Source: Clostridia bacterium
GTDB lineage: Bacteria; Bacillota; Limnochordia; DTU080; RSA5
Length of the DNA: 37,160 nt
Direction: 5' to 3'
Assembly: GCA_002919235.1 (NCBI GenBank)
Contig: PKEX01000025.1
Coordinates: forward strand, 1-37,160
The notes below the pieces were generated by a model. That model worked only from the letters and a program-made list of their open reading frames with translations. It did no database searches and was not told where the DNA came from. A program made the translations under genes and the position numbers. Shown in pieces: positions 1 through 37,160 of this stretch. How positions within the stretch are numbered: the first letter of the stretch is position 1; each line of letters begins with the position of its first letter.

Positions 1-1
1 T

Positions 2-463
2 TGGGGGCCGTTCGACACGCCTTACACCGACCATGACGAGGGGTACTATTGGGAGAAGTACAACGGCTGGTACAACATTCGGGAGCTGGGACTGTCGGGC
101 GGCGTGGGTCAGGTGGCCGTGAAACTCGACTACCTGCGCTACGATGACTTGATCAACATCCAAAAGAAGGTGAAAACCGAGGCGGCAGTCCCACTCGGCT
201 CGAGCACGGTCTTCCGTCACAAGCTCGACTTTGACCAGGGCGCGAAGAAGCTCATCTCCAATGAGCTAATTCTCGAGGGTACGGCGAGCCTGCCCGGCCT
301 GTTGCGCAACGTTGGATGGAGTGTCTTGTGGGACACCGTGGCCAAGACGGACTCCCTGGTGGTAAGCGCTTCCTATACCGCGCCGAACCGGATCACCTTT
401 GAGCTCGAACACAAGAAGGACTCCGGTGCAAAGCTAACGATTTCCAGCCAGATGACGTTCTGA
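2..463 (+). CDS. C-terminal part of a beta-strand-rich, possibly outer-membrane barrel protein (5' partial)
   Basis: The frame is open from the left edge, so the start lies outside the window; 153 residues are visible. A GTG at 104 is in frame but continuous coding sequence precedes it. The sequence is rich in aromatic residues and short alternating polar/hydrophobic segments (for example around the residues reading LVVSASYTAPNRITFELE). It ends with KLTISSQMTF, an alternating strand with Phe as the last residue. A terminal aromatic strand is the known beta-signal of outer-membrane barrels. I do not recognise a specific family. The next gene, 37 bases on, encodes a lipoprotein, so both probably belong to the envelope. 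A secreted or S-layer beta protein is the main alternative. The barrel reading is inference from the C-terminus alone. Confidence 0.6.
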   Translation, partial: WGPFDTPYTDHDEGYYWEKYNGWYNIRELGLSGGVGQVAVKLDYLRYDDLINIQKKVKTEAAVPLGSSTVFRHKLDFDQGAKKLISNELILEGTASLPGLLRNVGWSVLWDTVAKTDSLVVSASYTAPNRITFELEHKKDSGAKLTISSQMTF

Positions 464-500
464 CCTTCTTGAGGCAACGGTTTCCTTTGGGGGGAGAGGC

Positions 501-1457
501 ATGAATGCGAGAGTTTTTCGGGTAGCAGCACTCATGGCTCTTGCGCTCATCCTGTCGGGCTGTACAGGGCTTTTCCGCCTAGGGGGCGAGGGATCCGTCT
601 CGGGAGTCGTCACGGTAGACGGTCTGCCCCCGGGGCCGGTCAATGTGGAAGTCGTCGCCAGGGGCACGCGCTTTCGCACCGGAGCAGACGGCGCGACCGG
701 CGTCTTCAAGCTGGACGGGCTCCCGCCGGGCCGCTACCAGATCGCCACTCAGGGACGGGGCGTTGCTGAGACTGTCGTCCCCGTGACGTTGCGGCGGGGT
801 GCCCACATCAGCGGGATCGAGCTTCACACGTACTACTTGCCGCCGCTGCCCGTCACGTTCACTTTTGACGACCCTGCCGACGCGCGGCTCTTGGAGCCGT
901 TCCACGGCGCCCCGTTCCAGCTCATGCAAGATCCCGACGGCAACTGGGCGTACTACCTCGATGGCGGAGAAATTACGATACCTGAAGGGGCCGCAGGAGC
1001 GTACCGTTACGCGCTGCTCAAGTACCCCAACCTCGATACATTTGCCTTAGAGGTGGACGTGCGCGGCGGTCTCACGAGCAGCCAGGCAAAGAACGTGGCG
1101 CTGATCTTTGGGTGGGTGGACCCAGAGAACTACTACTATGTCTTCCTTTCCGACACCAGCGCGACACGGGTCGCACGCGTGCGTGACGGCAGCGCGGGAA
1201 GCGCCCAATACCTGAATCAGCCGGGCGTTACGAATCTGTGGCTCAGCGACCGCGATCGCTATCAGACGATCCGCCTGGAGGTGACCCGCTTCGGTGCCAC
1301 AGTCAACGTCAAGGTGTACGTCAACGGCGTGCACCTTGACGTGCTGGACACCGAGATTCCTGCGAACGAGTACAAAGCTGGGCGCATCGGGATAGGCACG
1401 TACAACAGCCATGTCCAATCTGCGTTTTTCGACAACGTCTATATCGTAGAGCTCTAA
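501..1457 (+). CDS. Lipoprotein with carboxypeptidase-regulatory-like and concanavalin-like domains
   Basis: The protein has 318 residues. Residues 1-21 form a lipoprotein signal: basic start, hydrophobic core and lipobox L18-S-G-C21, so Cys21 is the probable lipidated residue. Residues of about 32-95 resemble a carboxypeptidase regulatory-like (transthyretin-fold) repeat, with the usual G-x-V-x-V-D-G-L-P and F-x-L-D-G-L-P-P-G-x-Y patterns. Residues of about 115-318 resemble a concanavalin-like/DUF1080-type jelly roll: a DPEN-YYYVFLSD core and the typical end FFDNVYIVEL. Such domains bind glycans or act as adhesive modules, and no catalytic site is evident. A Shine-Dalgarno-like GGGGGGAGAGGC stands just before the ATG. 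It follows the barrel-like gene in the same direction and is probably cotranscribed with it. Substrate unknown. Confidence 0.75.
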   Translation: MNARVFRVAALMALALILSGCTGLFRLGGEGSVSGVVTVDGLPPGPVNVEVVARGTRFRTGADGATGVFKLDGLPPGRYQIATQGRGVAETVVPVTLRRGAHISGIELHTYYLPPLPVTFTFDDPADARLLEPFHGAPFQLMQDPDGNWAYYLDGGEITIPEGAAGAYRYALLKYPNLDTFALEVDVRGGLTSSQAKNVALIFGWVDPENYYYVFLSDTSATRVARVRDGSAGSAQYLNQPGVTNLWLSDRDRYQTIRLEVTRFGATVNVKVYVNGVHLDVLDTEIPANEYKAGRIGIGTYNSHVQSAFFDNVYIVEL

Positions 1458-1495
1458 TCGCCGTCCGGATGCATGGCAGGGCGCTTCCCGCCTGG

Positions 1496-1547
1496 CACGG
1501 CTCCTTTCGGGGGGTTCGCTCCGACGGGCCGCCCGGAAGGAGCCGTG
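1496..1547 (+). terminator. Hairpin after the lipoprotein gene
   Basis: CACGGCTCCTT (1496-1506) pairs perfectly with AAGGAGCCGTG (1537-1547) around a GC-rich loop that can itself fold. Only a weak T run follows (TTACTTG). It separates the envelope pair from pckA. It could be a terminator or a structured leader element of pckA; termination is the simpler reading. Confidence 0.5.
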
Positions 1548-1660
1548 TTACTTGACGTCTGTAGCATACTTCCCTGGCCGCAAGAGAATAACGTAAACAG
1601 GAAGTGAGCGGCAATAGAAGAAGTTGCTGCCTATCAGCGGATCTGCGGGAAATGGAGTGT

Positions 1661-3217
<1,557 letters not shown>

Positions 3218-3301
3218 AGCGCACCGGCGCGGCCGCCCCAGCGGCCTATGCCGGGGAGGCTCTGCGCCGCACGGCACACCGGGACGGCGGGAGGCTCAAT
3301 T

Positions 3302-3347
3302 CGAGAAAAAGCGCCGGTTCCGGGAGGGACTTCCCCGGGACCGGCGC
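3302..3347 (-). terminator. Rho-independent terminator of leuCD
   Basis: The arms are GCGCCGGTTCCGGG (3311-3324) and CCCGGGACCGGCGC (3334-3347), with one G-U pair. On the minus strand the hairpin is followed by TTTTTCTC. A second hairpin (3383-3407, arms CCGGAGCGG and CCGTTCCGG) lies directly after the leuD stop. The main one faces leuCD but may also stop pckA transcripts. Confidence 0.8.
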
Positions 3348-3411
3348 GTCTGTGCACACACGGGTATGAGCCTTCCAAAGACCCGGAGCGGTCCTGGACC
3401 GTTCCGGAGCG

Positions 3412-4026
3412 CTACTCGGCGTAGAGAGCCGCCTCTCGCTGCGCCTTCTTTTCCTCGTACGCCTTGATGGCCTCTTCGTGCTTCAGCGTGAGGCCGATGT
3501 CGTCCAGCCCTTCCAGCAGCCGGTAACGGCGGTGTTCGTCCACGGAGAACGGGATGACCCACCCGTCGTCGTCCCGGATCTCGCACTTCTCCAGGTCTAC
3601 CGTGAGGGAGTAGCCGGGTTTCGCCTCCACCTTCTCAAAGAGCTCCTGCACGGTGGCGGCGTCCAGGACGACGGGCAGGATGCCGTTCTTGAAGCAGTTG
3701 TTGTAAAAGATGTCGGCGAACGACGGCGCGATGATCACCCGGAAGCCGTAGTCCATCAGCGCCCACGGGGCGTGCTCCCGGGACGAGCCACAGCCGAAGT
3801 TGTCCCGGGTGAGCAGGATCGAGGCGCCCTGATACCGCTCGGCGTTGAGCTCGAAATCGGGGTTGGGCTGGCCGTCGTTGAGGTAGCGCCAGTCATAGAA
3901 AAGGAACTGGCCGAAGCCCGTCCGCTCCACCCGCTTCAAGAACTGCTTCGGGATGATCTGGTCGGTGTCCACGTTCAGCCGGTCCAGCGGGGCCACCAGA
4001 CCGCGATGGACTCGAAACGGCTCCAT
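3412..4026 (-). CDS. leuD: 3-isopropylmalate dehydratase, small subunit
   Basis: This is the small (swivel-domain) subunit of isopropylmalate isomerase, which with LeuC converts 2- to 3-isopropylmalate in leucine synthesis. The 204 residues begin with the typical segment [17 protein letters not shown] and contain [14 protein letters not shown], the substrate-loop motif of the family. The length matches bacterial LeuD proteins of the approximately 200-residue class. The ATG has a strong GGAGGAGG site upstream. It lies 67 bases after leuC and is probably cotranscribed from the leuC promoter. No leuA or leuB is present in the window. Confidence 0.95.
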
Positions 4027-4093
4027 AGGCGAATAACCTCCTCCACGGTTCTCCGGCGGCGGCGTTCGGCAGGGAATCCATCAAGGCCGCCCG

Positions 4094-5521
4094 TCACGAG
4101 ACGCCGGCGAGAACCTCCGCGTCCAGCGTGCGGATGTCGACGAAGTGGCCGAAGATCGCAGCGGCGGCCGCCATCTGCGGGCTGACCAGGTGCGTCCGGC
4201 CGCCCTTGCCCTGCCGCCCTTCGAAGTTGCGGTTGGAGGTGGAAGCGCACCGCTCCCCGGGCATGAGGACGTCCGCGTTCATGGCCAGGCACATGCTGCA
4301 GCCCGACTCGCGCCACTCGAAGCCCGCGTCCTTGAAGATCTTGTCCAGGCCCTCGGCCTCCGCCTGCGCCTTCACCTGCTGGGAGCCGGGGACCACCATG
4401 GCCCGCACGTGGGGGGCCACCTTCTTGCCCCGCACGATGGCGGCGGCGGCCCGCAGATCCTCGATGCGGCCGTTGGTGCACGAGCCGATGAACACCCGGT
4501 CGATCTTGATGTCGGTGATGTGCGTGCCCGGCTCGAGGCCCATGTACTCCAGGGCCCGCTCCGCGGCTTTCCGGTCCACCTCGTCTTCGAAGTCGTTGGG
4601 ATCCGGCACCCGGCCGTCGACGCTGACCACCTGGCCGGGGCTGGTCCCCCACGTCACCTGCGGCGCGAGGGTGCTGGCGTCGATCACCACCCGGCGGTCG
4701 AAGACAGCCCCCTCGTCGGTGGCCAGGCTCTCCCACTCGGCCACCGCCCGTTCAAACGCTTTCCCCTTGGGTGCGAACTTGCGGCCCTCCAGGTACTTGA
4801 AGGTGGTGGCGTCCGGGGCCACCATCCCGGCCCGGGCGCCCGCCTCGATGGCCATGTTGCAGATGGTGAGCCGTCCTTCCATCGAGAGGGCGCGGATCAC
4901 GGGGCCGGTGTACTCGATCACGTGGCCCGTGGCGCCCGCCGTGCCGATCCGGCCGATGATGCCCAGGATCAGGTCCTTGGCGGTGACGCCCCGCCCCAGC
5001 TCGCCGGTGACGTGGATCTCAAAGGTCTTGGAGCGGGACTGCCACAGGCACTGGGTGGCCAGGACGTGCTCCACCTCGCTGGTGCCGATGCCGAAGGCCA
5101 AAGCGCCGAAGGCCCCATGCGTCGACGTGTGGCTGTCGCCGCAGACGATGGTCATGCCCGGCTGGGTGAGGCCCTGCTCCGGGCCGATGACGTGCGCGAT
5201 GCCCTGGTAGGGGCTGTGCAGGTCGTAAAAGGTAATGCCAAACTCCTGGCAGTTGCGGGCGAGGGTTTCCATCTGCTTCGCGGAGATAGGATCCGCGACG
5301 GGCAGCGACCGGTCCGTGGTGGGGACGTTGTGGTCTACGGTCGCCACCGTCAGGTCGGGCCGGCGCACCCTGCGCCCGGCCAGCCGCAGCCCCTCGAAGG
5401 CTTGGGGCGACGTCACCTCGTGGAGGAGGTGAAGGTCGATGTAAAGCAGGGAGGGACCGCCCGGCTCCTCCACCACGACGTGGCGCTCCCAGATCTTCTC
5501 GTACATCGTTTTCGGTTGCAT
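4094..5521 (-). CDS. leuC: 3-isopropylmalate dehydratase, large subunit
   Basis: This is the large, [4Fe-4S]-binding subunit of isopropylmalate isomerase (aconitase superfamily). Cluster ligands are visible as C348 in FIGSCTNGR and C408/C411 in SGCSMCLAM, spaced as in known Leu[10 protein letters not shown] and the N-terminal [16 protein letters not shown] segment are also family marks. The frame allows a GTG nine bases earlier (5530), but GAGGTGA sits at proper spacing before the ATG at 5521, so I use 5521; this gives 475 residues. First gene of leuCD. Divergent from the DUF309 gene, with an AT-rich palindrome in between. I saw no T-box or other leader. Confidence 0.96.
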
Positions 5522-5560
5522 GGGGCTCACCTCGGAGGTTTCACAAGACTGCTACCGAAG

Positions 5561-5576
5561 AGCTATATCTATAGCT
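5561..5576. promoter_or_regulatory. AT-rich palindrome upstream of leuC
   Basis: AGCTATATCTATAGCT has perfect 7-base arms (AGCTATA/TATAGCT) around a TC centre and lies 40 bases before leuC in a short AT-rich island. It could be an operator, or part of a leuC promoter (-10-like TATAGC on the minus strand). No convincing -35 was found. Confidence 0.4.
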
Positions 5577-5690
5577 ATAACTATGCCAGTTTTAACTCGA
5601 AGAAGCAAGCCCTAATGAGAACGCCGGGCGCGAGGCCGCCCGGGAGCGGGCGGGACGGCGGGCTTCGGGACAAGCATGGAGGTGCCCGCG

Positions 5691-6098
5691 ATGCGGCCCT
5701 TTCCCGGCGCATACCTTCGCTTTATCCAGCTCTTCAACGCCGGAAAGTACTGGGAGAGCCACGAGGTCTTGGAAAGCCCGTGGCGGGAGAACCGCAGCCG
5801 GTTTTACCGGGGCATCATCATCTACGCGAGCGCGTTTGTCCACGCCCAGAGGGGAAATCCCCGGGGCGTGAGAAAGCAGCTGCTCAAGGCCCGGCGCTAC
5901 CTGGAGGCGTACCGTCCTCACTACCTGGGCATCGACGTCGACCGCCTCCTGGCTCACGCGGCCCGCTGCCTGGAGGTGGTCTCGGGGGATGCGCCGCCGG
6001 AAGGGCCCGCGCTGGCGCGAGCCATCCCGTTTGACCGCTTGACCCTGGATGCCCGGCTGGTCCGGGGCGATGAACCGGAGCTCGCGGACGGCCCGTGA
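5691..6098 (+). CDS. DUF309 family protein
   Basis: The 135-residue protein has the DUF309 hallmark FNAGKYWESHEVLESPWR near the N-terminus (the H-E-x-x-E-x-x-W core), followed by FYRGIIIYASAFVHAQRGN and a helical repeat with RRYLEAYRPHYLGID. The family is all-helical and cytoplasmic; its biochemical role is not established. The frame is open to an ATG at 5676, but that ATG overlaps the sequence GGAGGTG, which is the ribosome site for the ATG at 5691. The gene ends 29 bases before the dihydrouridine synthase gene and is probably cotranscribed with it. Confidence 0.85.
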   Translation: MRPFPGAYLRFIQLFNAGKYWESHEVLESPWRENRSRFYRGIIIYASAFVHAQRGNPRGVRKQLLKARRYLEAYRPHYLGIDVDRLLAHAARCLEVVSGDAPPEGPALARAIPFDRLTLDARLVRGDEPELADGP

Positions 6099-6127
6099 CG
6101 CCCGCTGCGCAGGGAGGAGGGAAAGCC

Positions 6128-7150
6128 ATGACGGCCACGGCCGGCACCACCAAGGCGAGGAAGGTGACGGGCCCTGTCATCGGCCCGGTGCAGCTGGAGA
6201 GTCCCGTGGTCCTGGCGCCGATGGCCGGCGTGTGCAACCTGGCCTTTCGCCTGCTCTGCAAGGAGCAGGGCGCCGCTCTCGTCTGCTCGGAGTTCGTCAG
6301 CGCCAAGGCGCTGGTCCACGGCAACCAGAAGAGCTTTGAGATGCTGGCGGTATCCGAGAAGGAGCGGCCGGTCAGCATCCAGATTTTCGGGAGCACTCCG
6401 GAGGACGCCGCGTTTGCCGCCCGGGCGGTGGAGGAGGCGGGGGCGGACATCGTCGACTTCAACATGGGCTGCCCGGTCCCCAAGGTGCTGAAGGCGGAGG
6501 CGGGCGCCGCCTTGATGCGGGTCCCCGACAAGGCGCAGGCCATCTTGAAGGCCATGGTGGACGCGGTGAGCATCCCGGTGACGGTGAAGGTGCGAACGGG
6601 GTGGGACGACCGGTCCATCAACGTGGTCGACCTGGCCAAGCGCTTTGAGGACGTGGGCGTGGCAGCCATCGCGGTGCACGGGCGCACCACGAGCCAGGGG
6701 CGGAGCGGCCGGGCCAACTGGGAGATCATCGGCGAGGTGAAGCAGGCGGTCCGCATCCCGGTGATCGGCAACGGGGACGTCTTCACCCCGCAGGACGCCG
6801 AGGCCATGCTGGAGATGACCGGCTGCGACGGGGTGATGATCGGCCGGGGCGCCCTGGGAAACCCCTGGATCTTCAAGCGCACCCGCCACTACCTGGAGAC
6901 GGGCGAGCTCCTTCCCGAGCCCACTGCTTCCCAGCGGGTGGAGATGGCCCGCCGGCACCTGCGGCTGCTGGCCGAACTCAAGGGGGAGTACGTCGCCGTT
7001 CGGGAGATGCGCCAGCACGCGCCCGCGTACATCAAGGGCTTTCCCGGCGCGGCGGCCTTCCGGGCCCGGCTGGTGCGGTGCGACAGCATCGCCGCGTACG
7101 ACGACGTCTTCGCCGAGTTCCTCGCCGGCGTCGAGGCCTCTGGCGGCTAA
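6128..7150 (+). CDS. dusB: tRNA-dihydrouridine synthase (DusB-like)
   Basis: A flavoenzyme reducing specific uridines in tRNA to dihydrouridine with NAD(P)H. The 340-residue TIM barrel shows the FMN-site segment VVLAPMAGVCNLAFR, the catalytic Cys115 in DFNMGCPVPKV, AIAVHGRTTSQG, the phosphate loop GNGDVFTPQDA and GVMIGRGALGNPWIF. This pattern is that of the DusB branch common in Bacillota. A GTG at 6095 would add 11 residues, but GGAGGAGGGAAAGCC directly precedes the ATG at 6128. It lies downstream of the DUF309 gene in the same direction and is followed by a bidirectional terminator. Confidence 0.93.
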   Translation: MTATAGTTKARKVTGPVIGPVQLESPVVLAPMAGVCNLAFRLLCKEQGAALVCSEFVSAKALVHGNQKSFEMLAVSEKERPVSIQIFGSTPEDAAFAARAVEEAGADIVDFNMGCPVPKVLKAEAGAALMRVPDKAQAILKAMVDAVSIPVTVKVRTGWDDRSINVVDLAKRFEDVGVAAIAVHGRTTSQGRSGRANWEIIGEVKQAVRIPVIGNGDVFTPQDAEAMLEMTGCDGVMIGRGALGNPWIFKRTRHYLETGELLPEPTASQRVEMARRHLRLLAELKGEYVAVREMRQHAPAYIKGFPGAAAFRARLVRCDSIAAYDDVFAEFLAGVEASGG

Positions 7151-7160
7151 GGAGAAGGCC

Positions 7161-7200
7161 AAAACAAAGGAGCGGCCCGCCGCGGACCGCTCCTTCTGTC
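7161..7200. terminator. Bidirectional terminator between dusB and sodA
   Basis: AAGGAGCGG (7167-7175) pairs with CCGCTCCTT (7187-7195). The plus side is followed by CTGTC and the minus side by TGTTTT, so it can serve both convergent genes. Confidence 0.8.
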
Positions 7201-7229
7201 TCCCGTCGCTGCGCCCGGACCGGGACGCC

Positions 7230-7844
7230 TCAGCTCTTGGCCGCGCGGTAGCGAGCGGCCACCTCGTCCCAGTTGACCACGTTCCACCAGGCGGCGATGT
7301 AGTCGGGACGCCGGTTCTGGTACTTGAGGTAGTAGGCGTGCTCCCAGACGTCGAGGCCCAGGATGGGGGTGTCGCCGTCCATCACCGGGGTGTCCTGGTT
7401 GGGCGTGCTGGTCACGGCCAGCTTGCCGTCCTTGGTGACCACGAGCCAGGCCCAGCCGCTGCCGAAGCGCCCCGCAGCTGCCTTGGAGAAGGCGTCCTTG
7501 AAGGCCTCGAAGCTGCCGAACGCCTCGTTGATTGCGCTGGCCAGCTCGCCCGTGGGCTCCTTGGCACCGCCGGGCTTCATGATCTCCCAGAACAGCGTGT
7601 GGTTGTAGTGGCCGCCCCCGTTGTTGCGTACGGCCGTGCGGATGGCCTCCGGCACGCTGTCGAGGTTTTGGAGGAGCTCGACCAGATCTTTGCCGGCCAG
7701 GTCAGGATGGCCCTCCAGCGCGGCGTTCAGGTTGTTGACGTACGCCGCGTGGTGTTTATCGTGATGGATCCGCATCGTCTGCTCGTCGATGTGGGGTTCC
7801 AGAGCGTCGTACGGGTAAGGAAGCGGCGGCAGCTGATGTGCCAT
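7230..7844 (-). CDS. sodA: Superoxide dismutase (Mn/Fe family)
   Basis: It dismutates superoxide to hydrogen peroxide and oxygen. The 204-residue protein has metal-ligand His27 (MRIHHDKHH), His82 ([11 protein letters not shown]) and the Asp and His of [29 protein letters not shown] followed by NQDTPV resembles the manganese-preferring subgroup, although metal use cannot be proven from sequence. No signal peptide, so cytoplasmic. The ATG at 7844 is preceded by AAGGAGGGAATG-type sequence. Single gene, convergent with dusB. Confidence 0.96.
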
Positions 7845-7983
7845 GGAATCATTCCCTCCTTGGGTGATAAGGTAGCTGAGCTTTGCGTCCTATCTCTTCA
7901 GCAAGGCGCGCCCATTATCCTGCGAAGAAATCTCCCCCGGGGCGCGCCGCTTGATGCGGGCGGGTAAGGAGGGGGAAGCACCC

Positions 7984-8508
7984 GTGAACTACCGGCTTCA
8001 ACTGGTGGCGGGCGAAGAGGCGGAGTTTTTCCTGGAGGATTGGCCGGCCGGCGGCGTCGCGATCAGCCCTCACGTGGTAGGGCTGTTCGACGCGCACCGG
8101 CCCCCGGACGGCCGGCGCGTGGACGAGGCTCTGGCCGATTACGGGCTGCGCCGTGTCGCCTTTGGCCTCAAGGAGCTGGTGAAGATCGGCTTTTCGGATC
8201 GCTGGACGTGGACCGGCATTCGCTGGCTGGACCCGCGGTCCCAGCGCCACCCCGGGCCGTGGCAGCGAGTGAGCCAGAGCTTGGGCCCCGGGTTTCTCGC
8301 GGACCGGGAGCGCCAGATCCGCCTGCTCAAAGAGGTGCAGGCCGCGGCCAAGCGCCTCGGTCCCCCGGATCTGATCGAAGGGATCATCGAGCGGCCGGGG
8401 GGCCGCACGGAGCCCGTGTGGGTCTACGCCACGGGCGTCGTCGCGTACGATCGGACGCCCCATCCCCTCCCGTTCCTGAAAGCGCTGGCCGAGGCGGCGG
8501 GCCTGTGA
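7984..8508 (+). CDS. Conserved-looking protein of unknown function, 174 residues
   Basis: I do not recognise the family. The GTG start at 7984 is favoured because GGAGGGGG lies eight bases upstream; ORF extension back to 7951 has no ribosome site. The protein is soluble, with no signal peptide or membrane segment. It begins with beta-rich sequence (YRLQLVAGEEAEFFLEDW) and has a basic, Trp-rich middle (FSDRWTWTGIRWLDPRSQ). A helical segment follows (ERQIRLLKEVQAAAKRLG), and the end resembles a strand-turn-helix (VWVYATGVVAYDRTPHPLPFLKAL). Codon use matches its neighbours. It converges on a small minus-strand gene 12 bases away. Confidence 0.65.
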   Translation: MNYRLQLVAGEEAEFFLEDWPAGGVAISPHVVGLFDAHRPPDGRRVDEALADYGLRRVAFGLKELVKIGFSDRWTWTGIRWLDPRSQRHPGPWQRVSQSLGPGFLADRERQIRLLKEVQAAAKRLGPPDLIEGIIERPGGRTEPVWVYATGVVAYDRTPHPLPFLKALAEAAGL

Positions 8509-8520
8509 GCCGGCTCCCGC

Positions 8521-8730
8521 CTACTCCCGCCGCTCCGGGTTGACCTGCCGGAGCGTGGCAAGCCCCAGCACCATGGCGCCGAAGCGGGTGGAGACTCCCG
8601 ATTCGATCAGGGCGTCTCTAAGCCGCTGGTTGGCTTCGAGCGCCGCCCGGAGCTCCGGCGGCACGGCTTCCGACGGGCTGCGGTCCCAAGCCGGGTCTCG
8701 CTCCAAGGTCACGACCTCCTTCCCGCTCAT
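8521..8730 (-). CDS. Small protein of unknown function, up to 69 residues
   Basis: A short, charged, mostly helical protein without membrane segments; not recognised. The ATG at 8730 has only a weak ribosome site. A strong GGAAGGAGG lies inside the frame, eight bases before a TTG at 8706, so the real start may be that TTG, giving 61 residues beginning at LERDPAWDRSP. The region of about residues 25-65 (LRAALEANQRLRDALIESG...) reads as an amphipathic helix pair. Supported mainly by the internal Shine-Dalgarno site and its compact fit between genes. Confidence 0.5.
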   Translation of the reverse strand: MSGKEVVTLERDPAWDRSPSEAVPPELRAALEANQRLRDALIESGVSTRFGAMVLGLATLRQVNPERRE

Positions 8731-8950
8731 AGTCTTTCCCGTGCCCGGCGCGCGGCGGCCGGCCGATGCGTCCCGCCTGTCCCAGTTCGCGGCAGGGCGC
8801 GGGGCCGCCAGCGCGGGCGCGCCGGCCGCGCCGGGCCGCCGCGGCGCGTCATTCCGGTGAAAGTGGCGCAGAAAGACCTGCTCCTCTACGGGCTACCAGG
8901 GTGGAGCCGGGCTGGCCCGGGGAGGTTAGGGGAGAAGGGAGGGGCCTTTG

Positions 8951-9238
8951 ATGCTGGAGCGAAACGAGATACCTCCGGCTCTCGTCGAGGCGCTGATGGC
9001 GCTCTGCGGCAGCGAGGACATCCCCGAAGGGACCGTGGTCTTCATCAACCGGCCCGATCCCCGCGAGCGGCTGATTCAGGCGTTCGAGCGGGGACTGGCC
9101 GAAGGTCACCGGTTCTTTGATGTGCTGGGAGTGCGGCTCGCCTCGGCGGAGCAGATCCTCGAGGCCCTGAAGAACGACGGCCGGGTCGAAGTGCGGCAGA
9201 CGGTGGAGCTCGATCCGGAGCTGGCACCGTACGTCTAA
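8951..9238 (+). CDS. Small acidic protein of unknown function, 95 residues
   Basis: The ATG at 8951 follows GGGAGGGG at good spacing (a TTG just before it is also in frame). The protein is acidic and soluble and looks alpha/beta: a helical start (PPALVEALMALCG), then EGTVVFINRPDPRERLIQAFERGLAEGHRFFDVLGVRLASAEQI split between strand and helix. I do not recognise a family. A perfect hairpin terminator follows 25 bases after the stop, which supports a real transcription unit. Convergent with the AAA ATPase gene. Confidence 0.6.
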   Translation: MLERNEIPPALVEALMALCGSEDIPEGTVVFINRPDPRERLIQAFERGLAEGHRFFDVLGVRLASAEQILEALKNDGRVEVRQTVELDPELAPYV

Positions 9239-9262
9239 GGCCGTGCGCCGGCCCGCGCCCCC

Positions 9263-9286
9263 GGGCGGCGGCGCCTGCCGCCGCCC
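9263..9286 (+). terminator. GC hairpin after the 95-residue protein gene
   Basis: GGGCGGCGGC (9263-9272), loop GCCT, GCCGCCGCCC (9277-9286): a perfect 10-base stem followed by CCTTATT. It is placed between convergent genes and can act on either strand; the T tract is weak. Confidence 0.6.
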
Positions 9287-9298
9287 CCTTATTGCCGC

Positions 9299-10621
9299 TC
9301 AGGTGTCCTCGCCGGGCAACGCCTCGCCGACCAGGCTCTCGATAAACTGGCGGGCCGTGCGCGCCGAGCGGCCGTTCTGCCAGGCGGCCCACTGGAGGGC
9401 CATCTGGGCCAGGCGCTGGCGGTCGATCTCCAGGCCGTACTGGGCCGCCAGGGAGTCGACGATTTCCAGGTACTCTTTCTGCGACGGCGTGGGAAAGATG
9501 ATGGTGACGGCGAAGCGGTCGGCCAGCGACAGCTTTTCCTGGAGCGTGTCTTGGCTGCGAACGTCGTCGGCCGCGGTCCCCCACGCGCCGCCCCGGCGGT
9601 CGGAGAACTCTTCCTTAATGAGATGGCGGCGGTTGGACGTGGCGTACACCCGCACGTTGGGGGCTTGAGCCCGGACAGTGCCCTCCAGAAGCGCTTTGAG
9701 CTCCTTGTAGTCGGTTTCGCCGGCTTCGAACGAGAGGTCGTCGATGAATATGACGAACGCGAGCCCTCGCTGGCCCAGCCGCTCCACCACACGGTCCAGC
9801 TCTTCCAGGGCGCTCTTGGGCACTTCCACGAGGCGCAAGCCGTCGTCGGCAAAGCGGTGGGCCAGCGCCTTGACGGTGGCGCTCTTTCCCGTGCCGCGGT
9901 CGCCGTAGAGCAGCAGGTGGTGGGCGGGAAGCCCCTGGACCAGGCGGCGGGTGTTGGCGATGACCTGCTCCCGTTCGCTCTGGTAGCCGGTGAGGTGTTC
10001 GAGGCGGACGGGATCGGGATTCAGGACGGGCGCAAGGCCCTGCTCGTCCCACAGGAAGGTGTACGCGCCGTTGAAGGGGCCGGCCCCGGCGCTTCTCAAG
10101 TAGCGGGCGAGGTCCCCCGCAAGGGCGCTCCAGTCGCGCCCGCGGACAAGGGCCCGGACCACGGCTTCTCGTTCAGAGCGGCGGGGGATTGAAGGCTCGT
10201 CCGCCGGCAGCGCCCAGCTCCCGGCGGGCGCCGGCCCCAGCCCCGCGGCTTGCCGCACCGCCGCCAGCGCGCCCCGGGCCCTCGCGAGGAGGTCCAAATC
10301 GCGAGCGGCCGATTCGGCCAGCACGGGACCGGGGTCCTGGCCCTTCTCCGCGCTGAGGGTCCACAGGTTTTCGTCCCCCAGCACGGCGTCGATGAGCCAC
10401 GCCTCCCAGGGATCCGCCGCCTGCCGCAGGATGGGGCAGGTCCAAAGGCGCTGTTCCCGGGAAAGAAGGTAGAGCCATTCCCCGTAGAGATCGGCCGGGT
10501 CCGCTCCCGCCTCCGCCCGGGAGAGGAGCCGGACGAGAAGCGGGCGAGCCAGGAGCCCGCGGAAAAGAACGAGCCGGCGCAGGTCGAGGATGGGGCTTTG
10601 CCACGAAGAAGCGTCGCTCAC
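9299..10621 (-). CDS. DUF815-type AAA ATPase
   Basis: A 440-residue P-loop ATPase. The Walker A motif is GDRGTGKS at residues 240-247 (within HHLLLYGDRGTGKSATVKAL) and Walker B is FVIFIDDL at about 289-296. They are followed by the sensor-like VYATSNRRHLIKEEF and the C-terminal QNGRSARTARQFIESL expected of the DUF815 family. The first 200 residues are a helical domain with no known motif. Family members are cytoplasmic AAA proteins of unestablished function. The start is a GTG with GAGGGTGA upstream. It lies 91 bases after the ferredoxin gene, behind that gene's terminator, so it is probably a separate unit or read-through. Confidence 0.85.
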   Translation of the reverse strand: MSDASSWQSPILDLRRLVLFRGLLARPLLVRLLSRAEAGADPADLYGEWLYLLSREQRLWTCPILRQAADPWEAWLIDAVLGDENLWTLSAEKGQDPGPVLAESAARDLDLLARARGALAAVRQAAGLGPAPAGSWALPADEPSIPRRSEREAVVRALVRGRDWSALAGDLARYLRSAGAGPFNGAYTFLWDEQGLAPVLNPDPVRLEHLTGYQSEREQVIANTRRLVQGLPAHHLLLYGDRGTGKSATVKALAHRFADDGLRLVEVPKSALEELDRVVERLGQRGLAFVIFIDDLSFEAGETDYKELKALLEGTVRAQAPNVRVYATSNRRHLIKEEFSDRRGGAWGTAADDVRSQDTLQEKLSLADRFAVTIIFPTPSQKEYLEIVDSLAAQYGLEIDRQRLAQMALQWAAWQNGRSARTARQFIESLVGEALPGEDT

Positions 10622-10640
10622 GCGGTGTCACCCTCTTCTG

Positions 10641-10678
10641 AAGTGGAAAACGGGCCAAAGGAAGTCGCCTTTGGCCCG
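10641..10678 (-). terminator. Terminator of the ferredoxin gene
   Basis: CGGGCCAAAGG (10651-10661) pairs perfectly with CCTTTGGCCCG (10668-10678). On the minus strand the hairpin is followed by TTTTCCAC. It lies just before the GTG start of the ATPase gene. Confidence 0.8.
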
Positions 10679-10712
10679 GTTCGCCCAGGTGGAAGGATTG
10701 GCGGATCCGCCG

Positions 10713-11174
10713 TCACCCGGCGTACGAGAACGAGGAGGCCAGGCGCGGGTTTCGCACCGCGGCGGCCCGGTTCCCCTTGACGATGATGGCGTTCTTGGCG
10801 CACACCTCTTCGCACATCGCGCAGCCCACACACGCCTTGGGGTCGACGAGGCGCGCGATGCCGCCGAACGCCCGGTCGTCCAGCTCCAGGCAGTCGAAGG
10901 GGCAGATGTCCACGCAGAAATTGCAGCCGGTGCAAAGCTCTTCGATGACTTCGGGCTTGGGCCAGTCGGTGCGCTTCTTAATCCGCTCCGGCCGCACCCC
11001 TTGCGGGTTTTCGATGCACTCCTCGGGGCAGACGTACGTGCACGCGCCGCAGTCGATGCACAGGGCAGGGTTGATGTGGTGGAGCTCCTTGTTGACGCCC
11101 GTGATCGCGTCGACGGGGCAAACCTTGACGCAGGCCGTGCACCCGATGCAGTCCGCCGTAATGGTATGCGCCAT
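10713..11174 (-). CDS. Ferredoxin-like protein with four [4Fe-4S] motifs
   Basis: The 153-residue protein carries four cysteine motifs: CIGCTACVKVCP, CIDCGACTYVCP, CTGCNFCVDICP and CVGCAMCEEVCA. The first two form one bacterial-type 2[4Fe-4S] module. A linker of about 25 residues (ENPQGVRPERIKKRTDWPK) separates it from the second pair. It is likely a soluble electron carrier, or an electron-transfer subunit of an oxidoreductase encoded elsewhere, since no enzyme subunit lies next to it. RnfB-like proteins have membrane helices and are therefore unlikely. A GTG at 11183 is possible, but GGCGGTG is better spaced for the ATG at 11174. It diverges from the agr-like locus. Confidence 0.85.
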   Translation of the reverse strand: MAHTITADCIGCTACVKVCPVDAITGVNKELHHINPALCIDCGACTYVCPEECIENPQGVRPERIKKRTDWPKPEVIEELCTGCNFCVDICPFDCLELDDRAFGGIARLVDPKACVGCAMCEEVCAKNAIIVKGNRAAAVRNPRLASSFSYAG

Positions 11175-11486
11175 AGTGAGCACCGCCTTCTTTCGCCGGC
11201 GAGCCGCCGCCGGCGGGGATCGTCACCATATTACATAGATAGCCGCAAGCGCGCTTCAAAACATTTTCCGCGCACAGGGGTGAAGATCCTTTATGCTTAG
11301 GACCTAAGACCTATTTTACACAAGGTTTATGTAAGTTGCGGTTTGTTTCAAAGGAGATCTTGGGAACAAGTCGAAGGCATTCCACAAACCAGGGGACAGA
11401 ATACAGAGAGATATCATAATAAACCCTAAACAGCGAAAACTCTAACCTTTTGCCGCACACTTCCGGGTCCGCCGCGATGGGGGGCG
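11175..11486. other. AT-rich intergenic region between ferredoxin and agrB
   Basis: About 310 bases without a gene, visibly richer in A and T than the coding DNA on either side. It contains a candidate ferredoxin promoter (11230-11259, minus), a palindrome CTTAGG-A-CCTAAG (11296-11308), and overlapping direct copies of ACCTA (11302-11306 and 11309-11313). A -10-like CATAAT lies in the stretch ATATCATAATAAACC before agrB but has no good -35. This suggests an activator-dependent agrB promoter. No tRNA or known riboswitch was recognised. Confidence 0.6.
11230..11259 (-). promoter_or_regulatory. Candidate sigma-A promoter of the ferredoxin gene
   Basis: On the minus strand, TTGAAG (11259-11254) and TGTAAT (11235-11230) are separated by 18 bases, about 55 bases before the ATG. 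Confidence 0.45.
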
Positions 11487-12134
11487 ATGGAGATCGAAGC
11501 GCTGGCCAACAAGCTGGCCGCGGCCTTGGCAAGAGAGCTTTCCCTCTCGGAAGACGATCGCGACATCGCCGCATACGCGCTCCACGGAATCTTCTCCGTC
11601 TCGTTTTACCTGTCGACGCTTCTCATCTCCGCCTGGTTGCTCGGCCAATGGAAATACACGCTCATCGTCGCCGGCACCGTCGCCGTGCTGCGGACGTTCA
11701 TGGGCGGGGCCCACGCGAGCACGGCGTGGCGCTGCGGCCTCATCGGCGCCGCCATGATGAACGGGGGCGGCGCGCTGGCACGGGTGCTGGAGGCCGCCGT
11801 CTCCTGGGAACACCCCGGGCTGCCTCAAGCCGCCGCGGCCGCGTCGGCGCTGGCAGCGCTGGCGGCCATCGCCGCCTACTGTCCAGCCGACGTGCCGCAA
11901 AAGCCCATCACCGATCCCCGGCAGCGCCGCTGGCTGCGGTGGATCAGTGCGGCACTGGTGGCAGGCGCCTGGCTGCCCCTCACCCTGGCGGCGGCGCAAA
12001 GAGGGTGGGAGACCGTCTACTTCAGCGCCCAAGCGGGGCTCTGGATTCAACTCCTTTTGGTGACGCCGGTCGGGTTTGGGTGGAGCGGACGAGTCGATGC
12101 GTACCTCACTAAACTACTGCGAAAGGAGGAGTGA
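11487..12134 (+). CDS. agrB: AgrB-like membrane endopeptidase
   Basis: AgrB proteins are polytopic cysteine proteases that cut the C-terminal part off the AgrD precursor and form the thiolactone ring of the signal peptide. This 215-residue protein has the catalytic pair His76 and Cys83 in FMGGAHASTAWRC. The seven-residue spacing is the same as His77/Cys84 of Staphylococcus aureus AgrB. The preceding R-T-F-M-G-G-A-H context is also typical. About five hydrophobic segments follow a soluble N-terminal helix. The ATG follows GGGGGG. The stop lies six bases before the AgrD-like gene, and the last codons of agrB supply its ribosome site (GGAGG), so the two are likely coupled. Confidence 0.93.
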   Translation: MEIEALANKLAAALARELSLSEDDRDIAAYALHGIFSVSFYLSTLLISAWLLGQWKYTLIVAGTVAVLRTFMGGAHASTAWRCGLIGAAMMNGGGALARVLEAAVSWEHPGLPQAAAAASALAALAAIAAYCPADVPQKPITDPRQRRWLRWISAALVAGAWLPLTLAAAQRGWETVYFSAQAGLWIQLLLVTPVGFGWSGRVDAYLTKLLRKEE

Positions 12135-12140
12135 ATTGCG

Positions 12141-12263
12141 ATGAAACGAATTATTCTCTCGGCCATCATGGCGCTTCTCGGTGCGCTTGCCATGGCGAAC
12201 GTCGCTTCGGCCTGCTGGCTCGGGTACCACCAGCCGGAGCTGCCCAAGGCGCTGCGCAAGTAA
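12141..12263 (+). CDS. agrD: AgrD-like cyclic lactone autoinducer peptide precursor, 40 residues
   Basis: The ATG follows AAAGGAGGAGTGAATTGCG; translation gives 40 residues. Residues 1-24 are a hydrophobic/amphipathic leader starting MKRIILSAIM. The rest reads ACWLGYHQPELPKALRK. Aligned to S. aureus AgrD (CDFIMDEVEVPKEL), Cys25 and Pro35 have exactly the same separation (ten residues), and LPKAL matches VPKEL. By analogy AgrB would cut after Tyr29, leaving a five-membered ring C-W-L-G-Y closed by a thiolactone. The N-terminal end of the mature peptide cannot be fixed from sequence. The charged tail after the cut is shorter than in S. aureus. The call is supported by its position directly behind agrB. 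The exact signal structure is inference. Confidence 0.9.
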   Translation: MKRIILSAIMALLGALAMANVASACWLGYHQPELPKALRK

Positions 12264-12355
12264 AGCCTGAGGGCACCCTCGAACTTTCCACCCAAACCAC
12301 CGGGCCAGAAAGCCTTCGGCCGACCGGCGTCGCCGAAAGGAGTTGAATCGCGTCC

Positions 12356-12856
12356 GTGGAGGCCCTAACCACCCTCTTTCTCCATCATATCCCTGAAGCC
12401 TGCTTTTTTGCCCTTGCCGGTCTCGGCCTGGTCGGTTTCAAGACAGCGGCCCGCCAGTGGTTTCCCTTCGTATTGGCGTTTGGCATCGTGGTTCACGTGG
12501 CGCGACTCCAGTTCTTCCCCTGGCACGTCCCCGTGCTGGCCGCCCTGCAGGCGGTGGCGCAGCGCTATTATTTCCGGATTTCGTGGGTGACCAGCATCGG
12601 CGCCGTATTCGTCAGCCTGATCCTCCTCAATCTGGGCGAGGCGATGATCGCCCTCGCGGTCTTCCCGATCCTATCTCTTTCGGCACAGCAAGTGCTTCAC
12701 GACCCCGGCCTCTATGTCGCCATCGGGTGGGGGACCCAGATCCCGCTTGTGGTCGCGACGCTGGGAGTGTACCGCTGGGGCTGGGTGATTCTTCCCCTTC
12801 ATGGCGACGGCGGCGGAGCAGGGGTGGAGCGTTCCGCAACCGGAGAGAAAAGGTGA
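12356..12856 (+). CDS. Polytopic membrane protein of the agr-like locus (possible separate sensor domain)
   Basis: The protein has 166 residues and is mostly hydrophobic: likely membrane segments near 13-29, 35-50, 54-67, 77-103 and 117-140, then a short polar tail. I recognise no named family. AgrC receptors have an N-terminal domain of six or seven membrane helices followed by a kinase. Here the next gene encodes a kinase with only two helices. This protein may therefore supply the missing peptide-sensing membrane domain; that is inference. The GTG start is the first possible codon after an in-frame stop; GGAG lies 13 bases upstream, a long spacing. It ends six bases before the kinase gene, so the two are cotranscribed. 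Confidence 0.7.
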   Translation: MEALTTLFLHHIPEACFFALAGLGLVGFKTAARQWFPFVLAFGIVVHVARLQFFPWHVPVLAALQAVAQRYYFRISWVTSIGAVFVSLILLNLGEAMIALAVFPILSLSAQQVLHDPGLYVAIGWGTQIPLVVATLGVYRWGWVILPLHGDGGGAGVERSATGEKR

Positions 12857-12862
12857 GCCGAC

Positions 12863-13816
12863 TTGAGCAAGATCCCCATGGGCGGCCCGGAGCAGCAGGA
12901 GCAGCTGCTCCGCCGCCACGAAGATGCTCGATCCGCAGCAGAGCGCAAGGCGGAGTGGGCGTTCGCCGCCGCGATCATCCTCCTCGGCCTCACCACGCTC
13001 CTTTTCACCAGCATCAATCTCCGGTACTTCCTGGATGAACGGCCCCGGACCTCCAGCGAGGCGCAGCTGTCGTTAGTCTTGATGGCCATCGCCATCCTCA
13101 TCGCCATCGGCGTGGTGGTGGTCACGTCCTACGTGGTGCGGCTGATGAAGGCGGAGGCCCGGATCCGCCTGGAGATGGAGCGCCTGCAGAGCAAGGCCGA
13201 GCTGGCTGATTCCTTGCGGGAGCTGCGGCACGACTACGACAACCAGCTGACGGTGATCCTGGCCCTGCTCCAGCTGGGGCGAGTGGAGCGGGCCGTCGAC
13301 TACCTGCAGGGGATCGTGGGGCGCAGGCCCCACCTGATGGACGCTGAAGCCTCTTCCGCCGTCTTCGCCTTCTTGGGCGAGAAGGGCCTGGAGGCCGTCG
13401 AAAACCGGGTGGCCGTCCGGTATGAGCTCGAGCCCTGTCCCTTCCCCGAGGTTCCGGTGGACGTCATCACCCGGATCGTCGGCAACTTGTTCGACAACGC
13501 CGTCGAGGCGGCGGTGCAGGCGGAGGAAAGGGGCGAGGTCCGGGCCCGGGTCTTCGTGCGGGACGGCCGCTGGTGGTTTGAGATCTGGAACAACGGCGCC
13601 TCGATTCCCCCCGGAATGCTCCAGCGGATTTTCGAATCCGGCGTCACCACCAAGCGCGAGGCCGAAGGGCACGGGCTGGGCCTTGTCGTGGTACGCCGCC
13701 TCGTAGACACCCACCAAGGGCAGATCACCGTAGAGAGCCACCCCGAGCGCGGCACCACGTTCACCGTCTCGTTCGAGCTGGCGCCGGTCTATTCCAGCAG
13801 CTCTCACGACCGGTAA
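12863..13816 (+). CDS. GHKL sensor histidine kinase, AgrC/SpoOB-like
   Basis: The protein has 317 residues with two membrane segments at about 32-52 and 69-92. The H-box LRHDYDNQLTVI follows with His123, the phosphoacceptor context of the AgrC/CitS-type (SpoOB-like) kinases. The N-box is GNLFDNAVEAA at 207-217 and the G-box GHGLGLVVVRRL at 269-280. The loop between the membrane segments is short, so no sizeable extracellular sensor exists. The TTG start has AGGTGA at good spacing, using the end of the previous gene. No response regulator gene follows: the next gene is a protease with its own promoter. The partner must be encoded elsewhere. It probably reads the AgrD-derived peptide, together with the upstream membrane protein. 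Confidence 0.88.
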   Translation: MSKIPMGGPEQQEQLLRRHEDARSAAERKAEWAFAAAIILLGLTTLLFTSINLRYFLDERPRTSSEAQLSLVLMAIAILIAIGVVVVTSYVVRLMKAEARIRLEMERLQSKAELADSLRELRHDYDNQLTVILALLQLGRVERAVDYLQGIVGRRPHLMDAEASSAVFAFLGEKGLEAVENRVAVRYELEPCPFPEVPVDVITRIVGNLFDNAVEAAVQAEERGEVRARVFVRDGRWWFEIWNNGASIPPGMLQRIFESGVTTKREAEGHGLGLVVVRRLVDTHQGQITVESHPERGTTFTVSFELAPVYSSSSHDR

Positions 13817-13828
13817 TCATCGTCACTT

Positions 13829-13856
13829 TTGCCATGCCGCACCCGCATGGTACAAT
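13829..13856 (+). promoter_or_regulatory. Sigma-A-type promoter of the M48 protease gene
   Basis: TTGCCA (13829-13834) and TACAAT (13851-13856) are separated by 16 bases, between the kinase stop and the protease start. It makes the protease gene separable from the agr-like operon. Confidence 0.65.
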
Positions 13857-13903
13857 GAGTGGCAGCGGTGGGGGAAACCGGTTCGAGATGGGAGGAAAGG
13901 CCG

Positions 13904-14791
13904 ATGCGCGGCAGGCACCGGCGCGGGTTTCGCCTCTACGACCTTTCCGTGGTCCTGCTCTTGCTCCTCATCGCGGCGGCCGGATGGCTTTACGGAGGCC
14001 CGCCGGAAGAGGCGCAGCGGCGCCGCCAGGCGCTGGTGACCGGCATCGACAATTTCCTGGGAAATATGGGGACGCCCGAGGTCATCGCGCAGTACGGCGG
14101 CGTCGATGACGACCCGGCCATCAACGCCCGGGTGCAAGCGGTCTTCGCCAAGGTAGCTCCCGCCGCCCGGGAAATGCGGGGCGAACTCCGCTACGAGATC
14201 TCGGTCCTGAAATCGGAGATTCCCAACGCCTTTTCCCTGCCGGGAGGCCGGACGTTCATCACCCGCGGGCTGATCGAGCTCTTGGACGACGACGACGAGA
14301 TCGCCGGGGTGATCGGGCACGAGCTGGCCCACACGGTGCTGAGCCACGGTTCCAAAGCCTTCGGCAGGGACCTGGGCATGATCTTGTTTCTTGACTTCCT
14401 GGTCGACAAGGTCGAGCCCCATCAGCGGAAAGACGCGGCGGAGCTGGCCAGCCTCAGCTACGCTCTGGTGAGCACCGGCTACAGCCGGCAAGCGGAGAAC
14501 GAGGCGGACGAGCTGGGCTTTCTCTTTGCCGCCCGCGCCGGGTACGATCCGGTGGGCCTGGCGGACGCCTTGGAGAAGATCGAGGCGTGGCAGCGACAGC
14601 AGCCCAAAACGGGCGGGAGCCGGGAGGTTCCGGAGTTTTTCCGCACGCATCCTTTGACGGAAAACCGCGTCCGCCGGATCCGAAGCCTGGCCCAGGAAAT
14701 GGGGTACGACGTCTACGTCCCCGGCGATGCCGTCACGGAGGCGCTGCGCCGCTACCATCAAGAGCTGTTGGAAGCGGACGGCCAGGAGTGA
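13904..14791 (+). CDS. M48 family metalloprotease, membrane-anchored
   Basis: A zinc endopeptidase of 295 residues. The HEXXH site is H139-E-L-A-H143 in GVIGHELAHTVLSHG, and the third ligand is Glu200 in NEADELGF, as in the M48C (LoiP/BepA-like) proteases. Residues of about 12-31 (DLSVVLLLLLIAAAGWLYG) form one membrane anchor or uncleaved signal, so the protease domain faces outward. The frame opens at a GTG at 13859, but GGGAGGAAAGG lies before the ATG at 13904. Such proteases act on misfolded or surface proteins. Being next to the agr-like locus, a role in trimming the peptide is conceivable but unsupported, and it has its own promoter. Confidence 0.9.
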   Translation: MRGRHRRGFRLYDLSVVLLLLLIAAAGWLYGGPPEEAQRRRQALVTGIDNFLGNMGTPEVIAQYGGVDDDPAINARVQAVFAKVAPAAREMRGELRYEISVLKSEIPNAFSLPGGRTFITRGLIELLDDDDEIAGVIGHELAHTVLSHGSKAFGRDLGMILFLDFLVDKVEPHQRKDAAELASLSYALVSTGYSRQAENEADELGFLFAARAGYDPVGLADALEKIEAWQRQQPKTGGSREVPEFFRTHPLTENRVRRIRSLAQEMGYDVYVPGDAVTEALRRYHQELLEADGQE

Positions 14792-14843
14792 CCGCGCCGC
14801 AAAGCGCTGCGGCAGGCGGAGAAAGAGCAGCAAGAACGAAACA

Positions 14844-14887
14844 CGGGCGAACGCCGCATCCCGGCTCTGGGCCGCGGCGTTCGCCCG
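14844..14887. terminator. Bidirectional terminator between the M48 protease gene and trxA
   Basis: CGGGCGAACGCCGC (14844-14857) pairs perfectly over 14 bases with GCGGCGTTCGCCCG (14874-14887). It is followed by GCTTGTT on the plus side and TGTTTCGTTCTT on the minus side. Confidence 0.8.
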
Positions 14888-14917
14888 GCTTGTTATCCAG
14901 CGCTCGCGAGTGGGCGC

Positions 14918-15238
14918 CTATTGGAGGGCCGCTTCAAGCCGGCGGACCAGGGTGTCCTTGGACTGCAGGCCCACCATGGTGTCCACCAGCTCGCCGTTCT
15001 TGAAGATCAGCAGCGTGGGAATACCCATGATCCCGTATTCCATGGGCGTCTTCTGGTTCTCGTCCACGTTCATTTTGAGGATCTTGGCCCGGCCCTCATA
15101 CTCCTGGGCCAGCTCCTCCACGATCGGGCCGATGCGGCGGCAGGGGCCGCACCAGGGGGCCCAAAAGTCCACCAGCGCCACGCCCTGGTGCTGGAGGACC
15201 TCCTCCGCAAAAGTCTGGTCGGTTACTTCCTTGGCCAC
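14918..15238 (-). CDS. trxA: Thioredoxin
   Basis: A small dithiol-disulfide oxidoreductase of 106 residues with the classic active site W29-C-G-P-C33 in VDFWAPWCGPCR, the cis-proline segment GIPTLLIFKNGE, and KMNVDENQ. Length and motifs are those of cytoplasmic thioredoxin 1; there is no signal peptide. The start is a GTG with GGAGG about nine bases upstream. A single gene with its own terminator; the thioredoxin reductase gene is not in the window. Confidence 0.97.
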   Translation of the reverse strand: MAKEVTDQTFAEEVLQHQGVALVDFWAPWCGPCRRIGPIVEELAQEYEGRAKILKMNVDENQKTPMEYGIMGIPTLLIFKNGELVDTMVGLQSKDTLVRRLEAALQ

Positions 15239-15319
15239 AAGGCACGCCTCCTTGACAGTTCTCGAACCCCAGCATATCGAGAGTTTTCGATTAAACCCTA
15301 CCGTTTCGCGCTCTGTTTG

Positions 15320-17599
15320 TCAAGGCGGTTCCAGCCCGGCGGCCAGCGTTTCCGGGGCGACGGAGAGGACGGTGAGGGCGGGCCAAAGGAGCAGCGTGGA
15401 GGCGGCCACCACCCCCGAATCGTTCACCGCCAGGGCGACCAGGGCGGAAGCCACCGAGGCCTTGGTCATGTCCATGAGGCCGGGAAACCGCCGGCCCAGC
15501 ACCCGGCTGAACCGGTTGGGGACGAACGCCGCAGCGGCCAGCAGCGCAAAGGCCAGGAACACCACCCGGCTCCAGACGGTGAGGCGGATGAGCCGCCAGT
15601 TCATAGCCAGCTTCCGGCCGAACAGCTCCCAAAGGGGATCGGCGCCCGCGCTGGCGGCCTGCTGCATCACTTGCCCGAGGTGGGACGCTTCGGGGCCCGA
15701 AAGGCGGGAGTCCAGGTAGGCGAAGGCCGCGAGGACTGCTGCCGCCGCGGCGGTGAACGCGAGAATCCTCCCGGGACCCAACCGGCGGCCGGCCGCGAAG
15801 GTCCAGCCGAAGAAGGCGGCCGCGCCGGCGCTGATCGCGCCTCCGACGTTGATGCCGAGGCGGGGATGGAGCATGAGAAAGGCTGCGCCGGCCAGCAGGG
15901 CCGCCGGGATGCGGGCCGCCCGCGCCCGGGGCATCCGGTCGCGGGCAGCGTCCAGGAGCCAGGCGCAGCACATGAGCGAAGCGCCCAGGAGAACGCCCAT
16001 GTATTCGTTGCCGATGCCGTAGTACCGGGAGCCCGCCACGGGATCGTAGCCCAGCAGGCTCCTCTGCATAAGCGGCGCCTGAAGCGCCGTGTCGGCGGCG
16101 ATGAGGAGCGCGGTCGCGCCCCCGAGGAGGCCTGCGGTCCGCAGGGCTTTCCCCCGGCCGAGGAGGCCGCAGCCGAGCGCCAGGACCAGGGAGAGGCCGG
16201 CCGCAAGGAGCCAGGTCGCGGTCAGGGGCGCAGGGGGAAAGAGGGGCAACAGGAGCAGGGCCGCGGGCCCCGCGAGAAACCCGGCGTAGATCCCCCGCCA
16301 CAAGGCCGTCCACCGGCCTCTCGCGGGCACGATGCCGGCCCGCATCCCCGCGCTGGCGAGCCCACCCGCCCCCAGCAGGCCCAGGACGGCGAAAAAGTAC
16401 GGCTGGATCACCGGCAGCCGCTGGAGGTGGACCCGCTTGATCTCGGCGTACCGCTCCAGGAGCGCTTCAAGGGGAGCAGGGTGAGCGACGGGCCGCCACG
16501 GCCGCCCGCCGCGGGCGGGCGCGGCCTCAAGGCCGAGGTCGGCGAGGACCGCGGGCAGGAAGTCGACGTTGGCGACCAGCCCCGGCCGGCGGGTGGTGGC
16601 CGAGGTGAGGAGTCCCGGGCCCGTTCCCGCCGTCCCGGATCCCGGCGCCAGCTCCCAGCGGAACACCGGGGTGAGCAGGATGCCCTGCCGCCCCGGCGCC
16701 GCCGACGGGGAGGGCGAGACGAGGTAGACCAGCCGGGGCCGGGGCGGCGGGAGCTCCAAGAGCTCGCGGACAAAGCGGGCGATCCGCTCGAGGCTGGCGC
16801 GGCGAAGCGCGCGCGCCCGCGCCGGCGAGAGCTGCGCTCCGTAAGCTTCCAGCCGCGCCAGGTCGCCCAGGTCCACGGCGACCACGTCCGCGATCTCGAG
16901 GATCTCCGCGAGCCGCTGGCGGAGGCGGCCGTAGTCGGTGCGCGCCCCGCCCGGAAAGCGGGGGTCCCGCAGGAGCAGCGGCCCGCCGGCATCGCCCAGG
17001 AGGACGCTGCCCGCGTCGTCCATCACCAGCAGCGCCCCGTAGCGCTGCCGCTCCGAAGCGACATCGCCGTCGCCCAAGAGCGCGGCGGTGAGACCCGCTT
17101 CCTTGAGAAGACCGCCCAGCAGCCCGGCGCGGGGGGCTCCGGGCTGCACGAGCCCGGCCTGGTACAGTTCGCCGATGCCCAGGTGAAGGAGGCTTCCCCG
17201 GGGCGGCAGGCCGGTGAGGCTCTCGTAGAGCGAGGCCGCCGGAAGCCCCTGGTGGGTCTCGCCGGGCGCAAGGGCAAGGCCTGCCCACGGTCCCACGGCC
17301 GCCCGGGCGCCCGCCGCCAGGGACGCGTACCCGTTGGCCGAGGTCGCGCCGGCGGCGGTCCGGACGTTCATCATGCCGGCGGCTCCGCCCGTGGAGAGCC
17401 GCTCAGCGAGGGGCTCCAAGGCCGCGGGGAACTCCTGGAAGTCCTCTACGGCCAGCTTGTCCGCGATGACGATCACCGCCTGGGGACGGGCCGGCGCGGC
17501 GCCCGCGGCGCCGCAGGGGAACGCAACCGCCGCGGCCAGGGCCGCGGCCACGATGAGCAGCGGTGCCAAGGGAGGGAGGCGGCGCCCGTGGTGCCTCAC
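15320..17599 (-). CDS. Large membrane protein with alkaline-phosphatase-like extracytoplasmic domain
   Basis: The protein has 760 residues. Residues 1-38 form a signal/anchor (basic start, LLIVAAALAAAVAF). About 40-390 is an extracytoplasmic alpha/beta domain. Its start (QAVIVIADKLAVEDF) and the segment MNVRTAAGATSANGYASLAAGARA resemble proteins related to the alkaline phosphatase/phosphodiesterase superfamily, but the canonical nucleophile motif is not obvious. From about 395 to the end are roughly ten hydrophobic segments, with a conserved-looking loop RYYGIGNEYMG near residue 525. The start is a GTG whose last bases overlap the TGA of the lipid kinase gene (GTGA), indicating coupling. The frame stays open upstream to 18046, but that part lies within the kinase gene. 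A role in lipid or cell-envelope polymer metabolism is inferred from the kinase neighbour. Confidence 0.75.
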   Translation of the reverse strand: MRHHGRRLPPLAPLLIVAAALAAAVAFPCGAAGAAPARPQAVIVIADKLAVEDFQEFPAALEPLAERLSTGGAAGMMNVRTAAGATSANGYASLAAGARAAVGPWAGLALAPGETHQGLPAASLYESLTGLPPRGSLLHLGIGELYQAGLVQPGAPRAGLLGGLLKEAGLTAALLGDGDVASERQRYGALLVMDDAGSVLLGDAGGPLLLRDPRFPGGARTDYGRLRQRLAEILEIADVVAVDLGDLARLEAYGAQLSPARARALRRASLERIARFVRELLELPPPRPRLVYLVSPSPSAAPGRQGILLTPVFRWELAPGSGTAGTGPGLLTSATTRRPGLVANVDFLPAVLADLGLEAAPARGGRPWRPVAHPAPLEALLERYAEIKRVHLQRLPVIQPYFFAVLGLLGAGGLASAGMRAGIVPARGRWTALWRGIYAGFLAGPAALLLLPLFPPAPLTATWLLAAGLSLVLALGCGLLGRGKALRTAGLLGGATALLIAADTALQAPLMQRSLLGYDPVAGSRYYGIGNEYMGVLLGASLMCCAWLLDAARDRMPRARAARIPAALLAGAAFLMLHPRLGINVGGAISAGAAAFFGWTFAAGRRLGPGRILAFTAAAAAVLAAFAYLDSRLSGPEASHLGQVMQQAASAGADPLWELFGRKLAMNWRLIRLTVWSRVVFLAFALLAAAAFVPNRFSRVLGRRFPGLMDMTKASVASALVALAVNDSGVVAASTLLLWPALTVLSVAPETLAAGLEPP

Positions 17600-18537
17600 G
17601 GCGACGATCCCAGGCTCCTGGCCGCGGCCGCCTTCCCCCGGATGGAGGTGACCTTGCTGGGCCTCCACGAGCCGGCAGGGACCACCACGTTCAAGGCGCG
17701 CTGCTGGACGGTGAACGTGGCGGGCAAGCCGCCGATCACTTGCCCGTCCGCCTGGATCCGGACGGAGCTGGGCCCGTCCACGCGGACGATATGGGCTTTC
17801 CCGTAGTGGAACTTGCGCTGCCGGATGTGGGTGCCGCGAAAGACGCGCGCCAGCGCGAGGAGCGCTTCGGCCCGGCTGAGATCGCCCGCGAGGCAGACGT
17901 CGAGCAGGCCGTCGTCGTAGTCGGCTGAAGGGCAGATCTTGAGGCCCCCGGCGTAGTAGCGGCCGTTGCCGACCGCGAGGAGAAAGACGTTCCCCTCGCT
18001 TCGCCGCCCGTCGACGTCCACCACCAGGCGCTGCGGGCGGTACCACGCCAGGGTCTTCACGGCGGCGGCCAGGTACGGCAGGGAACCCTGGCCCGGCGCC
18101 CGCTCCGCCCGCTCCGCCACGTGGGCGTCAAAGCCGATCCCGGCCACGTTGAGAAACGGGCGCCCGTTCACCGCGGGGAGGTCGAAGGGGCGCACCTCGC
18201 CGTGGAGGAGCTGCTCCAGCGCGGCGCGCGGGGCGAAGGAGATGCGGGCGCTGCGCGCGAAGTCGTTGCCCCTGCCGGCGGGAATGACGCCCAGGGTGCG
18301 CCCGGGCGGAAGGCCGGCCAGCATCTGGCTCAGCGTGCCGTCGCCCCCCACGGCGACGGCGATCACGCCTTCGGGGATGCGGGCCGCGATCTCCTCTGCG
18401 TCGCCGGGCCGGCGGGTGACGGACCACTCGAACTCCACCCGCCGCGCCGCAAGGCGCTCCTTGATCTCCGCCCATACCCGGGCGCCCTTGCCGCCGCCGG
18501 CCGCCGGGTTGATGACGAAGTGATACGCAGGTTTCAC
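17596..18537 (-). CDS. YegS/BmrU-type lipid kinase (diacylglycerol kinase family)
   Basis: The 313-residue protein has the start typical of the family (YHFVINPAAGGGKG), the nucleotide-binding GGDGT at 64-68, GVIPAGRGNDFARS, and a C-terminal strand-rich domain with CPSADYDDGLLDVCL and a VRIQADGQ motif. These enzymes phosphorylate diacylglycerol or related lipids at the inner membrane face; substrate cannot be assigned here. The frame begins at a GTG at 18555, but AGGAG lies ten bases before the GTG at 18537, which I choose. The downstream gene overlaps by four bases. A 14-bp palindrome and a 20-bp palindrome lie directly upstream. Confidence 0.88.
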   Translation of the reverse strand: MKPAYHFVINPAAGGGKGARVWAEIKERLAARRVEFEWSVTRRPGDAEEIAARIPEGVIAVAVGGDGTLSQMLAGLPPGRTLGVIPAGRGNDFARSARISFAPRAALEQLLHGEVRPFDLPAVNGRPFLNVAGIGFDAHVAERAERAPGQGSLPYLAAAVKTLAWYRPQRLVVDVDGRRSEGNVFLLAVGNGRYYAGGLKICPSADYDDGLLDVCLAGDLSRAEALLALARVFRGTHIRQRKFHYGKAHIVRVDGPSSVRIQADGQVIGGLPATFTVQQRALNVVVPAGSWRPSKVTSIRGKAAAARSLGSSP

Positions 18538-18553
18538 CTGGTCATCGCTCCTC

Positions 18554-18567
18554 ACCCTCGCGAGGGT
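18554..18567. promoter_or_regulatory. 14-bp palindrome upstream of the lipid kinase gene
   Basis: ACCCTCGCGAGGGT is a perfect palindrome about 17 bases before the chosen GTG start. It may be an operator or an RNA hairpin close to the ribosome site. No promoter was recognised around it. Confidence 0.4.
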
Positions 18568-18584
18568 AAGGCTACCCGGCGGGT

Positions 18585-18604
18585 GGCGGCCGCATGCGGC
18601 CGCC
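18585..18604. repeat. 20-bp perfect palindrome
   Basis: GGCGGCCGCATGCGGCCGCC is fully self-complementary. It lies between the terminator of the VOC gene and the lipid kinase gene. It may be an extra terminator stem or a protein-binding site. Confidence 0.6.
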
Positions 18605-18622
18605 TGCCGCTGCGCCGCGGAG

Positions 18623-18654
18623 ATGAAAAAGCCGGCGCCGCAGCCCGGCGCCGG
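18623..18654 (-). terminator. Rho-independent terminator of the VOC protein gene
   Basis: CCGGCGCCG (18632-18640) pairs with CGGCGCCGG (18646-18654). On the minus strand the stem is followed by CTTTTTCATC. Confidence 0.85.
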
Positions 18655-18668
18655 ACGTCCAAAGCGGT

Positions 18669-19052
18669 TTAGTACTTGTCCTCCAAGAGCTCGACCTCGT
18701 AGCCGTCGGGGTCGGTGAGAAACGCCATCTTGTTTCCCTGGGCGAAGGCTTCCCGCCAGTTGTCCGGCCAGATCTCAAGCCCCTTCTTCTCCAGCTCCTC
18801 GCAGAAGGCCGCAAGATCCGGCACGCTGATGGCGATGTGCATCAGGTCCTCGGGGACCTTGAGGTCGTAATCCGGAGAGTAGCAGAGCTCGATGGCGTGG
18901 TCGTTCCCGGGAAGCTCGAGAAAGGCCAGCTGGTTTCCGGCCGGCGAGCGGTCGGTCCTGCGGGTCACCTGAAAGCCCAGGTTGTCACAGTACCAGCGGA
19001 TGGAGCGCTCGAGGTCGCTCACCCGAAAGCGGGTATGAAGCAGTTTCGCCAT
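18669..19052 (-). CDS. VOC family protein, glyoxalase I-like
   Basis: The 127-residue protein shows the two beta-alpha-beta-beta-beta halves of the vicinal oxygen chelate fold. The first half is LLHTRFRVSDLERSIRWYCDNLGF, with the likely metal His6 and a Glu in the AIELCY strand. The second is LMHIAISVPDL, with its own His, ending in DPDGYEVELLED with Glu. These are the four metal positions of lactoylglutathione lyase-type enzymes, and the overall pattern is that of GloA. Substrate is not provable, since Bacillota commonly use bacillithiol rather than glutathione. The ATG is preceded by GGAGGGAGTTTC. The gene lies between glnA and the lipid kinase gene, same strand as both, with its own terminator. 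Confidence 0.88.
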   Translation of the reverse strand: MAKLLHTRFRVSDLERSIRWYCDNLGFQVTRRTDRSPAGNQLAFLELPGNDHAIELCYSPDYDLKVPEDLMHIAISVPDLAAFCEELEKKGLEIWPDNWREAFAQGNKMAFLTDPDGYEVELLEDKY

Positions 19053-19053
19053 G

Positions 19054-19080
19054 AAACTCCCTCCGTCTCGAGACGAGTTT
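19054..19080 (-). promoter_or_regulatory. Inverted repeats enclosing the ribosome site of the VOC gene
   Basis: CGTCTCGAGACG (19064-19075) is a perfect palindrome. Outside it, AAACTC (19054-19059) is complementary to GAGTTT (19075-19080). On the minus strand this structure would place GGAGGG between two paired elements, so translation could depend on folding. Confidence 0.4.
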
Positions 19081-19166
19081 TCCCCCAGTCACGCTCACCT
19101 TTCCACGCCGCGGCGGCTCTCCCTCCTCCGGCGCCGCCCGCCGCACCGCGCCCCGCCGGCGAGGCC

Positions 19167-20486
19167 CTAATACACGCCCAGGTACTGTTCGATCTCCCAC
19201 GGGTGCACCTGGCTGCGGTAGACGTCCCATTCGATCCGCTTGCCGCTGATGAAGTGGGTGCAGACGTGAGGGCCGAGCGCTTCCTTTATCACCTCGTCGG
19301 CCTCGAGCGCGTCCAGAGCCTCCGCCAGGCTTCCCGGGAGCGAAGGAATTCCCCGGGCCGCCCGCTCTTCGGGAGAGAGCGCGTAGATGTTGAACGTGAC
19401 CGAGGGGCCCGGGTCGATCTTGTTCTTGATGCCGTCGACGCCGGCGGCGATCATGGCGGCGAAAGCCAGGTAGGGGTTGCACGAGGGATCGGGGGAGCGC
19501 AGCTCGATGCGGGTCCCCTGCTGGCGGCTGGCGGGGACCCGCACCAGGGCGCTGCGGTTGTGCGCCGACCAGGCGATGTACACCGGCGCCTCATACCCCG
19601 GCACCAGCCGCTTGTACGAATTCACCAGCGGGTTGGCCACCGCCGTGATGGCCGGGGCGTGCTTGAGAAGCCCTCCGATGAAATAGCGAGCCACGTCGCT
19701 CAGCTGGTGCTCGCCGTGGGGATCGTAGAAGGCGTTCTGCCCGTCCTTGAAAAGGCTGATGTGGGTGTGCATCCCCGAGCCGTTGATGCCGAAGATGGGC
19801 TTCGGCATAAAGGTGGCGTGGAGCCCGTGGCGCTTGGCGATGGCCCGGGTGACCACCTTGAACGTCGCGACCCGGTCTGCCTGGGTCAGGGCGTCGCCGT
19901 ACTTAAAATCGATCTCGTGCTGGCCGGGAGCCACCTCGTGGTGGGACGCCTCCACCTCGAAGCCCATGGCCTCCAGGGCCAGCACGATATCCCGCCGGGC
20001 GTCCTCGCCCCGGTCGACGGGGCCCAGGTCGAAGTAGCCGGCCTTGTCGTGGGTTTCGAGCAGCGGGGCGCCGTCGGGATCGGCCTTGAACAGAAAGAAC
20101 TCGCACTCCGGCCCGAGGTTGACCGTATATCCCAGCTCCTCTATCTGGGCCACCGCCCGCTTGAGGACGTAGCGGGGGTCGCCTTCAAAGGGCTTGCCGT
20201 CGATCTTGTAGACGTCGCAGATCAAGCGGGCCACCGGTTTGTCCTCGCGCCAGGGAAAGAGGGTGAAGGTGTTCGGGTCGGGGCGGAGGTTCATGTCGGA
20301 CTCTTCGATCCGGGTAAACCCCTGGATGGAGGAGCCGTCGAACATGATCTGGTTGTCCAGCGCCCGCTCCAGCTGGCTGCGGGGGATGGCCACGTTCTTG
20401 ATGATCCCCATGATGTCGCTGAACTGCAGGCGAACGAAGCGGACACCCCACTCGTCTGCTTTCCGGAGGATCTCCTCTTTGGTCAT
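19167..20486 (-). CDS. glnA: Glutamine synthetase, type I
   Basis: It makes glutamine from glutamate, ammonia and ATP. The 439-residue length and [10 protein letters not shown] followed by Arg59 place it with the GSI-alpha enzymes of Bacillota, in which this Arg mediates feedback inhibition. GPECEFFLF and the C-terminal [17 protein letters not shown] are further family marks. The frame is open to 20588, but the extra N-terminus is low-complexity Arg/Gly/Pro sequence. The ATG at 20486 begins the conserved MTKEEIL and has GGGAGG upstream. The gene has a well-formed sigma-A promoter with a GlnR/TnrA-type box right behind the -35. No glnR lies next to it, unlike in Bacillus subtilis. Confidence 0.96.
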
Positions 20487-20587
20487 GGCATCGCCCGTCC
20501 TCCCGGCGCCCGCAGGGCGGCCCCGCCGCGGCGCCCTGCGCCCGGCGAACTCCCCGGCGGGCCTTCCAGAGAATGCTTTATGGGTCA

Positions 20588-20616
20588 ATTATAGGGACGA
20601 CGGGACCGTGATTCAA
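20588..20616 (-). promoter_or_regulatory. Sigma-A promoter of glnA
   Basis: On the minus strand, TTGAAT (20616-20611), a 17-base spacer and TATAAT (20593-20588). The predicted transcription start is near 20581, giving a leader of about 95 bases. Confidence 0.8.
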
Positions 20617-20624
20617 GAGATTCG

Positions 20625-20641
20625 TGTAAGAAAAGCTGACA
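20625..20641. promoter_or_regulatory. GlnR/TnrA-type operator of glnA
   Basis: TGTAAGAAAAGCTGACA matches the B. subtilis GlnR/TnrA consensus TGTNA-N7-TNACA at every fixed position. Its centre is about 52 bases upstream of the predicted glnA start point, the position of such sites at known nitrogen-regulated promoters. Two direct copies of CTGACATA (20636-20643 and 20647-20654), 11 bases apart, extend the site away from the promoter. Confidence 0.75.
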
Positions 20642-20673
20642 TATCCCTGACATAAGGCGGGCGGCTTCCGGAT

Positions 20674-20838
20674 TCAACGGCGGGAGCGGCGGATCCCGTT
20701 CACCACGAAGACCGCCTGGGCGACGACGATGAGGATGAAGAGGACGAGGCGGGGCACCGGGGGGATGGGAAACGCGTTGAGCACCAGCACGGCCGCAAGG
20801 AGCAGCAGAAAGATGATGAAATCGCGATCGGTGAGCAT
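20674..20838 (-). CDS. Small membrane protein, 54 residues
   Basis: The ATG at 20838 has GGAGGTG eight bases upstream, a strong start signal inside a much longer chance frame. The product has two hydrophobic stretches, about 8-24 (IIFLLLLAAVLVLNAF) and 30-47 (LVLFILIVVAQAVFVVNG), and ends in the basic tail IRRSRR. So it is probably a two-helix membrane protein with a cytoplasmic C-terminus. No family recognised. It diverges from the YyaL-type gene and precedes glnA on the same strand, but the glnA promoter lies between them. Confidence 0.65.
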   Translation of the reverse strand: MLTDRDFIIFLLLLAAVLVLNAFPIPPVPRLVLFILIVVAQAVFVVNGIRRSRR

Positions 20839-20958
20839 GGCCCGCACCTCCGTACGGAATGAGAGCATTCTCGGCCGCCGGCCGGACACCTCCTGTCCCG
20901 CTGGGGTATACTGGAGGCAATGACGCGCCGGACCACCCCGGCGAGGGAGGGCATGCCC

Positions 20959-23076
20959 GTGCACCACCAAGAGCGCAAGCCCAACCGCTTGATCCACGAG
21001 ACCAGCCCGTACCTGCTCCAGCACGCCTACAATCCGGTGGACTGGTACCCGTGGGGCGACGAAGCCCTGGAGCGGGCGAGGACCGAGGACAAGCCGATTC
21101 TCCTTTCCATCGGATATTCCGCGTGCCACTGGTGCCACGTGATGGAGCGGGAGTCGTTTGAGAATCCAGAGATCGCCGCGCTGATGAACCAGCATTTCGT
21201 CAACATCAAGGTCGACCGGGAGGAGCGGCCCGACCTGGACGAGATCTACCAGACCGCCGCCCAGCTCCTGACCGGTCAGGGCGGCTGGCCGCTCACCGTC
21301 TTTCTCACCCCGGACCAGCGGCCGTTTTTCGCCGGCACCTACTTCCCGCCGGAAGACCGCTACGGCCGCCCGGGATTTGCCAGGGTCCTCAAGACGCTGA
21401 GCGAGGCGTACCAGCAAGAGCGGGCGCGCATCGACCGCATCGCGGCGGAGCTGGTGCGGGCCATCCAGCAGGTGGACCGCCGCGACGTGGACCGGAGGGC
21501 CCCGATCCGGCCCGAGACGGGCGAGGCGCTCCTGGCCAAGGCCGTCGAATGGCTGGCCCGGGCCTTTGACCGGGAATACGGCGGCTTCGGGGACGCCCCC
21601 AAGTTTCCCAACGCGCCCCTCCTGGAGCTCTTCATCCGGCACGCCGCCCGCACGGGCCAGCGGGAATACCTCGAGATGGCCTGCACTGCCCTGGCGGCCA
21701 TGGCCCGCGGGGGCATCTACGACCACCTGGGCGGGGGGTTTCACCGCTACGCCACCGACCGGCGCTGGCTCATCCCCCACTTTGAAAAGATGCTGTACGA
21801 CAATGCGCTGCTTCCCTGTGTGTACCTTCAGGCCTGGCAGCTGACGGGCGATCCCCTTTTCGAGCGGGTGGTCCGGGAGACCCTGGCCTACGTGGAGCGG
21901 GAGATGTCCCACCCGGAAGGGGGTTTTTACAGCTCCCAGGACGCCGACGCGGAAGGTGAAGAGGGAAAGTTCTTTGTCTGGCGGCGGGACGAGGTGCTGG
22001 AGCTCTTGGGCCGGGAGCTGGGAGCGCTCTTCTGCGACGCCTACGGCGTGACGCCCCGGGGCAACTTCGAAAAGGGCGCGTCGGTGCTGCACGCGGCCGT
22101 GCCGCCGGAAGCGTGCGCCCAAAGGCACGGCCTTTCGCCGGAGGAGGCCGAGGCCCGGCTGGCGGAGGCCCGGGCGCGCCTTTTCGAAGCCCGCGAGCGG
22201 CGCGTGAAGCCCGGCCGGGACGAAAAGGCCATCGCCGCGTGGAACGCGCTGATGATCTCTGCTTTTGCCCGGGCAGGCCGCGCGCTGGGGGAGAGGGCGT
22301 TCATCGAAAGGGCCCGCCGGGCCGCGGCCTTCGTCGAAGCCCGCCTCATCCGGGGCGGCAGGCTCGTGCGGAGCTTTAAGGAGAAGCCTTCGCCGGTCCC
22401 CGGTTTTCTCGAGGACTACGCGTGCTGGGCGCAGGCCTTGATCGACCTCTACGAGGCGACGCTGGAGCGGGCCTACCTGGAGAAAGCCGCCGGGGTCGTG
22501 GACGCGGTCCTTGAGCTCTTCTGGGACGACCAAGCCCCCGGGTTCTTCCTCACCCCCCGGGGCCACGAGGAGCTGGTCCACCGGCCGAAGGACTGGCGCG
22601 ACCAGAGCATCCCTTCCGGCACGGGCGTCGCCGTGCAAGCGCTCCTCCGCCTGGACGCCGCCTTCGACCGGCGGGGCTACCGGGCGCGGGCGGAGCAGGT
22701 CCTGGAGACGTACGCGCGGCAGATGGACCAGAATCCCTGGGGGACCGCCTCTCTCCTCCTGGCCTACGACGGCCTGGTGCGAGGCGCCACCGAGGTGGTG
22801 CTGGTGGCCGGAGAAAGCCCCGGGGAGCTCGAGCCCTTCCAGCGGGTCATCGGGCGCCGCTACCTCCCGCACGGCGTGGTGCATGCCATCGGCGAGGCCG
22901 AGGCGCGGGAGGAAGGCGCGCCGCTCCTGTGGCGAGGAAAGGGCCGGCAGGACGGAAAGCCCACGGCCTACGTCTGCCGGGGCGAGGCCTGCTCCGCCCC
23001 GGTGACCGATCCCGCGGCGCTCGACGGCCTGCTGGCCGCGTGCGTGGCTCACGCCGCCGGCCCCGGGGAGCGGTGA
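20959..23076 (+). CDS. YyaL/SSP411-type thioredoxin-domain protein (DUF255)
   Basis: A protein of about 705 residues. The N-terminal DUF255 thioredoxin-like domain has [18 protein letters not shown] and the CxxC motif C56-H-W-C59 in SACHWCHVM. It is followed by [12 protein letters not shown] and a long alpha/alpha-toroid region ([52 protein letters not shown]) resembling glycoside-hydrolase toroids. The order is that of B. subtilis YyaL and human SPATA20; function is not established. Starts are uncertain: ATG 20920, ATG 20953 or GTG 20959. Only the GTG has well-spaced GGGAGG, and it gives a start like that of YyaL. A TATACT at 20908-20913 may be its -10. Confidence 0.9.
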
Positions 23077-23221
23077 GGCAAGAGGCGCTGAGGAGTTCCC
23101 CGGGCTCGTGCGGCACCAGTCCCGGATCGAAGGCGTCCGCCCCTTGCGGCGGAGGGTTGCGCCCGGTCAAAGCGAAGTTAGGCGTGGATTTCAAACCACC
23201 GGACGGGGAGGTCTGTGGTCC
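23077..23221 (+). other. Structured-looking leader before the NlpC/P60-like gene
   Basis: 145 bases without a gene. Several stems can be drawn: TCCGCC-CCTTGC-GGCGGA, GTGG-ATTTCAAA-CCAC and an outer CGGG/CCCG pair. C-di-AMP (ydaO) riboswitches often precede cell-wall hydrolase genes. The CGCTGA near the start and CCCGGTCA near the end recall that element, but its conserved core is not present, so I do not call it. Confidence 0.3.
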
Positions 23222-23899
23222 ATGACCCGACGCGTGAAGTTTCGCTTTCTCCGGGCAGCTGCCGCTCTCTCGGGCCTGGCGCTGGCGTGGGTTTGTGTGC
23301 TGGCCGGCCCGGCGCTGGCAGCGCCCGCGGCCGAGGGGAATGCCAGCGGCCGGGCGCCGGTCGCCGACGGCGTGGCGCGGCGGGCGCTGGAGGAGGCGCT
23401 CCGCTTCGCCGACGTGATCTACCAGTGGGAGGGCCGTGCGGAGCAGGGCGTCGCCTACCTTTGGGGCGGGCGCATGAGCGTCGATGAATACTTGCAGGCG
23501 GTGGCGGAAGGGAAGCGCCCGGGCGTGGAGGCCGGGGTGGACGCTTCCGGCCTGGTCGTGCAGGCGTACCGCGCCGCGGATCCCGCCATCCGTTTCGTGG
23601 TGGAAAGCGGCGGCGGCGAGCAGCGGGTGCGGGACGTGAGCAGCGGGGCTCTCTATCGCTGGAACGTGCGGACCGTGCCCGTGGACGAGCTGCGGCCCGG
23701 CGATCTCATCTTCTTCCAGAACAGCAGCGGGCAGGTCTCCGGGGTGGCCATCTTCGAGCGGCGGGAAGGTCCCAACGTCCATTTCGTGGTGGCGTCCGCC
23801 AACTCGGGCAAGGTGATCCGGACCTTCCTGAATGTAAATAACGAGTACTGGAAGACGCGGGTGCTGGGGGCAGGACAGCTGCTCGAGGCGTCCCCGTGA
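23222..23899 (+). CDS. Secreted NlpC/P60-like protein lacking the catalytic triad
   Basis: The 225-residue protein begins with a Sec signal (MTRRVKFRFLRAAAALSG..., likely cut after ALAAPA near residue 36). The following domain follows the NlpC/P60 order: VAYLWGGRMS, then DASGLVVQAYRA, ELRPGDLIFFQ, GVAIFERR and a closing strand ending YWKTRVLGAGQLL. In active enzymes these read DCSGLV and HVGIY, with a later His, Asn or Gln. Here the Cys is Ala108, the His is Gly174 and the third position falls in VVASA. So it is predicted not to cut peptidoglycan and may bind it or regulate other hydrolases. The ATG has GGGGAGG ten bases upstream. The next gene overlaps it by four bases. Confidence 0.75.
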   Translation: MTRRVKFRFLRAAAALSGLALAWVCVLAGPALAAPAAEGNASGRAPVADGVARRALEEALRFADVIYQWEGRAEQGVAYLWGGRMSVDEYLQAVAEGKRPGVEAGVDASGLVVQAYRAADPAIRFVVESGGGEQRVRDVSSGALYRWNVRTVPVDELRPGDLIFFQNSSGQVSGVAIFERREGPNVHFVVASANSGKVIRTFLNVNNEYWKTRVLGAGQLLEASP

Positions 23900-24195
23900 T
23901 CCCCTGGCTCAACCGGGGCAAGTGGGAACGGCCCTCCGACGCCATGGCGGTCTACACCGAGATCGAGCCGGGCAAGCGGTGGGGCATCCGCGTCACGCTC
24001 ATCGGCGATTTTGCCCGGGTCGAGGCTATTGACGGCGAAAAGTGTTCGTGGTATAAACCTGGTCCAGAACTTTCAAAAGACGTGAAGGCGCCGAACCTGC
24101 TGGAGCGCTTGCGGGGAATCAGCTTCGAAGACAAGTTGAAGGCCGAAGTGGAGGCCAAGCGCAAGGTGGCAGCGGCGCGCAACGGCGTCTCTTGA
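23896..24195 (+). CDS. Small protein of unknown function, coupled to the NlpC/P60-like gene
   Basis: Its GTG start overlaps the stop of the previous gene (GTGA), giving 99 residues; an ATG at 23944 (MAVYTEIEPGK) is an alternative that would make it 83. The protein is soluble: a strand-rich part (WGIRVTLIGDFARVEAIDGEKCSWYKPG), then a charged helix (FEDKLKAEVEAKRKVAAARNG). No family recognised. The overlap suggests translational coupling, although the first protein is exported and this one has no signal. Confidence 0.6.
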   Translation: MIPWLNRGKWERPSDAMAVYTEIEPGKRWGIRVTLIGDFARVEAIDGEKCSWYKPGPELSKDVKAPNLLERLRGISFEDKLKAEVEAKRKVAAARNGVS

Positions 24196-24201
24196 TCCCC
24201 T

Positions 24202-24218
24202 TCCGGATCGCATCCGGA
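24202..24218 (+). terminator. Small hairpin between the 99-residue protein gene and the decarboxylase gene
   Basis: TCCGGAT-CGC-ATCCGGA forms a perfect 7-base stem six bases after the stop codon. There is no T tract, so it may be a weak attenuator or processing site rather than a full terminator. Confidence 0.35.
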
Positions 24219-24235
24219 GCGAAACGGGTGAGAGG

Positions 24236-25750
24236 ATGGACCAGGAACGGACGGAGAACCCCGCAGGCAGGGTGAGTGTGGCCGTCGCCGCTGAACAGGA
24301 CCGAGCGCCGCTTTTCGACGGCTTGCGGGAGTACGCCCGGAAGAACCGGATCCCCTTTCACATCCCCGGCCACAAGCGGGGAAGAGGGATGGATCCCGAG
24401 TTCCGGGCGTTTCTCGGTGAGAACGCCCTTTCCATCGATCTGGTCAACATCGCGCCCGTCGACGACCTGCACCTGCCCAGGGGGATGATCAAGGAGGCCC
24501 AGGAGCTGGCCGCCCAGGCCTTCGGCGCGGAGCGCACCTTCTTTTCGGTGCAGGGGACCAGCGGGGCCATCATGGCCATGGTGCTGGCAGCGGTGGGACC
24601 GGGCGACAAGATCCTGATCCCCCGCAACGCGCACAAATCGGTGTGGACCGCCGTGGTCCTCTCCGGGGCCCAGCCGGTGTTTATGGAGCCCGAAATCGAC
24701 CCGGTCCGCGGCGTCGCGCACGGCGTCTGCCTGGCCACGGTCGAGCGCACGCTCGAGGAGCACCCCGACGCCAAGGCGGTCCTGGTGGTGAACCCCACGT
24801 ACTTCGGCGTCTGCGCCGACTTGCGGGGCATCGCCGAGGTGGTTCACCGCCGCGGCATTCCCCTGCTGGTGGACGAAGCCCACGGCGCACATCTCTATTT
24901 TCATCCGGCGCTCCCCTGCTCCGCGATGGCAGCGGGGGCAGACGCCGCCGCGACCAGCATGCACAAGCTGGGAGGCTCGCTCATCCAGAGCTCCATCTTG
25001 AACCTCCAGGGCGGGCGCCTCTCCAGCGACCGGGTGCAGGCTGTCCTGAGCATGCTGACCACCACGTCCACCTCGTACATCCTCCTGGCCTCGCTGGATG
25101 CCGCCCGCCGGTACCTGGCCACGTGGGGCGAAGAGCTCCTCACGCGCGCCATCGCCCTGGCCCAAAGGGCGCGGCGGGAGATCGGCGCCATCCCGGGCCT
25201 GGAGTGCCTGGGGCCGGAGGTCATCGGCGACCGCAGCTCCTCGTACGACTTGGACCCCACCAAGCTGTGCGTCACGGTGACGGGTCTGGGCCTTTCGGGC
25301 ATCGAGGTGGAGGTGCTGCTCAGGGAGGAGCACGGGATCGAGGTCGAGCTTTCGGACCTCTACAACATCCTCTGCCTCATCACGCCCGGCGACGGCGAGG
25401 AGAGCGTCTGCCGGCTGGTGGAGGCGCTGCGGGCCATCTCCAGGGAGCACTACCGGAAGCGGCCGGCCACGCCGGTGGTGGTGAAGACACCCGAGGTGCC
25501 GCCCTTGGCCATGTCGCCGCGGGACGCGTTTTATGCCCCGGCGGAGCCTGTCCCGCTCTTTGAGAGCGAGGGGCGGATCATGGCGGAGTTCATCATGGTC
25601 TACCCGCCCGGGATTCCCCTCCTGCTCCCCGGCGAGCGGATCACCCGGGGGGCGCTGGACTACATCCAGGAGCACCTGGAGGCAGGTCTTCCCGTCCAGG
25701 GCCCGGAAGATCCCACTCTGCAGACCATCCGGGTGGTCGCCCGCGCCTAG
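24236..25750 (+). CDS. speA: Orn/Lys/Arg decarboxylase (arginine decarboxylase SpeA-like)
   Basis: A PLP enzyme of 504 residues, fold type I. The N-terminal motif RIPFHIPGHKRGRG, QGTSGAIMAM, the aspartate segment LLVDEAHGAHLYF and the PLP lysine Lys244 in TSMHKLGGSLIQSS place it in the short Bacillus-type branch (SpeA/YaaO). Its substrate is usually arginine, giving agmatine for polyamine synthesis. Lysine or ornithine cannot be excluded. The C-terminal domain follows with a P-P-G-I-P-L-L-x-P-G-E motif (YPPGIPLLLPGERIT). No agmatinase or spermidine synthase gene lies nearby. The ATG at 24236 is preceded by GGGTGAGAGG at close spacing. Confidence 0.9.
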   Translation: MDQERTENPAGRVSVAVAAEQDRAPLFDGLREYARKNRIPFHIPGHKRGRGMDPEFRAFLGENALSIDLVNIAPVDDLHLPRGMIKEAQELAAQAFGAERTFFSVQGTSGAIMAMVLAAVGPGDKILIPRNAHKSVWTAVVLSGAQPVFMEPEIDPVRGVAHGVCLATVERTLEEHPDAKAVLVVNPTYFGVCADLRGIAEVVHRRGIPLLVDEAHGAHLYFHPALPCSAMAAGADAAATSMHKLGGSLIQSSILNLQGGRLSSDRVQAVLSMLTTTSTSYILLASLDAARRYLATWGEELLTRAIALAQRARREIGAIPGLECLGPEVIGDRSSSYDLDPTKLCVTVTGLGLSGIEVEVLLREEHGIEVELSDLYNILCLITPGDGEESVCRLVEALRAISREHYRKRPATPVVVKTPEVPPLAMSPRDAFYAPAEPVPLFESEGRIMAEFIMVYPPGIPLLLPGERITRGALDYIQEHLEAGLPVQGPEDPTLQTIRVVARA

Positions 25751-25902
25751 CGTCCCCCGCGGTCCCAATGCTGGCAAAAGGGCGAAGCGTCTCCTTTTCC
25801 GCGCCTTTCACATGTGTTAGACTAAAGGCGTTGCAAATTTCAAGAGGCTGTCACCGACGGCCGGGGATAGCTGCCCAACACTCTCTGGAGGGAGCGACCG
25901 AC

Positions 25903-26952
25903 GTGGCCAGGCAGTTGCGCATCGGGATCATCGGAGTGGGAGGCATTGCACAGTACGCGCACATTCCCGGCTACAAGGAGCTGGGAGACGAAGTCGAACT
26001 CGTGGCATGCGCGGATGTCAACGTGGAGCGGGCCAGGCAGGTGGCCGCGACCTACGGCATCGCCCGGGCGTACGAAGAGTACCGCGAGATGCTGGAACGG
26101 GAAGAGCTGGATGCGGTGAGCATCTGCACTCCCAACAAGTTCCACGCGCCGGCCACCATCGCCGCCCTGGAGGCGGGCTGCCACGTCCTGTGCGAAAAGC
26201 CGCCGGCGCTCTCCGTGGCGGAAGCGCGCGCGATGGTGGAGGCCGCGGCCCGGGCCGGCAAGGTGCTCACCTTTGGCCTGCACTACCGCTTCACCACCGA
26301 GGTGCAGGCGGCCAAGCGGGCCATCGACGGCGGCGAGATCGGCCACGTCTATGCGGCCCGGGTGGACGCCATCCGCCGGCGCGGCATCCCCGGCTGGGGG
26401 GTCTTCACCAACAAGGAGCTTCAGGGCGGGGGGCCGGTCATCGACATCGGCGTGCACATGCTGGACACCTGCCTCTACTTGATGGGCTATCCCAAGCCGG
26501 TCCAGGTGCTGGCCAAGACGTACCAGGAGATCGGGACGCGCCCCGGCGTCGGCGCGCTGGGCCAGTGGGATTGGGAAAATTTCCAAGTGGAAGATCTGGC
26601 CATGGCCATGATCAAGCTGGAGAATGGCGCGACGATCCTGCTGGAGACCAGTTTCGCCCAGAACATCGACGTGATGGAGCGGATGAACGTCCGGCTCAGC
26701 GGCCGCGAGGGAGGCGTTAACGTCTTCCCGCTGAAAATCTCCAAGGAGATGCACGGCGGCCTGTACGACATCACGCCGGCCTGGCTTCCCAAGGTAGAGC
26801 ACCCGCACCGGGAGGAAGTGAAGCACTTCGTCGCCGCATGCCGCGGCGAGCACGAGCCCATGGTGACGGCCGAGGAGGCCGTCCGGCTGCAGCAGGTGCT
26901 CGATGCCATTTACCAGTCGGCGGAGAAGGACGACATCGTCTACCTCGACTAG
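25903..26952 (+). CDS. Gfo/Idh/MocA family oxidoreductase
   Basis: The 349-residue protein has an N-terminal Rossmann domain with GIIGVGGIAQ at about 8-17 and the catalytic-type lysine Lys99 in HVLCEKPPALS. The C-terminal alpha/beta domain has GGGPVIDIGVHMLD, which carries the His/Asp pair typical of family active sites. These enzymes oxidise or reduce sugars, inositols and related compounds with NAD(P); the substrate here is unknown. The frame opens at 25768, but the extra N-terminus is not conserved in style. GGAGGGAG lies before the GTG at 25903. It is probably a separate unit: a -10-like TAGACT occurs near 25820 and a terminator follows. Confidence 0.9.
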   Translation: MARQLRIGIIGVGGIAQYAHIPGYKELGDEVELVACADVNVERARQVAATYGIARAYEEYREMLEREELDAVSICTPNKFHAPATIAALEAGCHVLCEKPPALSVAEARAMVEAAARAGKVLTFGLHYRFTTEVQAAKRAIDGGEIGHVYAARVDAIRRRGIPGWGVFTNKELQGGGPVIDIGVHMLDTCLYLMGYPKPVQVLAKTYQEIGTRPGVGALGQWDWENFQVEDLAMAMIKLENGATILLETSFAQNIDVMERMNVRLSGREGGVNVFPLKISKEMHGGLYDITPAWLPKVEHPHREEVKHFVAACRGEHEPMVTAEEAVRLQQVLDAIYQSAEKDDIVYLD

Positions 26953-26992
26953 AGCGGCTTCGGTGTTTGGGCGTCAGGAGCGGATGAGGAGA

Positions 26993-27025
26993 CGGCAGGC
27001 GGCCTAGGGAGAAGGCCGCCTGCCG
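26993..27025 (+). terminator. Terminator after the Gfo/Idh/MocA gene
   Basis: GGCAGGCGGCC (26994-27004) pairs perfectly with GGCCGCCTGCC (27014-27024), extended by an outer C-G pair and followed by CGTTTG. Confidence 0.7.
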
Positions 27026-27048
27026 CGTTTGAACGGGGGTTTTCTACC

Positions 27049-29214
27049 ATGTGCCGTGAACGCCGTCCGGGCGTGCTGTCCCGCCTTCGCCAGTGGGCGC
27101 CGCTGGCCGTGGCGCTTTGGCTGGGAGCGCTCATGGCGCCGGTTCCAGCCCTGGCCCGCGTGAGCGGGGCGCTTCCGCTCTCCCATCCCGCGTGGCACAA
27201 TCCGTGGGCGCGGGACCCGGCAGTGGCCGGTCCCGATCCCGGCCGCTGGGCCGAAGTGACCGCTCTCTACCTCGGCGGAGACCTCCAGGGCGCGGCGCGG
27301 GCCCTGGAGGAGATGTTGGCCGCGGGCTTCGACGAAGCGGCGGTCCGGCGCAGCCTGGCCGCGGTCTACAAGGACCTCGGAGAGTACGGCAGGGCGGCCG
27401 CGGAGTACCAGCGGCTCTTGGAGCTCGAACCTGACGATCCGGAGCTCCTGGTGGACCTGGGCTTTGCCCTGCTGGGGGCGGGGGATCCGGAGGCAGCCGC
27501 GGCCCGCTTCGGCGACGCGCGGGCGCAGGGTGCTGGGGAGCCTCTGGCCTCGTTCGGCCTGGGGCTGGCCCGCTACGTGGTGGGCCGGCTGGAGGAGGCC
27601 GCGGCGGCACTGGAGGAGGCGGTGCGGCGCGACGAGCGGCTGGCGGCCGCGCACGACCTCCTGGGAAGGATCCGCTTTGAGCAGGGGGATTACGCCGCAG
27701 CCGCCGCGGCGCTGGAGAGGGCCGTGCGGCTCGACTCGAGCTTTACCCCCAGCTACTACCTGCTGGCCAAAAGCTATGAGGCCCTGGGCGACTTACGGCG
27801 CGCCTGGACCCAGTACGACCGCTCCCGGAGAGTCCTCCCGGGGCGGCCCGAGGTGGCGGCGGACGTCGCGCGCTTTCTCGAGCATCACGGGTCGCTCATC
27901 GCCGCGTGGGAGGAGGAGCGGGCAGCGGCCCGCCGGCGGGCGCAGCACCGGAGGGTGGAGCCCTTGGACGTGCCGCCCGGAACCCCGGCAGTGCGGGTGG
28001 GGCTCCTAGAAGGAGCGGAAGGCGTCACGTTTTCCGCGGGCGCCCCGTTCCGCCTGGAGCCGGCCGCCGGCGGGGCTGCGGACGGCGGCGCCGGCGCCGG
28101 AGGGGAGCTTTCCGCCGGCGTGTGGGAGGTGCGCCTTGAAGAAGGCCACGTGGTGCTGGAGGGGCCGGAAGGGGAACTGCTTCGCCTCCAAGGCAGCGTG
28201 CGGCTGACCCCGGTCGACCCGGCGGCCACCATGATCCTCTACGATTTGGAAGTGGATCGCGGGTACTTTTGGGCCACCCGGGAGGACCTCCAGGTCCGGG
28301 GAAGCCTTGAACTCCTGGTGCGCGAGCGGGGCATCACCGTGGTCAACGTGCTGGACATCGAGTCGTACCTCTTGGCCGTGGTCCCGTCCGAGATGTACCC
28401 GTCCATGCCGCTCGAGGCTTTGAAGGCGCAGGCCATCGCCGCCCGCACCTACGTCCTGCGCGCCTTGGGCCGCTACGCCTCCCGGGGCTTCGACGTCCTG
28501 GGCTCCGTCGCCTCCACCGCGTACCGGGGCGTCGCGCGGGAGCAGGCCTCCACGACCCGGGCGGTGCTGGAGACGCGCGGCCAGGTGCTCACCTACCAGG
28601 GCCGGCTGGCCAACGCCGTCTACACCTCCAGCGCCGGCGGGTACACCGCCTCCGCGGCAGAGGCGTGGGGCGGCGGGGAACCGTTCCTAAAGGCCGTTCC
28701 CGAATGGGGACCGCAGGAGGGCGGGCCCGAATTTCCCCTGGCTCCCGCGGCGCTGGAGCGCTGGCTGAAAGGGATCCCGGACGTCTACTCCAGCCGTCCC
28801 CGGGAGGCCGTGTTGAGCACGTTCCGCTGGGTGCGGCTGGTGGAGGCGGACGAGATCGCGCGGCGGCTCGGCAGGCCCGTGGGGGAGATCCACGCCATCG
28901 TCCCGGGCCCGCGCGGGCTCGGGGGGTACGTGAGGAGCGTCACGGTGGTGGGAAGCCAGGGCCGGCACGAGGTGCGGGGCGATGCCATCCGCAGCGCCCT
29001 GGGGGGCCTCAAGTCCAACGCCTTCAAGGTGGAGCCGGTGCGGGGTCCGGACGGGCGCACCCGCGCGTTTCTCTTCTTCGGAGCGGGATTTGGCCACGGG
29101 GTGGGAATGTCGCAGTTCGGCGCCGCCGGCATGGCGGAGGAGGGATGGCGGGCCGAGGAGATCCTGGCACACTACTACCCCGGCACCGAGATCCGGCCCG
29201 GCTACAACCGCTGA
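27049..29214 (+). CDS. Secreted TPR protein with C-terminal SpoIID/LytB domain
   Basis: 721 residues. A Sec signal covers about 1-36 (LAVALWLGALMAPVPALA). Residues of about 65-280 are tetratricopeptide-like repeats, with repeated A-A-x-Y-x-x-L-L-E-L-x-P-D-D and L-G-x-A-x-Y motifs. A Gly/Ala-rich linker follows. The SpoIID domain runs from about 400 to the end: VVNVLDIESYLLAVVPSEMYPSMPLEALKAQ with the likely catalytic Glu448, AIAARTYVL, AVYTSSAGGYTASAAEAW and the terminal GFGHGVGMSQFGAAGMA. SpoIID-type enzymes are lytic transglycosylases acting on peptidoglycan lacking stem peptides, during engulfment or in sporulation-related remodelling. The TPR fusion is long for the family and suggests a scaffolded complex outside the cell. 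The ATG has only GGGGG as a ribosome site. Confidence 0.9.
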   Translation: MCRERRPGVLSRLRQWAPLAVALWLGALMAPVPALARVSGALPLSHPAWHNPWARDPAVAGPDPGRWAEVTALYLGGDLQGAARALEEMLAAGFDEAAVRRSLAAVYKDLGEYGRAAAEYQRLLELEPDDPELLVDLGFALLGAGDPEAAAARFGDARAQGAGEPLASFGLGLARYVVGRLEEAAAALEEAVRRDERLAAAHDLLGRIRFEQGDYAAAAAALERAVRLDSSFTPSYYLLAKSYEALGDLRRAWTQYDRSRRVLPGRPEVAADVARFLEHHGSLIAAWEEERAAARRRAQHRRVEPLDVPPGTPAVRVGLLEGAEGVTFSAGAPFRLEPAAGGAADGGAGAGGELSAGVWEVRLEEGHVVLEGPEGELLRLQGSVRLTPVDPAATMILYDLEVDRGYFWATREDLQVRGSLELLVRERGITVVNVLDIESYLLAVVPSEMYPSMPLEALKAQAIAARTYVLRALGRYASRGFDVLGSVASTAYRGVAREQASTTRAVLETRGQVLTYQGRLANAVYTSSAGGYTASAAEAWGGGEPFLKAVPEWGPQEGGPEFPLAPAALERWLKGIPDVYSSRPREAVLSTFRWVRLVEADEIARRLGRPVGEIHAIVPGPRGLGGYVRSVTVVGSQGRHEVRGDAIRSALGGLKSNAFKVEPVRGPDGRTRAFLFFGAGFGHGVGMSQFGAAGMAEEGWRAEEILAHYYPGTEIRPGYNR

Positions 29215-29767
29215 GCCCCGGCGCCTCCGCGTCGCAGCGCCCGGCGATGGCCTCGACGCAGCGGGGATGGAAGCGGCATCCGGCCGGGGGATGCAAGAGG
29301 CTGGGCGGCTCGCCCGGCGGCACGTCCTTGAACCGGCGCGCGTTCTGCGCGTCCGGGTCGGAGATGGCGGCAAGGAGCGCCCGGGTGTAGGGGTGCTTGG
29401 GGTTCTTGACCAGCTCGTTGGCCTCTCCCTGCTCGACCACGGTCCCGCCGTACATGACGAAGATGCGCTGGGAGAAGTAGCGCACCGTCGACACGTCGTG
29501 GGTGATGTAGATGATCCCCAGGTTGTACTCCCGCTGGATGCGGCCCAAGAGCTGGAGGATCTCGATGCGGACCGAAGCGTCCAGCATGGAGACGGGCTCA
29601 TTCGCCACGATCATCTGCGGCTCGAGAATGATGGCCCGCGCGATGACCAGCCGCTGCTGCTGGCCGCCGCTGAGCTGGTGCGGGAACTTGTTCAAGAAGT
29701 CCTCCACCGGGAAGAGCTTCACGTCCTCCAGCAGGTCCTTGACGTGCAGCAGCGCTTCGTCAGCCAT
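29215..29767 (-). pseudogene. Decayed oppF/dppF-like ABC transporter ATPase
   Basis: From the ATG at 29767 the frame reads [12 protein letters not shown], a normal start. It then jumps directly to LEDVKLFPVEDFLNKFPHQLSGGQQQR, the helix and signature before Walker B. The roughly 100 residues that hold Walker A are missing. Walker B reads MIVANEP, with Asn instead of the catalytic-type Asp (AAT at 29600-29602). The switch region YITHDVSTV and the oligopeptide-type C-terminal segment (NPKHPYTRALLAAIS, GCRFHPRC) follow, then the family sequence stops near 29220. Beyond that the frame runs antisense into the TPR-SpoIID gene to a stop at 29024. It cannot encode a working ATPase. Confidence 0.85.
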
Positions 29768-30309
29768 GGTATCCCTCTTCGTACAGCCAGCACTTGACGT
29801 ATTGGCCGGGTTCCACTTCCACGGTGGGCGGCTCCGCCTGGCACCGGTCAAAGCGCAAGGGGCAGCGGTCGGCGAAGCGGCAGCCCTTGGGCGGGTCGAT
29901 GAGCGAGGGAGGCTGCCCCGGGATGAACTCCAGCTCCTTGTCCTCCCTCAGCGTGGGTGATCAAGATGAAGGTCGTCCCGTACTCCTGCTTGATCCGCTT
30001 CAGCAGGTTCATGAGGTTGGCCTGGGTGAGCACGTCCAAGGCGGAGGTGGGCTCGTCCAGGACCACGAGATCCGGTTCCGCTGCCAGGGCCATGGCGATG
30101 GTGACCCGCTGCCGCATCCCGCCGCTCAGCTCGAACGGGTAGCGTTCCAGGAAGTCGGCGGGGATTCCCACTGTCCGTGCGGCTTGGTGCGCGCGCTGGT
30201 ACGCTTCGCTCTTCTTGATGCCCTTCTGGTGGACCATCAGCGGTTCGGCGATCTGTTCCACCACTTTGAGCACGGGATTTAGCGCGTTCTGGGCCGCCTG
30301 CGGCACTTC
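29760..30309 (-). pseudogene. Decayed oppD/dppD-like ABC transporter ATPase
   Basis: Family sequence begins in mid-protein at PQAAQNALNPVLKVVEQIAEP (Q-loop region), so Walker A and the start are lost. It then continues intact through YPFELSGGMRQR, VVLDEPTSALD and FILITH. At 29952-29957 the frame breaks. After CCCACG it continues in another frame as [26 protein letters not shown] and VKCWLYEEG, the oligopeptide-type C-terminus, ending in a TGA that overlaps the oppF-like ATG (ATGGCTGA). The junction fits a deletion between two CCCACG copies (CAC of ITHD, CCC-ACG of PTL). The native overlap with the next gene shows the two were once an operon. Confidence 0.85.
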
Positions 30310-30560
30310 TCTCTCCACTGCCGCTCCGCTTTGACTTACGGCCGGGCCGGCGGCCCGGCAGGATGCGGCCGGAACTTCCCGCGGGTTCTCGAGCGCACCG
30401 AGAACACCGCGGAGCGGCCGCCGCATCGCCTCCAATTCAAAATCACCCGCAGAGTGACAATAAACACGGTGAATAGGACGATTATGAAAAATGTGGTTAC
30501 TGTTTTTCGACAGGCCGAGCTAGGCTCGAACCGGAAGGAGGGAGGGGACGCCGGCGGGGG
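30310..30560. other. Intergenic stretch between the oppD remnant and aroA, with an AT-rich patch
   Basis: It holds a hairpin GCCGGGCC-GGC-GGCCCGGC (30341-30359) and an AT-rich patch at about 30430-30515. On the minus strand the patch reads as a possible hydrophobic segment (KTVTTFFIIVLFTVFIVTLR) with no good start. This may be the remains of a permease or leader of the lost transporter operon. No intact gene is visible. Confidence 0.4.
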
Positions 30561-31913
30561 TCACGGGTGAAACCGGAGGCCCACCCCAAGCCGCGCCAGC
30601 GTCTCGAAAAAGCCGGGGAACGTCTTGGAGACGCAGCCGGGATCGAGGATCCGCACGCCGGGCACCGCCGTGCCGGCCAGGGCAAAGGCCATGGCGTTGC
30701 GGTGGTCGTCGTAGGTGTGGATCACGGCGCCGTGGAGCGGCGCAGGGTATACCGTGAACGAGTCCTCCCGCTCGTCGACACGGGCCCCCATGCGGGAGAG
30801 ATTCTCCCGGAGCGCCGCGATCCGGTCGGACTCGTGCTTGCGGATGTGGCCCACGTTGGTGACGGTGACGGGCCCGTCGCAGAACGCGGCCAGGACGCCG
30901 AGGGTGAGCGCCTGGTCGGACATGGGCTTCATGTCCACCGTGAGGTCCCCTTTGAGCTTGGCGGATCCGGGAGCCCGCTCGGTCTCGAGGGAGTGGGCGC
31001 TCCGCCGGACGGTGACCCCGAGGGTCTCCAGCACGTCGACGAAGCGGGCGTCCGGCTGGAGCGACGCCGTGCCCACGTTGGTCACCCGCACCCGCCCCGG
31101 AGCCAGCGCGGGCAGGGCCAGGAAGTAGCAGGCGCTGGACGCGTCCGCCTCCAGGGTGATCTCCCGGCCCTGGTACGGGCCGGGATGGACGTGGATCTCC
31201 CGGTAGCCGGGGGCGTGTTCCACCCGGGCCCCGAAGGCCCGCATCAGCTGGATGGTGATGCCGACGTACGCGGGCTGCACCAGGTCGTCCTCGAGCTGGA
31301 CGGTGACGGGGCCGTCGGCGTAAGGTGCAGCGATGAGCAGCCCGCTCACGTATTGGCTGGAGACTCTTCCCGAAATGCGCACCCGGCCGCCCGAGAGCCC
31401 GCCTCCCTGCACCTGCACGGGCAGGCTGTCGTCGCCGTGGAGCGGCTCGATCCGGCCGCCCAGCTCGCGCAGGGCCTGGAGCAGCGGCGCGATGGGACGG
31501 CCTCGCAGTTGGTCGGAACCGTCGACGATCCAGGCGCCCCGCGGCGCCGCGGCCAGCGCCCCGGGGAGGAAGCGGGCGGACGTGCCCGCCGAGCCGACGA
31601 AGAGCTCTGCGGAGGGATTGGGCCATGTGCCTTCGCACCCTTGGATCTCCGCGGTCTCGCCGTCCAGCCGGATGTCGATGCCCAGCCGGCGCAGGGAGTC
31701 GATCATCCAGTACGAATCGTCGCTTTTCAGGATGCCTTTGACGATGGAGCGCCCTCGGGCCATGGCGGCGATGAGGAGCGCCCGGTTGGTAAAGCTCTTG
31801 GAGCCCGGGACGGTGATGTCCGCGTCGTACGGCCGGGAAGGCGGAATGATCTCGACGGCGGCGGCCGCCGGCCCGCTCCAGGGCGAGCGCGACGAGCGCA
31901 CGGCGCTGCTCAC
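30561..31913 (-). CDS. aroA: 3-phosphoshikimate 1-carboxyvinyltransferase (EPSP synthase)
   Basis: It joins shikimate-3-phosphate and phosphoenolpyruvate in the sixth step of the shikimate pathway. 450 residues with VPGSKSFTNRALLIAAMARG at the N-terminus, SGTSARFLPGALA in the PEP-binding region (family LGNAGTAMR-type site, here GSAGTSARF), and KESDRI-like KHESDRIAALRENL plus DDHRNAMAFALAG near the C-terminus. GSAGTSARF instead of the usual GNAGTAMR suggests a divergent, non-E. coli-like class. The GTG start is the first plausible codon before the conserved VEIIPPSRPYDADITVPG; the ribosome site is weak. The gene stands between the transporter remnant and citrate synthase, all on the minus strand. 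Confidence 0.93.
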   Translation of the reverse strand: MSSAVRSSRSPWSGPAAAAVEIIPPSRPYDADITVPGSKSFTNRALLIAAMARGRSIVKGILKSDDSYWMIDSLRRLGIDIRLDGETAEIQGCEGTWPNPSAELFVGSAGTSARFLPGALAAAPRGAWIVDGSDQLRGRPIAPLLQALRELGGRIEPLHGDDSLPVQVQGGGLSGGRVRISGRVSSQYVSGLLIAAPYADGPVTVQLEDDLVQPAYVGITIQLMRAFGARVEHAPGYREIHVHPGPYQGREITLEADASSACYFLALPALAPGRVRVTNVGTASLQPDARFVDVLETLGVTVRRSAHSLETERAPGSAKLKGDLTVDMKPMSDQALTLGVLAAFCDGPVTVTNVGHIRKHESDRIAALRENLSRMGARVDEREDSFTVYPAPLHGAVIHTYDDHRNAMAFALAGTAVPGVRILDPGCVSKTFPGFFETLARLGVGLRFHP

Positions 31914-32092
31914 GGCACGACCACGCTCCCGTGAATCCTCTCATGCGCAGGCGTGTACACGCACTCCCCCACCATTCGCCTCGTGGTCCCGGGCTCCCTC
32001 TTCCGGGCGAGAGTTCCGCTTCGAACGGCCTCGAGAACGAGCCGGGGGACCCGGAAGAGGAAGCCGCGCGTCGTGACGGCTGCGCCGGCCTC

Positions 32093-32127
32093 AAAGTAAA
32101 AGCGGGACGGCCCGCAGGCCGCCCCGC
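32093..32127 (-). terminator. Rho-independent terminator of the citrate synthase gene
   Basis: GCGGGACGGCC (32102-32112) pairs with GGCCGCCCCGC (32117-32127), one G-U pair, loop CGCA. On the minus strand it is followed by TTTTACTTT. The 180 bases between it and aroA hold no supported gene. Confidence 0.85.
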
Positions 32128-32151
32128 CGCATTCGTTCGAGCATTCGCCCG

Positions 32152-33270
32152 CTACTTCTGGATCTTGCGGTCGCGCGGGCCGACGTACGCCGCGCGCGGC
32201 CGGATGAGCCGGTTCTCCCGGTACTGCTCGAGGAAGTTGGCCGTCCACCCCGACATGCGGCTCGCGGCGAAGATGGGCGTGTAGAGCTCGGGGGGGATGC
32301 CCAGAGCGTAGTAGGCCGACGCGGAGTAGAAGTCGACGTTGGGCAGGAGCCCCTTCTCCTCCTGCATGATCTTTTCGATGCGCTCGGAGATCTCCACCCA
32401 GTGGTACGTCCCCTTCTCCCGGTTGAGCTCCTGGGAAAGGCGCTTGAGATGCTTCACCCGGGGATCGCCGTTCTTGTACACCCGGTGGCCGATGCCCATG
32501 ATCCGCTCCTTGCGGGCCAGCTTTTCCCGGACGTAGCTTTCCGCCCGGTCCGGGGTGCCGATCTCAAGCAGCATCTTCATGACCGCCTCGTTGGCGCCGC
32601 CGTGGAGCGGGCCCTTCAGGGTGCCTACAGCCGAAGTGGCCGCGGAGTAGATGTCCGAAAGGGTGGAGACCGTCACCCGGCCGGCGAAGGTCGAGGCGTT
32701 GAGGCCGTGCTCCGCGTGGAGGATCAGCGCGGTGTCCAGCGTCTTGACGGCCACCTCCGAGCCTTCTTCGCCGTTGAGCATGTAGATGAAGTTGGCCGCG
32801 ATGCTCAGCCCGTCCTTGGGCGGGATCGGCTCCTTGCCTTGGATGATCCGGCCGATGGCCGCCACCAGCACCGGCGCCTGCGCCGTCAAGCGGATGGCCT
32901 TGCGGAAGTTGGCCTCCAGCGAGTTGTCTTCGGCTTCAGGATCGTAATGGGCGAGGGCGGAGACTGCTGTCCTCAGCATCGCCATCGGCGCCGCGCCCTT
33001 GGGCAGCGAACGGAGGAGCGCGATGACGGGCTCCGGCACCTGCTGCTCCCGGGCGAGGGTCCGCTTGAACTCCGCCAGCTCCGCTTCGGAGGGCAGATCG
33101 CCGTTAAAGAGCAGATAGACGACCTCTTCGTAGGTCGCGTGCTCCACGAGGTCGTCGATGTGGTACCCTCTGTAATACAAATTGGCCGTGGCACCCTCCA
33201 CCAGGGAGAGCTCCGTTTCGAGGGCGATGACGCCTTCGAGTCCAAAAGCGACTTTTTCGGCGTTGGACAC
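32152..33270 (-). CDS. Citrate synthase
   Basis: It condenses oxaloacetate and acetyl-CoA to citrate, the entry to the TCA cycle. 372 residues, the short Gram-positive/archaeal form. Motifs: ATANLYYRGYHIDDL near the start, HAEHGLNASTFAGR, the catalytic His in GPLHGGANEAV, GIGHRVYKNGDPR with the second His, and PNVDFYSA with the catalytic Asp. 2-methylcitrate synthase is a near relative and cannot be fully excluded. The GTG start has GGAAGGGGAG upstream. A 12-bp palindrome lies about 85 bases before it. Own terminator; the gene is downstream of hyuBA on the same strand after a 136-base gap. Confidence 0.93.
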   Translation of the reverse strand: MSNAEKVAFGLEGVIALETELSLVEGATANLYYRGYHIDDLVEHATYEEVVYLLFNGDLPSEAELAEFKRTLAREQQVPEPVIALLRSLPKGAAPMAMLRTAVSALAHYDPEAEDNSLEANFRKAIRLTAQAPVLVAAIGRIIQGKEPIPPKDGLSIAANFIYMLNGEEGSEVAVKTLDTALILHAEHGLNASTFAGRVTVSTLSDIYSAATSAVGTLKGPLHGGANEAVMKMLLEIGTPDRAESYVREKLARKERIMGIGHRVYKNGDPRVKHLKRLSQELNREKGTYHWVEISERIEKIMQEEKGLLPNVDFYSASAYYALGIPPELYTPIFAASRMSGWTANFLEQYRENRLIRPRAAYVGPRDRKIQK

Positions 33271-33354
33271 AGTCGTACTCCCCTTCCGTAAACGTGACTC
33301 AGAACCAAAGGCGTGATGAAAAGCGTTGCGCCGCAGGCCGGCGCGGGGGTGGGC

Positions 33355-33366
33355 CGTTCGCGAACG
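33355..33366. promoter_or_regulatory. 12-bp palindrome upstream of citrate synthase
   Basis: CGTTCGCGAACG is perfectly self-complementary and lies about 85 bases before the citrate synthase start, in the leader or promoter region. Possible operator; the regulator is unknown. Confidence 0.35.
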
Positions 33367-33406
33367 TCGGTGGAAGCGTCCTATCTTTTTTCTCTTTGAC
33401 AGGATC

Positions 33407-35485
33407 TCACAAATCCCTTTTATCGGAAGCGCCGCCGATCTCGATCACCAGCGCGCCCAGCGGGTGGACCCGGCAGAGATCCCCCGGCGGGACCACCGCC
33501 GTGGCGTGGGGTTCGACGATCACCGCCGGGCCAGGAATTTCAGCACCGGCCCCTAGCTGGTCTCTCCGAAAGACCGGCGTCTGCAGCACGCCCGCGGCGA
33601 AGCGGGCCTTGAGAGCCTGGACCGGCCGGGGGGTGCCCTGCTGCAGCGCCAGCGGCCTGGTGGGCCGCGGGCCCGTCCGCCCTTCGGCCCGGAGGCGGAC
33701 GGCCACCACCTCGATGGGCTGGTCGGGGCTGGTGTACCCGTAGGCCCGCACGTGTTCCCGGTGAAAGCCTGCGGCCAGGTCATCCAGAAGCCGGGGCGGT
33801 TCCGCCTCCAGGAGCCCGGGAGCGGGGATGGAGAGCTCGAACGACTGGCGGCCGAAGCGAAGGTCCACCCAGAGGTGAAAGGCGCGGTCAGCGGCGGGGA
33901 TGCCTTCCTGGTCCAGGTCGGCCTGGGCCCGCCGGACCAGTTCGGCCGCGGCCTTTTGGAGGGCGGCGGCCCGCCTTTCGTCCAGGGGGCCGAGAAGCCC
34001 TTGGACGTAGGTCTTCACGATGTCGGAGACGGCCATGCCCAGCGCGGAGAGGACGCCGGGATGGGCCGGCACCAGCACGCGCGGGATCGAGAGGGCGCGG
34101 GCCAGCTCGCAGGCGTGCAGCGCTCCCGCGCCGCCGAACGCGACCAGCGCGAACTCGCGCGGGTCAAAGCCTCGCTCGACGGAGATCTTCTTGATCGCCC
34201 GCTCCATGTTGGACGCCACCACTTGGAGGGTGCTGTAGGCCGCGTCCTCCACGGTCGCGCCGAGAGCGCCCGCGAGCCTGCGGCCGGCCTCCCAGGCCGC
34301 CGCCACGTCCAGCTTCATCCGGCCGCCCAGGAACCACTCCGCCGGGAGCCGCCCGAGGAGGAGGTTGGCGTCGGTCACGGTGAGCTCGCGCCCGCCCCGG
34401 CCGTAGCAGGCGGGCCCGGGCCGTGCCCCGGCGCTCCGCGGTCCCACCCGGAGCGCTCCGCCGGCGTCGATCCAGGCGATGGAGCCGCCGCCCGCGCCCA
34501 CCGTGTGGATGTCCAGCACCGGCACGCGCACCGGGTACCCTTCGATTTCGCTCTCCGTGGTCACCTTGAGCTCGCCCGGAAGCAGCGAGACGTCGGTGGA
34601 GGTGCCGCCCATGTCCAGCGTGATGATGTATGCGAAACCGGCTTCCCGCGCCGCCTGGAGCGCCCCCACCACGCCTCCCGCCGGGCCGGACAGGATGGTG
34701 TGCACGGCCCACCGGCCTGCGGCCGAGGCGTCGGTGACACCGCCGCTGGACTGCATCACCCGCAGGGACCCCAGCCCGCGGGCGGCCGCCGCGGCGCTGA
34801 GGCGCCGAAGGTAGCGCTGCATGACCGGGGAGACGTAGGCGTTGAGCGCGGTGGTGCTGGCTCTTTCGTATTCCCGGTGTTCGGGCAGGACCTCGTGGGA
34901 GGCCGAGACGAAAAAGCCCCGCTCCCTGAGGAGCTCCGCCGCTCGCTGCTCATGGCCGGGGGAGGCGTAGCTGTGCAAGAAGACCACGGCCACCGATTCG
35001 ACCCCGGCCTTTGCGAACGCGCCGGCCGCCCGCTGGACGGAAGCTTCGTCCAAGGGCACCACCACCTCGCCCCCGGCGCCGGTCCTCTCCACCGCCTCCA
35101 GGGAGAGCTCCCGGGGGATCAGCGGTTCGGGCGCCGCCGGCGTGAGGTCATAGAGCGCCCGGCGGTCCTGCCTGCCGATCAGGAGGAGATCGCGGAAGCC
35201 TTCGGTGACCAAGAGGCCGGTTTTAGCCCCCTTGCGCTCCAGGACGGCGTTGGTGGCCACGGTGGAGCCGTGCACCAGGCGGACCGGCCCGGACTTGCCC
35301 GCGGCGGGCTCGATGCCCAGCATTTCCAGAAGCTCGTCAAGGCCTTCGAGGACGGACTGGGCGGGATCTTCGGGCGTCGACAGCCGCTTGTGGGCGACGA
35401 GCCGGCCGTCCGGCAGGATCGCCATGAAGTCGGTGAACGTGCCGCCGGTGTCGACTCCGATCACCAGCGCCGGGCGGCGGGTCAT
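33407..35485 (-). CDS. hyuA: Hydantoinase/oxoprolinase family protein, subunit A
   Basis: 692 residues. The start IGVDTGGTFTDFMAI is the ATP-binding actin-like motif of the HyuA family. HGSTVATNAVLERKGAKTGLLVTEGFRD, DMGGTSTDVSLLPGE and VAFGGAGALHACELARAL follow in order. With HyuB it forms an ATP-dependent amidohydrolase acting on 5-membered cyclic amides (N-methylhydantoin, 5-oxoproline) or, in the related acetone/acetophenone carboxylases, a carboxylase. Substrate cannot be fixed. The ATG overlaps the hyuB stop by four bases (ATGA), so the subunits are translationally coupled. Confidence 0.93.
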   Translation of the reverse strand: MTRRPALVIGVDTGGTFTDFMAILPDGRLVAHKRLSTPEDPAQSVLEGLDELLEMLGIEPAAGKSGPVRLVHGSTVATNAVLERKGAKTGLLVTEGFRDLLLIGRQDRRALYDLTPAAPEPLIPRELSLEAVERTGAGGEVVVPLDEASVQRAAGAFAKAGVESVAVVFLHSYASPGHEQRAAELLRERGFFVSASHEVLPEHREYERASTTALNAYVSPVMQRYLRRLSAAAAARGLGSLRVMQSSGGVTDASAAGRWAVHTILSGPAGGVVGALQAAREAGFAYIITLDMGGTSTDVSLLPGELKVTTESEIEGYPVRVPVLDIHTVGAGGGSIAWIDAGGALRVGPRSAGARPGPACYGRGGRELTVTDANLLLGRLPAEWFLGGRMKLDVAAAWEAGRRLAGALGATVEDAAYSTLQVVASNMERAIKKISVERGFDPREFALVAFGGAGALHACELARALSIPRVLVPAHPGVLSALGMAVSDIVKTYVQGLLGPLDERRAAALQKAAAELVRRAQADLDQEGIPAADRAFHLWVDLRFGRQSFELSIPAPGLLEAEPPRLLDDLAAGFHREHVRAYGYTSPDQPIEVVAVRLRAEGRTGPRPTRPLALQQGTPRPVQALKARFAAGVLQTPVFRRDQLGAGAEIPGPAVIVEPHATAVVPPGDLCRVHPLGALVIEIGGASDKRDL

Positions 35486-37101
35486 GGGCGCTCCGCGGCC
35501 CTGCCGTAGCCGCCCCCGCCCGGAGTGCGGATTTCGAGGATGTCGCCTGGATTCAACTCCACCTCAACCTTTCCCGGAAGGGAGATGGGCGCCTGCGCGC
35601 CGGCGGGCCACAGGAGGTTTTCACCGGGCGTACCCGGCTCCCCGCCGGCCAGGCCGTAGGGCCGGGTGATCCGCCGCTCGGTGAGCAGCGCCGCCTTGCA
35701 CGGGACCAGCGCCTCCAGCGCGCGCACCAGCCCGTCGCCGCCGGAATACGCGCCCCGGCCGCCGCTGCCCGTGCGGATGCAGTACCGGCGCACCCGCAGG
35801 GGATAGGCGTGCTCCAGCGCCTCGACGGGCGTGTTCTTGGTGTTGGTCATATGCGTCTGCACGGCGGAGAGCCCGGGGCCGCGGGCGTGCGCTCCCATCC
35901 CTCCGCCCAGCGTTTCATAGTACGTGAAGGCGCTGCCGCGGCGCGGGTCGTACCCGCCGACCACCACGTTGTTCATGGTGCCGCAGCTGGCCGCGGGGAT
36001 CCTGCCGGGCGCGGCCTGCGCCAGGGCTCCCAGGACCACGTCCACCACCCGCTGGGACGTCTCGACGTTGCCCCCGGCGACGGGCGCGGGAGGCCGCGCG
36101 TGGAGGAGAGTCCCCTCGGGGACCACCACCTCGAAAGCCCGGAAGGCGCCGGCGTTGGCGGGCGTCTCGGGATCGGTCAGGCAGCGGAAGACGTAGGCCA
36201 CCGCCGAGACCGTCACCGCCTTGGGGCAGTTCAGGGGGCCCGCCGTCTGCGGGGCGGTGCCGGTGAAGTCGACGACGGCGCGGTCGCCGAGGAGGTCCAC
36301 CCGCACCCGGATGGGGAGAGGACCGCTGCCCAGGCCGTCGTCTTCAATGCAGTCGGCGAAGGTGTAGCTGCCCCGGGGAAGCGACGCGATGAGCGCCCGG
36401 GTCATGCGCTCGGTGTAGTCCAGGAGCTCCCGCATCCAGGCCTCCGCCGTCTCCGGGCCGTACTTCGCCGCCAGCTCGGCCAGGCGGGCGGCGCCCCGGC
36501 GGTTGGCCGCCACCTGGGCCTCCAGGTCGCCCCGGCGTTCCTCCGGCACCCGCACGTTGGCCAAGAGGAGCTCCATGACGTCCCGCTGCAGCGCCCCCCG
36601 GCGGTAAAGGCGGACGGGCGGGATCCTGATCCCTTCCTGGAACACGTCGCGGGCAAGGCCCATGGAACCGGGGAAGGCGCCCCCCACGTCGGCGTGGTGC
36701 GCCCGGTTGGCCACGTAGCCGACGAGCCGGCCCTGGAAATACGCGGGCGTGACGGCGGTGATGTCGGGCAGGTGGGTGCCGCCCCGGTAGGGGTCGTTGA
36801 GGAGGACGACGTCGCCTTCCTCAAGCTCTGGAAAGCTGTCCGCAGCCGCTTTCACCGCGGCGGGCATCGAACCCAGGTGGACGGGGATGTGGGCCGCCTG
36901 GGCCACCAGCTCTCCGGACGGGTCGAACAGCGCGCAGGAGAAGTCGAGGCGCTCCTTGATGTTGGGGGAGTAGGCGGAGCGCTGCAGGACGACCCCCATC
37001 TCCTCGGCGATGGAACGGAAGAGGTTCTTGAAGATCTCAAGCTGGGCTTGGGGAAGCAACGGGCCACCCACCTCGGTCCCGGCGAAATCTCTACCTACCA
37101 T
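35482..37101 (-). CDS. hyuB: Hydantoinase/oxoprolinase family protein, subunit B
   Basis: About 540 residues. The family start LEIFKNLFRSIAEEMGVVLQRSAYSPNIKERLDFSCALFD is present, followed by HIPVHLGSMPAAV, VVLLNDPYRGGTHLPDIT and NRAHHADVGGAFPGSM, whose His/Asp pair is a likely metal site, then GGMGAHARGPG and the closing GDILEIRTPGGGGYG. It is the partner of HyuA. The start is uncertain: the frame reaches 37146, ATG at 37101 has no clear ribosome site, and a TTG at 37059 has GAGGTGG well spaced and begins directly at the conserved part (LLPQAQLEIF). I give the ATG as the outer limit. First gene of the pair; its promoter would lie at the right edge. Confidence 0.92.
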   Translation of the reverse strand: MVGRDFAGTEVGGPLLPQAQLEIFKNLFRSIAEEMGVVLQRSAYSPNIKERLDFSCALFDPSGELVAQAAHIPVHLGSMPAAVKAAADSFPELEEGDVVLLNDPYRGGTHLPDITAVTPAYFQGRLVGYVANRAHHADVGGAFPGSMGLARDVFQEGIRIPPVRLYRRGALQRDVMELLLANVRVPEERRGDLEAQVAANRRGAARLAELAAKYGPETAEAWMRELLDYTERMTRALIASLPRGSYTFADCIEDDGLGSGPLPIRVRVDLLGDRAVVDFTGTAPQTAGPLNCPKAVTVSAVAYVFRCLTDPETPANAGAFRAFEVVVPEGTLLHARPPAPVAGGNVETSQRVVDVVLGALAQAAPGRIPAASCGTMNNVVVGGYDPRRGSAFTYYETLGGGMGAHARGPGLSAVQTHMTNTKNTPVEALEHAYPLRVRRYCIRTGSGGRGAYSGGDGLVRALEALVPCKAALLTERRITRPYGLAGGEPGTPGENLLWPAGAQAPISLPGKVEVELNPGDILEIRTPGGGGYGRAAERP

Positions 37102-37160
37102 ACTCAATCTACGAACCGACTCCTTCCCGGGGCACCGGCGGAGCACTCCTAAGACCGGAA

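Follow-up and report, generated by a model that had tools for sequence, protein, structure and literature searches.

The window, by which we mean the whole 37,160-nucleotide stretch of Clostridia bacterium DNA that was analysed (contig PKEX01000025.1), contains an agr locus of four genes, all on the forward strand. These encode AgrB, AgrD, a membrane protein (M) and a histidine kinase (K), and the last two are separated by a gap of exactly 6 bases (Table 1). The original prediction had placed the end of the upstream protein six bases before the kinase, which agrees with the open reading frames (12856 and 12863).

As established for its family, AgrB converts AgrD into a cyclic peptide and exports it. 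The family-invariant R, GG, H, C and P residues, including the catalytic histidine and cysteine, are all present in the aligned AgrB of the window. AgrD matches TIGR04223 and possesses the amphipathic leader, the cysteine ring and a tail with a P-x-x-P motif (QPELPKAL). The ring is likely to be CWLGY, since HQPELPKAL lines up with the segment known to follow the ring in AgrD proteins; rings of five residues have been described in clostridia (PMC8748961, PMC5322536). A promoter-like site lies past K, so that the next gene, encoding an M48 peptidase, is probably a separate unit.

Table 1. Features of the agr locus, in coordinates of the window
Feature	Position	Strand	Description
agrB	11487–12134	+	Pfam AgrB PF04647, E 2.5e-27; membrane peptidase processing and exporting the signal peptide
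agrD	12141–12263	+	40-residue precursor of the cyclic autoinducing peptide; NCBIfam TIGR04223 quorum_AgrD, E 2.5e-10
Likely peptide ring, Cys-Trp-Leu-Gly-Tyr	12213–12227	+	AgrD residues 25–29; putative
Ribosome-binding site of the M gene, AAAGGAG	12336–12342	+	Read from the sequence
M, five-helix membrane protein	12356–12856	+	166 residues; GTG start, TGA stop at 12854–12856
Ribosome-binding site of the K gene, AAGGTGA	12850–12856	+	Overlaps the last codons of M; read from the sequence
K, two-helix histidine kinase	12863–13816	+	317 residues; TTG start; Pfam
K membrane segment 1	12959–13015	+	Residues 33–51, hydropathy; counterpart of AgrC TM6 by the layout of the fused-AgrC alignment
K membrane segment 2	13067–13123	+	Residues 69–87, hydropathy; counterpart of AgrC TM7
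Phospho-acceptor His123 codon (RHDYDNQL)	13229–13231	+	Predicted; histidine invariant in the kinase alignment
Promoter-like site after K, TTGCCA-16-TACAAT	13829–13856	+	Consensus scan, 10/12 matches

The membrane protein M and the kinase K

M is predicted to form five helices, composed of residues 2–25, 32–52, 57–73, 77–106 and 117–141 (AlphaFold pLDDT 86, pTM 0.78), with the N terminus outside and the C terminus inside according to the charge pattern. The original description of M as almost wholly hydrophobic is accurate for the five-helix part and fails for the polar C-terminal tail of approximately 25 residues that follows helix five. No match to the M of the window was found above the cut-off in Pfam or NCBIfam, and none in Pfam for its Moorella relative. 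In the alignment of the family, an arginine (R50) is invariant and a G-x-H motif (H57) nearly so, both located at the first outside hairpin; a P-E in helix 1 (E14) and a glutamate in helix 4 (E95) are also conserved. The M of the window deviates from this pattern, with F-P-W-H instead of F-G-x-H.

Searching with the M of the window alone detected matches in 19 of 299 genomes of the phylum; inspection of the neighbourhoods placed nearly all of them next to agrB, and most next to a two-helix kinase as well. A scan of genome contigs gave no match with the M of the window as the only query and 39 loci with an alignment of M proteins. M thus belongs to a real and large family of conserved open frames beside agrB across the phylum, and is not a chance reading frame. 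Fold similarity of the M model to PDB entries is middling (best Z-score of 5.5, with rhodopsins partly aligned), and the closest BFVD models are two phage proteins of approximately 160 residues (TM 0.62, E 0.07). BFVD also holds a 429-residue virus protein named 'Accessory gene regulator B' (A0A8S5R960) whose resemblance to the M model is partial (prob 0.57, TM 0.45) and which, judged by its length, is more likely an AgrC. No relatives of M were found in viral contigs, and no phage records carrying the AgrB of Romboutsia. The sequences in the AgrB alignments varied too much to serve in a pattern scan.

K comprises SPOB_a and histidine kinase ATPase domains (Pfam: HATPase_c 9e-26, SPOB_a 4e-11, HATPase_c_5 3e-10). 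Its N terminus is a charged region of approximately 30 residues, and the AF2 model contains helices at residues 9–59 and 65–137, the second membrane segment continuing into the dimerisation helix (65–137). Hydropathy confirms the predicted architecture of only two membrane segments (33–51 and 69–87) around a short external loop, which is poorly conserved in the alignment. The helix count of the pair also comes out as foreseen: five in M and two in K give seven, about the number in AgrC.

Two proteins that resemble one AgrC and lie six bases apart could in principle be an ordinary one-piece gene disrupted by a frameshift or by faulty assembly. The probability of such an artefact is practically nil: K has its own start, its own ribosome-binding site and the charged N-terminal region, and the split arrangement recurs in 30-odd other, independent genomes of many families, which refutes the explanation. 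Among these are the isolate Moorella sulfitireducens, Desulfosporosinus sp. I2 and Desulfotomaculum sp.; the sister genome (G299) is split as well, with M overlapping K.

One-piece relatives and the linkage of M to K

The arrangement of M and K was surveyed in 60 agrB loci of the phylum, which were picked by AgrB score and without regard to M. Fourteen loci carry the split M–K pair, eight carry a fused form and six carry one-piece kinases with 6–7 transmembrane helices (TM) and no clear similarity to M (weak in one of them, L118). In the remainder, M lies near agrB but is not directly followed by a short kinase (29 loci), or no M was found (3 loci, in one of which, L080, the kinase is broken across frames).

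The original prediction had proposed a search for fused versions in relatives, and these exist at 8 of the 60 agrB loci (L081, L084, L085, L095, L100, L105, L110 and L122), where the M domain makes up residues ~1–155 of nine one-piece kinase reading frames. The fused kinases, encoded beside agrB, are 441–471 residues long with 6–7 TM by hydropathy; the second copy at L095 (L095:1-1048) ends at the contig edge and is 349 residues long. Their layout is that of AgrC: five helices, a linker on the inside, two further helices with a short outside loop between them, then SPOB_a and the HATPase domain (from the alignment, and for L110 from Pfam). A profile built from 20 stand-alone M proteins recovers all nine frames along almost its entire length (E 9e-30 to 7e-16), and hhalign of 70 stand-alone M proteins with the fused N termini gives 99.9% (E 4e-35). 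The AgrB control gives only 0.4%, and M as an AgrB paralogue was rejected on this result. By sequence comparison, then, M and the N-terminal membrane domain found in one-piece kinases at agr loci are homologues. For the most divergent 7-TM AgrC proteins at these loci, comparison of M with the few sensor-domain sequences shows a weak, collinear similarity that does not reach significance. The PDB contains no solved AgrC membrane domain.

M and K are also tightly linked. Every short two-helix kinase of the 60-locus set has M directly upstream (14/14), whereas no locus with a one-piece 6–7-TM kinase has a separate M (0/14; Fisher p 5e-8, a nominal value as the loci are related to one another). 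A kinase retained with agrBD after the loss of M, the case that had been named as contrary to the original prediction, was not found among these loci. Across all sets there are 38 adjacent M–K pairs, most with gaps of −60 to +30 bases and many with small overlaps; in three of them (L023, L173 and L174) the kinase is not of the short type, and is HisKA where tested (L023 and L174). Starting from K in 12 genomes, chosen as their first agr locus had M without a short kinase, six short two-helix kinases were detected elsewhere in the genome, five of them with M directly upstream. L211 is an orphan short kinase with neither agrB nor M within 1.5 kb. At L048 (6433–7598), K is kept and M is gone, with agrB cut short and agrD missing; either the agr locus has decayed or the assembly is broken here.

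When M and K sequences are joined for tree building, fused forms fall within the split ones, with at least three changes on well-supported branches; split L098, for example, is the sister of fused L105 with 98% support. The two forms have therefore been interconverted at least three times, and each change may have been a fusion or a fission, depending on where the tree is rooted. That one pair of proteins has been joined or separated more than once, with the order kept, argues strongly that the two function together.

The tree bears on the possibility that M is an accessory of AgrB and AgrD, acting in maturation, export or self-protection, and stands beside K through operon structure only. Such a role would suit the 29 of 60 loci where M is near agrB without a short kinase, as well as the distance-matrix (mirror-tree) correlations, in which M follows AgrB (rho 0.54) more closely than K (0.45). 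The correlations are both positive and not specific to M and K; the closer one with AgrB fits a shared ligand history and does not single out M–K contact. We nevertheless consider a purely accessory M unlikely, given its covalent fusion to the kinase at no fewer than three places on the tree, with no M–AgrB fusion seen, its presence beside every short two-helix kinase of the unbiased agrB set, and the existence of two-helix M–K pairs with no agrB within 1.5 kb (L203 and L212).

A probable two-part receptor and its possible output

The homology of M to the fused N termini, the linkage and the complementary helix counts together identify M with AgrC TM1–5, and K with TM6–7 and the kinase. M and K thus very probably (probability approximately 0.85) form one AgrC-type receptor whose halves come from separate, closely adjacent genes, in support of the original proposal of a sensor split into a helix-only protein and a two-helix kinase. 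Given the charge pattern, with the N terminus of M outside and its C terminus inside, the break between M and K would fall in the cytoplasmic loop before TM6, so the topology need not change. The pair shows the sequence features of AgrC, except for being a single protein and for AgrA, and would therefore represent a split variant of AgrC rather than a new kind of receptor.

In the mechanism that we propose, the peptide would be detected at the outer face of M. M would pack on both membrane helices of dimeric K and may thereby pass the signal on to its SPOB_a helices and ATPase domain. K would then autophosphorylate on His123, as its conserved motifs indicate.

The similarity to Staphylococcus aureus AgrC and Clostridium perfringens VirS comprises a multi-helix membrane sensor in an agrBD locus, last two helices with a short outside loop, as in K, and a catalytic part of the SPOB_a/HATPase_c_5 type. 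Unlike in those systems, the sensor helices 1–5 and the kinase are separate proteins here, and the genome of the window lacks a LytTR regulator (AgrA/VirR). The one-piece clostridial relatives (L081 and others) share the same M domain, two helices, kinase type and agrB neighbour, in one gene instead of two. A further parallel is TM5-6C of S. aureus AgrC, a man-made truncation of two helices and the kinase that still inserts and autophosphorylates although the remainder of the sensor is missing (PMC3841183). It is cut at the place equivalent to the M/K break; its missing half, however, was not supplied as a separate protein.

That truncation, active in liposomes with a reported approximately two-fold response to peptide (PMC3841183), also raises the possibility that K senses alone through its two helices, with M as a modulator rather than the main receptor. 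We regard this as very unlikely: K has a short, poorly conserved outside loop, the invariant R50 and H57 sit at the outside hairpin of M, and the fused form has the normal AgrC layout.

No LytTR regulator (PF04397) was detected in the genome of the window, which is 99.45% complete, while control genomes do match. There is thus no AgrA, and the phosphate from the split receptor would pass to another response regulator. The genome encodes 14 response regulators, two of which have Spo0A-type DNA-binding domains (C36:11146 and C3:69004). The target of K could, speculatively, be Spo0A or another of the 14; as agr systems have been linked to sporulation in clostridia (PMC10602386), Spo0A might be guessed by analogy.

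M beside other kinases and its possible wider role

The loci with M near agrB and no K (29/60) indicate that K is not the sole partner with which M is used. In 8 of these 29 the stretch contains a different kinase, which is of the HisKA type in all four that were scanned (L103, L114, L115 and L117); L137 is HisKA too. In three pairs M directly abuts or overlaps a kinase of another type, by 3 bases at L023 and by 10 at L173 and L174. HisKA-type kinases beside or overlapping M at agr loci are found at L023:5245-6738, L174:5781-7316, L030, L103, L114, L115 and L117, and further at L137, L163, L175, L180 and L181. Several contain PAS domains, and their class differs from that of the SPOB_a kinase of the window.

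Elsewhere M stands directly beside agrB without a short kinase, often as a tandem pair (L033–L035, L082, L088, L089, L094, L096, L099, L107, L109, L120, L132, L134, L138 and others), with the order M–M–agrB at L094, L096 and L172. Romboutsia and Terrisporobacter, which we take to belong to the same family as C. difficile, have M directly before agrB. The receptor of the C. difficile agr1 system has been stated to be unknown (PMC10602386). In C. perfringens, the uncharacterised genes CPE1563 and CPE1562 lie directly upstream of agrB and are co-transcribed with it; the study did not settle whether they act as a two-component system (PMC2706048). Their gene order matches M–M–agrB, and both are putative members of the M family.

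Several M loci stand apart from these. Between intact M genes of Desulforamulus aeronauticus, two M fragments of 40 and 59 residues (L174:3369-3829) are apparently a decayed copy. A 27-kb sequence labelled as a Klebsiella pneumoniae plasmid (L195, NZ_CP061968.1) carries an M gene and agrB of clostridial sequence type, and is probably a contaminant or misassigned contig. M genes in metagenome-assembled genomes labelled Ilyobacter polytropus and Deltaproteobacteria (L179 and L184) reflect either transfer outside Bacillota or a binning error.

The variety of partners suggests that M may be a receptor subunit able to serve several kinases. More tentatively, and with about one chance in three of being right, M may be a portable peptide-receptor subunit, as the missing LytTR regulator and the 29 loci without a short kinase would allow. 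It would then be the agr receptor where there is no AgrC gene, pairing with short SPOB_a kinases or with PAS/HisKA kinases of the sporulation type, and would connect a single peptide signal to several phosphorelays, that of Spo0A among them.

No description of a split AgrC or of the M family was found in the open literature, to which the search was confined, subscription papers and preprints not being covered. Many clostridial agr loci have been described as having no receptor, and the M family provides a candidate receptor subunit beside agrB. It allows receptor loci to be found by sequence, though no curated family model recognises M. As a natural AgrC in two parts, the split form lets peptide binding be studied apart from kinase control. 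In organisms without AgrA, M suggests how the peptide signal might reach regulators such as Spo0A.
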